Shown piece by piece: positions 1 to 64,000 of a stretch of 64,000 nucleotides of DNA. Origin of the DNA: Rothia dentocariosa ATCC 17931 (GTDB lineage: Bacteria; Actinomycetota; Actinomycetes; Actinomycetales; Micrococcaceae); assembly GCF_000164695.2 (NCBI RefSeq), contig NC_014643.1:1302001-1366000 (forward strand). Direction: 5' to 3'. Position numbers and translations under genes: made by a program. The stretch's first letter is position 1, and each line of letters opens with the position of its first letter. The notes below the pieces were generated by a model. It did not search any database. It saw only the letters and a program-made list of their open reading frames with translations, and was not told where the DNA came from.

Positions 1-1502
1 GCATCGGAACGCACATTTTCGCGGAAAATCACGAAGAGCACGGGGGTATGGTCGGCGGGGATGTGCTGCACCGGGTCTCCGTCATCGTTGCGAACCACGG
101 CGGATGCATGCGCGAGCACCATCGTGCGCAGACCCAATGATGCGAGTTCACGGGCCCGCTCACGCTCCTCGGTGCCCTGGTTCAGCAGAGCCTCGGGAGC
201 GCCGAGAAGCCAGGCTCCCGAAGACTTAAACTCGATAGCACTAAAGCGTAACGCCGATGAGAACGGCACAATGCCGCTGACCTGCTCGGTGGGTGCCTGC
301 TCGAACCCGCCGGTGAGTGCTGCTGCGGTCGGGTTCGCGTTTTCATCATGACCGAACCACGCCAACGCCTGGTCCCAGCCCTGCGGCAGGGATGCGCGCC
401 ACGCCTGATTTTCATCGGGTGCTTTTGCTTCGGCCGGAGTCGTCAGTGAGCGTACCGAATCGAAAATCACGCCGCCCTCGGTCAGGGTGCCCGTCTTATC
501 GAAGCACACCGTATCTACGCGGGCGAGCACCTCAACGGCGGGCTGTTCCTGCACCAAAATATTGTGTTTACGTCCCAGCGCCACAGCCGCCGCCGCGAAC
601 GCCAAGGTTGTCATGAGCGCCAAACCCTGCGGAATCATTGATGCTACTGACGAAACTACCGCGATAGCGACGTTCTCCCAGAGACCGTCACGATTGACAA
701 CCTCAAGGCCGCCCGCCGCGCGCACCTGGCCCCACAGCACAATCGGGATAATGATGGCAAGGCCGAAGGTAATCCACCGCACCACGCGGTCGAGCGCATC
801 GCGAAGCTCAGATTGGATGCGCGAGAACTGACGGGCCTCATCGGAAATTTTACTTGCACGGGACTCGGAGCCCACCGCCGAGAGCAGTACGCGCCCGGTG
901 CCGCCGAGCACGCTCGATGCCGAAAGCACCATATCGCCCGGACGTTTCGGAATCGGGTCATTCTCGCCGGTCAGCAGGGATTCATCCAGCTCTAGCGAGT
1001 CGGAGGTAAGGACCACCGCATCCGCAGGAACCTGATCGCCGCGTTTGAGCACTACCACATCGCCCTCAACCAGGGACTCCATAGGAACCTCGATCATAGC
1101 GCCATCGCGCACCGCCGTGATCGGGGATCGGTCAAGCAGAGAGATACGGTCGAGCTCAAGTTTAGCCTTGTACTCTTGTACAAAACCGATAATCACATTC
1201 GCTACCACAGCGAACAGAAAGAGCAAATCAGCCCAACGCTGGTATAGAATCACAACCAGACCGCACAGCCCAAGCACCAGGTTAAATACCGTAAATAGGT
1301 GTGCCCGCATAATGCTCCACAAGGTGCGGGAAGACTTATTATTCTGAGCGTTGACCTTACCGGCGGCGGTGAGCTTGGCAACCTCATCGCTGCTGAGCCC
1401 GTGAACAGCAAGCTCTTGGGAACCGCTGTGTGCCTGAGCAGAATATTCGGGAACATAACCGGAGGCTTCAGACAGCATTGTCTTGTGCTGGTCAGAACTC
1501 AT
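1..1502 (-). CDS. CtpE-like cation-translocating P-type ATPase (C-terminus outside window)
   Basis: Membrane ion pump that couples ATP hydrolysis to cation transport; the gene runs off the left edge, so only about 500 N-terminal residues are visible. The reading frame shows an N-terminal cytoplasmic segment, two early membrane helices, an actuator domain with a TGEND loop (family TGES/TGEA), further helices, and the phosphorylation motif DKTGTLTEGG around position 490 of the window. Start ATG at 1502 is preceded by AAGGAGAG. Residue patterns such as VDESLLTGE-like, RVDTVCFDKTGT and MIPQGL resemble mycobacterial CtpE, reported as a calcium ATPase. Ion specificity cannot be read here. It is transcribed alone, upstream of nothing on its own strand within the window; the heme cluster lies behind its start. 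Confidence 0.9.
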   Translation of the reverse strand, partial: MSSDQHKTMLSEASGYVPEYSAQAHSGSQELAVHGLSSDEVAKLTAAGKVNAQNNKSSRTLWSIMRAHLFTVFNLVLGLCGLVVILYQRWADLLFLFAVVANVIIGFVQEYKAKLELDRISLLDRSPITAVRDGAMIEVPMESLVEGDVVVLKRGDQVPADAVVLTSDSLELDESLLTGENDPIPKRPGDMVLSASSVLGGTGRVLLSAVGSESRASKISDEARQFSRIQSELRDALDRVVRWITFGLAIIIPIVLWGQVRAAGGLEVVNRDGLWENVAIAVVSSVASMIPQGLALMTTLAFAAAAVALGRKHNILVQEQPAVEVLARVDTVCFDKTGTLTEGGVIFDSVRSLTTPAEAKAPDENQAWRASLPQGWDQALAWFGHDENANPTAAALTGGFEQAPTEQVSGIVPFSSALRFSAIEFKSSGAWLLGAPEALLNQGTEERERARELASLGLRTMVLAHASAVVRNDDGDPVQHIPADHTPVLFVIFRENVRSD

Positions 1503-1748
1503 GGATGGGGTACTCTCCTTCGTGGGGTAGGGGAAGAGTAATACATACGGTTTGGGCTGCACCCGGGCGAGTTCAGACTTCTTATCACGAGAAATAACCC
1601 TGCGCCGGGCATTACTTTATTCTAACAAGTAACCATGGTGCAGGGCTTATATGCCGAACTGGGAATATACTGAGAATCCGTCGGATACCGGCATGAAATA
1701 TTCGGGGTAGCAGCCCAGAAAAAGGACGACTCAAAGCACAGTGCCGCT

Positions 1749-2510
1749 CTATCGCCGTGGCAGAACCAGAGTCCGCTTCGTCACCGGATGCTCCAAAACC
1801 TCAATTGGATGCTGATACACACGGCTTAGCCGCTCCTCAGTACACACCTGAGTGGGGGTACCGCTGGCAGCCACACGACCCTTATCCAGCAGTACGATCC
1901 TATCCGAATACGCCGCCGCTACATCTAAATCATGCAGAACCGCCAAAACCGCCGTACCCTCGGCGGCAAGCTCCCGGCTCATCTGCAGGGTCTGTTCCTG
2001 ATGCTTAATATCCAGCGCCGCCGTGGGCTCATCCAAGAGCACTAGGGGAGTCTGTTGCGCAAAAATACGAGCCAAATGCACGCGCCCGCTTTCGCCGCCC
2101 GAAAGGGTTGTCACATCGCGATTTGCCATCATCTCTGTATGCGTGCGCGCCATCATTTGCTCGATCACGGCGTCGTCCTCATGCGCACGCTTGGTACCGC
2201 GCCACGGGGTGCGTCCCATCGCCACTACCTCGTGTGCCAGGTACGAAAACGCCACCTGAGTTTTCTGCAGCAGCAGGGCACGCAGACGCGCAAGCTCAAG
2301 ATACGAATACTCGCCCACCGGCTTATCCTTGAGCAGTACCGCGCCGGAATCGGGCTTAGTATCGCCCGCAATAACCCCCAAAATCGTGGACTTACCGGCA
2401 CCATTGGGACCGATGAGCGACACAACCTCGCCCGCCCGAACCTCAAAAGAGACATCCTCTAAGATGCGCCGCCCGCCCACCGACAGCGACACCCCATCGA
2501 CAGTAAGCAT
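1749..2510 (-). CDS. hmuV: Heme ABC transporter ATP-binding protein HmuV
   Basis: Cytoplasmic ATPase that powers hemin import through HmuU. The 253 residues match the normal length of FecE/HmuV-type ATPases. Walker A is GPNGAGKST (about residues 34-42), the ABC signature is LSGGE, Walker B is LVLLDEP, followed by the H-loop VLHDLD. It overlaps hmuU by one base (TAATG), a translationally coupled arrangement. It is the last gene of htaA-hmuT-hmuU-hmuV. Siderophore ATPases look similar, so the heme assignment rests on the HtaA and HmuO neighbours. Confidence 0.95.
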   Translation of the reverse strand: MLTVDGVSLSVGGRRILEDVSFEVRAGEVVSLIGPNGAGKSTILGVIAGDTKPDSGAVLLKDKPVGEYSYLELARLRALLLQKTQVAFSYLAHEVVAMGRTPWRGTKRAHEDDAVIEQMMARTHTEMMANRDVTTLSGGESGRVHLARIFAQQTPLVLLDEPTAALDIKHQEQTLQMSRELAAEGTAVLAVLHDLDVAAAYSDRIVLLDKGRVAASGTPTQVCTEERLSRVYQHPIEVLEHPVTKRTLVLPRR

Positions 2511-3595
2511 TAAAGACCTCCCTTCCCCATCGAACGGCGCAGCAGGAAGAAGAACGTAGGGCCACCCACGAGCGCTGTAAAAATACCGATCGGCAGGTCA
2601 GAGACCGGAATGAGCGTGCGCGCCCCCAAATCGGAAAGCGCAATTAACAGCGCCCCGCCCAGTGCCGAAGCAGGCAGCAGCAAACGGTTAGACGGCCCCA
2701 AAATAAGCCGAAGCAGATGCGGAATAATAAGCCCCACAAAGGCAATAATGCCCGCATGAGCCACCGCCGCACCCGTCAAAAGCGCCGTAGCAGCAATCGC
2801 AACACCGCGCAGACGCTCAACGTTCACCCCGGAATGCTGCGCTGCGCGCTCGCCCAGCGCCAACAGGTCAAGTTTGCGTGAAATCATCAAGCACATGATC
2901 AACCCCGCCACGATCACGAACCACACGCTGGCAAGAGCCTTCCACGTAGACCCGTTGAGCGATCCCATCTGCCAGAAGACGATGCGGTCGCGGCTGACAT
3001 TATCGGCCAAGTACAGGCAGAACGCGATTGCGGCATTTGCCACCGCCGTTACCGCAATACCCGTCAAAATCATGGAGAGAACTTTCGCCCGACCTGAGGA
3101 ACGCGAGAGAAAATAAACCAGCGCTGTTGCCGCGAGGGCACCGCCAAAGGCAAAAGCTGGAACCGTGTAAATATCGAAGAATTCGAGATTGAAAACAACC
3201 GCTACACATGCTCCCACCGCGGCGCCCGAAGACACACCGATAACCCCGGGCTCGGCCAGCGGGTTGCCGAAAACCGCCTGCATGACCGCGCCCGAGCATC
3301 CCAGGGCAGCGCCCACGAGCAGCCCTAAAAGCACACGCGGAAAACGAATATTCCACAGGGTGCTGTCTTCAAGATAGGCGGTCGGATCCTTGGGAACCAT
3401 ACCCAAGCGGCGCCCCAGCGAAGCCACCACATGATCGGTCGGAATATTGTACTGACCCAACCCCGCAGACACCACGGTTATGACGATCAGGGCAATACTC
3501 AGAAAGCCAAAAGTTGCGAGAATACGGATGCGGCGTTTGCTTCGATAATCCGCGCTGCCGGGAGTCGCCGCATCAGTGCGGTTGGACGAATTCAC
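2510..3595 (-). CDS. hmuU: Heme ABC transporter permease HmuU
   Basis: FecCD-family membrane permease of 361 residues with roughly nine to ten hydrophobic segments. An N-terminal helix (about residues 28-48) is followed by family motifs such as PRVLLGLLVGAALGCSGAVMQ and GVSSGAAVGA, and by the cytoplasmic coupling segment GLIIPHLLR near residue 290. The start is GTG at 3595, preceded by an AAGAGG ribosome binding site and 12 bases after the hmuT stop. Its stop overlaps the hmuV ATG. It forms the channel through which HmuT-delivered heme crosses the membrane. Confidence 0.94.
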   Translation of the reverse strand: MNSSNRTDAATPGSADYRSKRRIRILATFGFLSIALIVITVVSAGLGQYNIPTDHVVASLGRRLGMVPKDPTAYLEDSTLWNIRFPRVLLGLLVGAALGCSGAVMQAVFGNPLAEPGVIGVSSGAAVGACVAVVFNLEFFDIYTVPAFAFGGALAATALVYFLSRSSGRAKVLSMILTGIAVTAVANAAIAFCLYLADNVSRDRIVFWQMGSLNGSTWKALASVWFVIVAGLIMCLMISRKLDLLALGERAAQHSGVNVERLRGVAIAATALLTGAAVAHAGIIAFVGLIIPHLLRLILGPSNRLLLPASALGGALLIALSDLGARTLIPVSDLPIGIFTALVGGPTFFFLLRRSMGKGGL

Positions 3596-3607
3596 AGGTG
3601 AAGCCTC

Positions 3608-4792
3608 TTAACGCTGGGGTGCATAGATAGCGCGAGCTAGGGAAAGCAGAACGGCGGGGGTATTCGGACCGTAGGATAGAATCTGCCCGTCGTTCATATC
3701 AACCACGCGCCTGCTCTTTCCCGCGTTCGTTTCGGCAACCCCCGGGCGTGCCAAGAATCCATCCAAGCCGCCGGTGGATTCCACGCCGTGAGTCATGGTC
3801 AAAATGACATCCGGGTTCACCTTAACCAGCGCCTCGCTATTCGCGGGAACAATGTTGCGTGCGCCCTGCTCGGAAGCCACATCCCTGCCCTCAAGCGCGG
3901 CAATCAGATCATCCGCACCGGAACCCTTGCCGAGAATGAAGAACACCCCGGCATTACCACGCACGTACAGGAACGCCATCGACAGTTTCTTATCGCCTTC
4001 AGGGGCAACTTCTTTGATGGTATTCAGGGCATAATCAAGGTCTTTCTGCACGCGCTCGGCAACCTTATCGCCCGCCTCCTGCACACCTAAAGCCTGTGCC
4101 ACAGCCTTGAGCTGGGGAATGATTTTATCCATGCGCCTCTCATGGTCGAACACCACCACAGTCACGCCCGCATCGCGCAGTTGTTCAACAACTTCTTCGG
4201 GGCCATTGCTCTTATCCCAGAGCACAAGGTCGGGGTTGGTCGCGAGAATCGCATCCGCGTTCAGATCGTGGCCGTTCTGAGTGACGAGCGGCAGCTTCGC
4301 TAACGAAGACTCGGTTGAAGACGTCACACGGCCGACCAGACGATCACCCAAACCCAGCGAGATAACCTCTTGCGCGAGAGTGCCATACAGGTCAAGAGCC
4401 AGGATGCGATTCGCCGACTTAACAGTCACCTCATCGCCCTTGAAATCCTTGAAAGTCACGGGAAGCTGCGGGGTTGGAGTCTCAACCATCGGCTGAACTT
4501 CGGGGGTGTTCTTCGCGCTGCTGGGACCCGTCAGCGATTTCGGGTCGGAAGAAACATTGCTCTTGAGCTCCTGCGCAAGGTTCTCAAGCTCAGACTTGGT
4601 GGTCTGTTCATCAACCACAGAATGCGAGGATGCGCTCGTGCTGCCCGGATTTTGGGTGCCGATGCCGCATCCGGAGATAAAAAACATAGATGCCGCTAAT
4701 AGTGCGGCGGTAACCTTCTGCGATGCGCTCGTTCTGCCGTGCCGGTGTTTGGAGCGTGTTGTTGCGCCGGGGTGTGAGAGACGAAAAGCCAT
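3608..4792 (-). CDS. hmuT: Heme-binding lipoprotein HmuT (ABC substrate-binding protein)
   Basis: Substrate-binding lipoprotein of the hemin importer, 394 residues. After a basic leader of about 25 residues a hydrophobic stretch ends in the lipobox ISGC (Cys about 42), so the mature protein should be anchored on the outer face of the membrane. A Ser/Thr-rich linker precedes the type III periplasmic-binding fold (PF01497 type), with segments such as RILALDLYGTLAQEVISLGL and the C-terminal QILSYGPNTPAVLLSLARAIYA. In Corynebacterium HmuT a His and a Tyr coordinate heme; candidates exist but cannot be assigned by eye. AGGA lies upstream of the ATG. It is separated from htaA by 200 bases containing a GC-rich hairpin. 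Confidence 0.93.
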   Translation of the reverse strand: MAFRLSHPGATTRSKHRHGRTSASQKVTAALLAASMFFISGCGIGTQNPGSTSASSHSVVDEQTTKSELENLAQELKSNVSSDPKSLTGPSSAKNTPEVQPMVETPTPQLPVTFKDFKGDEVTVKSANRILALDLYGTLAQEVISLGLGDRLVGRVTSSTESSLAKLPLVTQNGHDLNADAILATNPDLVLWDKSNGPEEVVEQLRDAGVTVVVFDHERRMDKIIPQLKAVAQALGVQEAGDKVAERVQKDLDYALNTIKEVAPEGDKKLSMAFLYVRGNAGVFFILGKGSGADDLIAALEGRDVASEQGARNIVPANSEALVKVNPDVILTMTHGVESTGGLDGFLARPGVAETNAGKSRRVVDMNDGQILSYGPNTPAVLLSLARAIYAPQR

Positions 4793-4859
4793 ATGAAGAG
4801 TTCCTATCGGCTAAAACTGTGAGTGTATGTATTCGCGATGAGAGCGTGTGCTTAGGGTG

Positions 4860-4891
4860 AGGGTGCGGGCAGTCGATACTACCCGCACCCT
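4860..4891 (-). terminator. GC-rich intra-operon hairpin between htaA and hmuT
   Basis: A 10-bp stem (arms 4860-4869 and 4882-4891) with a 12-base loop. No T-run follows on the minus strand, so full Rho-independent termination is doubtful. It may act as an mRNA 3'-end stabiliser or partial attenuator giving more htaA than hmuTUV transcript. The 200-base gap holds no gene. Confidence 0.5.
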
Positions 4892-4992
4892 AGCGCATCC
4901 GGTGAGTTATGAGGTGCGGATGCTGCACCGAGGAATAAACCCGAGCCTAAGAACCGCCGCATATGCCGGTGGTTGATAGGCCGATCTTAGGT

Positions 4993-7605
4993 TTATTCGG
5001 AGCGCTCAGACATCCTGGAGGACTTGCGACGGCGCGTGTACAGCACGGCACCAATACCGGCGACCAGAGAGGCCAGACCACTAGCAACCCCAACCTCTAC
5101 ACCACTGGCACCGGTATGCGCCAGACGACCATGAGAGCCGCGTGCGTTGAGGGATTCGCATCCCTGACCCTGATATACGGTTTCGGTCACAGTCTGGGTG
5201 GCCTGGGTCTTGGTGGTGTTGCCCGCGGGCTGTGCGCCCGAAAGCGATGCCGAGAAGCTCAGCGGAGCCATATCCTTACCCGCCTCGTAGAAACCTGCAA
5301 ACGCTTTGGCACCCTCAGCGGTAATGGTGGTGCCCGCACCGCTGATGGAAATCTTATCGCCAGAGACCTGCAAGCCGCTTACATTAACGTTGAGCAGAGC
5401 AACTTCACCGTAATTATGCGATTTGCCGTCCATATCGTTGCCGACCATCGTTGCGTAGAGAACGGCGGTCTTGCCGTTGATCTCCAGACGCGGGTTTGAG
5501 ATGGTGGTGTCCAGAATTCCGTGGTGTCCGGTGAAATGCACCGAGCCGGTGAAGGAAATCGAGCCCTTACCATCCTTGAAGGAACCCGTGCCCTTCGCCC
5601 ACTGGAAGGCGTTATTGGAATAGGTGGTGCCGTTCAGATCCCAGCTGCCGTTAGCGATGCCGCCGCGAATGTAGTTGCGGAAGGAATCGCGCACGCCCCA
5701 CCCGAGGTCTGCGCTGGCAACCTTACCATCTGCGGATGCGGCCGGTGCTTTGTTCGCTGCCTTAACGGGAACCTGCTTGGTCACGGTCACCGGGGTGCAG
5801 ACGGGCTGGGCGGGGTTCTTTGAGACGCTGCTGAAGGAACCGTTCTTACCGCCGTTGGGGTGTGTTGCCGGGGTGGAGCCGTTATGGGAATGGGAGGAAC
5901 TGCCGCCGCCATTGTTCACGGAACCGCCAAAGTTCGTGCCGCCAATACCCGCATTCGCGTTATTACCTAGGTTCGCCGAACCGCTGCCGGTGTTAGAACC
6001 CTTAACCGTGGTGTCGGTAACCTTATTTTCCACCAGCTGAGAACCGAGTTTTGCGCTGAAGGAGAGCGGAGCCATAGCGCGCTTGTCGGCGTCATTGTAC
6101 TGCCCGGCGAAGATTGCCTCGGACCCCTCGACGGTAACGGTAACGGCTGCATTCTTAGCCGAGAGCACGTTATTCTCTAAGGTTGCACCGCTCAGATCGA
6201 CCTCGGCGAGTACAAGATCTTTGAAGGTACGATTTTCGCCCTGCATGTTGAGCGCTTCGGCGTCGACAACCAGGTAGCCCTTGCCCTCTTTGATGACTAG
6301 GCGGGTGTTCTCGAAGCTGCTGTTGAGCTGGCCGTGATGCCCGCTAATATGCACCTTGCCTGCGAAGTTGATCTGACCGGTCTTCGTTGCCTCATCGTAC
6401 GAGCCGGATGCGCTGGTAAAGTCCAGCCCGCCCGCCGCGTTCTTCGACAGACCCTCGACGGTGATGTTACCGCGCGCAATGGTGTTGAGGTAGTGCAGGA
6501 AGGAAGCACGAATATTCCAGGTCAGGTTGCCGGATTCAATAATGTGCCCTTGACCTTTCGGCACGTCGGTTCTCGGCGCTGCATCGGTAGCCGGAGGCTG
6601 AGCCGGTGCGGGCTTAGCAGCTTCCTTGCTTTGTGAGGGCTGCGGTGCCGGTTGAGAGCTGGGTGCTTCGCTGGGCTTTGAAGGGGTTGAGGCAGGTGCC
6701 TCAGAAGTCTGAGAGGGCTGTGGTGCCGGAGCCTCGGAACTCTGTGAAGGCTGCGGAGCCGGTGTTTCAGCAGGTTTACTCTGCTCTGGCGCAGGCTGAG
6801 ATGGCTCAGGAGTAGGATCGGCAGGCTTCTCCGGTGCTGGTGCAGGCTGCTCGGGTTGAGTCGGCTCAGGTGCAGGTTGAGTCGGCTCCGGGGTCGGATC
6901 GGCAGGCTTCTCCGGTGCCGGTGCCTGCTTGGTAACGAGCTTCGCGGAGAATGCCAGCGCATCCAGCTCTTGACCTGCCTGGTAGAACCCAGCAAACACC
7001 GAGGTTGCTTCTGCACTGAGTTTTACCTTGGTTGCATCAGATGCTGCCAAGGTCAGCTGCCCGCCCTCGTTTTTCAGGGAGGAAGCATCGAAAGTACCAA
7101 TCAGCGTGTGATCGTGCTGTACGGGCGGGTTCGGGGTGGTGTTGCCGTTATAGGGGCGTTCGCTGATATTTGCGTATAGGCTGCCTTGCCCGTCTTTGAT
7201 GACAAGTTCCAAGTCGCTGATAGTTACTTCGAGCACGCCGTGGTGCCCGGTGTACTTCACTCTGGAACCGGTGAATTTAACGTGGTACGAACCGTCTGCC
7301 TCGACGGTACCCTCAGCGGCGGTGAAGTGATAAGAACCATCCGCATTGGAGGTAGCACCGGTTAGTTCCTGCGAACCACCGGCGACAGGACCGGTGATGT
7401 ATTTGCGGAATGAGGATTTGACGCCCCAATCTACGGATGCATCCTGCAGGCTTTGTGATGCGGCAGCTGGCGCCTGCTCAGAGACGATCTGCGCGGTCGG
7501 TGCGGGTTGGTTCGCTAGGGCGGGAGTGGCGGCGATGCCACTGAGGCCAACGGCGGCAGACGCTAGAAACGCCCATGAGCGCTTCGCGTTATGCGACATA
7601 GACAT
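4993..7605 (-). CDS. htaA: HtaA: cell-wall heme-binding protein with three HtaA domains
   Basis: Surface heme receptor, 870 residues. A signal peptide (MSMSHNAKRS start, cleavage near ALA-NQ about residue 32) is followed by three HtaA/CR domains at about residues 57-230, 355-520 and 625-790. Each opens with WGV/WNI..SF..Y and carries a GHHG motif; the conserved Tyr and His match heme ligands described for corynebacterial HtaA. Domains 1 and 2 are joined by a Pro-rich linker with repeated PEKPADPTPEP and QPSQ units, domains 2 and 3 by a Gly/Asn/Ser-rich linker. The C-terminus has LAHTG, a membrane helix and an RRRK tail, a sortase signal of the LAXTG type recognised by class E sortases. It heads the hmuTUV operon. 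AGAGGA precedes the first of two nearby ATGs (7605 and 7599). Length and domain count exceed the two-domain C. diphtheriae protein. Confidence 0.93.
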   Translation of the reverse strand: MSMSHNAKRSWAFLASAAVGLSGIAATPALANQPAPTAQIVSEQAPAAASQSLQDASVDWGVKSSFRKYITGPVAGGSQELTGATSNADGSYHFTAAEGTVEADGSYHVKFTGSRVKYTGHHGVLEVTISDLELVIKDGQGSLYANISERPYNGNTTPNPPVQHDHTLIGTFDASSLKNEGGQLTLAASDATKVKLSAEATSVFAGFYQAGQELDALAFSAKLVTKQAPAPEKPADPTPEPTQPAPEPTQPEQPAPAPEKPADPTPEPSQPAPEQSKPAETPAPQPSQSSEAPAPQPSQTSEAPASTPSKPSEAPSSQPAPQPSQSKEAAKPAPAQPPATDAAPRTDVPKGQGHIIESGNLTWNIRASFLHYLNTIARGNITVEGLSKNAAGGLDFTSASGSYDEATKTGQINFAGKVHISGHHGQLNSSFENTRLVIKEGKGYLVVDAEALNMQGENRTFKDLVLAEVDLSGATLENNVLSAKNAAVTVTVEGSEAIFAGQYNDADKRAMAPLSFSAKLGSQLVENKVTDTTVKGSNTGSGSANLGNNANAGIGGTNFGGSVNNGGGSSSHSHNGSTPATHPNGGKNGSFSSVSKNPAQPVCTPVTVTKQVPVKAANKAPAASADGKVASADLGWGVRDSFRNYIRGGIANGSWDLNGTTYSNNAFQWAKGTGSFKDGKGSISFTGSVHFTGHHGILDTTISNPRLEINGKTAVLYATMVGNDMDGKSHNYGEVALLNVNVSGLQVSGDKISISGAGTTITAEGAKAFAGFYEAGKDMAPLSFSASLSGAQPAGNTTKTQATQTVTETVYQGQGCESLNARGSHGRLAHTGASGVEVGVASGLASLVAGIGAVLYTRRRKSSRMSERSE

Positions 7606-7639
7606 GTGTGTCCTCTATTCGTGGTTTTAGTAATGAGCA

Positions 7640-7667
7640 GTCTTAGTCTAGACCTATTAGCTAAGAC
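7640..7667. promoter_or_regulatory. Inverted repeat upstream of htaA
   Basis: Arms GTCTTAG (7640-7646) and CTAAGAC (7661-7667), perfect over 7 bp with a 14-base spacer that itself contains GTCTAGAC. It lies 35-62 bases upstream of the htaA start, where an iron or heme regulator would bind. It resembles the DtxR consensus only weakly (about half the positions), so the regulator is unassigned. Confidence 0.4.
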
Positions 7668-7757
7668 TTGTGTAGCTTAATTGTAGTACTTTGCTTAATG
7701 ATGAGGTTCCCCTTAATAAAATTTTTTGGCAGCGGTGTTGCAAAACCAAAAATTTAG

Positions 7758-7796
7758 TGACACTATGTCATTTATTGATTTGGTGACACTGTGTCA
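7758..7796. promoter_or_regulatory. Pair of TGACA-N3-TGTCA palindromes upstream of hmuO
   Basis: TGACACTATGTCA (7758-7770) and TGACACTGTGTCA (7784-7796) lie 26 bp apart, centre to centre, in the htaA/hmuO divergent region. The second is fully symmetric apart from its central base. Such paired sites are typical dimer operators (TetR-like regulators or response regulators). The second site covers a GTG at 7791 that would otherwise be a possible hmuO start. Confidence 0.55.
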
Positions 7797-7838
7797 TCAA
7801 AAATATTCATGACTCTCAACTCAATCAGGAGGCGTTCC

Positions 7839-8516
7839 GTGACCGCCATTATTACCCCCGAAACCACCTCTCCCGATGCTGTCGAACAGCGGTTTTCGGC
7901 CCGGCTAAAAGCTAGCACCAAGCGTGTGCATGATAATGCTGAGCACTCTACCTTTATGGAAGATTTGATGGGCGGGAAACTCGATACTTCCGCGTATTTA
8001 CGCCTCATCAACCAGTACACCTATATCTATGAGGCTTTGGAGGAAATCTCTCAGAATCTGCGTGAATCCGGTAACCCACTGACCGATCCTTTCACGCTGG
8101 AAGGGTTGGATCGTACCGCCGCGATTCACCATGATATTCGTGCTCTAGGGCAGACCGAGATTGACGTCCCGTTGCCAGCGACTATCGAATATGTGGCGCG
8201 TATTAAGGCGACCGCGCAGGCTCCCGAGCGGTTCTTGGCGCATCATTATTTGCGCTATCTAGGAGATCTCTCGGGTGGGCAGGCGGTGGCGGCTCTAGTG
8301 GCGCGCCATTACGGCATTGCACGGGATGCGCTGACCATGTACTCGTTCCCGCAGCTTCCTAAGCCAAAGGTCTTCAAGGATGAATATAGGGAGCTTCTTG
8401 ATCGCGCTCCTTTGAGCGAAGAGCAGCGTGAAGCCCTGATTGACGAGGCTATGGAAGGATTCCGTATTAATGCCGCGCTTTTTGCTCAATTAGGCGAGCA
8501 GAGTGGCCGTCTGTAA
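7839..8516 (+). CDS. hmuO: Heme oxygenase HmuO
   Basis: Degrades imported heme to biliverdin-type product, CO and free iron in the cytoplasm. I choose GTG at 7839, which has AGGAGG at 7827-7832 six bases before it, giving 225 residues, close to the 215 of C. diphtheriae HmuO. An in-frame GTG at 7791 lies inside the operator region and lacks a ribosome binding site. The proximal heme ligand is His31 in KRVHDNAEHSTFM; the distal helix carries YLGDLSGGQ, the flexible Gly motif of heme oxygenases. It is divergent from htaA and shares its regulatory region, consistent with iron or heme control. A strong terminator follows at 8711. Confidence 0.96.
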   Translation: MTAIITPETTSPDAVEQRFSARLKASTKRVHDNAEHSTFMEDLMGGKLDTSAYLRLINQYTYIYEALEEISQNLRESGNPLTDPFTLEGLDRTAAIHHDIRALGQTEIDVPLPATIEYVARIKATAQAPERFLAHHYLRYLGDLSGGQAVAALVARHYGIARDALTMYSFPQLPKPKVFKDEYRELLDRAPLSEEQREALIDEAMEGFRINAALFAQLGEQSGRL

Positions 8517-8710
8517 GCATCTCGATAGATGTTCAAAGTTCGCGTTTGAGGTATATCGCGAGCATTTGTGACAGATTGTTACACTTGTGTAGACAGCGCC
8601 TCAGAGTGTTTATTATCACTGAAAAATATACGTAAATAACCGTTATATGACACTTATAGGGCAGATTTAGACACGCGCTTAGGCATTCATCCTGTGACGC
8701 GGACATATAA

Positions 8711-8750
8711 GGGTGCGGTGGTTCCCCAGAGAGGGGGAACCACCGCATCC
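8711..8750. terminator. Bidirectional terminator between hmuO and the GT87-like gene
   Basis: 17-bp GC-rich stem (8711-8727 with 8734-8750, one G-T-type mismatch) and a 6-base loop followed by TTTGTT. It lies between convergent genes and can serve both. Confidence 0.8.
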
Positions 8751-8804
8751 TTTGTTACCACCGTATGCGCGTTGCAACTCAACTGCACATGACACTACCT
8801 GCTG

Positions 8805-10130
8805 CTACGCGGCCTGAGGCTCGGGTTTGGGACCCGCCGTGACCGCGCGATCGCGATTCTGCGCTATGCGTACGGCCGGGGTGAGCGCCGAACCTGCCCA
8901 AAGAGCCATGACCGCATAGAGACACAGGATCGGCACGGTCGAAAACAACAAGGCATACTGCGCAAGATGGTTGAGGCTGTTGAATCCGCCACCGATGGCG
9001 GCACCCAGCCACATTGGCGAAATATATAGACCGATAAACGCCACCCACGTCAAAACACGTGCGGTACCGGATAACCAGGCGGGCAGGTGTGTGAAAAACA
9101 GAGGGAAAGCATCAAGAACAAGCGTCATGATAATCAGCGGGAACATGACGTTATGATGCGACCAGCTGATGGGGGAGATGCTCACCATCAAAAACCCGCC
9201 GACCGCCACCTGAGATAGCACAAGATTACGGCGAATAAGCTGGCGCAGAAGCACCGCACAGAGACCGATCGTAGCAAGAACAAGGGCGTAATATACGGGC
9301 CTCAGGGTAGGCTCACGCAGACCCAGGTGCATCAACCAGCCTTGAATCGAAATATTATCGGCGAAGTTAATACCTCCAACGCGGCCGGAATCCGAAACGG
9401 CGCTCGTCCAGAACGTAACTGCCTGCTGCGGAAGGAAGATAAACCCAAGAAGAATGGTAGTGCCGAAAGAAGCGCCTAGGGTAAGGATGCCGCGCCAGTC
9501 TTTGCGCATGAGTAGAATAAGGCCGAAGGCAAGCGGGGTGAGCTTAATACCGCCCGCGATGCCGATAAGCGCACCCCGGGGAATGCGGGTTGCCGGTCGT
9601 ATAAAATCGGCAAGCACCAGCGTAAGAATGATGGGGTTGATTTGTATCAGCGAGAGCCCGCGCCGCCATGGCCCGGTCATAATAATGATGAACGTGAGGG
9701 CAGCAATGACGCCGTATGTGCCGAGTCTTTCCTGGAAAGGGATGCTGTAGCCGCGGTCGGTGGCATAGTTATAGATAAGGGTTGCCAGCCACCATGCAAC
9801 ACCGATGCTGATCGCATACATGATGGCGATGCCCACCCACGCGGGCAGAAAAGCGAACGGTAAGAACACGAGCGCGGCAAAAGGCGGGTAGGTGAAGGGC
9901 AACCTAAAGTCGCCGTACTCCAGGAGATTGCGGGCGTAGAGATCTTTGTGCATGCCGTCGTTATCGAAGATGGTCATGGCACCGAAACGGTAGACATTGA
10001 AGTCTAGTCCGCCCGTGAATTCGATATAGATAAGCCAACCGATAACAAAGAGAGCGAATGCCGCGAGCGTTATTCTGCCCGCCTTAGGTATGTCTGGCGC
10101 AAAGACCTGCACGGATGGTGCTGCGGTCAT
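8805..10130 (-). CDS. GT87-type polyprenyl-phosphate mannosyltransferase (GT-C fold)
   Basis: Polytopic membrane glycosyltransferase of about 441 residues with ten or so hydrophobic segments and a short cytoplasmic tail. The first extracellular loop carries GGLDFNVYRFGA, with the acidic residue characteristic of GT-C mannosyltransferases, followed by LPFTYPPFAALVFLPF, the hallmark of the DUF2029/GT87 family (mycobacterial PimE and Rv2181, alpha-1,2-mannosyltransferases of PIM and lipomannan synthesis). I prefer the ATG at 10130 (MTAAPSV, AAAGAT upstream) over the in-frame ATG at 10157, which lacks a ribosome binding site. The presence of GH76, manA and manB in the window supports a mannan or lipoglycan role. 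The exact linkage is unknown. Confidence 0.8.
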   Translation of the reverse strand: MTAAPSVQVFAPDIPKAGRITLAAFALFVIGWLIYIEFTGGLDFNVYRFGAMTIFDNDGMHKDLYARNLLEYGDFRLPFTYPPFAALVFLPFAFLPAWVGIAIMYAISIGVAWWLATLIYNYATDRGYSIPFQERLGTYGVIAALTFIIIMTGPWRRGLSLIQINPIILTLVLADFIRPATRIPRGALIGIAGGIKLTPLAFGLILLMRKDWRGILTLGASFGTTILLGFIFLPQQAVTFWTSAVSDSGRVGGINFADNISIQGWLMHLGLREPTLRPVYYALVLATIGLCAVLLRQLIRRNLVLSQVAVGGFLMVSISPISWSHHNVMFPLIIMTLVLDAFPLFFTHLPAWLSGTARVLTWVAFIGLYISPMWLGAAIGGGFNSLNHLAQYALLFSTVPILCLYAVMALWAGSALTPAVRIAQNRDRAVTAGPKPEPQAA

Positions 10131-10267
10131 GGTGATCTTTCTGTTGTGTCTGTGCATTTTTTGGGATGCGGTTCGGCGGGGCGAATGTGTTATCGGTGTG
10201 AACGGTTTATGTAACCTATCCTCCAGTCTAGCGTGTGAAAGCGCAGGTGGGGAGTGCCTTGAAGCAG

Positions 10268-10330
10268 AAAAAGCTCTTGATGTGAGGAAAGCAGTGGAAA
10301 CTCTGCTTTAGTCACACCAAGAGCCTTTGT
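10268..10330. repeat. Dispersed AAAAAGCTCTTG hairpin, copy 1 (purSQL terminator)
   Basis: Long imperfect hairpin with arms beginning AAAAAGCTCTTGATGTG and ending CACCAAGAGCCTTTGT. It lies 29 bases past the purL stop, so it can terminate purSQL. It shares its terminal arms with hairpins at 24511, 32431 and 33670. Confidence 0.75.
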
Positions 10331-10358
10331 ACGGGAAAGGCAGTGCCGATAGGGGAAC

Positions 10359-12677
10359 TTAGCCCTGCGCCACCTCACCAAAGTGAGCTGCCATGGTGCC
10401 TTCGTGAGCGGCACGCAGGTCATCAAGGTTGATGGAAACCTCGTCTTGGAAGTCCAGCGCGTTCGAGAGTGCATCCACTACGCCGATGCGCGCGAACGGG
10501 AACTGCCGGGCGGTGCACATATCTTTGAAACGCACCTCCTCAGAACGCGGTACGGAAACCACCACGCGGCCTAAAGATTCCGAGAACAGCAGGGTGAACA
10601 GGTCGAGCCCGTCGCGTTCGGCAACTTCGCCTAGCCCGATGCGCGCCCCGGTGTTGAAACGCAGGCAGGCTTCCGCGAGTGCTGCGGCAAGGCCACCGGC
10701 GGCAACGTCGTGTGCCGCATCGATCATGCCGTCACGCGACATATTTACGAGCATATCGCCAAGCTGACGTTCGACCGCCAGATCAACCTTCGGAGGCAGA
10801 CCACCCAAGTGCCCCTTGAAACGCGCCCATTCTGAACCGTCCAGCTCGTCACGCGTGGTACCCAGCAGGTAGATGGCCTGACCGTCGTGTTCCGGTGCCC
10901 AACCCGAGGGGGTGCGCCGGGTAACGTCGTCCATTACGCCCATCATCGCGACCACGGGGGTCGGATTAATGGCCTTACCGCCGGTCTGGTTGTACAGCGA
11001 AACATTGCCGCCGGTGACCGGAACACCCAGCTCCATGCAGCCGTCGGCAAGACCGCGCACGGCTTCGGCAAATTGCCACATGACGTCCGGATCTTCGGGG
11101 GAACCGAAATTCAAGCAGTCCGAAACCGCGACCGGGCGGGCACCCACGGTTGCCACGTTGCGGTAGGCCTCCGCCAGGGATGCCCGCGCGCCCTCATACG
11201 GGTCAAGGTAGGTAAAACGTGGTGATGCGTCAGTCGCCAGCGCGACCCCCAGGTTGGTGTTCTCATCCACACGCACCACGCCCGAATCGTCCGGCATAGA
11301 GAGGGCTGTGTTGCCCTGCACGTAGCGGTCGTATTGATTGGTGATCCAGGACTTGGAGCACATATTCGGAGATGCCATGAAAGCCTTGATAACCTCGCCC
11401 AGCTGTTCGCCACGCGGGCGCGCATCGTCGGCAGTGGAGCCTGTGAAATGGTCTGCCTGGAGTGCATCCTGACCAGCCGGGCGCGCATAGGGACGCTCAT
11501 AGGTGGGGCCGTCGTGCGCCACGGTACGCGGGTCTACATCGACGATCACCTGACCGTCCCATTCAATGGTTAGGCGACCGGTATCGGTCACCTCGCCCAA
11601 GAAGGAGTACTCCACGCCCCACTTCTTCATAATCGCCTCAAAACGCTCGACGTTCTCAGGCGAAACGACCGCCATCATGCGTTCCTGCGATTCCGACATC
11701 AGAATTTCGCCGGGGGTTAAGGTGGGGTCTCGCAAGAGTACTTTGGTAAGGTCTACGTGCATGCCGCCCTCGCCGTTGGAGGCGAGCTCACTAGTCGCAC
11801 AGGAGATACCGGCAGCGCCGAGATCTTGAATACCTTCGACCACGGAACCCTTGAAGAGCTCCAGGCAGCATTCGATCAGAACCTTCTCGGCGAAGGGGTC
11901 GCCTACCTGCACTGCGGGTCGCTTGGAGGGCTTGGTATCGTCAAAGGACTCTGAAGCCAGTACGGATGCGCCGCCAATACCGTCGCCGCCGGTGCGTGCC
12001 CCGAAGAGCACTACCTGATTGCCCACACCGGATGCGTTTGCCAGACGAATATCTTCGTGGCGCATAATACCGACCGCCAAGGCATTGACGAGGGGGTTTG
12101 CCTGGTAGCAGGCGTCAAATTCGGTCTCGCCGCCAATATTGGGCAGACCCAGAGAGTTGCCGTAGCCGCCGATACCCGCGACCACACCGCCGACTACGCG
12201 AGCGGTATCCGGGTGGTCGATAGCGCCAAAGCGCAGCGGGTCCATAACCGCGATCGGGCGTGCACCCATCGAAATAATATCGCGCACAATACCGCCCACG
12301 CCGGTTGCCGCACCCTGGTAAGGCTCAACATAGGAGGGGTGGTTATGTGACTCGATCTTGAAGGTCACCGCCCAGCCGTCGCCGATATCGGTCACGCCAG
12401 CGTTCTCGCCGATGCCGACCATCAGGTCTTTTTTCATCTCATCGGTGACCTTGGCGCCGAATTGCTTCAGGTGTACTTTCGAGGATTTGTAGGAGCAATG
12501 CTCGGACCACATGACCGAGTACATGGCCAGCTCGGCCGCGGTCGGGCGGCGGCCCAGAATCTTCTTGATGTCTTCGAACTCGTTTTCCTTTAACCCCAGC
12601 TCTGCCCAGGGGAGTTCAGTATCGGGGGTTTCCGCCGCATGCTCGACGGTATCGAGGTTAAACTGCTTCTCGCTCAT
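10359..12677 (-). CDS. purL: Phosphoribosylformylglycinamidine synthase subunit PurL
   Basis: Large ATP-dependent subunit of FGAR amidotransferase: converts FGAR to FGAM with ammonia from PurQ in de novo purine synthesis. At 772 residues it is the small, three-component-type PurL, consistent with separate purS and purQ. Motifs include [12 protein letters not shown] near residue 55, [24 protein letters not shown] (ATP/metal site) and two AIRS-like halves with repeated GGxxxVGDPF-like loops. It follows purQ by 29 bases in the order purS-purQ-purL and ends at a dispersed hairpin terminator. Confidence 0.97.
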
Positions 12678-12706
12678 CGCTTGTGTCTATCCTTGTCGTC
12701 GTGCGT

Positions 12707-13519
12707 CTAGCGGGCGTTGATCAGGTTGGAAAGAACGGAGGTGAAGACGCCCAAGCCGTCGGCACCGCCTCGTAGTGAAACATCACCGAACCCGGAGGAT
12801 GAGGGACCAAAACCGGGCTCAACCGCGTGTTCTGGGTGGGGCATCAGACCGACGACGTTTCCGCGTTCGTTGCTGATACCGGCAATATCGTGGCGTGAAC
12901 CGTTCGGGTTGAAACCCACGTATCGGAACACCACGCGATTCTCGGCTTCGAGCGCCTCTAAAGTTTTGGCGTCCGCCACGTATTGACCGTCCTGGTTTTT
13001 AAGCGGAACAACAATCTCTTGCCCAGGTTCGTAAGATCCGGTCCACGAGGTAGCGTTATTTTCGATGCGCAGGGTTTGGTCACGGCAAATGAACTTGCGG
13101 TGATCGTTCTTAATCATGGATCCGGGGAGCAGATGCGACTCAGTGAGAATCTGAAAACCATTGCAGATGCCCAGCACCGGCAGAGGAGCAGAGCCCGATG
13201 TTCCCGCTGCATTTGCTGCTGCGATGACCGAATGCATGACGGGTGCTTTCGCCGCGATAGCGCCCGCACGCAGATAGTCGCCGTAGGAGAAACCGCCGGG
13301 AATGATGACGGCATCAACGTTTTTGAGGTCTTCCTCGTCGTGCCAAAGTTCGACGACGGTTCCGCCCGCTAACCGTACTGCACGCGCCGCATCGCGGTCA
13401 TCGAGGGTGCCGGGGAAAGTAATAACGCCGATGCGCGCATCAGCAAAGTCGGGGTTGGGTGCCGAGACGCTGAAGTCGCCAACAAGGGGAACTTCGTGTG
13501 CTGCGAGTGATTCTGCCAT
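12707..13519 (-). CDS. purQ: Phosphoribosylformylglycinamidine synthase subunit PurQ
   Basis: Glutaminase subunit of FGAR amidotransferase, class I GATase fold, 270 residues. The nucleophile elbow is LGICNGFQ; the oxyanion segment is [13 protein letters not shown]; the His of the triad is in [11 protein letters not shown]. About 28 residues precede the usual start of the family (RIGVITFPG), so the N-terminus is somewhat long or the true start is downstream; no better-placed start was obvious. It begins 4 bases after purS and is followed by purL. Confidence 0.96.
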
Positions 13520-13523
13520 GCTC

Positions 13524-13775
13524 TTAGTCCTCCAGAACCGAGACGTTCACAACGTCTTCGATGACGGGATTTGAGAGTAGCTCTTCTGCCGCTTGGCGTG
13601 CCTGCGCAAGATGTTCTTCGGTAGCTTCGCCTTCGACGGTCAACTCAAAACGTTTGCCTTGGCGAACGTCGGTGAAGGAATTCAGGCCGATACGGGGCAG
13701 CTCGTGAGCGATAGCTTTACCCTGCGGGTCAAGAATTTCGGGCTTGAGCATAACATCAACAACAATACGGGCCAT
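13524..13775 (-). CDS. purS: Phosphoribosylformylglycinamidine synthase subunit PurS
   Basis: Small 83-residue subunit that bridges PurQ and PurL. Family features are visible: [21 protein letters not shown] at the start and [17 protein letters not shown] in the middle. AAGGAGT lies upstream of the ATG. First gene of purSQL; its promoter must lie in the long AT-rich gap upstream. Confidence 0.96.
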
Positions 13776-14788
13776 GTGCGGGCACTCCTTGGGTGCGTGA
13801 GTTCTGATTGAGCCGTCTTAATGTTACCGCAAGCACGCTTCTTGACGCCCGTTCGGCGAGCGAATTTTGACCGCAGTATTCAGTGAAAGAGCGGCGGGTA
13901 AGGGAACGTGAAACTAGATGTACAGAAATATGAAGATACCCATGGTGAGCTATGCCTTACCAAGAAGAAAGTGTGGAATCAAAACTCCTTGTAGGAAAGC
14001 GTAATAATTCTTCTCAAAAATCGTTCTCTGTGAGCGAACATCGGAATTTTGAAGTCTCTAGCAGGTGATGTTTCAGAATTGCGGATTAAAGAATAATTTT
14101 GGAGATTATGCATATCAGGATGCGCGCCTCAGCTAGTTTTCAAGCGTCGTGTCAATGTTTAAAGTATGCTTGAGCAGTAAACTAATCTCAAAGTTGCTGA
14201 TTTCACATAAACTATTTACATGTAAATTATAAAAACCAATCTCGCATGCTGTATAGTATATTTCCGTTGTAAACTTTTGCTCCATAAAAGTGACATCAAC
14301 GATTCATTTTGCTCACATTTTGTTTAAAGTGATTATGTTCACAGAGAATATATGATTACAAATTCTCTAAGAACGTGTATGATGTCGCGCCAGTTTTCAA
14401 GCGGCGCCTCATCGCACTCCTGTCATCACCACTGGCAGAAAACAAAACGGGCAAACCCTGACTGCATCAACCGCGTAACCACCGTGGCTTGAAGAGGCAT
14501 AGCGCGCGGCTATGTTAATTCACTCCGTTCCACCGAGCGGAATGAGCCATCATTTCCGGGGTGGGCGGTGATGCACCGCGCTGAGTCACCGCACAAGCCG
14601 TGCAGGACAATCACCACTAAGTAAATAACGATCGCTGAAAATATTCACCGAATACATACGGGCTTGAGGAGTGTGGCACTTCAGAAAAGCTCGAAGATGC
14701 TCCTCGGGATGAAAAAGACAGGCTATCGCGATAGATAAACTCAACCACAAGTATTTCTCCCTCGTTTTCCGGCGGGGGAGAAATTAGT
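13776..14788. other. 1-kb AT-rich intergenic region with structured segment
   Basis: No recognisable protein gene. The first 600 bases are markedly AT-rich and include a perfect 14-bp palindrome ATTTACATGTAAAT at 14214-14227. From 14360 the sequence becomes GC-richer and foldable: GCGCC/GGCGC arms around AGTTTTCAAGC (14388-14408), CATAGC/GCTATG (about 14499-14514) and TCCGTTC/GAGCGGA (about 14525-14542). TTACAA and TATGAT spaced 16 bp (about 14356-14383) resemble a plus-strand promoter. AGTTTTCAAGCG occurs twice (about 14133 and 14392). The plus strand has no gene downstream for over 7 kb, so this is either a stand-alone RNA or the relic of a lost gene's leader. Confidence 0.5.
14382..14492 (+). 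CDS. Possible 36-residue peptide (leader-peptide-like, doubtful)
   Basis: ATG to TGA frame of 36 codons inside the structured segment. The product has a Cys-His-His-His-Trp run (CHHHW, residues 14-18) and a basic middle. Runs of one amino acid are typical of attenuation leader peptides (His or Cys here), but there is no clear ribosome binding site and no biosynthetic gene follows. The ATG overlaps one of the candidate -10 boxes, which argues against that promoter driving it. Confidence 0.2.
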   Translation: MSRQFSSGASSHSCHHHWQKTKRANPDCINRVTTVA

Positions 14789-15742
14789 TTAAGCCATGAT
14801 GGCGCGATCGAGAGCGCCCTCAATCTGACTCAAGACGCGACGGCGCAGCGTTACCGAACGCTCCGAAAGCTCGCGTTGATACCGCACATACTCGGCTTTA
14901 CCCTCGGGGGTCTCTACCTTAATAGGCTCATAGCCCCAATCGAGAAGGTCGTACGGTGCGGCGCGCATATCGAGTTCGCGCGCATCCCAAGCAAGCTCAA
15001 AACAGTCCATCACGAGCGCCGAATCAATGAGTGGAATCAGCTTATATGCCCACTTATAGACGTCCATATTGGCGTGCAGGCAGGCAGGTTGCTCCATGGT
15101 GCGCTGCGCTTCACGGGTGGGCTGTAGCTCGTTCATGGGCGCCGCCTGAGGCATGAAAAAACGGAATGCATCGAAATGCGAGCAGCGGATGCGGTGCGAC
15201 TCAACCACCCGGTCAGTACCCTCAGCACCCAAACGCAAATCCAGGTAGTCGTGACGAATATTGTTCTGAACTGATTTATACGCCATAGCCCATTCGTGCA
15301 TACCAAAGCATCCAAAAAACGCTTTTTTATCGGCTGTATTTGACAGAATTTCGCGGGTGAACGTGAGGGCGGTGCCGCGTTTGTCTACGAATTGGGATAC
15401 GTCCACAAGAACTGCGTCGCCGCGTTCGGCATGGGCGTGCGCATCCTCGGGGGAGAGCCCAGCTGAAAGGAGCTCGTCTTCGGTTGCCGCACGGTAGAAT
15501 TTCCAGCTGGTGCGTTCGGCGGCATCCAGCAGAATGACACCAGCTCCCGGATGCCAGCGCTTGAACTGACCGGGCTTGAGCGTGTAGTACGTAAACAGAA
15601 AATCCTCAACCGGATGCGCCTGTCCCCGCTCGCGTCGCCGCACAAACGGGTCAGCAAAACGACCCGCCCGGCGCTCATGCTCCTTCGCATAAGCACGCCA
15701 GAGCGAGCCGTCAAGTACTGTCACAGAGTGACTTATCTGCAT
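14789..15742 (-). CDS. Conserved actinobacterial protein, often labelled 3-methyladenine DNA glycosylase
   Basis: Soluble 317-residue protein without signal or membrane segment. Segments such as HPVEDFLFTYYTLKPGQFKRWHPG near the N-terminus and GCFGMHEWAMAYK in the middle are strongly conserved in Micrococcales and Mycobacteriales proteins that databases name 3-methyladenine DNA glycosylase; I recall that label but see no helix-hairpin-helix or AlkA/Tag motif that proves the activity. It starts 9 bases after the lysC stop, so it probably shares the lysC transcript. Function should be regarded as unproven. Confidence 0.6.
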   Translation of the reverse strand: MQISHSVTVLDGSLWRAYAKEHERRAGRFADPFVRRRERGQAHPVEDFLFTYYTLKPGQFKRWHPGAGVILLDAAERTSWKFYRAATEDELLSAGLSPEDAHAHAERGDAVLVDVSQFVDKRGTALTFTREILSNTADKKAFFGCFGMHEWAMAYKSVQNNIRHDYLDLRLGAEGTDRVVESHRIRCSHFDAFRFFMPQAAPMNELQPTREAQRTMEQPACLHANMDVYKWAYKLIPLIDSALVMDCFELAWDARELDMRAAPYDLLDWGYEPIKVETPEGKAEYVRYQRELSERSVTLRRRVLSQIEGALDRAIMA

Positions 15743-15751
15743 TCTCCGAAG

Positions 15752-17047
15752 CTAGCGGCCTGTTCCGCCGTATACGGTGGCCTCGCCTTCGGCGTCGAGC
15801 TCGAAGGCGGTGTGTACCGCGCGGACCGCTTCATCAAGTTTTGAAAGCTCGGTGATAACCGAGATACGAATCTCGGATGTCGAAATCATCTCGACGTTCA
15901 CGCCCGCATTGCTCAGCGCCTCAAAGAAGGTAAACGAAACACCCGGGTTGGTCTTCATGCCCGCACCCACAAGCGAAAGCTTACCCACCGCCTCGTTGTA
16001 AATAACCTCTTCAAAACCGATCTCGGACTGGGTCTTCTCAAGTACCTGCAGCGCCTGCGGACCCTGCGCCTGGTTGAGCGTAAAGGAAATATCGGTCACG
16101 TTCGGGCGGTCGGTCGAGACGTTCTGCACGATCATATCGATATTAACCTTGGCCTCATTGAGCAGACCAAAAACCTTAGCGGCAGAACCGGGGATATCGG
16201 GCACGCCCACCACGGTAATTTTTGCCTGTCCACGGTCGTGTGCAACGCCAGAAATCAGGGGCTGTTCCAAGGGAATCTCCTTCACATGGGTGGGGGTTAG
16301 TTCCGCGGAATTTTCCGGGATAACAAGAGTGCCTTCAAGATTCGAGAATGACGAACGCACATGCAGTTTCAGATTGAAACGGCGGGCGTACTCCACGCTG
16401 CGCAGATGCAGAATCTTTGCGCCATTCGCCGCCATCTCAAGCATTTCTTCACTCGTGACAGTATTGAGCTTATGCGCGGTTGATACGATGCGCGGGTCGG
16501 CCGTGAACACGCCGTCCACATCCGAATAAATCTCGCACACATCCGCATGAAGCGCCGCCGCAAGAGCGACCGCCGTAGTATCTGAACCGCCGCGACCGAG
16601 GGTCGTAATGTCACCGCTCTGGCGGTTAACACCCTGGAAACCCGCCACAATCGCAATATTTCCGGCCTCAACAGAGCGGCGAATACGGTCTGGATTGACC
16701 TCCACAAGCCGCGCCGCGCCATGCACGCCGTCGGTAATCATGCCCGCCTGGGAACCCGTGAAAGACTGCGCCTTCGCGCCTAGATCGTTGACCGCCATCG
16801 ACAGAATAGCCGTCGAGATGCGCTCGCCCGCAGTCAGGAGCATATCGAGCTCGCGCGAGGGGGTAACGGTAGCGGTTACTTCAGCGGCAAGGTCGAGTAG
16901 TTCATCGGTGGTGTCGCCCATCGCGGAGACAACCACGACCACATCATTGCCCGCTTTTTGGGTGTCCACGATGCGCTGGGCGACGCGTTTGATACCCTCG
17001 GCATCCGCGACGGAAGAACCGCCGAACTTTTGGACGATCAGGCTCAT
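15752..17047 (-). CDS. lysC: Aspartate kinase
   Basis: Phosphorylates aspartate, the first step to lysine, threonine, methionine and diaminopimelate. 431 residues with the N-terminal KFGGSSV substrate loop, amino-acid kinase domain to about residue 240 ([16 protein letters not shown] nucleotide site) and two C-terminal ACT domains that bind feedback inhibitors. Length fits the actinobacterial alpha form; an internal start could yield a beta subunit as in Corynebacterium, but I cannot prove one. It sits downstream of recR, a common actinobacterial order, but asd, which normally follows, is replaced by the 317-residue gene. Confidence 0.96.
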
Positions 17048-17238
17048 TGAATTCTCCAGGTCAGTATTGAGTATGCCACCGGCTAGTTTACCGGCTCTTT
17101 ACATAGTAGGCGGGTGCGGCGCGCGGTGGGAATTGTGCACGTATGTGTATTAGAACGTGAAATATGAAGAACTGTTACGGATGGGGATCTATGGAACTAG
17201 ACGGTGCACATCCCACTTCTGCGAAAAGCCAAAGCTTG

Positions 17239-18378
17239 TTAGCTCCACGGGTTAACGTATTTGGCACCGGGCAGAGGCGGAACCTCCGGGGTGGGAGTGC
17301 GTAAAGGCTCCTCCTGGATTTTGCGGATGCGCGCCTCATAATCCTCCGACCGGTGCGCGTGGATGCGGTAGGCATCAGCGCGCGTAATATCCACCGGAAT
17401 CTGCTCAGCCTGAGCCGCCGATTTATGGGACTCGGGCTGGGCTTCTTTCGGGGAATCTGGCGAGTCTTTAGAACCTGGGGCGTCTGCATGGGCAGAATCA
17501 TCGAGTGCCTGCTCGATAAGCGCCTCATCAACGGTAGTCTGCGTGCCAGGTGAGGGGGAACTATCCGCACGAGAATTATCGTTCTCCGCGTCGTGCGGAT
17601 TATCAGAGGGAGAGTCCTCGGGCTCACCCTGGGAGGAATCATCAAGGTCGTCGAACATGCTCCCGCTCCAGCGTTTACGCGGCGCCTTTGGCTTAGCATC
17701 AGCGCGCTCACGTTCCGTCTGCTCTTCGTCAACCACCTGCTCAAAATCTTCGGCGGCATTCCCCTGAGCGATACCCGCGCCTTCGCTGATCACGCGGCGC
17801 CCCTCAAGCGCGCGCCCGAGCGTAATTTCGTCTGCATATTCCAGGTCGCCGCCGACGGGCAGACCGGATGCCAGCCGTGAGAGGCGAATGCCCAGCGGAA
17901 CCAGCATTCGCGAAAGATAAGTTGCGGTCGCTTCACCCTCAAGGTTAGGATCCATCGCCAGAATAATCTCTTGAATACGCTCATCTGCCAGGCGCGAGAC
18001 CAGCTCACGAATGCGCAGCTGCTCGGGGCCAAGCCCCGCCAGCGGGTTAATAGCCCCGCCCAGCACATGGTAACGCCCGGTGAAGGAACGGGTGCGCTCA
18101 ATCGCCACCACATCCTTGGACTCCTCAACCACGCAAATCAGGCCTGGGTCACGCCGATCATCACGGCAGATAACGCACTGCTTCGTCTCCGAAACGTTGC
18201 CGCATATTTCGCAAAAGCTCACACTCGATTTGACCTTCGAAATCGCGTTGGTCAGGCGTGCCATGTCTGAGGCGTCAGAGTTGAGAATATAGAAGGCGAT
18301 GCGCTGCGCCGACTTGGGGCCCACCCCCGGCAGGCGACCAAGTTCATCGATGAGATTTTGGACTGCGCCCTCGTACAT
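17239..18378 (-). CDS. recR: Recombination protein RecR with long acidic C-terminal extension
   Basis: RecR acts with RecO (and RecF) to load RecA at gaps. Residues 1-200 show the complete family: helix-hairpin-helix ([18 protein letters not shown]), four-Cys zinc motif (CEICG...CVIC, residues 58-73) and the Toprim domain ([45 protein letters not shown]). Normal RecR stops there; this one runs on to 379 residues with an acidic, Ser/Asp/Pro-rich, low-complexity tail ending in a more ordered stretch ([25 protein letters not shown]-like, split by many charged residues). It starts 42 bases after dnaX; ybaB, usually between them, is missing. Confidence 0.93.
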
Positions 18379-18420
18379 GCTTCTCCTCGTCTGTGTGTGC
18401 TGTGAGCGCGTTGTGCCGCG

Positions 18421-21294
18421 CTAAATCTGATGGAGTGGCCGTTCGTCGATCACCTTGCCGCCAATAACCTTTTCGATGGCGCGCAAACCGATATGAACGC
18501 TATTCTCAATTCTCTCGTCGTCATCAGAAACGACGTCTTCTTCATCGCTCTGCTCCTGCTGCCCGCGTTGTCCGCGTGCCGGGGCAGTCTCCTGCTCGGG
18601 TTCGGCGGGCGGTTCTTCGGGTTTTGTTGCCGCTGAATCCGGTCGCTGAGCCAGGGGTGGTAAAGGTGAGACCGGGGCGGATGCGGCAGCCTCCCGAGCC
18701 GAATTATTCCCCGCAGCTAGCGGTGCGGATGCGCTCGGCGCCGGAATATTGCTGAACTCGGCGTTCTCGGCGGTATCTACAGACTCAAGGGAAACTGAGG
18801 GGGAAGAGCCTTCACCCTGCGTCTGACCCGGATCCGGCGCGGAATCGTCCGCCGGTTCATCATGGCTACCGGCATCCTGGGGATCTGTATTACCGTTATC
18901 CCCGCCCTGCTCGTGCGAGCTCGGAGAACCCTGCTGCGGAATCCCGCTGCCCGAGGCCGCGAAGGAATCGCGCTCGCCAAAACCGCCCTTGGGAACCCGC
19001 GTATTCCCGCTATCTTCGGGTATTTCAGGGGGTACAGGCTCTGTTTCGGGAGGCAAGTTCGCTTGCGCCTCCGATGATGTGCTGGGGCGAGACGGGGAAT
19101 CTTGAGGCGCTGTATCTTGCGGGGAAGAACCGGGCTGTGATGCTGCGGCGGGCTGGCCCTCAGCCGCATCATCCGGATAGGAATCCTCGGAATCTTGCGG
19201 GATAGGCGCGACCTCCCAGGCCGTAATGGGCGCATCCACGTTGGTTGTACCCTGTGATGCCGCCTCTTGCCCGGACGAGACGGGCTGCCCGTGACGGTTC
19301 CACGCATCCACGCCGCCACGCGGGCCGTCAGCAATCGGCGCGGGATCAGAAGACTTCTGGTTCGCGGCGGGTGCCTGGGCAGGGCGCGCATCTGGCTGGG
19401 TTTGGGGACGCGCAACCTCGGCACGCACACGCACCTGCTTGCGGAGAAAATCGCTTACGCGCGCGCTCAACTCCGGCACAAAAGAAGCAACCGCCTTGAG
19501 CGTAGGCATATCTGCCCGCACATACAGTTCGCCGCTAATCAGACGCACGGGCTCAACCTGCAACAGTTTTTCGGATGCGCCCGGCGCACTCACCCGCGCG
19601 ATCACGGCACGCCAGTTGGCACGCACCGAGGCAAGCGGGTCTTCTGCATCCGCGACTGTAACGCGCTTGACGGGAGTTTCCTGCGCGGCCGATGGTTCTG
19701 AGGGAACCGAACGGGACGGTTTGGGCTCCGAAGGGGCACCATCGGACGAACCTGTACCTTCTGCGGCAGAGGCCAATGGCGCGGAATTCTGAGGCGCGGA
19801 ACCCTGAGACTTCTGAGTCTGGGGCGTCTCTTTTTGCTCGCCTTCAGTTTCAGACTTAGGCACCTGCTGATTCGTGTTCTGCCCTAAAACGGGGCCGCGA
19901 TGCTGTGCCGATGCGTTCGTAGCCTCGGCACCAGCCGCCTTCTTTGACGCTCCGCCGCCTGCCGCCAACGGGGGAGCGGCATGCTGCGCGGGAGGTTGAC
20001 GTTCGGCGGAACCGCCAGCGCTGGGCGATACGCTATTCTGCACGGCGGAAGGCACCCCCTGCCCCGCTGCGGGATTCCCCAAGCGTCCCCCACGTTGAGG
20101 CGCACCCGCACCACCGGCGGCAAGACGACGTTCGAGCGCATCCAGCCGCGAGGTCAAGGCTGTAAGATCGCCGCCAGCACCGCCCGGGCTATCCGCAGGA
20201 ACCAGCAGCCGCGCGCATAGCAGTTCAAGCTGCAGCTGCGGGTTGGTGGCACCGGTCATAGAATTAAGCACTTCGTTAACGGTGCTCGCCGCGCCGGTCA
20301 GCTGGGCCGTGGTGAAGGTTTGCGCCTGCGTTTTGAGGCGTTCTATCTGGTCGGCGGGAACGCCTTGCAGAATCTGCGCGGCATTCTGTGGTACCGCCTG
20401 CACCACAATCAAATCGCGCAGGCGTTCGAGCAGGTCTTCGACGAAACGGCGGGGGTCTTGCCCGGTCGCCACCACCCGCGAGACCGCCTCGAAGAGGGAA
20501 GGCGCATCCTGGGCGGAAAACGCATCAATCACGTTGTCGAGAAGCTGGGCGTGCGTATATCCAAGCAGGGCGACCGCGCGGTCGTAGCTAATGCCGGATT
20601 CGGTGTTGGCACCGGCGATAAGCTGGTCAAGAATGGAGAGCGAGTCGCGCACGGAGCCGCCGCCAGCACGGATGACGAGTTGAAGCACACCGGATTCGAC
20701 GGGTACGTTCTCTTCGCCGCAGAGCTTTTCGAGGTAGGGCAGAAGAACTTCGGGCGGTACCAGCCGGAACGGGTAGTGGTGGGTGCGTGAGCGGATGGTT
20801 CCGAGAACCTTATTTGGCTCTGTGGTGGCGAAGATGAATTTGATATGCTCGGGCGGTTCTTCCACGATTTTGAGCAGGGCGTTGAACCCTTCGCGGGTGA
20901 CCATATGCGCTTCGTCGATGATGAAGATTTTGTAGCGGTCGCGCACGGGTGCGAGGGTTGCACGTTCACGCAGGTCGCGGGCATGGTCTACGCCGCCGTG
21001 GGATGCCGCATCCATTTCGATGACGTCGAGGGAGCCGCCGCCGTCGCGGGAGAGTTCGCGGCAGGAGTCGCATACGCCGCAGGGGGTGGGGGTTGGTCCT
21101 TGGGCACAGTTGAGGCAGCGCGCCAGGATTCGTGCGGAGGTGGTTTTGCCGCATCCGCGCGGACCTGAGAAGAGGTAGGCGTGATTGACGCGGTTGTTGG
21201 TGAGTGCGGTAATGAGCGGTTCGGTGACGTGTTCTTGCCCGATGACTTCGGCGAAGGTCTCGGGGCGGTAACGGCGGTAGAGTGCTGTGCTCAC
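18421..21294 (-). CDS. dnaX: DNA polymerase III subunit gamma/tau
   Basis: Clamp-loader ATPase of the replisome, 957 residues. The N-terminal AAA+ domain is canonical: GPRGCGKTTSARILARCLNC (Walker A), the zinc motif C-x8-C-x2-C-x2-C style cluster after it, DEAHM (Walker B) and sensor 1 FATTEPNKV. Domain III follows to about residue 370. Between about 380 and 930 the protein is Pro/Ser/Gln/Glu-rich and probably disordered, with an ordered island near residues 545-640 (LASVRANWRAVIARVSAPGA) that resembles the tau segment contacting polymerase. The end IEKVIGGKVI resembles actinobacterial DnaX tails. It lies upstream of recR and downstream of ffs. Confidence 0.97.
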   Translation of the reverse strand: MSTALYRRYRPETFAEVIGQEHVTEPLITALTNNRVNHAYLFSGPRGCGKTTSARILARCLNCAQGPTPTPCGVCDSCRELSRDGGGSLDVIEMDAASHGGVDHARDLRERATLAPVRDRYKIFIIDEAHMVTREGFNALLKIVEEPPEHIKFIFATTEPNKVLGTIRSRTHHYPFRLVPPEVLLPYLEKLCGEENVPVESGVLQLVIRAGGGSVRDSLSILDQLIAGANTESGISYDRAVALLGYTHAQLLDNVIDAFSAQDAPSLFEAVSRVVATGQDPRRFVEDLLERLRDLIVVQAVPQNAAQILQGVPADQIERLKTQAQTFTTAQLTGAASTVNEVLNSMTGATNPQLQLELLCARLLVPADSPGGAGGDLTALTSRLDALERRLAAGGAGAPQRGGRLGNPAAGQGVPSAVQNSVSPSAGGSAERQPPAQHAAPPLAAGGGASKKAAGAEATNASAQHRGPVLGQNTNQQVPKSETEGEQKETPQTQKSQGSAPQNSAPLASAAEGTGSSDGAPSEPKPSRSVPSEPSAAQETPVKRVTVADAEDPLASVRANWRAVIARVSAPGASEKLLQVEPVRLISGELYVRADMPTLKAVASFVPELSARVSDFLRKQVRVRAEVARPQTQPDARPAQAPAANQKSSDPAPIADGPRGGVDAWNRHGQPVSSGQEAASQGTTNVDAPITAWEVAPIPQDSEDSYPDDAAEGQPAAASQPGSSPQDTAPQDSPSRPSTSSEAQANLPPETEPVPPEIPEDSGNTRVPKGGFGERDSFAASGSGIPQQGSPSSHEQGGDNGNTDPQDAGSHDEPADDSAPDPGQTQGEGSSPSVSLESVDTAENAEFSNIPAPSASAPLAAGNNSAREAAASAPVSPLPPLAQRPDSAATKPEEPPAEPEQETAPARGQRGQQEQSDEEDVVSDDDERIENSVHIGLRAIEKVIGGKVIDERPLHQI

Positions 21295-21863
21295 GGGTGA
21301 CCTTCTGGTTGACGACGCGGGGTTCTACACTATTTTAGTTCACGGATGCGCGCTTGGGGTTTGGTTTCGTTACTGGCGTGGGATGGTTTATGCCTAAATT
21401 CTCGCCTGTGAGAAATGGCAGGCAGGTTATCTCAGATAAGTCTCTTGAAGAAAACGCTCCCGAAGTCTAGAAGAACCTAGAATCCACCTTCGACGCTGAA
21501 ACGGAAAACATCATTTTGCCAAAAAACACTAGAAACCCAGAGACACTTGCCCCTCCCGCCCCAAGGGAAACGAGATGCAGGTGCATCATGGCTACAGGAT
21601 TTCTAAGCGCCTAGGGATGTCAGCAAGCGAGGAACGAGCGTAGCTGACAGGGTCCCTGTAAAGCTGGGAAATCCTGTCAGCCTGATGCACTGTGTAATGC
21701 ATCCGAAGTTTAACGATAAAACCTCTTACGCAACCGCTGAAGCCTCAGATTCCGAGCGCGCGAGGAAATAAATCTGAGGTTGAAGCCGCGAAGCGTGAGC
21801 GGCGCGGGCGCGTGAGCGCACTATGACGGTGTGTTTCTGCTGCGAATGTTTTTGGATATAAAA
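21295..21863. other. Gene-free region upstream of dnaX with nested inverted repeats
   Basis: No protein gene. A near-perfect 21-22-bp inverted repeat (21582-21603 with 21668-21689; TGCATCA and GGATTTC ends) encloses a second one, TGTCAGC (21618-21624) with GCTGACA (21643-21649), so 108 bases could fold into one long branched hairpin. Further on, CCTCAGATT (about 21745) pairs with AATCTGAGG (about 21771). On the minus strand these lie in a possible dnaX leader; on either strand they could be an independent structured RNA. Confidence 0.55.
21716..21738 (-). repeat. Partial duplicate of the ffs 3' end
   Basis: The stretch AAAACCTCTTACGCA-A-CCG repeats the sequence AAAACCTCTTACGCA-C-CCG found at the ffs 3' end (21863-21881), about 146 bases away in the same orientation, one mismatch. 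The rest of ffs is not repeated. Confidence 0.6.
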
Positions 21864-21950
21864 AACCTCTTACGCACCCGTCATAGCTCGAATACCCTTG
21901 CTACCTTCCGGTCCTGGGGGAGTTTTCCAAGATAACGCCACGTAAGAGGC
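21864..21950 (-). ncRNA. ffs: Signal recognition particle RNA (4.5S type)
   Basis: The minus strand contains the SRP domain IV signature: CCAGGACCGGAAGGTAGCAA, with the GGAA tetraloop and the asymmetric A-rich side, about midway. The outer arms GCCTCTTACGTG and its partner GTGCGTAAGAGG close the long hairpin. Length near 87 nt fits the short bacterial SRP RNA lacking the Alu domain. A T-run follows directly at the 3' end (21865-21861). It binds Ffh and FtsY for co-translational membrane targeting. Position just upstream of dnaX is common in bacteria. Confidence 0.93.
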
Positions 21951-22104
21951 ACGTACCAGTCTACCTGATTTTGTGGTGGTTGTGAACTTGGTGCCGGGGC
22001 CTTGGGGTACCTAGTGGCATTGGGCACTTTCGTTGGGGCAGAATTGCCTTAGTGTTGGGTTCCCTGTATAGTTTTATCCGTTCGCCCTTTTTGGGTGTTT
22101 TGTT

Positions 22105-22189
22105 GGAGGATTCGCCTAGCGGCCTATGGCGCACGCCTGGAACGCGTGTTGGGTTCACGCCCTCGGGGGTTCAAATCCCCCATCCTCCG
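22105..22189 (+). tRNA. tRNA-Ser (anticodon GGA)
   Basis: Acceptor arms GGAGGAT (22105-22111) and ATCCTCC (22182-22188) with discriminator G22189. The anticodon loop reads CTGGAAC with GGA, decoding UCC and UCU. A long variable arm, required for serine tRNAs, precedes the T arm GGGGGTTCAAATCCCC. CCA is not encoded. A terminator follows. Confidence 0.93.
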
Positions 22190-22195
22190 CTCTTT

Positions 22196-22229
22196 CCCCG
22201 GCTTCGAGTTTTCGAGGTCGGGGATTTTT
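22196..22229 (+). terminator. Terminator of tRNA-Ser
   Basis: 12-bp stem with G-U pairs (22196-22207 with 22212-22223), four-base loop, then ATTTTTG. Classic Rho-independent form. Confidence 0.85.
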
Positions 22230-22325
22230 GTTTTTGGTGTGCTGACCGGGTTTTATTGTGGCTTTGTGCCGTGTGTTGTGGGCGTGGCTTTTCGGCCTGG
22301 GGGACCGGCATTTTAGAATGTAGAT

Positions 22326-22634
22326 ATGATTTTCAAGAAGGTTGGTTCTTCGCGCCCGTATCCTGAGCATCATTTGTCGCATGCTGATTGGGGTAATGTG
22401 CCTCCGCAGCAGGTGCGTCTTGATGCGCTGATTACGACGCAGAAGACGCTTGACCTTGAGACGCTGCTTGCGGAGGATTCCACGTTTTATGGGGATTTGT
22501 TTCCGCATGTGGTGAAGTGGCGTGATGATTTGTACCTGGAGGATGGGGTGCATCGGGCGTTGCGTAATGCTTTGCATCGGCGTGCGGTGATGTATGCGCG
22601 GGTGCTTGATTTGGATCAGGTTCCGGGTTTTTAG
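22326..22634 (+). CDS. Conserved small actinobacterial protein with ParB-like motif
   Basis: 102 residues, soluble. The pattern LEDGVHRALRNAL resembles the DGxHR loop of ParB/sulfiredoxin-type domains, and the whole protein (YPEHHLSHADWGNVPPQQVRLD at the start, AEDSTFYGDLFPHVVKWR in the middle) belongs to a family conserved across Actinobacteria that automated pipelines sometimes label VapB-type antitoxin. No toxin gene is adjacent, so I do not support that label. It is a single-gene unit between tRNA-Ser and a strong terminator. Confidence 0.75.
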   Translation: MIFKKVGSSRPYPEHHLSHADWGNVPPQQVRLDALITTQKTLDLETLLAEDSTFYGDLFPHVVKWRDDLYLEDGVHRALRNALHRRAVMYARVLDLDQVPGF

Positions 22635-22678
22635 CCGGATGCGCACTCGCTCCTCGTAGCCAGCTTGTGGAGATGAAG

Positions 22679-22712
22679 AAAGCCCCTGACGTAGCAGTCG
22701 GGGGCTTTCGCG
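22679..22712. terminator. Bidirectional terminator
   Basis: 12-bp stem (22679-22690 with 22697-22708, one T-G pair), 6-base loop, flanked by A-rich and T-rich ends. It separates the small gene at 22326 (+) from the convergent TetR gene. Confidence 0.85.
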
Positions 22713-22756
22713 TTTAATACTGGTTCGTTTTCTGCCGGACGGGGGGGCGAGTGTCT

Positions 22757-23443
22757 TTAGGATGCGACGGTTAGGTTGGTCGTTTTCTCGCTTTTGTTTG
22801 CTTGAGTTTCTTCGATTTTGAGGGGGTTCCCGTCTGCATCAAACCGGGCGCCCAGCCCCATCTGGATGAACCTGATGGTACTTTGAATCTGGCGTTCGCG
22901 GGTTTGTACGTCGGGGGCGTCTTCGGTGCGTCCGGCGCTTGAGGAGAGCGAACCGTGCACGAGCATTGCAAGTTCGCGAATGTCGTTTTCGGGTATGTAT
23001 TTTTCGGTGATGGCGTCGGAGAGGATGTTTGCCAAAACCATTTGCAGTTCGCTTACGTGTTTGCCGAGGCGCGCGTATGATTCGGGTGAGAGCATGGAGC
23101 GCATGGCGGGCCCGGGGGGAAGGTGCCTGCGGGCGAGGTCTTCGATCTGCAAGCGAATATAGACGGCGAGCTGATCGATGGGGTTGGTGACTCCGGCGAT
23201 CCCTTCATCAAGTTCGTGCAGGAACCGTTCGGTTTCGTCAAGGGCGTAGGCAACCAGGAGTTCGCCCATGTCAGCGAAGTAATTGTAGACTGCTGTGCGA
23301 CCAATACCGGCGTTTTTGGCGACGTCGGTCATGGTGAGTCCGGGGAGTCCTCGGGAGTAGAGGAGCTTCCCGAAAGATTCGAGGATGGCACGTTTGGTGT
23401 TTTCGCGCTGAGCGGCGTTTGTTGCGGCAGAAATACGAGGCAT
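22757..23443 (-). CDS. TetR-family transcriptional regulator
   Basis: 228 residues. N-terminal helix-turn-helix at about residues 18-62 (AILESFGKLLYSRGLPGLTMTD then AGIGRTAVYNYF) is typical TetR; the C-terminal ligand domain has no identifiable specificity. It lies 142 bases downstream of the hydrolase gene at 23585 on the same strand. Its start region contains TGTCACTATG, sharing 10 of 13 positions with the first palindrome in front of hmuO, which may be coincidence or an autoregulatory site. Confidence 0.9.
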   Translation of the reverse strand: MPRISAATNAAQRENTKRAILESFGKLLYSRGLPGLTMTDVAKNAGIGRTAVYNYFADMGELLVAYALDETERFLHELDEGIAGVTNPIDQLAVYIRLQIEDLARRHLPPGPAMRSMLSPESYARLGKHVSELQMVLANILSDAITEKYIPENDIRELAMLVHGSLSSSAGRTEDAPDVQTRERQIQSTIRFIQMGLGARFDADGNPLKIEETQANKSEKTTNLTVAS

Positions 23444-23584
23444 AGTGACACTTTACCGCAGAACGTCAATAAATTGCGACTGTGGCACAAAAAATTACCG
23501 AAAAACTTGAGATATTTCTCAACGAGCGCATCACGCCCTGACTAGGAGTAAAAATGCTGTGCCCGAAAATTTAGGAGCCCCGGC

Positions 23585-24478
23585 TTAGAGGTAGCCCAGT
23601 CGTGTGGCGGCACGCAAATCGTCCCGAATCAAAGAGGTCAGCGGATACCCACGATGTCCCTGCTTTGGCAAAATATGCAGCATAGTGCGTGCCTGCCGTC
23701 CCCGGTAAAATTCTTCACCCTCATGAGCTGCACGCTGCGCTGACCAGATCTGGCCCGCAGAAGCCGGTGCTTTGCCGTCGCGGTCTCCCACATGCCAGCT
23801 GAGCAGCATCCCGTTTAGGGAGCGGCTGGGCCCACGGAAACGCTGCGGAATACCGTCGGAACCGCCTCCGCCGATCATGGAAGCGCCCCCGCCCAGCAGC
23901 CAGTCGTTGGAATGCGACAGCAGTTCGTAGGTAATAAATTCCGCTCCGCCCGAATACCCGGCAAGCCAGATGCGCGTGCGATCGTATCCGTAGCGTTCGG
24001 CGAGGTCGGCGGCAAGGGCACGAAAAACACGGCCGTTCCTGCGGGCGCGCACCCACCAGGTGGTTGTGGGGTCATTGAAAACGGGTGCTTCGAGGGTCCC
24101 TGGTGCCAGCACGGGCACGCACAGCATACGGTGTTCGCGGGCAATATCGGCGAGGTCGCGGCGCAAACTGGAGGCGCGGCTGAGCAGCCTGCTGTTGGAA
24201 CGAAGCAGGTAATCGCCGTCGAAGAAGAAAAGAATTCCGGGCGGTTCGGCCTGGGATGCTTCAAGATAGTGTGCGTTATCGACCCGATAGTGCAGGGTTC
24301 GTCCGTAGGCACGATAGGGGAGGTACCCGATGAGTTCGCTGGAGGAAACGAGCAGGGGTTCCAGAACTGAACCGGCGCGGCGGGCACCGCGCATCGCCGC
24401 CGAAATGCTTCGGGGCAAACGCGGGATGTGCGCGGTTGTGCGGCGCACGGATGAGCGAGCAGGTTCTTGGTGACCCAT
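23585..24478 (-). CDS. Alpha/beta-hydrolase-like protein (PHB-depolymerase/esterase type)
   Basis: 297 residues. The nucleophile elbow is GYSGG (in WLAGYSGGAEF), a FFFDGDY strand-loop lies near residue 85, a Gly-rich MIGGGGSDG follows the elbow and a late GHRGYPL may hold the catalytic His. The same layout (FYFDGDY, GYSGGAEFITYEL, MVGGGGG) recurs in the secreted protein at 32781, so they are paralogues. No convincing signal peptide here; the basic N-terminus may be cytoplasmic or a weak anchor. Substrate unknown. It is divergent from the queuosine-precursor transporter. Confidence 0.7.
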   Translation of the reverse strand: MGHQEPARSSVRRTTAHIPRLPRSISAAMRGARRAGSVLEPLLVSSSELIGYLPYRAYGRTLHYRVDNAHYLEASQAEPPGILFFFDGDYLLRSNSRLLSRASSLRRDLADIAREHRMLCVPVLAPGTLEAPVFNDPTTTWWVRARRNGRVFRALAADLAERYGYDRTRIWLAGYSGGAEFITYELLSHSNDWLLGGGASMIGGGGSDGIPQRFRGPSRSLNGMLLSWHVGDRDGKAPASAGQIWSAQRAAHEGEEFYRGRQARTMLHILPKQGHRGYPLTSLIRDDLRAATRLGYL

Positions 24479-24510
24479 ATTTCTAGTTTAAGAGGCGGCA
24501 GCCTGCACCG

Positions 24511-24574
24511 TAAAAAGGCTCGTGATGCGAATAAAGCGGCGAAACTACGCTTTATCACCTCAAGAGCCTTTTTA
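24511..24574. repeat. Dispersed AAAAAGGCTC hairpin, copy 2
   Basis: Arms TAAAAAGGCTCGTGAT and CTCAAGAGCCTTTTTA with inner AAAGCG/CGCTTT pairing. Unlike the other copies it sits between two divergent starts (24478 minus and 24678 plus), where no terminator is expected. Confidence 0.75.
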
Positions 24575-24677
24575 GGTTCTCACTCAAACGGAGTTACTGG
24601 GTAAGATAGTGAGTGCTCGGGTGGCAGACGAGCATAATCTCAAAACAACATTCACATCAAACCTTTCAGGGAGAACT

Positions 24678-25403
24678 ATGTCTACACCCGCTAAGGCACC
24701 GCAGGATATTACGACCCCGCCGTGGGCGAAGCGCCGCAGCTATTTTGATCTGCTGCTGGGCGCATCCTGCGTGATTCTGATTATTTCGAATATTGCGGCT
24801 ACGAAAGGTATCGAATTCGGGCCGCTCCCATTTGAGCTTCCGCCGTTCACGAACGGCAACTTTATTCCCAGTGATGGTGGTTTCTTCTTGTACCCGCTGG
24901 CCTATGTACTCGGCGATGTGCTCTCTGAGGTGTACGGGTTTAAGCGCGCTCGCCGGGCTATTATCGCCTCGTTTGTGGCGGCGGCGTTCGCTGCCGGATG
25001 CTTCCTGCTGACTGTTGCCCTGCCGCCCGCCAGCTACTATGAGAATCAAGAGGCGTTCGCCATTATTCTCGGTCCCGTATGGCAGATTTTTGCCGGGTCG
25101 CTGCTGGGGTATTTGACAGGTCAGCTTCTGAACGCATGGGTGATGGTTGCCATGAAGAAGGCCACCTCCGGGCGGTTTATGTGGGCGCGTATGATCGCTT
25201 CAACCCTCGTGGGCGAGCTGGCGGATACCATTATTTTCTGCGCGATTGCTTCGCCTATTCTGGGGATTACCAGCTTGGATCAATTCATCAGCTACACCCT
25301 GGTCGGGTATGTGTATAAGTGCCTGGTTGAGATTGTGCTCATGCCTATCAGTTACCCAGTGATTGGCTGGTTCAAACGGCACGAGATCGAGTACGACGGT
25401 TAG
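24678..25403 (+). CDS. Queuosine-precursor transporter (YhhQ/VUT family)
   Basis: Integral membrane protein of 241 residues with about six hydrophobic helices; the family (formerly DUF165) imports preQ0, preQ1 or queuine. Diagnostic segments are SNIAATKGIEFG, YPLAYVLGDVLSEVYGF and the late GELADTIIFC and YKCLVEIVLMP-type motifs. I place the start at ATG 24678 with AGGGAG five bases upstream; the frame is open further upstream but without a ribosome binding site. tgt at 35288 uses the imported base, and no queCDEF genes are in view, so the cell may salvage the precursor. Terminator follows at 25440. Confidence 0.92.
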   Translation: MSTPAKAPQDITTPPWAKRRSYFDLLLGASCVILIISNIAATKGIEFGPLPFELPPFTNGNFIPSDGGFFLYPLAYVLGDVLSEVYGFKRARRAIIASFVAAAFAAGCFLLTVALPPASYYENQEAFAIILGPVWQIFAGSLLGYLTGQLLNAWVMVAMKKATSGRFMWARMIASTLVGELADTIIFCAIASPILGITSLDQFISYTLVGYVYKCLVEIVLMPISYPVIGWFKRHEIEYDG

Positions 25404-25439
25404 GCTGATGCCGCACACCGCCGTGAAAAATTGATGATG

Positions 25440-25480
25440 TGGCGAGAAGCGGATGGGTTGTCCGCTTCTCGCCATTAATA
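25440..25480 (+). terminator. Terminator of the queuosine-precursor transporter
   Basis: Perfect 14-bp stem TGGCGAGAAGCGGA (25440-25453) with its complement (25461-25474), 7-base loop, then TTAATATTT. Confidence 0.85.
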
Positions 25481-25769
25481 TTTGTGGCGCTGTATCCTTG
25501 TGCGGTGGTTGGCGCATCTTATGCACAAATTTGCATTACATCGTGGAACACCCAAAAATAACCAAACTCTGAGAATCATAGGGAAAATCTGTTTCGCCAC
25601 GCACAAACCCATGCAAAAAGTTGCATAGATGATGCTCGACGCGGGATAGTTATTCGATACGCCTTTGCCACATTTGCTGCAGACCGGGTACCGAGCCGCG
25701 CTCGGTTTCGACGCGACATACGAGGGCAGGCGCCCAACCGATGAACGAAAAAATGGAAAGCACCACCTG

Positions 25770-27224
25770 ATGAGTAAAGCACAGGACGCCTCAGCACCTA
25801 AGACGGCACCGGCAGAAAACGGCGAACTGAAACGTTCCCTCTCGCACGGTCAAATGACTATGATTGCGATGGGTCTCGCCCTGGGGACCGGCCTCTTTCT
25901 GGGCTCTGGTTCCGCCATCAAAATTGCGGGACCCGGTGCTATCATCGCCTACGCTGTTGGGTCCATGATCGCCGCTATTATCGCGGCATGCGCGGGCGAA
26001 ATGGCGGTTCGCCACCCCGTTCCCGGCGGGTTCGGCACTATCGCAACCAGATACCTCAGCCCCTACGCCGGGTATATTGGCCGTTGGGCGTATTGGGCAA
26101 CTACCGTGCCGCTGACCGGCGCCGAACTCGTGGCGGTTGGCAAATATTTCTCGTATTGGTTCCCCGCAATTCCGCTGTGGGTGACGGTGGCAGCCTCCGG
26201 CATCCTGATTCTCATCCTGAACCTGGTGAGCGTTAAATCCTTCGGCGCCCTCGAATTTTTCCTCTCTTCCATTAAAGTAATTGCGGTTATCGTCTTTATT
26301 GTGCTGGGGCTGCTTCTTGTGTTCGTTGGCCTGCCCGGACACACTGCGGCGGGCACCGCAAACCTCGTGAACGACGGTGGGCTGCTTCCTAACGGACTCG
26401 GCGCCGTCTGGGTTTCGATGGCAATTGTGATGTTCTCTTTCGGCGGTGTTGAGATGCTTTCCATCTCCGCCGCAGAGGCGCAGAACCCGGCGCGTTCGGT
26501 GCGTACCAGTGTCAAGGCCATGATCTGGCGGCTCTCCAGTTTCTACGTGCTCTCGATGTTGATTATTCTGTGCCTGATGCCCTGGCAGCAGGCGGCGCAG
26601 ACCGGCAAAGACCTCAGCCAATCGCCCTTCGTGATGGTGTTCTCTGAACTGGGCATTCCTTATGCGGCAGATATTACCAACTTCGTGATTCTGATCGCCG
26701 CGCTTTCGGGCGCGAACGCCTCGCTGTATGCGGCAACCCGCCTGCTCCACGCGCTTGCGGGCGATAAAATGGCACCCACGTTTGCGGGCACCACGAACCA
26801 TAACGGCGTGCCCGTCACCGCGCTTATGCTCTCTTTCCTGGGTGTGGTGATCGCATCCGTTATGGCGGTGGCAGAAATCAGCAATATTTTCGAGCTGCTG
26901 ATGGCCCTGGTCACCCTATGCGTCCTGGTGGTGTGGATTATGATTCTGCTGACCTATCAGGCATACAAGAAGCACCAGGGGAACTCCTCAGGATTCACTG
27001 TCTGGGGTGGGCGCATTACGGCGGGCGTGGGGCTTGCCGGGGTGCTTGCCACACTGGTCGCTCTTTTCATGCTTCCCGATTCGAGCGCCGTAGTATCCGT
27101 GCAGGTGGGCGTGGTGTTCTTCGCCATTATCTCCGTTTTCTACGTGGTGTTGGCGAAAAAACGCGGCGGTTTCCCGCGTGCCGATCTTGACGCGCTTGCC
27201 GAACAACAGAAGGAAGACGCATAG
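25770..27224 (+). CDS. Amino-acid permease (APC superfamily, AAT type), first of tandem pair
   Basis: Twelve-helix cytoplasmic-membrane carrier, 484 residues. The entry motif LKRSLSHGQMTMIAMG followed by GTGLFLGSG, the unwound first-helix site, is typical of AAT-family amino-acid/proton symporters (proline, GABA, aromatic or histidine permeases). Start ATG 25770 has GGAAAG upstream; the frame continues upstream from a TTG without a ribosome binding site. The leader (25500-25769) holds a small ACCGAGC/GCTCGGT hairpin. Followed by a 62-bp perfect palindrome, then a close paralogue. Substrate cannot be read from sequence. Confidence 0.92.
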   Translation: MSKAQDASAPKTAPAENGELKRSLSHGQMTMIAMGLALGTGLFLGSGSAIKIAGPGAIIAYAVGSMIAAIIAACAGEMAVRHPVPGGFGTIATRYLSPYAGYIGRWAYWATTVPLTGAELVAVGKYFSYWFPAIPLWVTVAASGILILILNLVSVKSFGALEFFLSSIKVIAVIVFIVLGLLLVFVGLPGHTAAGTANLVNDGGLLPNGLGAVWVSMAIVMFSFGGVEMLSISAAEAQNPARSVRTSVKAMIWRLSSFYVLSMLIILCLMPWQQAAQTGKDLSQSPFVMVFSELGIPYAADITNFVILIAALSGANASLYAATRLLHALAGDKMAPTFAGTTNHNGVPVTALMLSFLGVVIASVMAVAEISNIFELLMALVTLCVLVVWIMILLTYQAYKKHQGNSSGFTVWGGRITAGVGLAGVLATLVALFMLPDSSAVVSVQVGVVFFAIISVFYVVLAKKRGGFPRADLDALAEQQKEDA

Positions 27225-27239
27225 CCTGTTGCTATACCA

Positions 27240-27301
27240 CGAGCAGATAGTATTTTGACGAGAAGATAGCGCTATCTTCTCGTCAAAATACTATCTGCTC
27301 G
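27240..27301. repeat. 62-bp perfect palindrome (31-bp arms, no loop)
   Basis: Arms 27240-27270 and 27271-27301 are exact reverse complements, centred on AGC/GCT. Each arm contains CGAGCAGATAG, TATTTTGACG and AGAAGATAGC. It lies 15 bases after the first permease stop and could terminate transcription. A shortened copy is at 29954. Confidence 0.95.
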
Positions 27302-27401
27302 CGGTTAATACGGGCGATGTACTACCCTAGAAACACACTCATTCTTTGACATTTTCACAACATCACAGTCCAGGCACTCAGAACCCGAAGAAGGCTTAAA
27401 C

Positions 27402-28946
27402 ATGACCGACGGCCACACCCCTCAACCTGCTAAGAGGCATAGAAGCGGCGCTGCGCATCCAGCTGGCGGAGCACCACGCAATAAATCCGCCCGCGCCGAA
27501 CTCAAGCGTTCCCTCTCGCACGGACAGATGACCATGATCGTTATGGGCTCGGCGCTTGGCACCGGCCTATTCCTGGGGTCCGGGCGGGCAATCGCTATGG
27601 CCGGACCAGCCGTTATTCTTGCGTATGCTATCGGCTCGGCGCTCGCCTCCGTCATAGGCGCGGCCACTGGCGAGATGGCGGTGCGTTATCCGGTGCGAGG
27701 CGGTTTCGGCGCTATCGCCACCAGGTACCTTGGTCCCTATGCCGGGTTTCTCACACGCTTAGCCTATTGGACCGCAACCGTGGTCATCACCGGCGTGGAA
27801 CTGGTCTCTGTGGCTACCTACCTGAATTACTGGTGGCCGCAGCTGCCTCTGTGGGCGGGCATCGCAGTATTCGGTGTCGCAATTATTATCCTGAATATCA
27901 CGAGCGTGAAATCCTTTGGGGCGCTCGAATTTTTCCTGTCGTCCATCAAAGTTATTTCGGTGATCGCCTTTATTCTGGTGGGTCTGTGCCTGGTATTCTT
28001 CGGACTGCCCTCACATGCGGCGGTCGGCACTGCTAATCTTGTCAATGATGGCGGGTTCATGCCTCACGGGTTCGGCTCGGTCTGGCTTTCACTGGCGGTC
28101 GTGATGTTCTCATTCGGCGGTATTGAGATGATCTCTATCTCCGCCGCAGAAGCCAAGGATCCTGCCCGATCTGTGCGTTCCAGTGCGAAGGCTATGATGA
28201 TTCGTTTGGCAACGTTCTATGTGCTGGCGCTGTTTATTGTGGTGTCGATTATTCCGTGGCGTTCGGCGGGCGAGCTGGGCGAGAAGGTCGAAACCTCCCC
28301 GTTCGTTCTGGTTTTCGATCAGTTGGGCATTACGGGCGCGGCGCATTTCGTGAACTTTGTGGTGCTCATTGCGGCACTGTCCTCGGCAAATGCTAACCTG
28401 TATGCCGGTGCCCGCCTGATGCACTCGCTGGCGACCGACCGTATGGCGCCTCGCGCATTGGCAGCGGTGAACGCCTCCGGGGTGCCTTCGCGTGCCGTAT
28501 GGGTTTCCACCAGCGGCGTTGTTATCGCTATTCTGCTGGCGCTGTTCAGCCCGCAAGAAGCATTCCTCTCCATGATCTTCCTGATTATGGTGTGTGCGCT
28601 CACCGTGTGGGTGCTGATTCTGCTCGCGTACATTGTGTACCGGCGGGTTGAGGGCAAAAGCTCGGCATTCCGTCTGTGGGGCGGGCGCGTTACGGCGGGC
28701 GTGGGCATCATGGTGCTTTTCGCCGTGTGGGTTGCCCTGTTTATGGTGCGCGGTTCGCTCATTCCCGCGATTGTGGGCGTGGGGTACTTCCTGGTTCTGA
28801 CGATTGTGTACTTTGCGCGTGTGAAACACACACTCACGGTTGATGAGGATGCGTTTGCCGAAGCACAGCAGGCTTCCGCCGAGCACGCCACAGCCTTAGA
28901 GGAGGAAGAGGAAGCGTTGAAGACCGCCTCCAAATTCGGCCGCTAG
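27402..28946 (+). CDS. Amino-acid permease (APC superfamily, AAT type), second of tandem pair
   Basis: 514 residues, twelve hydrophobic segments, closely similar to the preceding permease along its length (KRSLSHGQMTMI, GTGLFLGSG, SVKSFGALEFFLSSIKVI all shared). An N-terminal extension of about 30 basic residues and a C-terminal Glu-rich tail (LEEEEEALK) are unique to it. GAAGAAGG lies 8 bases before the ATG. The pair probably arose by tandem duplication and may differ in substrate. Confidence 0.92.
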   Translation: MTDGHTPQPAKRHRSGAAHPAGGAPRNKSARAELKRSLSHGQMTMIVMGSALGTGLFLGSGRAIAMAGPAVILAYAIGSALASVIGAATGEMAVRYPVRGGFGAIATRYLGPYAGFLTRLAYWTATVVITGVELVSVATYLNYWWPQLPLWAGIAVFGVAIIILNITSVKSFGALEFFLSSIKVISVIAFILVGLCLVFFGLPSHAAVGTANLVNDGGFMPHGFGSVWLSLAVVMFSFGGIEMISISAAEAKDPARSVRSSAKAMMIRLATFYVLALFIVVSIIPWRSAGELGEKVETSPFVLVFDQLGITGAAHFVNFVVLIAALSSANANLYAGARLMHSLATDRMAPRALAAVNASGVPSRAVWVSTSGVVIAILLALFSPQEAFLSMIFLIMVCALTVWVLILLAYIVYRRVEGKSSAFRLWGGRVTAGVGIMVLFAVWVALFMVRGSLIPAIVGVGYFLVLTIVYFARVKHTLTVDEDAFAEAQQASAEHATALEEEEEALKTASKFGR

Positions 28947-29408
28947 AGCGCTTTGCTGATGCGGCGCATGCTGGGTTTCGTCGCTGAAGTGCGGGGTGAT
29001 GGGTGCTCTGCCGCAGCCATCACCATAATAATTTGCAGGGGAAACCTCAAGTAATGATGATTTTATCTATCATGTAGTACTTGAAGGTTTTGTGGGTATT
29101 CCCGAAAGGCCGCGAAATTCACAAAAAGTTTTTCTGTAACAAACCCGCAATAATGCATCATAGGCTTACAAGAGGGTCTATAGTTATTGGTGAACCGTAT
29201 GATCTTGTATGCGTTCAAATGTCTGTGTGTTGGGTGTTCCCCGGAGGCGGTGATGCTTCCGGGGAACATCATTTTTAAGGCTATTTAAGATGTTTTGGTA
29301 TCAGCAGATGACGATCTAGCGAGAATTTCTTATAGCGTGCTGCATAGGCCCAATAGTAGTGCAAGTTAGGGGAAGTACGACTGTAAAACTTTACCCATAT
29401 ACGTATTT
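28947..29408. other. Intergenic region with a stand-alone terminator
   Basis: No convincing gene. A terminator (11-bp stem 29235-29245 with 29258-29268, then ATTTTTA to 29276) ends about 290 bases past the permease stop, too far to be its simple end. TATAGT near 29178 could be a -10 box for a small RNA of roughly 90 nt ending at this terminator. An open frame at 29081-29278 lacks a start with ribosome binding site. Confidence 0.4.
29235..29276 (+). terminator. Rho-independent terminator
   Basis: TGTTCCCCGGA and TCCGGGGAACA form an 11-bp stem with a 12-base loop followed by CATTTTT-type run. Confidence 0.8.
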
Positions 29409-29441
29409 ATGCATAAAAATGCACAAGGTAGAGTTAAGAGT

Positions 29442-29942
29442 ATGAACGCACATCAATCCACTGCGAACCCAGCAACTTCGATGACCGGCGAATCCGGTCT
29501 GACCGTGCAGGTACCGCCGCGCTGGGGTGATATGGATGCCTACGGACACGTCAATAACGTTGCAATACTGAGCCTTCTCGAAGAGGCACGCATCGCCGTC
29601 TTCGGGCCGCCACCGTCTTCGGGGCAGAAACCGCAGAATTTGCCCGCGCCGCCCATCCCGCTTTTTGAAACCATGCCCGATGGAGTGCAGGCCCTTATCG
29701 CCGAACACGGGGTGCGTTATCTGGGGCAGCTTCCCTATACGGGCGAGCCATTAGAGGTAAACGTGCGTATCGAAAAGGTGAGCGCCGCCTCGGTGCGAGT
29801 GGGCTATAGTATCTATTCCCCGGTGGATCATGCTGAGTGCGTGCGTGCCTTCACTGTGTTGGCTTTTTGGGATGCACCTGCCGCCCGCCTCGCGCGCCTC
29901 ACCCCCGAGCAGCGGGAGCTTTTGGCGCAGTATATGCCGTAG
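29442..29942 (+). CDS. Acyl-CoA thioesterase, hotdog fold (FcbC/YbgC type)
   Basis: About 166 residues. The catalytic signature RWGDMDAYGHVNNV, with the acidic residue of 4-hydroxybenzoyl-CoA-thioesterase-type hotdog enzymes, lies near residue 30 and is followed by a helix (LSLLEEARIAVFG). Likely hydrolyses acyl-CoA in the cytoplasm; chain preference unknown. An in-frame ATG at 29409 would add 11 residues; AGGTAG lies between the two, so 29442 is slightly favoured. Single-gene unit followed by a degenerate palindrome copy. Confidence 0.85.
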   Translation: MNAHQSTANPATSMTGESGLTVQVPPRWGDMDAYGHVNNVAILSLLEEARIAVFGPPPSSGQKPQNLPAPPIPLFETMPDGVQALIAEHGVRYLGQLPYTGEPLEVNVRIEKVSAASVRVGYSIYSPVDHAECVRAFTVLAFWDAPAARLARLTPEQRELLAQYMP

Positions 29943-29953
29943 CACTTTGACCG

Positions 29954-30001
29954 CGAGCAGATAGTATTTTGACGAAAAGATAACCGAGCGCTATCTGCTC
30001 G
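29954..30001. repeat. Degenerate copy of the 62-bp palindrome
   Basis: CGAGCAGATAGTATTTTGACG (left arm, one base shorter in common words) is kept, then the centre is changed and most of the right arm lost; only GCGCTATCTGCTCG remains. Arms of 11 bp (29954-29964 with 29991-30001) still pair. It follows the thioesterase stop. Confidence 0.85.
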
Positions 30002-30049
30002 TGGTATGTGCGGTTAGGGGTGAGTGAAGTCCGGTAGTCTGGTCGCCCT

Positions 30050-30061
30050 ATTGTATACAAT
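30050..30061. promoter_or_regulatory. Candidate operator ATTGTATACAAT
   Basis: Perfect 12-bp palindrome 141 bases upstream of the MFS gene. The TTGTATACAA form resembles GntR-family operators; no GntR gene is nearby. Confidence 0.4.
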
Positions 30062-30135
30062 GTGATGCAGAAAACATGCCCGGCGGTTTATCCGCAAGGG
30101 TGCAAGGCAAAATACCACGTGAGGAGGTGTGTATC

Positions 30136-30171
30136 ATGCAGCAGATGATATTCGGCGGCGCAGAGGCATAG
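30136..30171 (+). CDS. 11-residue upstream ORF with strong Shine-Dalgarno
   Basis: ATG-to-TAG frame coding MQQMIFGGAEA, preceded by GAGGAGGTG five to thirteen bases upstream, the best ribosome binding site in this stretch. It ends 30 bases before the MFS start, whose own ribosome binding site is poor. It may be a leader peptide controlling the transporter, or the remnant of a lost start. Confidence 0.45.
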   Translation: MQQMIFGGAEA

Positions 30172-30201
30172 GCCACTATCCCTCTGAACCGAAACGAAAG
30201 C

Positions 30202-31395
30202 ATGAAAAAACTAACTCAATACTTCAAAACTCCCCTTCTGCTCATCACCCTGATCGATGGATTCGCGGACGCATCCTTCGGGTTGATCCTCATTGTTTAT
30301 ATCTCGCGCATTGCCGAACCCTGGTGGCTCACCGTCATGGCCGTCGGCGGGTTCTTCACCGGCATACTCTTCGGTCCTTTCACAGGCTGGGTTGCCGATC
30401 GTTTTTCGGGTCGAGCCTGCTGGTCTGGCTCCCTGGCCGTCTCCGCACTCTGCGCGGCAGTCATCGCGTTTTTCCCGCATCCGGTCACCATCATTGCCAT
30501 GAGCGTGCTCAATGGAGCCGCCGGAAATCTCACTAACGCCGCCGAATTCAAACTACTGCCGAAGGCGCCGGGTATGACCCCGTTGAGCGCATCCGCCTCT
30601 ATTGTGGGAATCGGTTCATTCTGCTCGATCGTAGCCCCGCCTGTGGGCGCCTTCTTCGCCACCTGGAACATGACCGCCACTATAGTAGGCTCTTCGGCGC
30701 TCTTGCTGATTGCAGCAGTCATCGCCTGGTTTAACGTGCCAGCACGGCGCGGTCATGAACTTTCCGATGCGATTAAACGCGATAGTTTGAAAGATATTTT
30801 CCTAGGATTCTCGGCTATTTCCAGCGCTCGCGCCCTCGTGATTTTCTTACCCGTGATGGCGGTCGTGGTCGCTTCCACCACGATGGAAGGCATCGCCGGG
30901 GTGTTCTACCTGCAATCCATCACGAACACTGCCTTCGAGTATTCGCTCGTGTTGGCGATGTGGGCTGTCGGGGCGCTCATCGCCAGCGTTTTCTACGGGC
31001 GCGGATGGTACAAGCCGCAGCTGGTGAACGCGATTTTGTGGGGTGGATTCTTTATTGGCGCCGCGATTCTGCTGGAAGGGCTGGTGGCGAATCCTTGGAT
31101 TGTGGGAGCTGGGTTTCTGGTAGGCGGGTTCTTCAACTCGATCCACAATATGGGTATTCGTGACATGGTGTATATGCAGGTGCCCGAGCATCGTCAGGGG
31201 CAGTGCTGGGCTCTTATCGGCTCGCTGTTTAGTTCGATGGTGCTTGTGGGTGACCTACTCGGTACGCCGGGAATACTGGGGGATGCGCGCACTATTGTCA
31301 TGATCGGCGGCGCGACGGCAACCGGTGCGGCGGTGGTGAACCTGCTGCTGTATGTGCTGGCGCGTAACCGCACGGGGCACATCCATCGCGCTTAG
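30202..31395 (+). CDS. MFS transporter
   Basis: 397-residue major-facilitator carrier with about twelve hydrophobic segments, small exporter size. The loop between helices 2 and 3 reads GWVADRFSGR, the MFS motif A (GxxxDRxGR-like), and the N-terminus MKKLTQYFKTPLLLITLIDG is cytoplasmic. Similar to MFS drug or metabolite exporters; substrate unknown. Preceded by an 11-codon upstream ORF and a palindromic operator candidate, so expression is likely conditional. Confidence 0.85.
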   Translation: MKKLTQYFKTPLLLITLIDGFADASFGLILIVYISRIAEPWWLTVMAVGGFFTGILFGPFTGWVADRFSGRACWSGSLAVSALCAAVIAFFPHPVTIIAMSVLNGAAGNLTNAAEFKLLPKAPGMTPLSASASIVGIGSFCSIVAPPVGAFFATWNMTATIVGSSALLLIAAVIAWFNVPARRGHELSDAIKRDSLKDIFLGFSAISSARALVIFLPVMAVVVASTTMEGIAGVFYLQSITNTAFEYSLVLAMWAVGALIASVFYGRGWYKPQLVNAILWGGFFIGAAILLEGLVANPWIVGAGFLVGGFFNSIHNMGIRDMVYMQVPEHRQGQCWALIGSLFSSMVLVGDLLGTPGILGDARTIVMIGGATATGAAVVNLLLYVLARNRTGHIHRA

Positions 31396-31568
31396 ATGCG
31401 GCTAGAAGAGGAGTCGGTAGGCAGAGAGCGTTTAGGGTGAGGGTAAGCATAAGGAGTAGTTAAGGTCACAGTGCAGAGTCTGAGGCAATCCGACCAGATA
31501 TATGTGACCTATGATACTTTACATATGTCTAGTTTCTCACTGAATACACCCTAGAGAGGGGTTAAGCA

Positions 31569-32366
31569 ATGTTATCTTTAGCTGTTAATCGTCGTACCGC
31601 GCTCCTGTTCCTTGGTTCTGGTGCTGGGGCTGTCTTGATGAGTGCATGTGGTGGGAATGCGTCAAATACCGAAAGCTCTGCTTCGCCTCTCGCAAGCTCT
31701 TCATCCGCGAGTTCCACGTCTTCTTCGTCGTCATCAGAAAATTCATCAAGCGCTTCGCCCAGTGCCAGTCCAAGCAGGCGGAATAGCTTCCAGCGAGGAT
31801 TCGATGTGGAGCTTAATAATGCGGATATGGAGTATACGGGCGAGGGTTATATGTATTCCACGCGCGAAAAGCAGGGATATGGGTGGCCGCATCCTAAAAG
31901 GCCTCAAGAAATGAGTGAGAACTCTGAACTTGGGCTGTACTATAGCTGGGCATATGCATCGGCTGGAATAAGTTATGCCATGAAAACGGGTGACGATACG
32001 TATATTAAGCAGTCTGGAATGACTGAGGGCGATCAGAAGCTTTTTAAAAGTATTGCTCTTTTGGAAGAAACGCGTGAGGGTAAGTATTGGGAGGAGTCAG
32101 GTAACTTCGTGTATAGGTTAGAATCCGATCGCCCCGAGAAAAAGGGTGAAGAATATTCTTGGCCTTATCAATTACAAATGTTTCATGGAGACTTCTACGT
32201 GCGTAACGGAGAAGTGCATGAAATTCCTGAGAATACTGATGGTTGGGGGCAGACTGTCTACTCCACTGGGACCCTTAAGGCGAGGTATCTTGATGGTGCC
32301 TGGCAGATGGAAGGGTTCTTTGAAGGTATCGCTACCGATGTTGTTGGAAAACCCTTTGATAAATAG
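31569..32366 (+). CDS. Putative lipoprotein, unrecognised
   Basis: 265 residues. N-terminus NRRTALLFLGSGAG has a twin-arginine-like pair and ends in the lipobox MSAC (Cys about 27), so export as a lipoprotein, possibly by Tat, is likely. A Ser-rich spacer of about 45 residues precedes a charged globular domain with many Tyr, Glu and Gly (EYTGEGYMYST, SWAYASAGISYAM). I do not recognise the domain. Base composition is more AT-rich than the flanking genes, especially after residue 100, suggesting recent acquisition or relaxed selection. Confidence 0.7.
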   Translation: MLSLAVNRRTALLFLGSGAGAVLMSACGGNASNTESSASPLASSSSASSTSSSSSSENSSSASPSASPSRRNSFQRGFDVELNNADMEYTGEGYMYSTREKQGYGWPHPKRPQEMSENSELGLYYSWAYASAGISYAMKTGDDTYIKQSGMTEGDQKLFKSIALLEETREGKYWEESGNFVYRLESDRPEKKGEEYSWPYQLQMFHGDFYVRNGEVHEIPENTDGWGQTVYSTGTLKARYLDGAWQMEGFFEGIATDVVGKPFDK

Positions 32367-32430
32367 TCGGTTATTTATTTGAGAAAAATGCTGTCTCACG
32401 CAGTAGCTTTTCTCTGGCTTGAGACCGCAG

Positions 32431-32494
32431 AAAAAGGTTCTTGGTGTGAACACAACGCTAGATATCCGGCGTTGTTCACGCTAAGAACCTTTTT
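32431..32494. repeat. Dispersed AAAAAGGTTC hairpin, copy 3 (lipoprotein terminator)
   Basis: AAAAAGGTTCTTGGTGTGAACA pairs with its partner ending CTAAGAACCTTTTTAG; inner ACAACGC/GCGTTGT extends the stem. Compensatory changes relative to copies 2 and 4 (GGTTC/GAACC against GGCTC/GAGCC) show that pairing is conserved. It lies 64 bases past the lipoprotein stop. The remaining 286 bases up to 32780 are AT-rich and hold no gene. Confidence 0.85.
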
Positions 32495-32780
32495 AGTGTA
32501 TATGAATAATATTTTATAGTTTTCTCAAAGTTTAAAAGGATAGCAGGGTATGTAAATTTTGAGAATAGTATATGGCTTAGTGCGAACGCTAGAATATCCA
32601 GAAAGCACTTAGAGAACCATGTGTACGGCTCGTGAAAGAAAATAATACTAATTATATTTCATATCACTATAAAAACTTTGATGATAGTGTTCCTCGTATG
32701 CACTCTGTATCAAAAGACGGAAAGCATCATATTAATCACACACTATGAAAAACTATCGTTATAAAAATTGAGGAGTACTT

Positions 32781-33617
32781 ATGTCTACGAAAAAGATGCG
32801 TACTGCAGCCCTAACTGCGCTCGCAGTTCCCGCCCTGATTGGCTCGGTTATGGCAGCCCCCGCCCAGGCAGAGGTGCAATCGGGAACTAACCTGACCTAT
32901 ACCTCACCCCAAAATGTGAGTTCGCAGTACCACGTTTACGCCGATAATATCGACTGGTCACAGCCCGTGGGCGTGGTGTTTTACTTCGATGGTGACTATA
33001 ACCGGGACGACGTAGATAGTTCTTTCTTCTACAACCCTAAAGGTGACACCATGCAAGGTATGGCGAATGCAGCTCAGAAACACAACAAGGTCTTTGTCTC
33101 CGTAGATACGCCCGATGAATTCGACCCAAATAAAGCAAATGATTACGCCACTTGGTGGGAAAACGCTGATGGGAATGGCGACTACTTCCGCAGTTTTGCC
33201 CAGGAGTTTATCGCCGATTCAGATATAGATGAGTCGCAAGTGTGGCTTATGGGATACTCTGGCGGCGCCGAATTTATCACCTATGAGCTTGATGCCGATC
33301 AGCAGGGAACCTGGCGTTCCGGCGGTGGTTCCATCATGGTTGGCGGTGGCGGTGGAAAGAATGGGCGCATGGAGACTCAGGCACCGCAGAACATTAAATC
33401 GCAGCCTATGTTCTGGTGGGTGAACGAAAAAGATACTCTAGGCGCTACTACACCGGAATGGTGGGATGCTCTCAACACGGCTACAGCCGGTCACGACTGG
33501 TATACACGAGAAGGGTTTAACACCCAGCCGATGAAAATCGACAAGAAAGAGACGACCTTTAATAACGCTCATACAGATTATGACCTTCCGGGCATCCTCG
33601 ATCAGCTGTTGTCATAG
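32781..33617 (+). CDS. Secreted alpha/beta-hydrolase-like protein
   Basis: 278 residues with a clear signal peptide (MSTKKMRTAALTALAVPALIG start, cleavage AQA-E about residue 31). The mature part repeats the layout of the protein at 23585: FYFDGDY (about residue 75), nucleophile elbow GYSGG in MGYSGGAEFITYEL (about 160), MVGGGGG, then a Trp-rich segment and NAHTDYDLP near the end, which may supply the catalytic His. Likely an extracellular esterase or depolymerase; substrate unknown. GAGGAG lies 7 bases before the ATG. Flanked on both sides by members of the dispersed hairpin family. Confidence 0.72.
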   Translation: MSTKKMRTAALTALAVPALIGSVMAAPAQAEVQSGTNLTYTSPQNVSSQYHVYADNIDWSQPVGVVFYFDGDYNRDDVDSSFFYNPKGDTMQGMANAAQKHNKVFVSVDTPDEFDPNKANDYATWWENADGNGDYFRSFAQEFIADSDIDESQVWLMGYSGGAEFITYELDADQQGTWRSGGGSIMVGGGGGKNGRMETQAPQNIKSQPMFWWVNEKDTLGATTPEWWDALNTATAGHDWYTREGFNTQPMKIDKKETTFNNAHTDYDLPGILDQLLS

Positions 33618-33669
33618 TCAGAGGGATAACTCTCCGAACCTCTCTGGATAATTGCTCGGGGTACGCCAT

Positions 33670-33734
33670 TAAAAGGCTCTTGATACGAATGGAGCGGGAT
33701 TTTCAACGCTTTATTCGCATCAAGAGCCTTTTTA
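33670..33734. repeat. Dispersed AAAAGGCTCTTG hairpin, copy 4 (hydrolase terminator)
   Basis: AAAAGGCTCTTGATACGAAT pairs with ATTCGCATCAAGAGCCTTTT, then TTA. Near-identical in its arms to copy 2. It begins 53 bases after the hydrolase stop. The following 170 bases hold no gene. Confidence 0.85.
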
Positions 33735-33903
33735 CGTGGAATAAATCATGATGCTGATGCAGAAGGCATGAAGCCGAAGGATGGAACGGCAAGCGAGGCA
33801 TAGCAGGGTCGCCGCAGGGAAGTGGCGCAACCTTCATGAAGATCTTGAGAATTCCTGCACGGTTGTACAATGAAACTATGTCCCCACTGTTGAGGAGATC
33901 TCT

Positions 33904-34614
33904 ATGAAAACTCGTTCTTTCGTGACTCTTGGTGCCGCCTGCCTGCTGGCGCTGACCGCCTGCTCGGGCGGCGGCGATACGAACGCGCAGAACACTGCCA
34001 GCGCCTCCTCCCCGCATCAAAGCAGCTCTGCGAGCCGCAGCGCATCGGCAACCCCGAGTACAAGCGTGAAACCTGTTATGCCTGAGCGCACTCCGGTGGT
34101 CAATGATGACTCCACCATGCAGCCTTCCGCAAGCTCAAGCAGCGCACCGAACCCCTCGAATTCCGCCCAGGTGTGGACTTCTCCGGGAGCGGTCAAGACG
34201 GGTACGGTCACCACCGCATCGGCTGACCCAAACGCGGGTAATCCCACGAACGTGCGCCGTGCAGGGGAGACTTGCGGATCCATTAGCCAGCAGGGTCACC
34301 TGAGGGGCAGCAACGCACAGTTACGTGTGGTTGATGGCGTGGTGGATTGCGATTACGCCATGTCGATCATGACCCAGTACATCAACAGCACCCCCACGCC
34401 CGATAACCAGACCCAGCACTGGGTTATGCGCATTCAGGATGCTACCTGCTACTGGCGTCCGTTCTTGGACTATACCCCCGATCGCGGTGCACCCGAATGC
34501 GTTGTGGAAGGGCATAATATCAAGATCACGGCGCGTCTGGACGACCCAGAGGCTGCCATGCGTGCCTATAACGAACTCGACCCGGAGAACCCGGAATATC
34601 AGTCCGAAGATTAA
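33904..34614 (+). CDS. Putative lipoprotein, unrecognised
   Basis: 236 residues. Signal MKTRSFVTLGAACLLALTAC ends in the lipobox LTAC (Cys 20). A Ser/Ala/Pro/Asn-rich low-complexity spacer reaches about residue 115; the C-terminal domain has four Cys (GETCGSISQ, GVVDCDYAM, DATCYWRP, APECVVEG), probably two disulfides, as in several mycobacterial and micrococcal cell-envelope lipoproteins. I do not recognise the family. GAGGAGAT precedes the ATG. A 22-bp perfect hairpin terminates it. Confidence 0.75.
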   Translation: MKTRSFVTLGAACLLALTACSGGGDTNAQNTASASSPHQSSSASRSASATPSTSVKPVMPERTPVVNDDSTMQPSASSSSAPNPSNSAQVWTSPGAVKTGTVTTASADPNAGNPTNVRRAGETCGSISQQGHLRGSNAQLRVVDGVVDCDYAMSIMTQYINSTPTPDNQTQHWVMRIQDATCYWRPFLDYTPDRGAPECVVEGHNIKITARLDDPEAAMRAYNELDPENPEYQSED

Positions 34615-34634
34615 TGCTTCGCTAATGTTCATAA

Positions 34635-34693
34635 AATACGGGTGGGGAGCGGACAGTTTCTTGTAACAGAGCTGTCCGCTCCCCACCCGTATT
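34635..34693. terminator. Long bidirectional terminator hairpin
   Basis: Perfect 22-bp stem (34635-34656 with 34672-34693), 15-base loop, AT-rich ends. Separates convergent genes 33904 (+) and 34762 (-). Confidence 0.85.
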
Positions 34694-34761
34694 GTGCGAG
34701 GTCATTTGACGGCCGGTTACGGTGTTTTTTCCTGCTGCAAAAGTCTCAAGACCGCTTGAGC

Positions 34762-35262
34762 CTATGCCGTATCCTCTTTGAGTAGAGCATCCAGCCGCGC
34801 GAAGGTAGACCGCCAGCTGGCGCGTACCTCCTCGTGTACCGAGACTGGCATGGGGCCGATCTCCACGGTGATGCGCGTACCTTCGCCCACGCCCTCGGGG
34901 GTAATAACCGTCTCGGGGAAAAAGCGGAATCGCTGATAGATGACCACGCCTCCGGGGTTCCCTAAATGGTCCGGAAGCTGTTCAGCGTATTCGAGCTCCT
35001 TGAGCGGATCAATAGCGAGAAACCGACTCTGCAGAACGCATGATACCGAGGCATCAAGCTCGTTAATCATCGATAGCCGCTGCATGCCGCCGACATAAGG
35101 TTCCAGCACAATATCTTCGGCACGGGTACGCCACCCCGTCGGCCCATACCAGCGATGCAGCAGATTCGGGTTCAGAAACGCCCCGAAAACCTGCTCGACG
35201 GGGGCGGCAATCTCATGGTCGAAGATGAGAAGTTCTTCGTCGGGAACCTTAGTGATGCTCAT
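34762..35262 (-). CDS. AHSA1/SRPBCC-fold protein
   Basis: 166 residues from ATG 35262, preceded by GGAG. The frame is open further upstream, but that part overlaps the tgt 3' end and has no start signal. The sequence has the AHSA1 (CalC-like) pattern: FDHEIAAPVEQVFGAFLNPNLLHRWYGP at the start, a central WRTRAEDIVLEPYVGG-like sheet and a C-terminal helix. Members bind hydrophobic ligands or modulate Hsp90-type partners; no ligand can be inferred. It follows tgt by 25 bases and is probably cotranscribed. Confidence 0.82.
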   Translation of the reverse strand: MSITKVPDEELLIFDHEIAAPVEQVFGAFLNPNLLHRWYGPTGWRTRAEDIVLEPYVGGMQRLSMINELDASVSCVLQSRFLAIDPLKELEYAEQLPDHLGNPGGVVIYQRFRFFPETVITPEGVGEGTRITVEIGPMPVSVHEEVRASWRSTFARLDALLKEDTA

Positions 35263-35287
35263 CGTACACTCCGTGACGGTCGTTGAT

Positions 35288-36616
<1,329 letters not shown>

Positions 36617-36689
36617 CTAGGGGGAAATGCGCTTACTCCGGGGAGGATGCGCACGGCTATTATACAGGCGCAGCACGTCAGAGCATCTG

Positions 36690-36739
36690 CAGACCCGCGC
36701 CGTCTCACCTCGTGTTAGGGCTATGACGGGACGGGTCTG
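36690..36739 (-). terminator. Hairpin downstream of the GH76 gene
   Basis: CAGACCCG...CCGTC pairs with GACGG...CGGGTCTG (36690-36704 with about 36725-36739) around a 20-base loop. No T-run, so termination is uncertain. Confidence 0.45.
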
Positions 36740-36775
36740 ATAAGCGGCGCACCCCACCAAGACCTGGAAAAGACC

Positions 36776-38038
36776 TTAGTCTTCCGCGCTCAGGCGGGCG
36801 GCGGCCTCCAGAGTCATCCACGCCTGAAGCTGACCGGATAGTTCCACGGGCTTACCTGCGGCGAGCGCATCGCGTGCGGATACGGTGAACTTCGGCGAGA
36901 AAATAGCGATCGCCCGGTCACGAATTTCGTTCGGATCAATACCCGGTTCATTCAGCGGCAGAGTGGGGTCGAATTCGCGGCGCCCCTCCCACACAGCGCG
37001 AGCGCTGCCGTATACAAGGGCGCTCGCCAGGGATCGTGCCTCCGGGCTGAGCATGGTGGACATTGCCGCTTGCGCTAGGTAGCGCACCAGAATACCGGTG
37101 AAGAGCGCACCATCGCCGTTGTCACCGGAGTGGAGTACGAGGTGGTGTGAACCGTCTGAGAACTCGAAATCTTCGCTGAGGTTTTTGACGATTCCGACGA
37201 TCAGGCGTTCGGCGCGCAGCAGGTATTCTTCACGGCGGTCGTCTGAAATCTCCGAGGATTCCGCAAGCGCCAGAAGCACCGCTAGGGTTGTGCCCTGATT
37301 GTAGGTGTAGATATTGCGTTCTACGTCGAGGGGAACATCGCGGCGGCCGGTAATGTCATCAACCATCACATCCTGCGGGCGCAGGTTAGCGCCGTCGAAG
37401 TAGAGCATACGGTCGCCGTCCCAGAGAACGTCATTGAGCCAGGACATAAGATTCTGCGCGGTTTTTATCTGCCCGATGCGCGCAAAAGCAAGAGCCGTGG
37501 GAGCGGTTGCCGGGGTATTGCAGAAGTCTCGTTTGCCTTTGGACCAGCTCATGCCGCCGCAGGAATGAAGGCCGGTGTTAAGCCTTTCAAAGAGTACCGA
37601 TCCGGCATCCTGCGCCGTAACGTCCGAGGCGCCGGTTATTGTTTTACTAAGCCTATTGAGCCGCCCCACGGCGAGCGCCAACCATGCCATATCGTCATAG
37701 AAGTCGTTTGCAAATCCCAGGTTGCGGGTATGGATGCCGCGTACCACGCTCCTGGCGGTGGCGAGCATGTTCTGGGCTTGTACGGTGTCGCCTTCACGGA
37801 CGGCACGTTCGCCCGCATCTATAATGCAGTCGAGTAAGTGCGCCTGCCACCAGTAATGCCATTCGGCAAACCGTGCTCCTAGGCCACGCGATTCGGGCAT
37901 CTGTACTGCCCCGAGTAGGGTTCCGGGTACGCCAAAAACGCGGCGGGTGTATCGACTGAGGATAGAGTCGGCGGCACGCGAGGCGCGTTGTGCATGCTCG
38001 GTGCTGGGGACTGTTTCAGAAGGGTGGTTGGAGGTCAC
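36776..38038 (-). CDS. Glycoside hydrolase family 76 (alpha-1,6-mannanase type)
   Basis: 420 residues, no signal peptide seen. GH76 hallmarks: NDFYDDMAWLALAVGRL with the catalytic Asp pair (about residues 115-116), GGMSWSKGKRDF, and YTYNQGT and LHSGDNGDGALFTGI later, as in bacterial Aman6-like enzymes that cut alpha-1,6-mannan backbones. Lack of a secretion signal suggests a cytoplasmic protein acting on imported oligomannosides, or a non-hydrolytic relative; many actinobacterial members are annotated alike. It agrees with the GT87-like enzyme and manA/manB nearby. Confidence 0.85.
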   Translation of the reverse strand: MTSNHPSETVPSTEHAQRASRAADSILSRYTRRVFGVPGTLLGAVQMPESRGLGARFAEWHYWWQAHLLDCIIDAGERAVREGDTVQAQNMLATARSVVRGIHTRNLGFANDFYDDMAWLALAVGRLNRLSKTITGASDVTAQDAGSVLFERLNTGLHSCGGMSWSKGKRDFCNTPATAPTALAFARIGQIKTAQNLMSWLNDVLWDGDRMLYFDGANLRPQDVMVDDITGRRDVPLDVERNIYTYNQGTTLAVLLALAESSEISDDRREEYLLRAERLIVGIVKNLSEDFEFSDGSHHLVLHSGDNGDGALFTGILVRYLAQAAMSTMLSPEARSLASALVYGSARAVWEGRREFDPTLPLNEPGIDPNEIRDRAIAIFSPKFTVSARDALAAGKPVELSGQLQAWMTLEAAARLSAED

Positions 38039-38111
38039 GTTCTTTCTTCCTTGCTTATGAAAGCTACCTACGATACTGCCACGAGAGGCGAGGTGCTACC
38101 ACATTATCGCA

Positions 38112-39209
38112 TTATTGGTGCTTGGGTCGTGCCACATTTCGCGGTGCGAGAGAAAGCGTGCGTGCGCTGTACAGGGTGAGCGGTTTGTTCGTGAAGGGGT
38201 GTACACAGTCAAGACGATGCGCTAGAAGCTGCAGCGGCACAGACGCATCGTTTGGTGCTGTTGGCAGAACCTGCGGGTAGAGAACGTCGCCGAAGATCGG
38301 GGTTCCGAGCAGGTTCAAGTGCGCCCGCAGCTGGTGCATTTTGCCGGTGTGCGGAGTGAGTTCGTAGAGGGCGAGTTCTTCGCCGGGCGCCGGATAGGGC
38401 AGATACGGGTTTTGTGCGCCAGATTTGAGAGGAACACTTTGCGGTGCTTGATAGATTTCTCGGATGCGTACCAGAGTTTCCGCGTTTACGCTAAGACCCG
38501 CGCGCTCGCATTCGCGGGCCGAGTATTGCCGCACCTGTAGAATATTCCGATCCTTGTCGATGTGGCTGCGCACCTGTACGCCTTCGCCTAGCATGCTTTC
38601 GCGCAGGTCCTCGCTTGGCGCCGGGGCGATAGCAAGGTAGGTTTTGGTGACCTGCCGGTTCTGAAACATCGTTTGGAAGGGGCCGCGTGCGTCTCGGGTT
38701 TTGGCGAAGAGTAAAATCCCCGCGGTGGGGCGGTCAAGCCGGTGAACGGGCGTGAGCAGAGGATTATTCTTGCGTACCCGCAGTTTGGTGAGCGCGGTCT
38801 GTGCGATATAGGCGCCGCGCGGGGTAACGGGAAGATAGTGTGGCTTATCTACGGCGAGCAGATGCTCGTCTTCATAGAGAACCGGAAGGTCATCCGGCAG
38901 CGGCGGTTCTTCGGGAAGTGGGCGGTAGTACCAGATTCTCAGACCGGGCAGATACGGGGATTGGTCGGTGAGGATCGTGCCGTCATCGGTGCGCACCTCG
39001 TGCCGAGCGAAACAGTCGAGGATTGTTGCGGGGTCTTCGGGCGAGAACCGGGTAATGAGGTATTGAGCCACCGTGCTGGGGTGCGCATCCGCCCCCTGGG
39101 TCGTCTCATGCAGCGCTGGATGCGCGGGCAGAGTCAGCGATACGGGGTCTATGCCCGCGCGCTGGGGCAGGGGTGGTGTGAAGAGGTGGCGATTGACTCG
39201 TCGTGGCAT
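38112..39209 (-). CDS. RluA-family pseudouridine synthase
   Basis: Isomerises uridine in rRNA or tRNA. 365 residues; the catalytic motif HRLDRPTAGILLFAKT holds the essential Asp, preceded by LLAVDKPHYLPVTPRG and followed by KTYLAIAP and HQLRAHLNLLGTPIFGD, all RluA family. No S4 domain is evident at the N-terminus. Target position is unknown. It is divergent from the TetR gene at 39577. Confidence 0.92.
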   Translation of the reverse strand: MPRRVNRHLFTPPLPQRAGIDPVSLTLPAHPALHETTQGADAHPSTVAQYLITRFSPEDPATILDCFARHEVRTDDGTILTDQSPYLPGLRIWYYRPLPEEPPLPDDLPVLYEDEHLLAVDKPHYLPVTPRGAYIAQTALTKLRVRKNNPLLTPVHRLDRPTAGILLFAKTRDARGPFQTMFQNRQVTKTYLAIAPAPSEDLRESMLGEGVQVRSHIDKDRNILQVRQYSARECERAGLSVNAETLVRIREIYQAPQSVPLKSGAQNPYLPYPAPGEELALYELTPHTGKMHQLRAHLNLLGTPIFGDVLYPQVLPTAPNDASVPLQLLAHRLDCVHPFTNKPLTLYSARTLSLAPRNVARPKHQ

Positions 39210-39546
39210 AGGTTGATTGTAGCGTGCTTTGTGAGTTGGCCTCTTCGGAGGAAACCTCTAGCCTCCTGCGTGAAAGTATAAGGACCGCGCCTTGAGGACA
39301 GCACATACTTCGGCCATCATGGCACGCCCCTCTCATGTTTTGGGTGGTAGGTGAACAGTGTGAAGTTAATGCGAAATATTCCTCACAAAAGTGTCTAATA
39401 AATAAATAAAATCATAAAATTTGTTTCACTACCATGAAGCATGGAACGGCTTAATAACGCGGCAAAATAGGCGTATAAGCATTAAACTTCATATTAAGTT
39501 TTATAGGTAGCGGCTTAGGGTTAGCGCGGTACTATTAAAAAAAGAG

Positions 39547-39562
39547 GTTCGAGAAATCGAAC
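39547..39562. promoter_or_regulatory. Candidate operator GTTCGA-N4-TCGAAC
   Basis: Perfect 6-bp arms with a GAAA spacer, 14 bases before the TetR start, overlapping its leader; suited to autorepression. The 367-base divergent region 39210-39576 is otherwise AT-rich with no gene. Confidence 0.45.
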
Positions 39563-39576
39563 GATTAGAGGGATAT

Positions 39577-40203
39577 ATGGAACACAACGCACGCAACGAA
39601 GCTAAGCACACCGAACCCGTACAAAAAGCCTCTGAAAAAGCAGCTAAGAAGACGCGGCAGAGCGGTCAGCGTCTGACTCCGGCGCAACGGGAAGAACAAA
39701 TCCTGCAGGTCGCGGCGGCTCATTTTGCGCAGCACGGTGTTGTGGCAGCCTGTATGAGCAGCATCGCTCGTGAGGCCGGTATTACTCGGGCACTGCTATA
39801 CCATTACTTCCCCGGCAAAGAGTCTTTGGCGGCGGCGGTAACCCGGCGCGAAGCACGGGCTGTTCTTGAAGCGCTCAGCGAGCACCACCCTAACCCGGTG
39901 GAGGCTCTTCGTGTTGAGCTGCGCTCCTACTTCGCTCATGTTGCTGAAGGTGGCAGTGAAAGCGATGCTCCCAGTACTCCTGACGAATACTTGGAATGGA
40001 TGCTCGAACGCACCGAAATGCCCGTTAACGACCGCACCCGCATGATTTTAGGCGGATGGCTGCATCTAGTCGATTACTTCGCCCGGCATGTGGTGCAGGG
40101 CAGCCCGCGCGGTAACACTCCGGCGGGTGCACGCGCCATGCGCGTTGACGAAGCTATTGACATATGCGTTGGCGTGGCAGATACCATGACCGGCGGGTAC
40201 TAA
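39577..40203 (+). CDS. TetR-family transcriptional regulator
   Basis: 208 residues. A basic, Lys-rich arm of about 35 residues leads into the helix-turn-helix (EEQILQVAAAHFAQHGVVAACMSSIAREAGITRALLYHYF-type, split by position: about 45-85). AGAGGG lies 5 bases before the ATG. The ligand domain is uninformative. Neighbouring RluA-type gene (divergent) and Dyp peroxidase (convergent) are the only nearby candidates for control besides itself. Confidence 0.9.
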   Translation: MEHNARNEAKHTEPVQKASEKAAKKTRQSGQRLTPAQREEQILQVAAAHFAQHGVVAACMSSIAREAGITRALLYHYFPGKESLAAAVTRREARAVLEALSEHHPNPVEALRVELRSYFAHVAEGGSESDAPSTPDEYLEWMLERTEMPVNDRTRMILGGWLHLVDYFARHVVQGSPRGNTPAGARAMRVDEAIDICVGVADTMTGGY

Positions 40204-40229
40204 GCTAGAGCTTCTCAATGAGACCCCAC

Positions 40230-40266
40230 ATCGGGAGTTACCGAAAATATTTCGGTTCCCCTCGAT
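40230..40266. terminator. Terminator between convergent TetR and Dyp genes
   Basis: ACCGAAA/TTTCGGT (40240-40246 with 40250-40256) extended by GGGA/TCCC and ATCG/CGAT around a small bulge. No long T-run. Confidence 0.55.
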
Positions 40267-40297
40267 GCAGGGCTTTATGCGCTTAAAGACCCCGGCA

Positions 40298-40335
40298 TTT
40301 TAGGGGGAGCGGCGCATCCGCAGACCGCGCGGGTT
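40298..40335 (-). repeat. Duplicate of the lhr 3' end
   Basis: 38 bases nearly identical to 41484-41521 (one substitution, one indel). Read on the minus strand it encodes the same terminal residues and stop as lhr (RGLRMRRSP). It is separated from the real lhr end by the Dyp peroxidase gene. Confidence 0.9.
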
Positions 40336-40358
40336 ATCCGCCGTGTTTGAGGTGTGTC

Positions 40359-41297
40359 TTACCCCGAAAAATCCCCCAGCATATCCATGGTTGGTACGAA
40401 GAAGAGCGTGCCGGTTGTGGCGGTGCTGAAATCTAAAAGCCTGTCGTAGTTGCCTTCTGGAACGCCGATAAACATATTTTTGAGCATCTTCTCCACGGTT
40501 GAGAATGTGCTGGCATAACAGTTGAAGTAGGTGCCCATTTCGTTGTTACCCACGGTACCGAAGGGCATATTATCGCGAATAACCTTGAAATCATCGCCAA
40601 CATTAGACAGCGCGGAATGCGAGTTGCTGGGTTTAACGTCGTCGGGCATCTCAATATCGTCCTGTTTGGAGCGCCCGATGACTTTTTCCTGCTCGGATAC
40701 GGGCAGATTATTCCACGCCGTCATATCGTGAATATACTTCTGCACGAACTGGTAGCTGCCGCCTCGATACTCCGGGTCTTCGTCACCGACCACGCCGAAG
40801 TATTCACGGGATGCGGGAGTCTGCGGATTTTCCGTACCGTCCACAAAGCCGATGATGGCACGCCCATCCCAGTAGCGGAAACCGTGCACTTCTACAATAC
40901 TTTCGGCAATATCACGCAGAGCATCGGTGATGATTGCAGCAATATCGTAGGCGACGCTGCGTTGAGTTGCCCGCACATGAAAGTGCAGATCTCCCGGAGT
41001 TGAAACTGCGGTATGCTTAGCTCCCTGAATCGGCTGAAACTCCACGAGTTCTTTCGGTAGTGGCTTCGGCAGATCTAGCTTTAACCAGGCGCTGTGGCTG
41101 ATACCCATCACCAAGTTCGCCTTTTCGGGGGAGTACCGGTTGGCGGCGGTGTGGTTCACGTTAATGACCAGCGCGCAGAGACTCTGAAAACCCTCAAGCA
41201 ACGCTTGCTGAGAAATATCGTTCTTGAATTTCCACACCATAAAAACGGTGTTGGTGTTCGGGTCTGCGGTTACCTGTTGTGATTCTGGTGGAAGCAT
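40359..41297 (-). CDS. Dyp-type heme peroxidase
   Basis: 312 residues. The distal signature GFVDGTENP (GxxDG, about residue 155) and the later HSALSNVGDD and FNCYASTFSTVEKML regions fit class B dye-decolorising peroxidases; the proximal His lies in the second half. No Tat signal, so the protein is cytoplasmic. Class B enzymes are often encapsulin cargo; the C-terminus (MDMLGDFSG) has no clear LGIGSL-type loading peptide and no encapsulin gene is in view. A heme-rich context (heme uptake genes in the same window) is compatible. Flanked on both sides by lhr 3'-end sequence. Confidence 0.92.
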   Translation of the reverse strand: MLPPESQQVTADPNTNTVFMVWKFKNDISQQALLEGFQSLCALVINVNHTAANRYSPEKANLVMGISHSAWLKLDLPKPLPKELVEFQPIQGAKHTAVSTPGDLHFHVRATQRSVAYDIAAIITDALRDIAESIVEVHGFRYWDGRAIIGFVDGTENPQTPASREYFGVVGDEDPEYRGGSYQFVQKYIHDMTAWNNLPVSEQEKVIGRSKQDDIEMPDDVKPSNSHSALSNVGDDFKVIRDNMPFGTVGNNEMGTYFNCYASTFSTVEKMLKNMFIGVPEGNYDRLLDFSTATTGTLFFVPTMDMLGDFSG

Positions 41298-41484
41298 AAA
41301 GCCACCCTACAGTTTGCATATATCCGCTGCAATGAACCCATCCCTATACACTGGTTAAGCCTTCCCTGCTCGGCAGGTGTTTTCGGCGTGTTTAGCTCTA
41401 TGTCACCCGTTGATGCGCAGCACCCCAGTGCCCAAGCATTATGAAAAGTGTATTGCTGAGGTGGCGTGAGTTCTGAGGGTACGT

Positions 41485-44400
41485 TTAGGGGGAGCGGCGC
41501 ATCCGTAGACCGCGCGGGGTTGTGTAAAAGCCCTGCGCAAGCAGTGCGCGCCGTAACGCCACCACCGGATGCTCAGGCAGCCGGTTAGAATCGGCCTTGG
41601 AGGCTCCCCGATGAGTCGGCGGTTCCGGGGTCGCCAGAATATCACAATCGTTGAGTTTTTCCACCACGATCTTCTCAGCGATACCCGCCTGCACGATGCG
41701 CGCCAGCAGCGGTGCCGCAGCCTCAAGTTTGAGCGGTTCAGCCGTGAAAGACAGCAGGGTTTTGCCGCCGCGTTCCAGATAGAGGACCGCTTCACCATCG
41801 AGCAGGATGAGGCAGGCACCCGCCTTACGCCCCGGACGATGCCGCACGGACTGGGCGGTCTCTGTGCCTTCGCGCTCGGTTTCTTCCGTACCGCCGGGTG
41901 CAGAAGAGGCCGAGAGTAAGCTGGGCACGGAAGGCCATGTGAGTGCCGCACCATAGGGATTCGCCGGATCTGTAGCCGCCAGCAGAACACCCTCAAATAA
42001 ACCGAATACTTCCTCGTTTTTTATTCGTTTTACTCCGGTATTCTGCGGATTATCAGCGCCAATATTAGCGTAGGAACGCACCGCATCCACCGTTGCCGGG
42101 GAGGCAAACTGAGCCGCACCCAGCCCCTCGATAAAGTATCCGCGCCGCACCAGGGCACGTTCCTCTGCAGCCGCATAGACGCGGTACAGGGCCGCAAAGC
42201 CGCCGGGAACATCCTCAGAGGCGAGCGCGCCGCGCGTGAGCACACCGTACCTGTCTAAGAGAAGTTCCGCGCGCGCATAGGCGGTAACGGTGGCATCTGC
42301 CTCTTGTGGGGACTCGGTGCCCGCAGCATGAGGACGGCTCTGGGGAAGGCTAATATGACTGAACCGCCCGGAATCCCGGGCCGAAACCTGCGGGTTAGAA
42401 GAGCCGGCACGGGCGCCGCCCAAGCCGCTATACCTGCGCGGATAAGCACCCGCAGAAGTACGCGCCGCCGACAGTCGTGCGGCACCGCGCCTGCGCACCG
42501 GGCGCGCCAGGGGAGCGGCGGGCCGCACCGGATGCGCGCTCGACCCGCCCGCCAGCATGGCACGTACCGGGGCGAAAGTATCGTTCGTGACCAACCCAGC
42601 CCACACCAGACGCCATAGCGCGGCGGATACCTCCGAAGCCTCCGGAAAATGCACAACCTCGCCCGAGGCTGCGCGAGAGGCCAAGATTTCGTGCACGCGC
42701 TCACGAAGCGGCATAAAGAACAGCCCGCCGCCGGAAAGCGCCTCAAAGACAGCGTGCTCCACCGGACCCAGCTCATCCAAGGCCTGCGTGCGGGAAGAAC
42801 CGGGCAGGGTCAGTTCGGCGGATTCGGCAAGATGCAGGCTCACCCAGCCGTCATTGCCGGAGATTTCGCCCTCACCGCGCCAAAGCACCTCTCCGCTGGC
42901 CAACAGACTATCTAAGAGCTGCGGCGAATAATCACGCACCCGTGCTGGCAAGACGAGGGTCTCCAAAGCGGAGGCGGGCATACGCACCCCGGCCAGCTGA
43001 TCGATGACCGTCAGTAAGCCTTCGCGACCCTCTAATGCCTCGGCGGATGAATTTTTGCTCTCGGTGAGAACCTGAACCGTGCGTTCGGGCTCGTAATACG
43101 CACCGTATTCGGTGGTTTCCGCGAGCCTGCGTGAAACCTTGACCGTCTGCGTGCGCACTCCCTGCCAGGCGGGCAGGAACGCGCCATAGGCACGCTGCGG
43201 TACCGGCTCAATCTCGCGGCGCAGCGCCGCCAAAGACCGGGCACGAAGCAGGCGAAGCACCTCGGCATCCACCCATTCCAGGCTTGCCGTGGGCGCGGGG
43301 GAGAGCGGTATCGTATCGGCTGCCTCCGCGCGAGGTACACGCAGTTCCTCGGGCAGGTATTCGCCCGAGAACAGCCGATTTTGCGTCTCTAAAGCGCGTA
43401 AAACCGGCAGAATAGCACCCGAACCCGTCGGCGTGATGCGGCTGAAGTGGGCGCTCGCCTCGGCTGCGGTAAAGGGGATGTGCGTGCGCGCATACCGCGA
43501 GATTAGGTCTTCAAGCGGCGCGGCGACCGGCGTGAGGTATGCCTGAGCAATTCCGACCGGAAGCGGCAGCCCTAGCCCGTCGCGCAGCCGGGCGGCGTCT
43601 TCTACGACGGCATAGATCGGTTCCACGTTGTCCGCCGTATTTGAGCGCGGATTGATAACGAACGCTCTGCGGGATTCGACCAGCTCTTCGGCAAGCGTGC
43701 GCGCCTCTTCGGCGGTGGCGTGCGGGGTAGTTTCAAGGTCTTCTTCCGGCAGACCCTCGTCGGCATTTTCGGCTGAATCCCCAGTCTCATGTGAAATATC
43801 AGCCTTATTAGATCGACTTTCGCTGTCTTTTGGAGTGCTCTGAGAGACCTCGGGCGCGGACTCAACCCCGGACCCCTCATTCCCGCGCAGCCGCAGCGCC
43901 AGCTCCCTTGCCGTGAGCGGACCGAGCTGGCGCAGAAGATCCGCCACGCCCTCAACCCCGCGTGCCCGATACTTCGCCCCGGTGCGCTGAAGACGCTCCT
44001 GAACCTCAAGAATCACCTGCGGATCCAGCAGATCGCGCAGCTGAGCGGTACCCAGCAGCTCCGCCAAAAGTGCCGGATCTAGTGCCAAGGCGGCAGCGCG
44101 GCGTTCGGCGGCGGGCGCATCCGTATCGTAAATATGTTCCGCCACGTACTCGAAAAGCATGGTGCGGGCAAAAGGAGAAGGCCCCTCGGTCTGCACCTGT
44201 GACAGGCTGATGCGCCGCGCGGCAATATCCCGATGCAGCTGAAGAAGCGCAGGAACATCATATACATCCTGCAAGCATTCGCGGGCGGTTTCCAGCAGAA
44301 TTGGGAACTCGGGGTATTTGCGCGCAACATCCAGTAGCTGCGCCGAACGCTGGCGCTGCTGCCATAGGGGAGTGCGCCTGCCCGGATCGCGGCGCGGCAG

Positions 44401-47091
44401 AAGCAGGGCACGGGCGGCGCTCTCTCGAAAACGAGACGCAAAAAGCGCCGATTCACCCACACGATCCTTGACAATCTCCTCTAGCTCATCGGGCTCGAAG
44501 AGAAAAAGCTCGGCACCCGGCGGGGTATCTTCCACCGCAGGAATACGCAGCACAATACCATCATCCGCCGCAAGCGCGCTGGCGTCGATACCGTACCGTT
44601 CCTGCACGCGGGCGCCCACCGCCAAAGCCCAAGGTGCGTGCACCGGATACCCGTACGGCGAATGCAAAATAACACGCCAATCTCCCAGTTCATCGCGGCA
44701 ACGCTCCACCACAAACCGCGTATCGGTGGGGACCACACCGGTAGCCTCGCGCTGTTCCCGAATATAAGCGAGCAGATTATCGCTCGCCCAAGGATCCAGC
44801 CCTAACCGGGTCAGCTCGGCTCGTATCGCAACCGTCGCTGAGGCGTCTTCGCTCCCGCCGGACTCAGCGCCCGCAGACTTCGCTAACTCGCGGGTAAACT
44901 GCCCCAGACGACGGCCCAACGCTACCGGGCGACCCACCCGCTCACCATGCCAAAACGGCAGACGTGAAGGCTCACCGGGCGCGGGGCTTACGCGCACCGC
45001 ATCGTGCGAGATGTCCTCGATGCGCCAACTGCTCGCGCCCAAGGCGATAACATCGCCCGCCCGCGATTCGTAGACCATCTCCTCGTCCAGTTCGCCCACC
45101 CGTTTAGGTGCCTTGGAATCCTCAGAACCGGCCAGGTAGACAGGAAAAAGCCCACGATCGGGAATCGTCCCGCCCGAAGTCACTGCAAGCCGCTGCGCAC
45201 CGGGCCGCCCCTCAATCGTGCCGCTTGGCGCATCGGCAGTGGCGGCGCGATCCCAAATAATACGCGGACGAAGCTCCGCAAACTCATCGGAAGGGTACCT
45301 GCCCGCCAGCATCTCTAAAGTACTGTCAAAGAGCGCGCGCGAAAGGTTCGCGAAAGGAGCGGTGCGGCGCAGCGCCTCGTACCAGGCATCCACCCCGATA
45401 GGTCCCAGAGCGCAGGCGGCGACGGTCTGCTGAGCAAGCACATCCAGCGGGTTCGCGGGAACGGTAAGCGGTTCTAAAGACCCGGCGAGCATACCGGAGA
45501 GAGCCACGGCAGAGCCCAACAAATCCCCGCGATGCTTCGGGTAAAAAAGCCCACGCGAAACCTCGCCCACGCGGTGCCCGGCACGGCCCACCCGCTGCAG
45601 ACCGGAAGCCACCGACGGCGGGGACGCCACCTGAATAACCGCATCAACATGCCCCATATCGATGCCGAGCTCCAGTGAACTTGTGGCGACCACACACCGC
45701 AGCGAACCATTCTTGAGGGACTCTTCGATAAGCGTGCGCTGATCCTTCGCCACCGAACCGTGATGCGCCCGTGCCAGTGGCGCAATGTCTGGCTCCTCAC
45801 CAATATCAGGCAGAGGCTCACCCGCAAGCTCGCGCCGTGAGAGCTCGCGGCGCACATGAATATCGTTGAGAGCCGCGGTAAGTTTTTCGGCAAGCCCACG
45901 CGAGTTCACGAACACGATCGTAGAACGATTATTCTCGATATCGTCCACGATGCGTTCCTGAACATAAGGCCAAATCGAGGCACGATACCCGGATGCGCGC
46001 TCGCCCTCACTGTCTGGCTTCCGTGCCCCTGCACTCGCCGTTGCGCTCGCAGCACCATCTTGTTCGGCAGAGCTGTTCGGCAGCTCAAGAGATAATCCTT
46101 CTTCGCCGGGGAAGGTGCCGATAGCATCCGCAAGAGTATAGAGTGGCGCATCATCGGCTGCCTGAACCTGCAAATCCGGGGCGTCCGGGGCTGGACTGGG
46201 CGAGTCCTGTCCGCGCGGTGCCCGCTGCTCCTCGGGGGCATAGCTGCCCTGTCCGTAATCGTTTGCCCCGCCGAGCGCCGCCATATCCGGCACGGGCACC
46301 GAGAGCCGCAGATCCCAACGTTTGGGCACCTGCCGCGCCACGATCGTTACCGGGTGAACCCCGCCTAAAAATGTGGCGACGGCTTCGGGTGGGTTCACGG
46401 TTGCCGACAGCCCAATGCGCTGCACCGGTCGCTCCACCAGCTGGTCAAGCCTCTCCAGGGACACCGCCAGATGCGCCCCGCGCTTGGTTCCCGCTAGGGC
46501 GTGCACTTCGTCCACAATTACAGTTGTCACGCCGGTGAGTGTCGAACGTGCCGCAGAGGTCAGCATAAGGTAGAGCGATTCGGGGGTGGTCAGCAGAATA
46601 TCGGGCGGGTTGCTGATAAGCTGCCGCCTCTCGCGCGCCGGGGTGTCACCGCTTCGAATACCCACGGTAATATCGGGTGGGGTTTGCCCGGATTCCTTCG
46701 CCGTATGCGCAATCCCCGCAAGCGGCGCGCGCAGGTTGCGCTCCACATCCGCCCCAAGTGCTTTCAGGGGCGAAACATACAGGATGCGCGTACCGCCCGC
46801 GCGCTGTTTCTGAGTCTTTCGTGTTTCCCCAGCGTCCCCGTTTTTCCGCCCCTGAGCCGATATTGTAAGCTCGCGCTGATCCGGTTCTGTGCTTTTGTCG
46901 CGGTAGAGCGCATCGAGCGCCCACAGGAAAGCGGCAAGGGTTTTACCGGAGCCCGTGGGGGCGATAATAAGCGCGTTTTCGCCCTTGCTGATACTCTCCC
47001 AGGCGCCTTCCTGCGCGGCGGTCGGAGTGCCAAAAGCGTTGCGGAACCATTGCTGAGTGGCGGGTGAGAAAGGTTCTAGAGCGTCGGGCAT
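41485..47091 (-). CDS. lhr: Lhr-type superfamily 2 ATP-dependent helicase
   Basis: Very large DEAD/DEAH-type helicase, 1868 residues from ATG 47091 (MPDALEPF); the frame extends 48 codons upstream, but only this start has a GGGA-type site and matches the family N-terminus. Motifs: APTGSGKT (Walker A, about residue 46), TPESLYLML, VDEVHALAGTKRGAHL (motif II), VNSRGLAEKL, RAHHGSVAKDQR, ATSSLELGIDMG and QRVGRAGHR (motif VI). The C-terminal Lhr-specific region is expanded by low-complexity Ala/Arg/Pro stretches. Mycobacterial and E. coli Lhr act in DNA repair as 3'-5' translocases. The gene stands alone, divergent from the nitroreductase cluster. Confidence 0.95.
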   Translation of the reverse strand: MPDALEPFSPATQQWFRNAFGTPTAAQEGAWESISKGENALIIAPTGSGKTLAAFLWALDALYRDKSTEPDQRELTISAQGRKNGDAGETRKTQKQRAGGTRILYVSPLKALGADVERNLRAPLAGIAHTAKESGQTPPDITVGIRSGDTPARERRQLISNPPDILLTTPESLYLMLTSAARSTLTGVTTVIVDEVHALAGTKRGAHLAVSLERLDQLVERPVQRIGLSATVNPPEAVATFLGGVHPVTIVARQVPKRWDLRLSVPVPDMAALGGANDYGQGSYAPEEQRAPRGQDSPSPAPDAPDLQVQAADDAPLYTLADAIGTFPGEEGLSLELPNSSAEQDGAASATASAGARKPDSEGERASGYRASIWPYVQERIVDDIENNRSTIVFVNSRGLAEKLTAALNDIHVRRELSRRELAGEPLPDIGEEPDIAPLARAHHGSVAKDQRTLIEESLKNGSLRCVVATSSLELGIDMGHVDAVIQVASPPSVASGLQRVGRAGHRVGEVSRGLFYPKHRGDLLGSAVALSGMLAGSLEPLTVPANPLDVLAQQTVAACALGPIGVDAWYEALRRTAPFANLSRALFDSTLEMLAGRYPSDEFAELRPRIIWDRAATADAPSGTIEGRPGAQRLAVTSGGTIPDRGLFPVYLAGSEDSKAPKRVGELDEEMVYESRAGDVIALGASSWRIEDISHDAVRVSPAPGEPSRLPFWHGERVGRPVALGRRLGQFTRELAKSAGAESGGSEDASATVAIRAELTRLGLDPWASDNLLAYIREQREATGVVPTDTRFVVERCRDELGDWRVILHSPYGYPVHAPWALAVGARVQERYGIDASALAADDGIVLRIPAVEDTPPGAELFLFEPDELEEIVKDRVGESALFASRFRESAARALLLPRRDPGRRTPLWQQRQRSAQLLDVARKYPEFPILLETARECLQDVYDVPALLQLHRDIAARRISLSQVQTEGPSPFARTMLFEYVAEHIYDTDAPAAERRAAALALDPALLAELLGTAQLRDLLDPQVILEVQERLQRTGAKYRARGVEGVADLLRQLGPLTARELALRLRGNEGSGVESAPEVSQSTPKDSESRSNKADISHETGDSAENADEGLPEEDLETTPHATAEEARTLAEELVESRRAFVINPRSNTADNVEPIYAVVEDAARLRDGLGLPLPVGIAQAYLTPVAAPLEDLISRYARTHIPFTAAEASAHFSRITPTGSGAILPVLRALETQNRLFSGEYLPEELRVPRAEAADTIPLSPAPTASLEWVDAEVLRLLRARSLAALRREIEPVPQRAYGAFLPAWQGVRTQTVKVSRRLAETTEYGAYYEPERTVQVLTESKNSSAEALEGREGLLTVIDQLAGVRMPASALETLVLPARVRDYSPQLLDSLLASGEVLWRGEGEISGNDGWVSLHLAESAELTLPGSSRTQALDELGPVEHAVFEALSGGGLFFMPLRERVHEILASRAASGEVVHFPEASEVSAALWRLVWAGLVTNDTFAPVRAMLAGGSSAHPVRPAAPLARPVRRRGAARLSAARTSAGAYPRRYSGLGGARAGSSNPQVSARDSGRFSHISLPQSRPHAAGTESPQEADATVTAYARAELLLDRYGVLTRGALASEDVPGGFAALYRVYAAAEERALVRRGYFIEGLGAAQFASPATVDAVRSYANIGADNPQNTGVKRIKNEEVFGLFEGVLLAATDPANPYGAALTWPSVPSLLSASSAPGGTEETEREGTETAQSVRHRPGRKAGACLILLDGEAVLYLERGGKTLLSFTAEPLKLEAAAPLLARIVQAGIAEKIVVEKLNDCDILATPEPPTHRGASKADSNRLPEHPVVALRRALLAQGFYTTPRGLRMRRSP

Positions 47092-47215
47092 GGTCCCATT
47101 ATCTCGTATGTGCCCCGGATTCTCCTTGAAAGTTTTTTGAGCGTGGCACATATTACAGGGGCAATTGTGCGCGAACACAAGACTTTTCCGTGTAATGGGG
47201 CCATAATAATTGAAT

Positions 47216-47252
47216 ATGTACATTACGTACATCATAAAATTTTACATGTAAA
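47216..47252. promoter_or_regulatory. Two palindromes in the lhr/nitroreductase divergent region
   Basis: ATGTAC-N5-GTACAT (47216-47232) and TTTACATGTAAA (47241-47252, perfect) with centres about two helical turns apart. They lie 30-66 bases before the nitroreductase start, suited to a dimeric repressor. The second matches the palindrome at 14214. Confidence 0.5.
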
Positions 47253-47281
47253 GTAATTTATTTCACTGAAAGGACACAGGT

Positions 47282-47866
47282 ATGACCCGCTTGACCGAAG
47301 ACCAGATCACCGCTCTCTTTCGCGAACCTCGCACCGTGAGTGCATTCACCGATCAGCCCGTCACCGATGAGCAGCTGCAGAAGATCCATGAGATCGCCTA
47401 CCTGGGGCCTACGGCCTTCAACAGCCAGCCCCTGCGCATCACCTGGGTAAAGAGCCCCGAAGCTCGCGAGCGCCTGGTCAAGCACATGATGGACGGGAAT
47501 AAGGAGAAGACCCTCAAGGCTCCTGTAACCGCTGTACTGGCCTTCGATAAGAACTGGCAGAAGCGCTTTGGGGAATTCGCACCCCAGGCCGCTGCCTTTG
47601 AATCCTACTACGAGGCTGAAGAGGCACGTATTCCCGCGGGCGCGCTGAGCTCTGCACTTCAGGCTGGCTACTTCCTGACCGCCGTGCGCGCTCTTGGCCT
47701 GGATGCGGGCCCCATGACTGGCGCGGATTTCGACGGTATCGCCGCTGAATTCTTCGAAGGCACCGACCAGCAGCCCTTCCTCGTCGTAAACCTGGGTTAT
47801 GGTGTGGCTCCCGAGTATCCGCGCGGTACCCGTTTTGAGTTTGATGATGTAACCCGCAGCATCTAA
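47282..47866 (+). CDS. RutE/HadB-like nitroreductase, copy 1
   Basis: FMN-dependent nitroreductase-fold oxidoreductase, 194 residues, similar to malonic semialdehyde reductase RutE. Features: RTVSAFTDQPVTDEQL (FMN contact Arg/Ser), YLGPTAFNSQPLRITWV, AGYFLTAVRALGLDAGPMTG and NLGYGV near the C-terminus. No other rut genes are present, so the physiological substrate (aldehyde, nitro compound or quinone) is open. GAAAGGACAC lies before the ATG. First of three tandem paralogues; two palindromes sit in its promoter region. Confidence 0.9.
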   Translation: MTRLTEDQITALFREPRTVSAFTDQPVTDEQLQKIHEIAYLGPTAFNSQPLRITWVKSPEARERLVKHMMDGNKEKTLKAPVTAVLAFDKNWQKRFGEFAPQAAAFESYYEAEEARIPAGALSSALQAGYFLTAVRALGLDAGPMTGADFDGIAAEFFEGTDQQPFLVVNLGYGVAPEYPRGTRFEFDDVTRSI

Positions 47867-47981
47867 AAGCTGTGCTTCGCTCTTGCTGAGGTGCCGAGGT
47901 GCGCCTTCGGTCCCCAGCGGGAATAAACCGCAGGAATCCGGCATATATACATGTACTCAGAGACCTGCGAATATGTGATGT

Positions 47982-48025
47982 ACCGGTGGCTGCCGTATCT
48001 GATGATGCGGCAGCCACCGGTTTTT
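47982..48025 (+). terminator. Terminator between nitroreductase copies 1 and 2
   Basis: Perfect 14-bp stem ACCGGTGGCTGCCG (47982-47995) with 48008-48021, 12-base loop, then TTTT. Copies 1 and 2 are thus separate transcription units. Confidence 0.9.
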
Positions 48026-48187
48026 GCTGGGCTCTGAGGGAATGGGGAACTGCCGCGGCGTGAATTCTGGGGGTAGCTTTATGGTGCGAACCGGTGCATG
48101 ATGGAAAGAACGGCGCGGTAGCCTTACGGGGGACGAATAGATTCACCATGTCGAGAGAACCTGAGGTTATAGGAAAGGATATGAGAG

Positions 48188-48772
48188 ATGACCCGTTTAT
48201 CTGAGGACCAAATCACCGCTCTTTTCCGTGAGCCCCGAACTATGCGTAAATTTACCGATCGGCCCGTCACTGATGATCAGCTTCGGGAGATTCAGGAGCT
48301 TACCTATCTGGGACCTACGGCCTTCAATAGTCAGCCTTTGCGTATCACATGGATCAAGAGCCCCGAGGCACGTGAGCGCCTTGTCAAGCACCTGATCGAG
48401 GCTAATCAAGAAAAGGCTCGTCAGGCACCTGTCAATGCCATACTCTCATACGATAAGGCGTGGATAGGCCGTGCAGATGTGTTTAACCCCCGCGCGGCAG
48501 AGACTATCAGGAACTATTGCACGACCGAGGAAATTGTTACCTTTGCCGCTCAGCAGAGCGCCAACCTGCAGGCCGGTTACTTTATGACCGCTGTGCGTGC
48601 CCTTGGTCTAGACGCCGGTCCCTTATGGGCCGATTTTGAGGGGCTGTACGAAGAATTTTTTGCGGGGACCGACGAGCATCCCATTCTTGTGGTGAATTTA
48701 GGGTACGGCGTTCCAACCCAGTACCCGCGCGATACCCGGTTCGGATTCGATGATGTAACCCGCAGCCTCTAG
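48188..48772 (+). CDS. RutE/HadB-like nitroreductase, copy 2
   Basis: 194 residues, the same length as copy 1 and near-identical at the N-terminus (MTRL-EDQITALFREPRT). It diverges in the middle (ADVFNPRAAETIRNYCTTEE) and at the FMN-phosphate loop, where GPMTGADF becomes GPLWADF with a deletion, which could change or weaken activity. AGGAAAGG lies upstream of the ATG. Same orientation, followed 183 bases later by copy 3. Confidence 0.88.
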   Translation: MTRLSEDQITALFREPRTMRKFTDRPVTDDQLREIQELTYLGPTAFNSQPLRITWIKSPEARERLVKHLIEANQEKARQAPVNAILSYDKAWIGRADVFNPRAAETIRNYCTTEEIVTFAAQQSANLQAGYFMTAVRALGLDAGPLWADFEGLYEEFFAGTDEHPILVVNLGYGVPTQYPRDTRFGFDDVTRSL

Positions 48773-48955
48773 CGGCTCGTGCATCTGCACTAGGATGCAC
48801 CGCCTACCGGTTTTGTGACGAAGTTTGACGGAATCTATCGGGAAAACCCCTGTGGCTATGCGTTGAAGCTGAGGCGGGTGCACTATGGAAAAGGGGAGTG
48901 GTGCGTAACGTGCCTCTTGCTCCATATGCCGCATACTCGCCGAAAGGGAAAGAAC

Positions 48956-49612
48956 GTGAGCTCACGCAGTGCTGCCGACCGGGGCATCGAACCGGAACCC
49001 TATCTCGCGAATCCGAGCCGCCAGTCACGCCTGTCCCGTGAACAGCGTGAGGCGCTATATGAACTGCCCCGCACCTCGTATCAGTTCAGCGATGATCCGG
49101 TGACTGAAGAGCAGCTTCATGAGATTTATCGGCTTACCGCGCTCGGGCCTACCGCCTACAACAATCAGCCTTTGCGCATTACGTGGGTGCGGTCGAAGAG
49201 TGCGAAAGAACGCCTTTTGGGATATCTTCACGAAAGTAATCGCGATGCTGCCGCCAGCGCGCCCGTGAATGCGGTTCTTGGGTACGACAAGAATTGGCAG
49301 AAACGGTTCGCCGAGTTCGCTCCGCACGCCGTGGCAGCGCAGGAGTTCTTCGAGGCTGAAGAAGAGCGCATTCCGCTGGGCAGGCTAAACGCACAGGTAC
49401 AGGCGGGGTACTTTATTACCGTGGTGCGTGCGCTAGGTTTAGATGCCGGGCCTATCACCGGCGTAGATTTTGAGGCTCTTGCCGCCGACCCCGTTCTGCT
49501 CGGCGGTGCAGATCAACAGCCTTTCCTCGTGGTGAATCTCGGCTATGGTTTGGGCCCCTATCGGGCACGCGGGCTGCGCTTTGACTTTGAGGATGTCACG
49601 CGCACTGTTTAA
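48956..49612 (+). CDS. RutE/HadB-like nitroreductase, copy 3
   Basis: 218 residues from GTG 48956 (AAAGGG seven bases upstream); the frame is open from 48815 without a ribosome binding site. After an extra 25-residue arm (RGIEPEPYLANPSRQSRL) it follows the family: ALYELPRTSYQFSDDPVTEEQL, LGPTAYNNQPLRITWV, GYFITVVRALGLDAGPITG, NLGYGLGP. It keeps the full phosphate loop, unlike copy 2. Cytoplasmic flavoenzyme; substrate unknown. Confidence 0.87.
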   Translation: MSSRSAADRGIEPEPYLANPSRQSRLSREQREALYELPRTSYQFSDDPVTEEQLHEIYRLTALGPTAYNNQPLRITWVRSKSAKERLLGYLHESNRDAAASAPVNAVLGYDKNWQKRFAEFAPHAVAAQEFFEAEEERIPLGRLNAQVQAGYFITVVRALGLDAGPITGVDFEALAADPVLLGGADQQPFLVVNLGYGLGPYRARGLRFDFEDVTRTV

Positions 49613-49824
49613 TTTCCGTGCTTCGCGTCCCGCCACGAGATTTTCCTGCGCTTACGGCAGCCCTGAAACGTGGCGGCGTATACCACGTGCGAGCGAGTTC
49701 CTAGCGTTTTCCTTTCATCTGGTGGTCTATCTCATAGATAGGTAAGAAATATTTCCGTATCAGAGTGATGAGGTGGAAAACTTAGGTAAACCTCGTGTAT
49801 AAATAAAACATTGTGTAGATGCTG

Positions 49825-49857
49825 AAGAGGCGGTTCCTGTATGAGGAACCGCCTCTT
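49825..49857. terminator. Bidirectional hairpin terminator
   Basis: 13-bp perfect stem AAGAGGCGGTTCC (49825-49837) with 49845-49857, 7-base loop. Separates nitroreductase copy 3 (+) from the convergent lipoprotein gene. T-run weak on the plus side. Confidence 0.75.
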
Positions 49858-49903
49858 GCTGTTATCGCTTCTTCTCGAAGCGCATCATTCGTGTGCTGAT
49901 TGG

Positions 49904-50785
49904 TTACGAACCGAACTGTCCCACGGACAGCTGCTGAACCTTGCCGGTGCACGCCTCAGAAGAAGCAGAGACCGTCGTCCAGTTGCCGTCACCGGGAACC
50001 TGAACTAAGAATCCGTGCGCCATCGTCGGTGAACAGTTCTTACCCAGCGGACCAGCGTTGACCGAGGTCACTGGGGCGTTTGTAGATTCACCTGTGTGCA
50101 GAAGCGTGCCGGTGGGGTTCGTCGAACCTGCCGCTGGGCGTGCTGGTGAGCCAATCTGACTGAAATTAGAATCCGCGTAGACAACCGTCGGGTTACCCTT
50201 GAGCACACAGGGCTCCTCAGAAACGTTCGTGAACGTCAGAATGAATTTCCGGGCTCCGGGTGTGCCCTTATCTTCGGAAACAGAAACCGAAAGATCGGTG
50301 ATCTGGCAGGCTGACGCTAGGAGTGAACCTGAAGAACCGGTTGCTGAACGCCCTGGCTGTTTAGCTTCTGGGCTGGACGATTCTTCAGTGCCGTTATCTC
50401 CATCGTTATTCGATGAAGAGCCATCCGCATCTTTGCTTTCCTCGCCGGATGAACTCTTTTTATCGTGAGAATCCTTAGAATTGGAGTCTTTTTTCTTAGC
50501 CCCATCCTCGGAATGTTCATCGTTTGAGTGAGAGTCGTTATTATCTGTGGGGTTATCCTCAGGGCTTTGAGAACTATCCCCGCCCGCGGTACTGATAGAA
50601 CCGGGGGACACAGAATGCGCCGGGTCGGAAGCACGGGTAATTTTACCCTGAGCAACGCTGGCGGATGCGCTCGGTGAAGCGTCAGTCTGCGCAGAATGAT
50701 CGGCATCGGAAACGCCGCAACCTGCCAGCGTAAGGGCGCAAAGAAGTGCGGTTGCGGAGTAGAGTATCTTAGCCGAACTCGTCAT
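49904..50785 (-). CDS. DUF4232-type lipoprotein
   Basis: 293 residues. Signal ending in lipobox LAGC (Cys about 23), then a long Ser/Asp/Glu/Lys-rich spacer to about residue 145, and a C-terminal beta-sandwich of the DUF4232 kind: CQITDLSVSVSEDKG, KFILTFTNVSEEPCVLKGNPTV and SACTGKVQQLS supply paired Cys. Found on actinobacterial cell surfaces; function unknown. Start ATG 50785 lies one base after the ferredoxin stop, so translation is coupled. The frame is open 12 codons further up, inside the ferredoxin gene. Confidence 0.82.
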   Translation of the reverse strand: MTSSAKILYSATALLCALTLAGCGVSDADHSAQTDASPSASASVAQGKITRASDPAHSVSPGSISTAGGDSSQSPEDNPTDNNDSHSNDEHSEDGAKKKDSNSKDSHDKKSSSGEESKDADGSSSNNDGDNGTEESSSPEAKQPGRSATGSSGSLLASACQITDLSVSVSEDKGTPGARKFILTFTNVSEEPCVLKGNPTVVYADSNFSQIGSPARPAAGSTNPTGTLLHTGESTNAPVTSVNAGPLGKNCSPTMAHGFLVQVPGDGNWTTVSASSEACTGKVQQLSVGQFGS

Positions 50786-50786
50786 A

Positions 50787-51107
50787 TTACATCGCCGCCT
50801 GCAATTGTATAGAGGCGCCATCCATGCCGGGTGCGTATTCCACCTGGCAGCAGAGGCGCGAGTATTCGTTAGCTACGTCGTCTACCATGTCGAGGAGATC
50901 CTCCTCAGCGTCGGTACGATCGCCTGAAGCCGCGTAGTGTTCTGGATCAATAAAGGTATGGCACGTGGCACAAGATGCGTTGCCACCGCATGTTGCGAGC
51001 ACGGGGAACCCGTTCGCTTGTACAGCTTCTAATAGAGTCTGGTGATCCTCCCATTCGATCTCTCGACTGTCACCGTCTTCTCCGGTTACATTGATCTTCA
51101 CGCTCAC
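50787..51107 (-). CDS. [2Fe-2S] ferredoxin, adrenodoxin type
   Basis: 106-residue electron carrier. Cluster ligands C-x5-C-x2-C are seen in ATCGGNASCATC, with the fourth Cys about 35 residues later in SRLCCQV. The acidic helix DAEEDLLDMVDDVANEYSRL is the adrenodoxin/putidaredoxin partner-binding segment. Partners are usually cytochromes P450 or, in ISC-type Fdx, cluster assembly; neither is adjacent. GAGGAGGAC lies upstream of the start. It is followed directly by the DUF4232 lipoprotein, an unexplained pairing. Confidence 0.93.
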   Translation of the reverse strand: MSVKINVTGEDGDSREIEWEDHQTLLEAVQANGFPVLATCGGNASCATCHTFIDPEHYAASGDRTDAEEDLLDMVDDVANEYSRLCCQVEYAPGMDGASIQLQAAM

Positions 51108-51324
51108 GCGCGTGTCCTCCTCACATTGTGTAGATGCACCTCTATTGTAAACTCAGAGCTTACCCCGTAAAACTTTGCGACGGGGGTATGACAGAGGTGT
51201 ACCCGCGAGAAGGGTACCAAGGTTAACCCTATGATGCAGTGGTGCCGTGCACAGCATATCCGTGACCCGTGCGCCCTAGGGAACGAGTCGAAAATGGTGA
51301 ATGAGAGTGCCTTTGTTCTGGAGG

Positions 51325-52509
51325 TTATTCCTCGAAATCTTCCTCTGTTTCCAGGGCATGCACGATACCGCGGCAGGTATCTTTGGGATTGGCGTATCGC
51401 AGATCCACACCAAAAATCTCGCGGATCTGACGGGCCGAATTTAGATGCCAACGTTGGCTGTCGGAGGGGGTCACAGATGTGGTAGCTTTCATACCCGGCG
51501 CCAATTTTTCGTGACGAATATCGTAGTGCTTGCCACCCATCGTAATCGTAAAACCGTGACTTTCCAGAAGATTCTTAAAAGCGTGAATATCGTGCGGAAT
51601 CTTAACGCCGCGCTGCGACTTGGTGCCGCGCATCCTGGGCTGCGATTCGAAGGGGTTGCGTGTTTTCACCACACCCTTGCGCACGCTGACAATCTTATGG
51701 TTGGTGTTTGAGAACTCTACCGAATAGCCGTGCAGGGAGTATACGGTACGGTTTGTACCCGGGATTGGGCGGCGATCATTCGCCTCTTCGAGAATGCGCT
51801 CCACAAGTTCTGCTGTGAGTCCCAGGGCGCTCAGCTGTTTTTCGGCATCAGGGGTGAGTTCGTAGTGTCCGCTGGGGGCGCTGAGCGTAGAGCCATCAAA
51901 AGGATGTACCGAGATAACCTCGGAGGTATTCGCGTTCAGAACGGCGGTGTACCCGAGGCGCCGGTTTGAATAATGCTGAACCTCACGTCCGAAACGGTTT
52001 TCCTGAGCGGATTCGTCGCGGCGTTCGCTGTCTTGGGCCGTAATGAGCTCAAGGACGAGTGCGTACCCCAGGTTGTTGCGCATCATATGATCGATGACAC
52101 CCGGCAGTACCGGGTAGATGCGGTCGCCCGGCGGAACATCGCCATAGAAATCATTCTCAATCTGTTCGGCAATGCGTTGGTTCTCGTGCGGAACCTCAAG
52201 CAGGGGAATAAGCTGCTGACCTGAGGGTTTAATCGTGGGCTTGACCGCCGCAGGCTTGGGGGCGTTGCGATAGGCGGTCACCAGCGCCTCGTTTTGGGCA
52301 ATAAATTCTGAGGCAAGAAGCGGCATGATGGTGAAGTAAAGCTCCGCAGCCTCCGGGGAGATTGTGCGCCGTGCATCCAGCAGGCTTTCACCCTCTGGGT
52401 TCTGTATAGTCCAGGTGCCCTCCTGCTCGGTGTATTCGTATCGCGCTAGGTGGGAGAGCTCCTGCAGGCGGGCATAAAGCTCGACGGGAATGTCTATTTT
52501 CTTGTTCAT
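51325..52509 (-). CDS. Unrecognised protein with two repeat modules and HicA-like C-terminus (cassette gene 3)
   Basis: 394 residues, soluble. Residues 1-65 resemble the N-terminus of the protein at 53176 (IPvELyarLqelshL and SLL patterns). Two modules of about 65-100 residues follow (about 105-207 and 216-280), each ending in a beta hairpin with the pattern tyr-Gly-Y-x-V...N-x-x-VISV (RRLGYTAVLNANTSEVISV; LHGYSVEFSNTNHKIVSV), reminiscent of DUF4258/BrnT toxin-like folds. The last 90 residues, with LLESHGFTITMGGKHYDIRH and QIREIFGVDLR, look like the HicA double-stranded RNA binding fold. These fold relations are inference. GGAGGAAAG precedes the ATG; 21 bases separate it from the gene at 52531. 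Confidence 0.75.
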   Translation of the reverse strand: MNKKIDIPVELYARLQELSHLARYEYTEQEGTWTIQNPEGESLLDARRTISPEAAELYFTIMPLLASEFIAQNEALVTAYRNAPKPAAVKPTIKPSGQQLIPLLEVPHENQRIAEQIENDFYGDVPPGDRIYPVLPGVIDHMMRNNLGYALVLELITAQDSERRDESAQENRFGREVQHYSNRRLGYTAVLNANTSEVISVHPFDGSTLSAPSGHYELTPDAEKQLSALGLTAELVERILEEANDRRPIPGTNRTVYSLHGYSVEFSNTNHKIVSVRKGVVKTRNPFESQPRMRGTKSQRGVKIPHDIHAFKNLLESHGFTITMGGKHYDIRHEKLAPGMKATTSVTPSDSQRWHLNSARQIREIFGVDLRYANPKDTCRGIVHALETEEDFEE

Positions 52510-52530
52510 AAGGTGCTTTCCTCCTAACCC

Positions 52531-53106
52531 CTATGAGACTGTGGCGTTTGATTCTAGAGAATTTTCCGGGGTATCTTCAGCACCGTTAGCGTCGGTATCT
52601 GTGGTGGATTGTCGAATACTCATGACGATGCGGTTATCGGGCGATATCGTAACCTGTATACCGCTTCCGTGATATTCGCGCGTCCAATCGAGGTTTACCC
52701 TTACCTTTTCGGGGGAGCTGATGGCGGAGACCATCGCATCGAAGGCTTCGCCGCCGTGGGTTTTAAGATAATTCTGCGCGCCGGAGGTGAAATCGCAGGC
52801 GGTGATATCGGGGACGCCAAGAAGCTCGCGAGCGGCTTCGGGGCTGTATTCTGTGCCGCTTCGTCCATCAAAATCATCAAACTCGTCAAGGGCGGTGATA
52901 ACGGTCATAGACGCGGTATTGACATCGACTCGGTAATCGTTGTGGCGGAACCGAATAATCCAACCGTTAATGCGTTCGGCGCGGCCCAGTGTGATAACTT
53001 CGCGGATAGTCACCAGATCGATATTGTCTTTTTTGAAGGTGTCCAACCGTCCCGGATCTACACGATAGTTGGCGGTGCGTTCGGCCTTGGTGATGGGATC
53101 ATTCAA
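52531..53106 (-). CDS. Unrecognised protein with two repeat modules (cassette gene 2)
   Basis: 191 residues, soluble. Two modules share the hairpin pattern of the preceding entry: about residues 18-78 (VTIREVITLGRAERINGW then NDYRVDVNTASMTVITAL) and 108-166 (MVSAISSPEKVRV then HGSGIQVTISPDNRIVMSI). Each has a helix, an ER/PE-containing linker and a two-strand end, like DUF4258-type domains. The last 25 residues are Ser/Thr/Asp-rich. It lies 69 bases after the gene at 53176 and 21 before the gene at 51325, so the three form an operon. No database family recognised. Confidence 0.72.
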   Translation of the reverse strand: MNDPITKAERTANYRVDPGRLDTFKKDNIDLVTIREVITLGRAERINGWIIRFRHNDYRVDVNTASMTVITALDEFDDFDGRSGTEYSPEAARELLGVPDITACDFTSGAQNYLKTHGGEAFDAMVSAISSPEKVRVNLDWTREYHGSGIQVTISPDNRIVMSIRQSTTDTDANGAEDTPENSLESNATVS

Positions 53107-53175
53107 AGAAGGCAGCGCGGTCTTCTGCGTGTGTCCGTATACCTGTGCGGGATGCTGCGCATCGGATGCTGAAGT

Positions 53176-53865
53176 CTATGAACCCGCTGGCTTTGGTGTT
53201 TGTGATGAAGCCGTCTCGGGCTGCGGGGTTGTATTTTCCGCTGAGGACTGTGCTGCTTGGTTCGTGCGCAGCTGTTGCAGGTATTCTTCAATGCGCGGAG
53301 GAGTATAGGTGAGTGTGCTCTTCTTCTTGAACATCGCTGGAGAAGGCATGCGGGCGATGCCGGGCGTGGGAACTTGCGGATGTTCATGGGAAGGTACCGG
53401 CTGGGCCTGCTCTAGGGGAGTGGGCACCGTAGGGACGGGTATGGGGCCAGTTTGCGTTGTATCTGCGCTATCATCACTCGCAGGTGCCTCCATCATGTCG
53501 GCGGGAGCATCCACCGCGGCGCTAATCGTGGTTTCGGGAACTAGCGGCAGAGAACCGGTGACAACCTCGTCGGCCTGAGATGCACTAACATCTTCGTGCT
53601 CTTGAGTCGAGAAAGAAACAATATCGTCAGCGTTTTCAATACGGTGTCGAAAATTCTTATACAGTATCTCGGATGCGGCGCTGAACAGCTTCTCGACGGA
53701 TGCAGATTCGGCGGGTGCACAAGGACACAGAAGCTCGGTCTGATCTTCGCTATAGACTGCCCAGTGGGCGCATCGGTGATTTGCCGGATAGTATGTAATA
53801 TCTTTTAGCTGAGCAATATCTATGAGAGAACCCACTAGGGATTGCGGTATTGTGAGCTGAACCAT
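53176..53865 (-). CDS. Unrecognised protein, first gene of three-gene cassette
   Basis: 229 residues. A globular N-terminal domain (about 1-90; IPQSLVGSLIDIAQLKDI, HWAVYSEDQTELLCPCAP) matches the N-terminal region of the protein at 51325 in spacing and key positions (IP-x-x-L...L, W, a LL turn). The CPC pair is unusual. The remainder is Pro/Ser/Thr/Glu-rich and probably disordered, with a Lys-rich patch (FKKKSTLTYTPPRIEEYL) near the end. No signal peptide or membrane helix. It heads the cassette, after a 470-base gap with a minus-strand TATAAT. Confidence 0.7.
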   Translation of the reverse strand: MVQLTIPQSLVGSLIDIAQLKDITYYPANHRCAHWAVYSEDQTELLCPCAPAESASVEKLFSAASEILYKNFRHRIENADDIVSFSTQEHEDVSASQADEVVTGSLPLVPETTISAAVDAPADMMEAPASDDSADTTQTGPIPVPTVPTPLEQAQPVPSHEHPQVPTPGIARMPSPAMFKKKSTLTYTPPRIEEYLQQLRTNQAAQSSAENTTPQPETASSQTPKPAGS

Positions 53866-54335
53866 GATGTTGACGCTCCTTCGCTGTTGAAATACTTTCC
53901 CTGGAAAATTGGGGTGTATCCAGATTACCGGTATTTTTGAAGCCTGTCTTGGGATGACGGTGTTTTTAATCCCCTAGCAGATAAAAGCGGTGCTAGAGCT
54001 TGTGGCACACCGGAAACTGAGGGGCAGACCAAAGTATTTACGCGATGCGTCTGGTTGCACTGATCGTATGGATAGCCGAAATTTCATAGGCTGGTTTTGT
54101 GTTGAGACCCCCGATAGTCACCGCTTCTGAAGGCATGGGTATAGTGCCTGAGGTGAAGCTGTTTGTAGATGTGAATGCCTGCATGTTGTGACTCAGAAGG
54201 ATCGGATCGTGGTTCTCTATACTCGTCAATTATACACTATTCAATAGTTGTTTTAGGGTATAGAAACGGCGAAATCCCCGGCGATTACTCGCCGAGGACT
54301 TTCAAACTGCCACGTCTGCAGGCTTTGATAGACAG
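53866..54335. other. Intergenic region upstream of the three-gene cassette
   Basis: A perfect TATAAT on the minus strand (about 54227-54232) is the best promoter element. An open minus-strand frame (54038-54229, 63 codons from TTG, or 48 from an internal ATG at 54184) has no ribosome binding site; I do not call it a gene. A hairpin TCC-CGGCGA/TCGCCG-GGA lies near 54273-54300. Confidence 0.4.
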
Positions 54336-54367
54336 CAAAAAAGCCCTTCCTTGACAGGAAAGGCTTC
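54336..54367 (-). terminator. Terminator of tRNA-Arg
   Basis: 10-bp stem AAGCCCTTCC (54341-54350) with GGAAAGGCTT (54357-54366, one mismatch), T-run on the minus strand at 54336-54341. Confidence 0.85.
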
Positions 54368-54372
54368 GTTCG

Positions 54373-54445
<73 letters not shown>

Positions 54446-54926
54446 ATGCTCCTCGCGACCGGGCTTATAACCACCCGTCGCAGCAACAAACAATACTATA
54501 CGGGCACCCTTGATAGCGCGCAAGTCGAAAAAGAGTGTTAGTTCTAACAAAAACCCTCAACTATTACTCACAAAGTTCCTAAAAACGGCATAAAAACCGC
54601 GTAATTTCAATGTTTTTGCGGGGTGGGAAAATTTTTCAAAAAATTTTGGAATTCGTGGGAACGCTCGGGATTATTCGGTGAAGCTATGCCGCATCCACAG
54701 GTAAACCAACTTAAGAACAAGAGTGCTGTAGGGGGTCGAATATAAAATACTCGACTCATCAGCTAAATGCGCTATTCTAGATGAACACGAGGATGTGGAA
54801 AATTCCACGGGCGTGTATTTAAGGAAGCTACACGCCCTCGTTAGTTTAAAACATCCTCACAACACACTGCCTGCCGTGCCAGTGAGGTGCCCGGCAATTC
54901 TCAAGACTCAAAGGGGAAATAGGTCA
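54446..54926. other. Intergenic region upstream of pckG
   Basis: Gene-free. It contains a perfect AT-rich palindrome AAAATTTTT-CA-AAAAATTTT at 54628-54647, about 280 bases before pckG, which could be a bent-DNA or regulator site. The pckG frame is open back to 54795 but without start signals. Confidence 0.45.
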
Positions 54927-56777
54927 ATGACTGACATCTCAACCGGTACTCTTTCTGCAGAACTTGAAAAGAGCCTGCAGAACGCTCCCACAACCCACCC
55001 CGAGCTCTTAGCCTGGGTGCGCGATGTTGCAGCACTCACCGAGCCCGACCATATCTACTGGGTTGATGGTTCCGAAGAGGAATACAACCGACTCGCCCAA
55101 GAACTGGTCGATGCAGGTACCTTCGTACGGCTAAGCGATCATGAGTTCCCCAACTCGTATGCAGCGTTCTCTGACCCCGACGACGTGGCACGTGTGGAAG
55201 AGCGCACCTTTATCTGCTCACAGACCGAAGAAGGTGCTGGCCCCACCAACAACTGGCGTGACCCCGTGGAGATGAAGCAGACTCTCACCGGCCTTTTCAA
55301 AGGTTCGATGCGCGGGCGCACCATGTACATCATTCCCTTCGTCATGGGCTCTTTGAAAGCAAAGAACCCCAAGATGGCGGTCGAAATTACCGACTCCGCC
55401 TATGTGGTGTGCTCAATGCGCATTATGGCAACTATCGGCAAGGATGTGCTCGCGAAACTGGACGAAACCCAGGGCTTCTTCGTGAAGGCGCTTCACTCCG
55501 TAGGCGCCCCGCTTGAGCCCGGGCAGGCAGATGTGCCCTGGCCCTGCAACCCCGAGAAGTACATTGTGCAGTTCCCCGAGACCCGCGAAATCTGGTCCTT
55601 CGGGTCGGGCTATGGCGGCAACGCGCTGCTGGGCAAGAAATGCTATGCACTGCGTATCGCCTCGGTTATCGGTCATGATGAGGGCTGGATGGCTGAGCAC
55701 ATGCTCATCCTCAAGGTCACCAACCCTGAGGGCATTACCCGCTACATCTCCGCCGCATTCCCCTCTGCCTGCGGTAAAACCAACTTTGCGATGATGGATC
55801 CCACCATTGATGGGTGGAAGGCCGAAATGGTCGGCGACGATATCGCGTGGATCGAATTTGACGAGAACCACCAGGCTCGCGTCGTTAACCCCGAGGCGGG
55901 TCTTTTCGGCGTGGCGCCCGGCACCGGTTACTCCACTAACCCCAACGCCATGAAGGCAATCTCTAAGGGCAATACTATCTTCACCAACGTGGCGCTCACT
56001 GATGACGGCTCCGTATGGTGGGAAGGTAAGACCGACGAGGCACCCGCGCACCTGACCGACTGGACCGGCAAGGACTGGACTCCTGAATCGGGGCGTCCCG
56101 CAGCGCACCCCAACTCGCGCTTCTGCACCCCCGCATCCCAGGTGGATATGCTCGCTCCCGAGTACTACGATCCCGAGGGCGTGCCGCTGAGCGCCATCGT
56201 GCTGGGTGGTCGCCGCAAGACTACCGTGCCGTTGGTCTCCGAATCCGATAGCTGGGAACAAGGTGTCTTCCGTGCGGTCACCCTCTCCTCTGAGACCACA
56301 GCAGCTGCAAAGGGCGCCGTCGGCGTGGTTCGCCGCGATCCCATGGCAATGCTTCCCTTCATCGGGTACAACGCGGGCGACTACTTCCAGCACTGGATTG
56401 ACTTGGGTAAGAAGCACGGTGCTGAGAACATGCCGAAGGTCTACTACGTGAACTGGTTCCGCCGCACCCCCGACGGTGGCTTCGCATGGCCCGGCTTTGG
56501 TGAAAACTCCCGCGTGGTCAAGTGGATCTTCGACCGCCTCGACGGCAAGGGCGGCGGCACGCAGACTTTCCTGGGCACCGTACCCACGAAGGAAGATCTC
56601 GACCTAACCGGTCTGAGCATCAGCGATGAAGAACTTAACGCAGCACTCGCCGTTTCAAAGGATGAATGGGTGGCCGAGCTGCCCGGCATTGACGAATGGT
56701 TAGCGAAGTTCGGCGATAAGCTCCCCGCAGAGGTCAAAGCTGAGCGTGACGCCTTGGCAAAGTCTCTTGAAGACTAA
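54927..56777 (+). CDS. pckG: Phosphoenolpyruvate carboxykinase (GTP)
   Basis: Converts oxaloacetate and GTP to PEP, CO2 and GDP; gluconeogenic entry step. 616 residues from ATG 54927 (AAGGGGAAATAGG upstream), the normal length of the GTP class. The kinase loop is [13 protein letters not shown] (P-loop with the reactive Cys), the metal site lies in GDDIAWI, and [19 protein letters not shown] is the GTP-class signature near residue 510. Actinobacteria and animals use this class. Monocistronic, ending in a strong hairpin. Confidence 0.98.
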
Positions 56778-56801
56778 GGAACATTCGACAATATGACATC
56801 A

Positions 56802-56847
56802 CGGTGGGGTGGGATGCGCTGACAATGCGTATCCCACCCCACCGTTT
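56802..56847 (+). terminator. Terminator of pckG
   Basis: Perfect 14-bp stem CGGTGGGGTGGGAT (56802-56815) with 56831-56844, 15-base loop, then TTTG. Some 290 gene-free bases follow before nsrR. Confidence 0.8.
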
Positions 56848-57137
56848 GTGGAAGCCTGCTCTTACATTGTTGTAAAGCACATCCCACCGATCGGGTGTGC
56901 AGCGCGTACAGTATGATATGGCATACTCAGGCGTGTGGGATGGTGCACACTTTATGCAGAAAAGGTGTAAATATCCACCAATGCCTTAAAATATTGCTAT
57001 ACAGACTCCGCATTTTGTGTGCAGTAAAGCCATACCTAATTTTCGTGCGGGTGGTACGAAGACTAGAATTTTCCGGTAGAACGGACAAGCCCTATATTAT
57101 TTAGCCCTCAATAAACTGTTGAAAGGAGATACGAAGC

Positions 57138-57650
57138 ATGCGCCTGACGGCTTTTTCAGACGTATCACTACGTATTATGATGCTTCTTTCTTCCTTGCAG
57201 GAAGGGGAAAAACTCTCGACTCAGAGGATCTCGGAGGGAGTCGGAACCCCTTATAATCACGTCGCAAAATCTGTGGCGTTTCTCGTCAATCAAGGGTTGC
57301 TTGAATCTACCCGTGGGCGATCCGGTGGCGTCCTGCTGTCGGAGACGGGGCGCAAAGCGACCGTGGGGCAGGTACTTCGTAGTACCGAGGGTGATATTCC
57401 TATGATTGAATGCGAAGATGAAAATGGCAACTGTCCCCTAGATAGTTTTTGTCGTCTGCGAACGGTTTTAGCCCGCGCTCGTGAAGCTTTCTATGCTTCT
57501 GTTGATGATGTTGTTATCTCTGAACTTCCCGCCGGAGCGCGGCCTGCTGGGCCCGTTTTTGTGGAGCTGGGGTTGGGGCCGCTCGTGCACGAGCCTACGG
57601 AGCGAGAGCTGCCGCCCGTACCTCCCCGGCCTGCAGTAGCATCGCATTAA
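57138..57650 (+). CDS. nsrR: Rrf2-family nitric oxide sensor NsrR
   Basis: Iron-sulfur repressor of NO detoxification, 170 residues. N-terminal winged helix (MRLTAFSDVSLRIMMLLSSL, ISEGVGTPYNHVAKSV, GLLESTRGRSGGVLL) is Rrf2; cluster ligands are Cys92, Cys99 and Cys105 in ECEDENGNCPLDSFC, the NsrR arrangement. GAAAGGAGA lies upstream of the ATG. Its C-terminus adds a Pro-rich tail of about 35 residues not typical of NsrR. hmp, its standard target, is the next gene on the same strand. Confidence 0.92.
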   Translation: MRLTAFSDVSLRIMMLLSSLQEGEKLSTQRISEGVGTPYNHVAKSVAFLVNQGLLESTRGRSGGVLLSETGRKATVGQVLRSTEGDIPMIECEDENGNCPLDSFCRLRTVLARAREAFYASVDDVVISELPAGARPAGPVFVELGLGPLVHEPTERELPPVPPRPAVASH

Positions 57651-57955
57651 AGATTAAAGTCTCAGGGTGACAAATGTTTGTTGCTCAGAGAGTAGATGCA
57701 CTATGCGAGAGAAAGTAGCGGATAAACCGTGAAAGCGTGGAGTTTTCTCTTTTGATAGCTTGCCTCTGTCAAGGGTTGGCACCGTAAGAATATACATTGA
57801 CCGTATGTGCCCGGTGTCCGTTTAAGAAGGCAGGTATGTGACCTGAGTCTGCCTCCGTAAGAGGGGCAGGTGACTGGTGTGCCAGTTTATACGTTGTAGA
57901 ACAACACTGCTGTTCACCCTGCGTGAAACCTAGCGTCAGAGTACAAAATTATTTT

Positions 57956-57989
57956 TATTCACATCACGGTATATCGCGGTGAAAATAAT
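57956..57989. promoter_or_regulatory. 34-bp imperfect inverted repeat upstream of hmp
   Basis: TTATT ends and 12 of 17 symmetric positions around a TAT centre; about 165 bases before the hmp start. It could be an operator for NsrR or another regulator, but it does not match a known NsrR consensus well. Confidence 0.35.
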
Positions 57990-58030
57990 CACATAAACAC
58001 TACTGTACAAAACACACTATCTGATACAAA

Positions 58031-58047
58031 GGCATTTTAAATATTTC
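58031..58047. promoter_or_regulatory. Candidate NsrR-like site upstream of hmp
   Basis: GGCATTTTAAATATTTC has the ATTTTAAAT core seen in Gram-positive NsrR operators; 107 bases before the hmp ATG. Similarity is to the core only. The rest of the 503-base gap between nsrR and hmp is AT-rich with no gene. Confidence 0.35.
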
Positions 58048-58153
58048 ACGCCGCAAGAAAACACCATCTTAGCGAACAATAAAAGGTGATAACCTAAAAA
58101 GGTTTACAAACAAAATATCACTAAAATCTAAGAAAGAAAGGCGCACATCCCTC

Positions 58154-59323
58154 ATGCTTTCCGAAAAATCACGCCCGGTTATCGAGGCAACCCTGCCGAT
58201 TATTGCAGAGCGTATTGGGCACATTACACCAGACTTCTACGAGCGTATGTTCGCCGCCCGGCCCGACCTGATGGATGGGCTCTTCTCCCGGTCGTCTCAG
58301 CTTGAAGGCACCCAGCCGAAAGCGCTTGCTGGGTCCATCGCGGTCTTCGCCTCCTACATTATGGAGCATCCCGATTCCTACCCTGACGAGGTGCTTTCCC
58401 GTGTGGCGCATAAGCACGCGTCCTTAGGGCTTCAAGAGAATGAATACCCGACCGTCTACAAGTATCTTTTTGAGGCGATTGCCGCAGACCTGGGCGAAGC
58501 AGCAACTGAAGAGGTCGTGGATGCCTGGAGTGAAGTGTACTGGCTCATGGCGAACGCCCTGATCAAGATCGAAAAGGGACTCTATGCATCCCAGGCAAAT
58601 AATGTTACCCACGCGCCCTTCAAAGTTGTTGATCGTCAAGAAACCGGCGATAACGTGGTCGTGCTGACCTTTGAACCTGCCGATGACACCCCCATGACTG
58701 AGGCGAAAGCAGGCCAGTACATTTCCATTATTACGAAGGCACGTGATGGTCTGCGCCAGCCCCGCCAATACACCCTGCTTCCGTCCGATAAAAACCAGCG
58801 CCGTATCGGCGTGAAGCTCGATCCGAACGGCGAAATGACTTCGATCATTCACGGGCTCAAGATTGGCGATGTCGTCGAGATTTCCAACCCTTATGGTGAC
58901 CTCACCTTGGAGGGCTTCGGCTCTGCGGATGCACCCCTCTACCTTTTCTCAGCGGGTATCGGCGTAACCCCTATGATTAGCTTCCTCAATGAGCTGATTG
59001 AGTCCGGTTCTCAACGTCAGGTAACCGTGGTTCACGCTGACCGTCGCCTTGATACATGGCCGCTGCGTGAGGAAATGACCGAGCTGATCGAAAAACTTCC
59101 TCACGGCAAGCTCATCTCGTTCATAGAAGACGAAGAAACTGGCGATTACCGTGGCCGTGTGGACATCGCAAAGCTGGGCGTACCTGCAGAGGCGAACGTA
59201 TACCTGTGCGGTCCGCTGCCGTTCATGAAGGGCATGCGGTCCGCTCTCGTAGATGCAGGTGTACCGGCGCAGAATATCAATTATGAGATCTTTGGACCGG
59301 ACCAGTGGATGCTGCGCTCGTAA
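58154..59323 (+). CDS. hmp: Flavohemoprotein (nitric oxide dioxygenase)
   Basis: Oxidises NO to nitrate with O2 and NAD(P)H. 389 residues in the usual order: globin domain (1-150) with proximal His88 in VAHKHASLGL; FAD-binding domain with RQYTLLPSDKN (about 203-215); NAD-binding domain with FSAGIGVTPMISFLNEL and LCGPLPFMKGM. AAAGAAAGG lies a short distance before the ATG. Located downstream of nsrR with a long regulatory gap; single gene ending at a terminator. Its heme demand fits the heme uptake capacity of this organism. Confidence 0.97.
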   Translation: MLSEKSRPVIEATLPIIAERIGHITPDFYERMFAARPDLMDGLFSRSSQLEGTQPKALAGSIAVFASYIMEHPDSYPDEVLSRVAHKHASLGLQENEYPTVYKYLFEAIAADLGEAATEEVVDAWSEVYWLMANALIKIEKGLYASQANNVTHAPFKVVDRQETGDNVVVLTFEPADDTPMTEAKAGQYISIITKARDGLRQPRQYTLLPSDKNQRRIGVKLDPNGEMTSIIHGLKIGDVVEISNPYGDLTLEGFGSADAPLYLFSAGIGVTPMISFLNELIESGSQRQVTVVHADRRLDTWPLREEMTELIEKLPHGKLISFIEDEETGDYRGRVDIAKLGVPAEANVYLCGPLPFMKGMRSALVDAGVPAQNINYEIFGPDQWMLRS

Positions 59324-59408
59324 AGGCTACTTTGGAGAACATACTGAAGCCGCTTGGGAGACCCGTCTGACGCTGCACCGAATATCCCATATTCAGGAGG
59401 AGAGATAA

Positions 59409-59447
59409 ATAATATTGGGGGCGTTGAGCCCCCAATATTTTTATTTA
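59409..59447 (+). terminator. Terminator of hmp
   Basis: Stem AATATTGGGGGC (59411-59422) with GCCCCCAATATT (59428-59439), 5-base loop, then TTTTATTT. Strong. Confidence 0.92.
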
Positions 59448-59565
59448 AGTATTTCTAAATGTCCAAAGGTAAACTAAAGAAGCCCCCGTCGCGGCTACAC
59501 CCCACGGAACACTTCTGACCTAATCAGCCGTGGAGGGTCGTAGTTCCGAAAGGGGGTGAGACGGA

Positions 59566-59673
59566 ATGCCGAAAAAAGGTAAAAGCAAAATCGCTTTGGC
59601 GGCTGCGCGAATTATCAAAGCCCTCGCGCAACTCGTCAAAGCGATTGCTGACCTAATCGACGTCATCGGCTAA
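59566..59673 (+). CDS. 35-residue cationic amphipathic peptide with masked ribosome binding site
   Basis: ATG-to-TAA frame of 35 codons. The product starts MPKKGKSK and continues as a long helix in which Lys, Arg, Gln and Asp recur every three or four residues (R15, K18, Q22, K25, D29, D32), leaving one strongly hydrophobic face. It resembles phenol-soluble modulins, leaderless bacteriocins or small membrane-active toxins; no signal sequence. AAGGGGGTGAG, close to the perfect Shine-Dalgarno, lies 5 bases upstream. In the leader, CCCCC (59483-59487) can pair with the GGGGG of that site, closing a nested hairpin (CTAC/GTAG, CCACGG/CCGTGG). It ends at a bidirectional hairpin. Function is inferred only. 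Confidence 0.65.
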   Translation: MPKKGKSKIALAAARIIKALAQLVKAIADLIDVIG

Positions 59674-59689
59674 GCCGGTGTGACGTTTC

Positions 59690-59728
59690 AGCGGGTTCCC
59701 CTAGCTTCGCGGTTTAGGGGTGCCCGCT
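59690..59728. terminator. Bidirectional terminator-like hairpin after the peptide gene
   Basis: AGCGGG/CCCGCT and CCCCTA/TAGGGG form a 12-bp stem with a 2-base internal loop (59690-59703 with 59715-59728). Symmetric enough to stop transcripts from both sides, as expected between convergent units. Confidence 0.65.
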
Positions 59729-59739
59729 ATCTAACATTA

Positions 59740-59880
59740 TACCTAAATATCAGTGGGTATATCCCTGTTAAAACTACAAAGCCCTCGCGCTGGCGTTCAC
59801 GCCCGGCACGCCTACCGGGGCGAAGCGGCTCAAATGCGCTCGTGCCAGGGCTGTAATGCGATTGTATAACCCAGCACCAA
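59740..59880 (-). ncRNA. Candidate structured (antisense-like) RNA opposite the peptide gene
   Basis: No ORF. Strongly foldable: AGCCCT (59780-59785) pairs with AGGGCT (about 59846-59851), inside which CGCCCGG pairs with CCGGGGCG (about 59797-59822). It contains CAAAGCCCTCGCGC (59777-59790), identical to 59616-59629 inside the peptide gene; a minus-strand transcript would therefore carry a 14-nt exact complement to the peptide mRNA. A TATACA-like -10 box lies on the minus strand near 59860. Transcription is unproven. Confidence 0.4.
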
Positions 59881-59895
59881 TAATGCTTAGAAGAA

Positions 59896-59927
59896 GGGCG
59901 GATACCGATAATAATCGGCATCCGCCC
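59896..59927 (-). terminator. Terminator of manB
   Basis: GGGCGGATaCCGA (59896-59908) with TCGGcATCCGCCC (59915-59927), 6-base loop, followed on the minus strand by TTCTTCT. Confidence 0.85.
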
Positions 59928-59947
59928 AAAATAAGGAGTTCAAAGAA

Positions 59948-61351
59948 CTACTGGCGCACCAGAGCCAGAATCTCGTCGCGCACGCGCTCCATTGTGGGAG
60001 TATCCGGTGCTTCAAGGTTCAGACGCAGGAACGGCTCAGTATTGGAAGGCCGCAGATTTGCCCACCAGCCTTCTTCGGTGTTGGTGAAGGTGGTACCGTC
60101 TGAGTCTTCGACCTCTACAGGCGCGCCAGTGTAGTGCGCGCGCACACGGTCCACAGCGGCTGCCTTGTCCTCAATCTCGGAGTTGATCTCACCGGATGCG
60201 ACATAGGGGGAGTAGCTGGCGCTGATCTCGGAGAGCGCCTGGTTACCGCCGCCGAGGGCCGCGAGCACGTGCATCGCGGCGAGCATGCCGGTGTCTGCGT
60301 TGAAGAAGTCCTTGAAATAGTAGTGCGCGGAGTGCTCACCGCCGAAAATACCGGATTCTTCAGCCATGACTGCCTTGATGAAGGAGTGCCCCACACGGGT
60401 TTTCACGGCGCGTCCACCGAGCTTTTCGACGAGCTCGGGTACGGCCTTGGACGTGATGAGGTTATAGATAATAACCGGCTGCTCATTGCCTTCCGCCTTA
60501 GCGCGCGCGATTTCACGTTCTGCCACGAGCGCGGTGATGGCGGAGGGGGTGACCGCGTCACCCTTCTCATCTATCACGAAGCAACGGTCGGCATCGCCGT
60601 CAAAGGCAAGGCCGATGTCTGCGCCGTGCTCAACAACCGCTTTCTGCAGATCAACAAGGTTGGCGGGTTCAAGCGGGTTAGCCGGGTGGTTCGGGAAGGT
60701 GCCGTCAAGCTCAAAGTAAAGGGGCACAATCTCAAGTGGAAGCGCGGGCAGAAGAGCATCTCCCAAGACGGCGGGTGTGGTCTTACCGCCCATGCCGTTA
60801 CCTGCATCCACAACAACCTTGAGGGGGCGAATATTGGAGAGGTCTACGAGCTTACGCAAGTACTCGGCGTAGGCTTTGAGAACGTCCTTTTCGGTGACGA
60901 CGCCGGGATTCTCAACGGTAGGAATAGAGCCTTCGTCAAGGTACTTCTGGGCAAGATCACGAATATCGAAAAGACCGGTTTCGGAGGATACAGGAACCGC
61001 CCCGGCCTTAGCCATTTTCATGCCATTGTATTCGGCGGGGTTGTGGCTTGCGGTGAAAGTAACGCCTGCCGCATTCTCAATACCGCATGCAAAGTAGAGC
61101 ACATCGGTTGAAATGAGACCGATTTTTTGGACGTTTGCGCCGCGTGCGGTGGCACCTTCAGCGAATGCATCCATGAATTCGGGGGAGGAGGGGCGCATGT
61201 CACCGCCCACCAAAACGGTCTGACCAGCCAGACCGAGCACATCAACAAAAGCGGCGCCGGTTGCACGCACAGTTTCGTGGGTAATAGTTTCGCCGACGAT
61301 ACCGCGAACGTCGTACGCCTTAAATGAGTCTTTGAGGTTAATAGTAGTCAC
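59948..61351 (-). CDS. manB: Phosphomannomutase/phosphoglucomutase
   Basis: Interconverts hexose 6- and 1-phosphates, here most likely mannose, feeding GDP-mannose. 467 residues, four-domain alpha-D-phosphohexomutase. Motifs in order: phosphoserine loop TASHNPAEYNG (about 100), metal loop DGDADRCF (about 250), sugar loop GGEHSAHYYF (about 340) and phosphate loop SNTEPFLRLN (about 440). The GEHSAH form fits bifunctional PMM/PGM enzymes. Divergent from manA, 150 bases apart, an arrangement common in Actinobacteria. Confidence 0.94.
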   Translation of the reverse strand: MTTINLKDSFKAYDVRGIVGETITHETVRATGAAFVDVLGLAGQTVLVGGDMRPSSPEFMDAFAEGATARGANVQKIGLISTDVLYFACGIENAAGVTFTASHNPAEYNGMKMAKAGAVPVSSETGLFDIRDLAQKYLDEGSIPTVENPGVVTEKDVLKAYAEYLRKLVDLSNIRPLKVVVDAGNGMGGKTTPAVLGDALLPALPLEIVPLYFELDGTFPNHPANPLEPANLVDLQKAVVEHGADIGLAFDGDADRCFVIDEKGDAVTPSAITALVAEREIARAKAEGNEQPVIIYNLITSKAVPELVEKLGGRAVKTRVGHSFIKAVMAEESGIFGGEHSAHYYFKDFFNADTGMLAAMHVLAALGGGNQALSEISASYSPYVASGEINSEIEDKAAAVDRVRAHYTGAPVEVEDSDGTTFTNTEEGWWANLRPSNTEPFLRLNLEAPDTPTMERVRDEILALVRQ

Positions 61352-61501
61352 TCGTTTATTTTAGCGGGTATATCTTTGAAATGTACCTCTATAATTGGTG
61401 GGAGTATCCAGAGAATTCCCTGAATTTTATGGGTTTTATATCACGTATGCCGTAGTTTTGGTGATGTTGCGTGTAAAAGTTCCTAGAAAGGCCAAGGCAA
61501 C

Positions 61502-62683
61502 ATGGGCGAAATTTTTCCGTTGAAGAATAAGATTCAGAATTATGCGTGGGGTTCGCACGAAGTTCTGGGTCGCATGCGCGGTGTGCCCGTACCCACAGAA
61601 AAGCCGGAGGCTGAGGTTTGGGTGGGGGCGCATCCTGCGGCTCCGTCTGAGGCCACAGTTGATGGGTCTGTGTCGCCGTTGAACGAGCTGGTGGCGGCGC
61701 ATCCGGACCGTTTTTTGCGCCCTGACCGCGCGAGCGATTGGTTCCCGTTCCTGTTTAAGATTTTGGCTATTGATGCTCCGCTGTCGATTCAGGTTCACCC
61801 TACACCGCAGCAGGCCCTCGCCGGGTTCGAGGATGAGCAGGCGCGCGGGATTCCGGCTGATGCGCCGCATCGTAACTATAAAGACCGGTACTCTAAACCT
61901 GAGAACGTAATTGCCTTAACCCCCATGAAGGTACTGACGGGCGTGCGTCCGCAAGGTGAGCTGCGGGAGCTGGCTGAAGCTTTTGGCGCCGATTGGCTGA
62001 GTTCTCGTGTGCAGCTAAGCCCGAAGCAATTGCTGACCGAGATTATTCGTCTTCCGCAGGATGCTGCTGACCGCGCCATAGCGAGTTTGGTAACTGCGGC
62101 GCAAAAGCTGATGACACAGGACGGTGTCTCTGCAACGGTGTCGGATGCCGCTGACCTGGTGAACCTGGTGGCGCAGAAGTATCCGGGTGATAAGGGGCTA
62201 CTCGTCGCGTTTGTGATGAACCTGATGAACCTTGCGCCGGGGGACTCTGCTTTTACCCCGGATGGTCAGGTGCATGCATATGTTTCTGGTACGGCGATTG
62301 AGCTCATGAATCCCTCGGATAATGTGCTGCGCGCAGGTCTTACCCCAAAGCATATTGATGCGGAAGAACTTATTAAGGTGCTCGGTGAGCGTCAGGATGC
62401 GCCGGTAGTACAGCGCCCGGCGGCGAACGGATCGGGCGTGGAACAATACGCCATGTGGGATGAACGCATGAGCGTGCAGCATATACGGGTGCTCGCTGGC
62501 AAACCAGTTGAATACACCTTTGAAGGCACTTCTGCCGCGCTGGTGGTGGACGGTTCGGTCACGATTTCTACGGGTGAGCAGAACATAACGCTGCGCGGCA
62601 CCGAGTCGGTCCTGCACGCTGGGGATGCCACCTCCGCCACCATCACGGGGGAGGGCGAACTGTATATCGCCCGGTATGTGTAG
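61502..62683 (+). CDS. manA: Mannose-6-phosphate isomerase, type I
   Basis: Zinc enzyme converting fructose 6-phosphate to mannose 6-phosphate. 393 residues; opening FPLKNKIQNYAWGSHEVLG, zinc-site segment IQVHPTPQQALAGF, KPENVIALTPM and the catalytic PDGQVHAYVSGTAIELMNPSDNVLRAGLTPKHID region (key residues His, Glu, Arg) are type I signatures. GAAAGG lies upstream of the ATG. With the divergent manB it supplies mannose 1-phosphate for mannosyl lipids and the GT87-like enzyme. Confidence 0.96.
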   Translation: MGEIFPLKNKIQNYAWGSHEVLGRMRGVPVPTEKPEAEVWVGAHPAAPSEATVDGSVSPLNELVAAHPDRFLRPDRASDWFPFLFKILAIDAPLSIQVHPTPQQALAGFEDEQARGIPADAPHRNYKDRYSKPENVIALTPMKVLTGVRPQGELRELAEAFGADWLSSRVQLSPKQLLTEIIRLPQDAADRAIASLVTAAQKLMTQDGVSATVSDAADLVNLVAQKYPGDKGLLVAFVMNLMNLAPGDSAFTPDGQVHAYVSGTAIELMNPSDNVLRAGLTPKHIDAEELIKVLGERQDAPVVQRPAANGSGVEQYAMWDERMSVQHIRVLAGKPVEYTFEGTSAALVVDGSVTISTGEQNITLRGTESVLHAGDATSATITGEGELYIARYV

Positions 62684-62765
62684 CGTGTTTATTGTGTGGG
62701 GAATATTGAGAGCAAGTTTGTGAGTATTTACTATAAGACTTGTATCTTAAGAAAGGAGTAGCGCT

Positions 62766-63056
62766 ATGCGGCCTTCGTTAGCTTTTGAAACACATCGGCG
62801 TGCTATACGCGAGATTGTGAAAAAATATCCTACAGTAAATCCCCGTGTTTTTGGCTCTGTTCTACATGGTACCGATCATGAGGAGAGCGATCTTGATGTC
62901 CTCGTGGATGCTCTGCCTGGAGCTACTCTTCTAGATCTCGGAGATCTGGAAGCAGATTTGGTGCAGGCACTTGGAACCCGAGTAGAAGTTCTCACTCCCC
63001 AAGATTTGCCCCATAAATTCCGTGAACGCGTACTTGCTGAGGCTCAGCCGGTGTAA
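62766..63056 (+). CDS. mntA: MntA-type nucleotidyltransferase antitoxin
   Basis: Minimal nucleotidyltransferase, 96 residues, with the Pol-beta signature FGSVLHGTDHEESDLDVLVD (GSx10DxD type, residues about 30-48). In characterised pairs MntA neutralises HepT by adding AMP units to a Tyr near its active site. AAAGGAG lies before the ATG; the stop overlaps the hepT start (TAATG). The two genes are AT-richer than manA, consistent with horizontal spread. Confidence 0.9.
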   Translation: MRPSLAFETHRRAIREIVKKYPTVNPRVFGSVLHGTDHEESDLDVLVDALPGATLLDLGDLEADLVQALGTRVEVLTPQDLPHKFRERVLAEAQPV

Positions 63057-63391
63057 TGATGAGCAAAAATCGTCTTTCTGATTACATAGAGCACATACAA
63101 CAGGCAGCCGGTGATGCATATTCTTTTACGGAAAATATGACTCATCAAGAGTTTTTAAAAGATAAAAAGACTCAACAGGCAGTTATCCTAAATCTTATTA
63201 TTATCGGCGAAGCTGCAACAAAAATCATGGATAATTACGAAGACTATACTCGTACGACTCCTGAGGTTCCGTGGCGCAGCATGCGAAATATGAGGAACCG
63301 GTTGGCTCATGGGTACTTTGATATAAACCTCGATATCGTGTGGGATACTGTAAAAAATTGGTTACCTTCTCTGCTGGAACAAGAGTTTTAG
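63056..63391 (+). CDS. hepT: HepT-type HEPN toxin
   Basis: 111 residues, HEPN (formerly DUF86) RNase. The catalytic Rx4-6HxY motif is RNRLAHGY near residue 83-90, intact, so the toxin should be active and its Tyr available for AMPylation by MntA. Earlier helices include QAVILNLIIIGEAATKI, typical of the family. Overlaps mntA by one base; an alternative ATG lies 3 bases later. Terminator at 63413. Confidence 0.92.
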   Translation: MMSKNRLSDYIEHIQQAAGDAYSFTENMTHQEFLKDKKTQQAVILNLIIIGEAATKIMDNYEDYTRTTPEVPWRSMRNMRNRLAHGYFDINLDIVWDTVKNWLPSLLEQEF

Positions 63392-63412
63392 CTTCATGGA
63401 ACTAAAATATTA

Positions 63413-63440
63413 AGAATATAATTTTTAGATATATTCTTTT
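63413..63440 (+). terminator. Terminator of mntA-hepT
   Basis: AGAATATA (63413-63420) with TATATTCT (63430-63437), 9-base loop, then TTT. Weak AT stem but proper T-run. Confidence 0.65.
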
Positions 63441-63561
63441 GTGTCTCGGTGCACCTTCAGATGTAACATGTAAATATTTCAGAGATGCCGGAATGGAATA
63501 TCCGGCAAAACCCTGACATAAATTACCCGACCACAACCTCCGACGACGAAAGACAGCACCG

Positions 63562-64000
63562 ATGGCACGTAAAATCTTCCTCTTAGCCGGTGCGGCGGGT
63601 GCCGGTAAGAGCACCTGGATCGCCGCGCATCCCGAACTTGCAGACCTGACGCATTCTTGGGATGCCGAGCGCCGCAAATGCGGATACATCACCTACACGC
63701 TCGATAATCAACCCGCATTAGCCCTATCACAAAACACCAGCGCCGAATCGAAGGCTATCCGCCGGGTGAACGACTGCGTGGAAGAAAATATGCGGCACGG
63801 CAACACCGTATTTATCGACAATATGAACGTGCTGCTGCGCAACATGAAAACCTTCCTCGAATTTGCGCGCAAATACTGCTACACCGCATACCTGGTCGAT
63901 TTTCAGGGCGAACTCACCCTCGACGAGCTGTATGCGCGCAACAGAACCCGCGAATACACCAAGCGCGTACCCGAAGAGGTTATCGAGACCGCCTACAACA
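63562..64000 (+). CDS. P-loop kinase/AAA-type ATPase (truncated by window end)
   Basis: 146 residues visible. MARKIFLLAGAAGAGKSTWI carries the Walker A loop GAAGAGKST (residues 10-18); IDNMNVLLR may hold the Walker B-like Asp, and a charged lid region (ARNRTREYTKRVPEEVIE) follows, as in polynucleotide-kinase-like or zeta-toxin-like small kinases. It may be a PNK-type nucleic-acid kinase; the missing C-terminus prevents a decision. Only a weak ribosome binding site (GAAAGA) precedes the ATG. It lies 120 bases after the toxin-antitoxin terminator. Confidence 0.75.
   Translation, partial: MARKIFLLAGAAGAGKSTWIAAHPELADLTHSWDAERRKCGYITYTLDNQPALALSQNTSAESKAIRRVNDCVEENMRHGNTVFIDNMNVLLRNMKTFLEFARKYCYTAYLVDFQGELTLDELYARNRTREYTKRVPEEVIETAYN

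Follow-up and report, generated by a model that had tools for sequence, protein, structure and literature searches.

A short unannotated locus of Rothia dentocariosa ATCC 17931, lying in a 64,000-nucleotide stretch of contig NC_014643.1 (positions 1,302,001 to 1,366,000; hereafter the window), is best read after comparison with its relatives as a stand-alone type I toxin-antitoxin-like locus, a reading to which we would assign a probability of about 0.5. The locus belongs to a family whose peptide-encoding open reading frame (ORF) is under coding constraint and carries a selected hairpin. A terminator and a 5' segment complementary to the Shine-Dalgarno (SD) sequence are likely further parts of the element, and we infer from the sequences an antisense RNA and a toxic peptide directed against the cell that produces it.

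The peptide locus of R. dentocariosa

The genome that contains the window is a single contig of 2,506,025 bases. The ORF sits between an upstream gene that we take, from its sequence, to be flavohaemoprotein-like and a neighbour on the other side that is presumably phosphomannomutase-like. As the original prediction stated, it is a 35-codon frame preceded by an SD sequence: the ORF at 59566-59673 encodes the 35 residues MPKKGKSKIALAAARIIKALAQLVKAIADLIDVIG, and the SD, AAAGGGGGTGA, lies at 59549-59559. The features of the locus are as follows.

59411..59439, no strand assigned: hairpin flanked on either strand by T-rich sequence, terminator of the flavohaemoprotein-like gene (terminator scan, flagged on both strands)
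59470..59475, plus strand: TAAACT, candidate -10 box for transcription of the peptide gene, with no established -35 (sequence reading)
59482..59558, plus strand: leader hairpin, 5' GCCCCC (anti-SD) paired with GGGGG of the SD (MFE fold)
59549..59559, plus strand: SD sequence; R. aeria has GGGAG for GGGGG (sequence)
59566..59673, plus strand: peptide ORF, 35 residues, cationic and amphipathic, stop codon included (ORF reading, homologues, coding analysis)
59589..59646, plus strand: hairpin II in the ORF, outer stem 59590-59598 with 59637-59645 (covariation, recoding test)
59611..59639, minus strand: second promoter-like match, inside the ORF, TTGACG-17-GATAAT, 10/12 (promoter scan)
59656..59687, plus strand: hairpin III, which spans the stop codon (MFE folds, in the window element and in several relatives)
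59691..59727, no strand assigned: terminator-like hairpin IV (sequence and fold; counterparts in most relatives)
59736..59741, minus strand: candidate -10 box TATAAT for a convergent antisense RNA directed toward the ORF (promoter scoring)

The hairpin at 59411..59439 could also end a minus-strand transcript. Upon folding, the segment 59461-59690 was far more stable than its shuffled versions (z -6.24, 0/200 as good). In the predicted fold, the C-run at 59483-59487 pairs with the SD within a nested hairpin, as had been proposed for a leader CCCCC, and the hairpin expected after the stop codon is present at 59691-59727.

The locus was then compared with that of R. aeria. Leader, ORF, and terminator together were identical at 272 of 275 positions and the ORF alone at 108 of 108; the neighbouring upstream gene was 90.4% identical, and the region downstream of the terminator matched at 147 of 161 positions. 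Purifying selection and recent exchange would both explain the absence of differences in the ORF. As for the possibility that relatives keep the DNA with the ORF broken, the comparison favoured the ORF, which is identical in R. aeria and shows coding-like substitution in distant relatives. Some copies elsewhere are truncated or frameshifted.

Distribution of the element

An R. aeria copy identical at 100% to the peptide was recovered by tblastn, along with a 47% relative on an R. nasimurium plasmid and, in the R. dentocariosa genome itself, a second copy that is truncated. Further Rothia members were found with peptide profiles, after which two covariance models, R1 for the ORF hairpin and R2 for the leader, added members that the profiles had missed. 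The element is present in 15 of the 35 Rothia genomes (G000, G001 [R. aeria, AP017895.1], G002, G003, G007, G010, G011, G013, G016, G018, G020, G024, G026, G027, and G028), and a sixteenth, G030, has the leader only. The copy of G027 has a divergent leader and no clear terminator.

A search across 396 genomes of the order gave 13 that matched at E <= 0.01, namely 4 from Rothia, 8 from a second family (f3), and 1 further genome, G648. The f3 family, represented by genera g45 and g97, which we guess to be Actinomyces and Schaalia, has 13 loci in 8 genomes, and by eye these follow the plan seen in Rothia; the leader of one of them, A561b, is altered. The recurring plan consists of a promoter, a C-rich 5' end complementary to the SD, a peptide of 33-49 residues, a long hairpin in the ORF, and a terminator hairpin. 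Among 395 genomes of the family to which Rothia belongs, no convincing member was found outside Rothia, three of the weak matches (L032, L045, and L044) being judged chance upon inspection. To judge from its homologues, the 35-codon ORF is genuine and is a member of an unannotated family.

The window peptide and two other peptides had no match in a plasmid collection, and the only plasmid record found was the one R. nasimurium plasmid, with two copies of the element. This 42.9-kb plasmid (NZ_CP056082.1, L019) contains long stretches that are doubled about 21.45 kb apart in a dimer-like fashion, and the element, unannotated, occurs in both halves. A phage origin was ruled out, as phages and viral contigs gave no match.

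The peptide and its coding constraint

The peptides of the family are cationic, mostly amphipathic, helix-like, and without a signal sequence; their 33-49 residues fall below 60, as in type I toxins. Two types were distinguished, the first being KIAREARKW..PIAKLLRAIADL in Rothia and KVTARKVSDILNSIARLVRAV in f3, and the second KQKAQIWRGILKVLAPVIWALADLL in the Rothia genomes G024 and G018 and KQKAQIAVAVVTTLPQLIWAIAFLL in f3. The DNA of the second type is nearly alike across the two families (AAGCAGAAGGCCCAGATCTGG in both G024 and G443), and this closeness between Rothia and f3 suggests exchange.

Of 28 pairs of members, 22 allowed computation of dN/dS, and the ratio was below 1 in all 22 (0.18-0.79), with the caveat that distances are partly saturated and that the hairpin restrains silent sites as well. 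Nearly all close pairs showed an excess of third-position changes. The net charge of 11 peptides ranged from +2 to +6, and the hydrophobic moment was significant at p <= 0.013 in 10 of the 11, the remaining one (G010c) giving 0.052. The best 19-residue Kyte-Doolittle mean was 0.73-2.11 in 7 peptides and 1.64 in the window peptide, whose N-terminus is charged and which has no Trp. A transmembrane helix is typical of most type I toxins, according to excerpts of PMC8309996.

At the curated cut-off, no Pfam or NCBIfam match was obtained for the window and Rothia peptides or for 10 further peptides, among which the best score was to DUF2200 (E 0.0069, below the cut-off). The six Rothia peptides scanned against PHROGs and PADLOC gave no good match; a PADLOC hit to AbiJ in one of six members (E 0.0059) was taken as a composition effect, as were hits to Abi_C (E 0.015) and to designed coiled coils in the PDB.

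A hairpin within the ORF

The outer stem of the ORF hairpin was 93.7% paired in 14 Rothia sequences, and both partners had changed in 6 of its 9 pairs, a result reached by none of 500 shuffles. The covariation set was then made up of 29 sequences (28 distinct) from Rothia and f3. In this set, 83.9% of 392 cells were paired (0/500 shuffles), and sliding the register by one base reduced pairing to 44.9% at best. Cells with double changes numbered 50 compared with 17.9 in shuffles (0/500), and the covariation score was 0.322 compared with 0.151 (0/500). Two measures were less telling, namely how many pairs contain double changes (9 vs 6.7; 19/500) and how many pair types occur (173/500).

Synonymous recodings were less stable than the native hairpin in 29/29 sequences (mean z -3.61). 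The window hairpin gave a z of -4.75 (0/400), and the weakest values were those of G027 (z -0.76, 82/400) and G026 (z -1.66). When the whole ORF was recoded, the effect was smaller, with a z of -3.42 for the window, -0.93 to -2.29 for six relatives besides the near-identical R. aeria, and +0.28 for G027. Since the native hairpin exceeds its synonymous recodings in stability, the structure is no by-product of the amino acid sequence. Collectively, these data show that the hairpin inside the ORF is under selection as a structure. Template switching is another way in which inverted repeats can persist. At the gathering score, Rfam 15 gave only tRNAs in positions 50000-64000 of the window and in 17 loci.

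Leader and masking of the SD

Most leaders contain, 70-80 bases upstream of the SD, a C-rich stretch complementary to it; the duplex search chose another stretch in the window and R. aeria, where it lies nearer, and in G013. In 9 of 12 distinct Rothia leaders, inspection by eye showed a TANNNT box 5-7 nt upstream of the C-rich stretch, a spacing that would place the anti-SD at the very start of the mRNA. The window SD had a probability of being unpaired of 0.00 compared with 0.13 in shuffled sequences (p 0.086). Among 23 leaders, this probability was 0.10 or less in 9 and above 0.4 in several, and masking reached p <= 0.1 in 5 (Fisher p 0.026). The leader helix gave no covariation signal (245/500 shuffles), and the single change in the R. 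aeria SD weakens the pairing. Predicted SD masking is thus strong in the window locus and weakly significant across the family.

Terminator and opposite-strand promoter

Hairpin IV was not flagged by the terminator scan because it has no strong T-run. Past it, the minus strand of the window carries a perfect -10 box, TATAAT, with a poor -35 (GGGATA); the two make 9/12 consensus matches, with p 0.017 for the -10 alone and 0.127 for the -35 plus -10. R. aeria keeps the TATAAT, and the adjacent base 59735 differs.

Across the family, the best minus-strand promoter past the terminator scored a mean of 8.28/12, compared with 6.6 for the plus strand of the same bases and 6.4 for the next 70 bases. 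A score of at least 9/12 was reached by 10 of 25 members and by 0 of 25 in either control, in a test that was devised post hoc, after TATAAT-like boxes had been noticed on the minus strand, and that used members related to one another. For these counts, terminator ends were set by eye, G007, G026, G027, G003, and G030 were left out, and the near-copies Raer and G011 were dropped. Eight of the ten members at this score belong to f3 and two to Rothia (the window copy W and G016); the plasmid copies G020, G010a, and G010b score 7, like the controls. A promoter weight matrix gave p <= 0.1 in 16/25 members. Six of eight members of one f3 subfamily carry an invariant TGGACA-N17/18-CATAAT, with variants in A078 and A535b, and the spacer of A535a differs from those of four others at 12-14 of 18 bases with the hexamers unchanged. 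This constancy of the hexamers despite a changed spacer is the strongest individual argument for a putative functional antisense promoter.

The promoter-like match inside the ORF (59611-59639) had no equivalent in the five relatives scanned and is therefore probably no family feature. In lower-GC Rothia copies, T-rich sequence follows the ORF hairpin on the minus strand; a terminator was flagged there in G020, G016, G010b, and G013, and not in the window or G007.

The downstream region

The original prediction had placed an antisense-like RNA downstream of hairpin IV, in a region said to be foldable, free of ORFs, and marked by 14 bases identical to the peptide gene. The repeat, CAAAGCCCTCGCGC, is present in exactly two copies, at 59616 and 59777. 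A direct repeat of this length occurred in 0 of 2000 shuffles of 59461-59880; of the 152 segments obtained by tiling the window at 420 bases, 1 contained such a repeat. Its downstream copy is altered at 3 of 14 bases in R. aeria (59786, 59788, and 59789), where the ORF is unchanged at 108/108 positions; the repeat is thus genuine in the R. dentocariosa strain and not conserved, and as an antitoxin pairing site it was ruled out. The other two points did not hold: the minus strand of 59770-59870 folded with a z of only -1.56 (11/200 shuffles as good), and the region contains mechanical ORFs of 58 (plus strand) and 64 residues (minus strand). Among the 35 Rothia genomes, 59731-59896 had a strong match only in its own genome and in R. 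aeria, with four more matching over 19-27 bases. A conserved antisense gene in this downstream region was ruled out, as the region has no counterpart across the family. An imperfect hairpin occupies 59777-59856, between the element and the terminator of the next gene, and is about 91% common with R. aeria.

Genomic context and decayed copies

A parA gene lies within about 0.4-1.2 kb of the copies in G020, G010, and G701, and a repA gene is similarly placed in G013. One plasmid-like contig (G010:C93) contains three copies. Inspection of the neighbourhoods revealed no constant neighbour gene and hence no obvious immunity or export gene. The copies of G642 and G701 (L136 and L144) each lie next to a tRNA gene, alike in kind and encoded on the opposite strand, and the G027 copy (L068, 4761-9931) lies beside what we take, from their sequences, to be cas2-, cas1-, and 969-residue cas9-like genes.

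Copies truncated at the 5' side are W2, in the genome of the window itself, A561b, and those of G028, G011, G002, and G026, the last four at one common site. W2 (L002, reversed, 1421-1500) abuts an inverted repeat, GAGCAGGTGGTTTTTGG, part of which recurs about 240 bases further on. The copy of G003 is frameshifted, and G030 holds a leader-only relic (L100/L132) whose conserved leader and start continue in frame into an ABC-transporter-like ATPase gene; the leader may have been co-opted for control of this gene. Extra leader-and-start remnants near intact copies in G561 and G677 (L151 and L153) suggest small arrays of decayed copies.

Discussion

Several known systems resemble the element in part. 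In txpA/RatA and bsrG/SR4 of Bacillus subtilis, a convergent antisense RNA overlaps the 3' part of the toxin mRNA, as the antisense RNA predicted here would overlap the 3' part of the peptide mRNA. The txpA and bsrG toxins, unlike the Rothia/f3 peptide, have a transmembrane segment, and to our knowledge neither system has an ORF-embedded hairpin of such size. Phenol-soluble modulins and leaderless bacteriocins are short amphipathic helices made without a leader peptide. The Rothia/f3 peptide is like them in these respects; the element differs in its structured mRNA, in matching no family, and in that no partner gene for export or immunity was noticed beside it.

The original prediction had compared the locus to par/Fst. 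According to excerpts of PMC7472228, the par toxin mRNA holds its 5' end and SD in an intramolecular stem-loop, is opposed by a convergent antisense RNA, and occurs in plasmid and chromosomal copies; direct repeats are required, and the peptide is a transmembrane one with Trp and a charged C-terminus. The predicted SD masking and convergent antisense arrangement would be shared with par/Fst-Ldr, as is the presence of plasmid and chromosomal copies. In contrast, those members that have the candidate antisense promoter have it beyond the terminator, so that the RNAs would overlap over terminator and ORF, unlike the shared terminator and repeats only of par. The DRa/DRb repeats also lack an equivalent, as R. 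aeria does not keep the 14-base repeat intact and its downstream copy lies outside the region common to the family. The family peptides are amphipathic with a cationic N-terminus and lack the signature of transmembrane helix, Trp, and charged C-terminus; the window peptide has no hydrophobic transmembrane helix, Trp, charged C-terminus, or Pfam match. With no conserved direct repeats and no Pfam match, membership of par/Fst is not supported. Another likeness is to AapA/IsoA of Helicobacter pylori, from a different phylum and not known to be related in sequence, for which excerpts of PMC6733600 describe SD-sequestering leader hairpins, ORF-embedded structure, covarying stems, and an antisense RNA; covarying ORF-embedded hairpins and, as predicted here, SD-trapping are the shared traits. 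According to excerpts of a 2025 paper (PMC12390103), type I systems were known from Proteobacteria, Firmicutes, and Tenericutes only until the cyanobacterial case that it describes, and in the parts of the open-licence literature covered by our search neither this element nor any actinobacterial type I system was reported. The ncRNA-66 noted near hypothetical genes of Rothia and Actinomyces in section 18 of PMC7160235 could not, from that section, be equated with the element.

The wider claim of a type I toxin-antitoxin-like system is partly supported, in its predicted architecture of a masked SD and a convergent promoter past the terminator, and is shorn of the direct repeat and the downstream structured region. 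The family also resembles such systems in a peptide that looks membrane-active, in its plasmid and chromosomal copies, several of them near parA or repA, and in its numerous decayed copies. In the mechanism that we propose, transcription would start right at the C-rich stretch, and the first nucleotides of the mRNA would fold onto the SD, leaving the primary transcript translationally silent. From the opposite-strand promoter past the terminator, a convergent antisense RNA would be made whose sequence is complementary to the mRNA in its 3' part; this RNA may also be terminated, in lower-GC Rothia copies, by the ORF hairpin and the T-rich sequence that follows, which is A-rich Lys codons in reverse. 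A duplex of both RNAs would target the message for degradation, and the peptide would be freed when the antisense RNA is lost or scarce or when the 5' end of the mRNA is trimmed. It may then act on the membrane of its own cell and thereby serve maintenance of a plasmid or region, or growth arrest.

Three other explanations were weighed. The locus could encode a secreted peptide of the leaderless bacteriocin or phenol-soluble modulin kind, with mRNA structure controlling translation and opposite-strand promoters that are incidental or tuning. The cationic amphipathic peptides of 33-49 residues without a signal sequence fit this, and the three copies on G010:C93 resemble the arrangement of multi-peptide bacteriocins. 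However, no conserved transporter or immunity gene was noticed alongside, Pfam and NCBIfam gave no match at the curated cut-off, and such peptides are not known to have a selected ORF hairpin and an opposite-strand promoter, so that we consider this explanation unlikely. A dual-function RNA, of which staphylococcal RNAIII is an example, would regulate other mRNAs through its structure and yield the peptide as a second product. Such a role is very unlikely: the whole transcript is made of hairpins and its C-rich segments could reach other SDs, but the conserved pieces pair within the element, conservation of loops was not seen, and the peptide is constrained as a coding sequence.

The patchy distribution, the several copies per genome, and the truncated, frameshifted, and leader-only copies would also be expected of a small mobile or repetitive DNA element, a hairpin repeat whose ORF matters little. 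Copies within a genome have diverged, however, and a dN/dS below 1 in 22/22 computed pairs, the third-position excess, and the sharing of a site by related genomes, namely by W and R. aeria and by G024a and G018, all weigh against it, which makes this explanation quite unlikely.

Under the type I toxin-antitoxin-like reading, a more far-reaching proposal can be put forward only tentatively: the element would be the first type I toxin-antitoxin family of Actinobacteria, common to Rothia and f3, with an mRNA whose 5' end is its own anti-SD and an ORF hairpin in triple use, encoding an amphipathic peptide, folding the toxin mRNA, and ending the antitoxin RNA made from the other strand. If true, such a family would widen the known range of type I systems, would give oral actinobacteria simple reporters of peptide toxins under RNA control, and would supply covariance and profile models for searching other genomes. 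Even without toxicity, a coding sequence that is jointly selected for a peptide and a long hairpin, and recoded base by base in relatives, is unusual.
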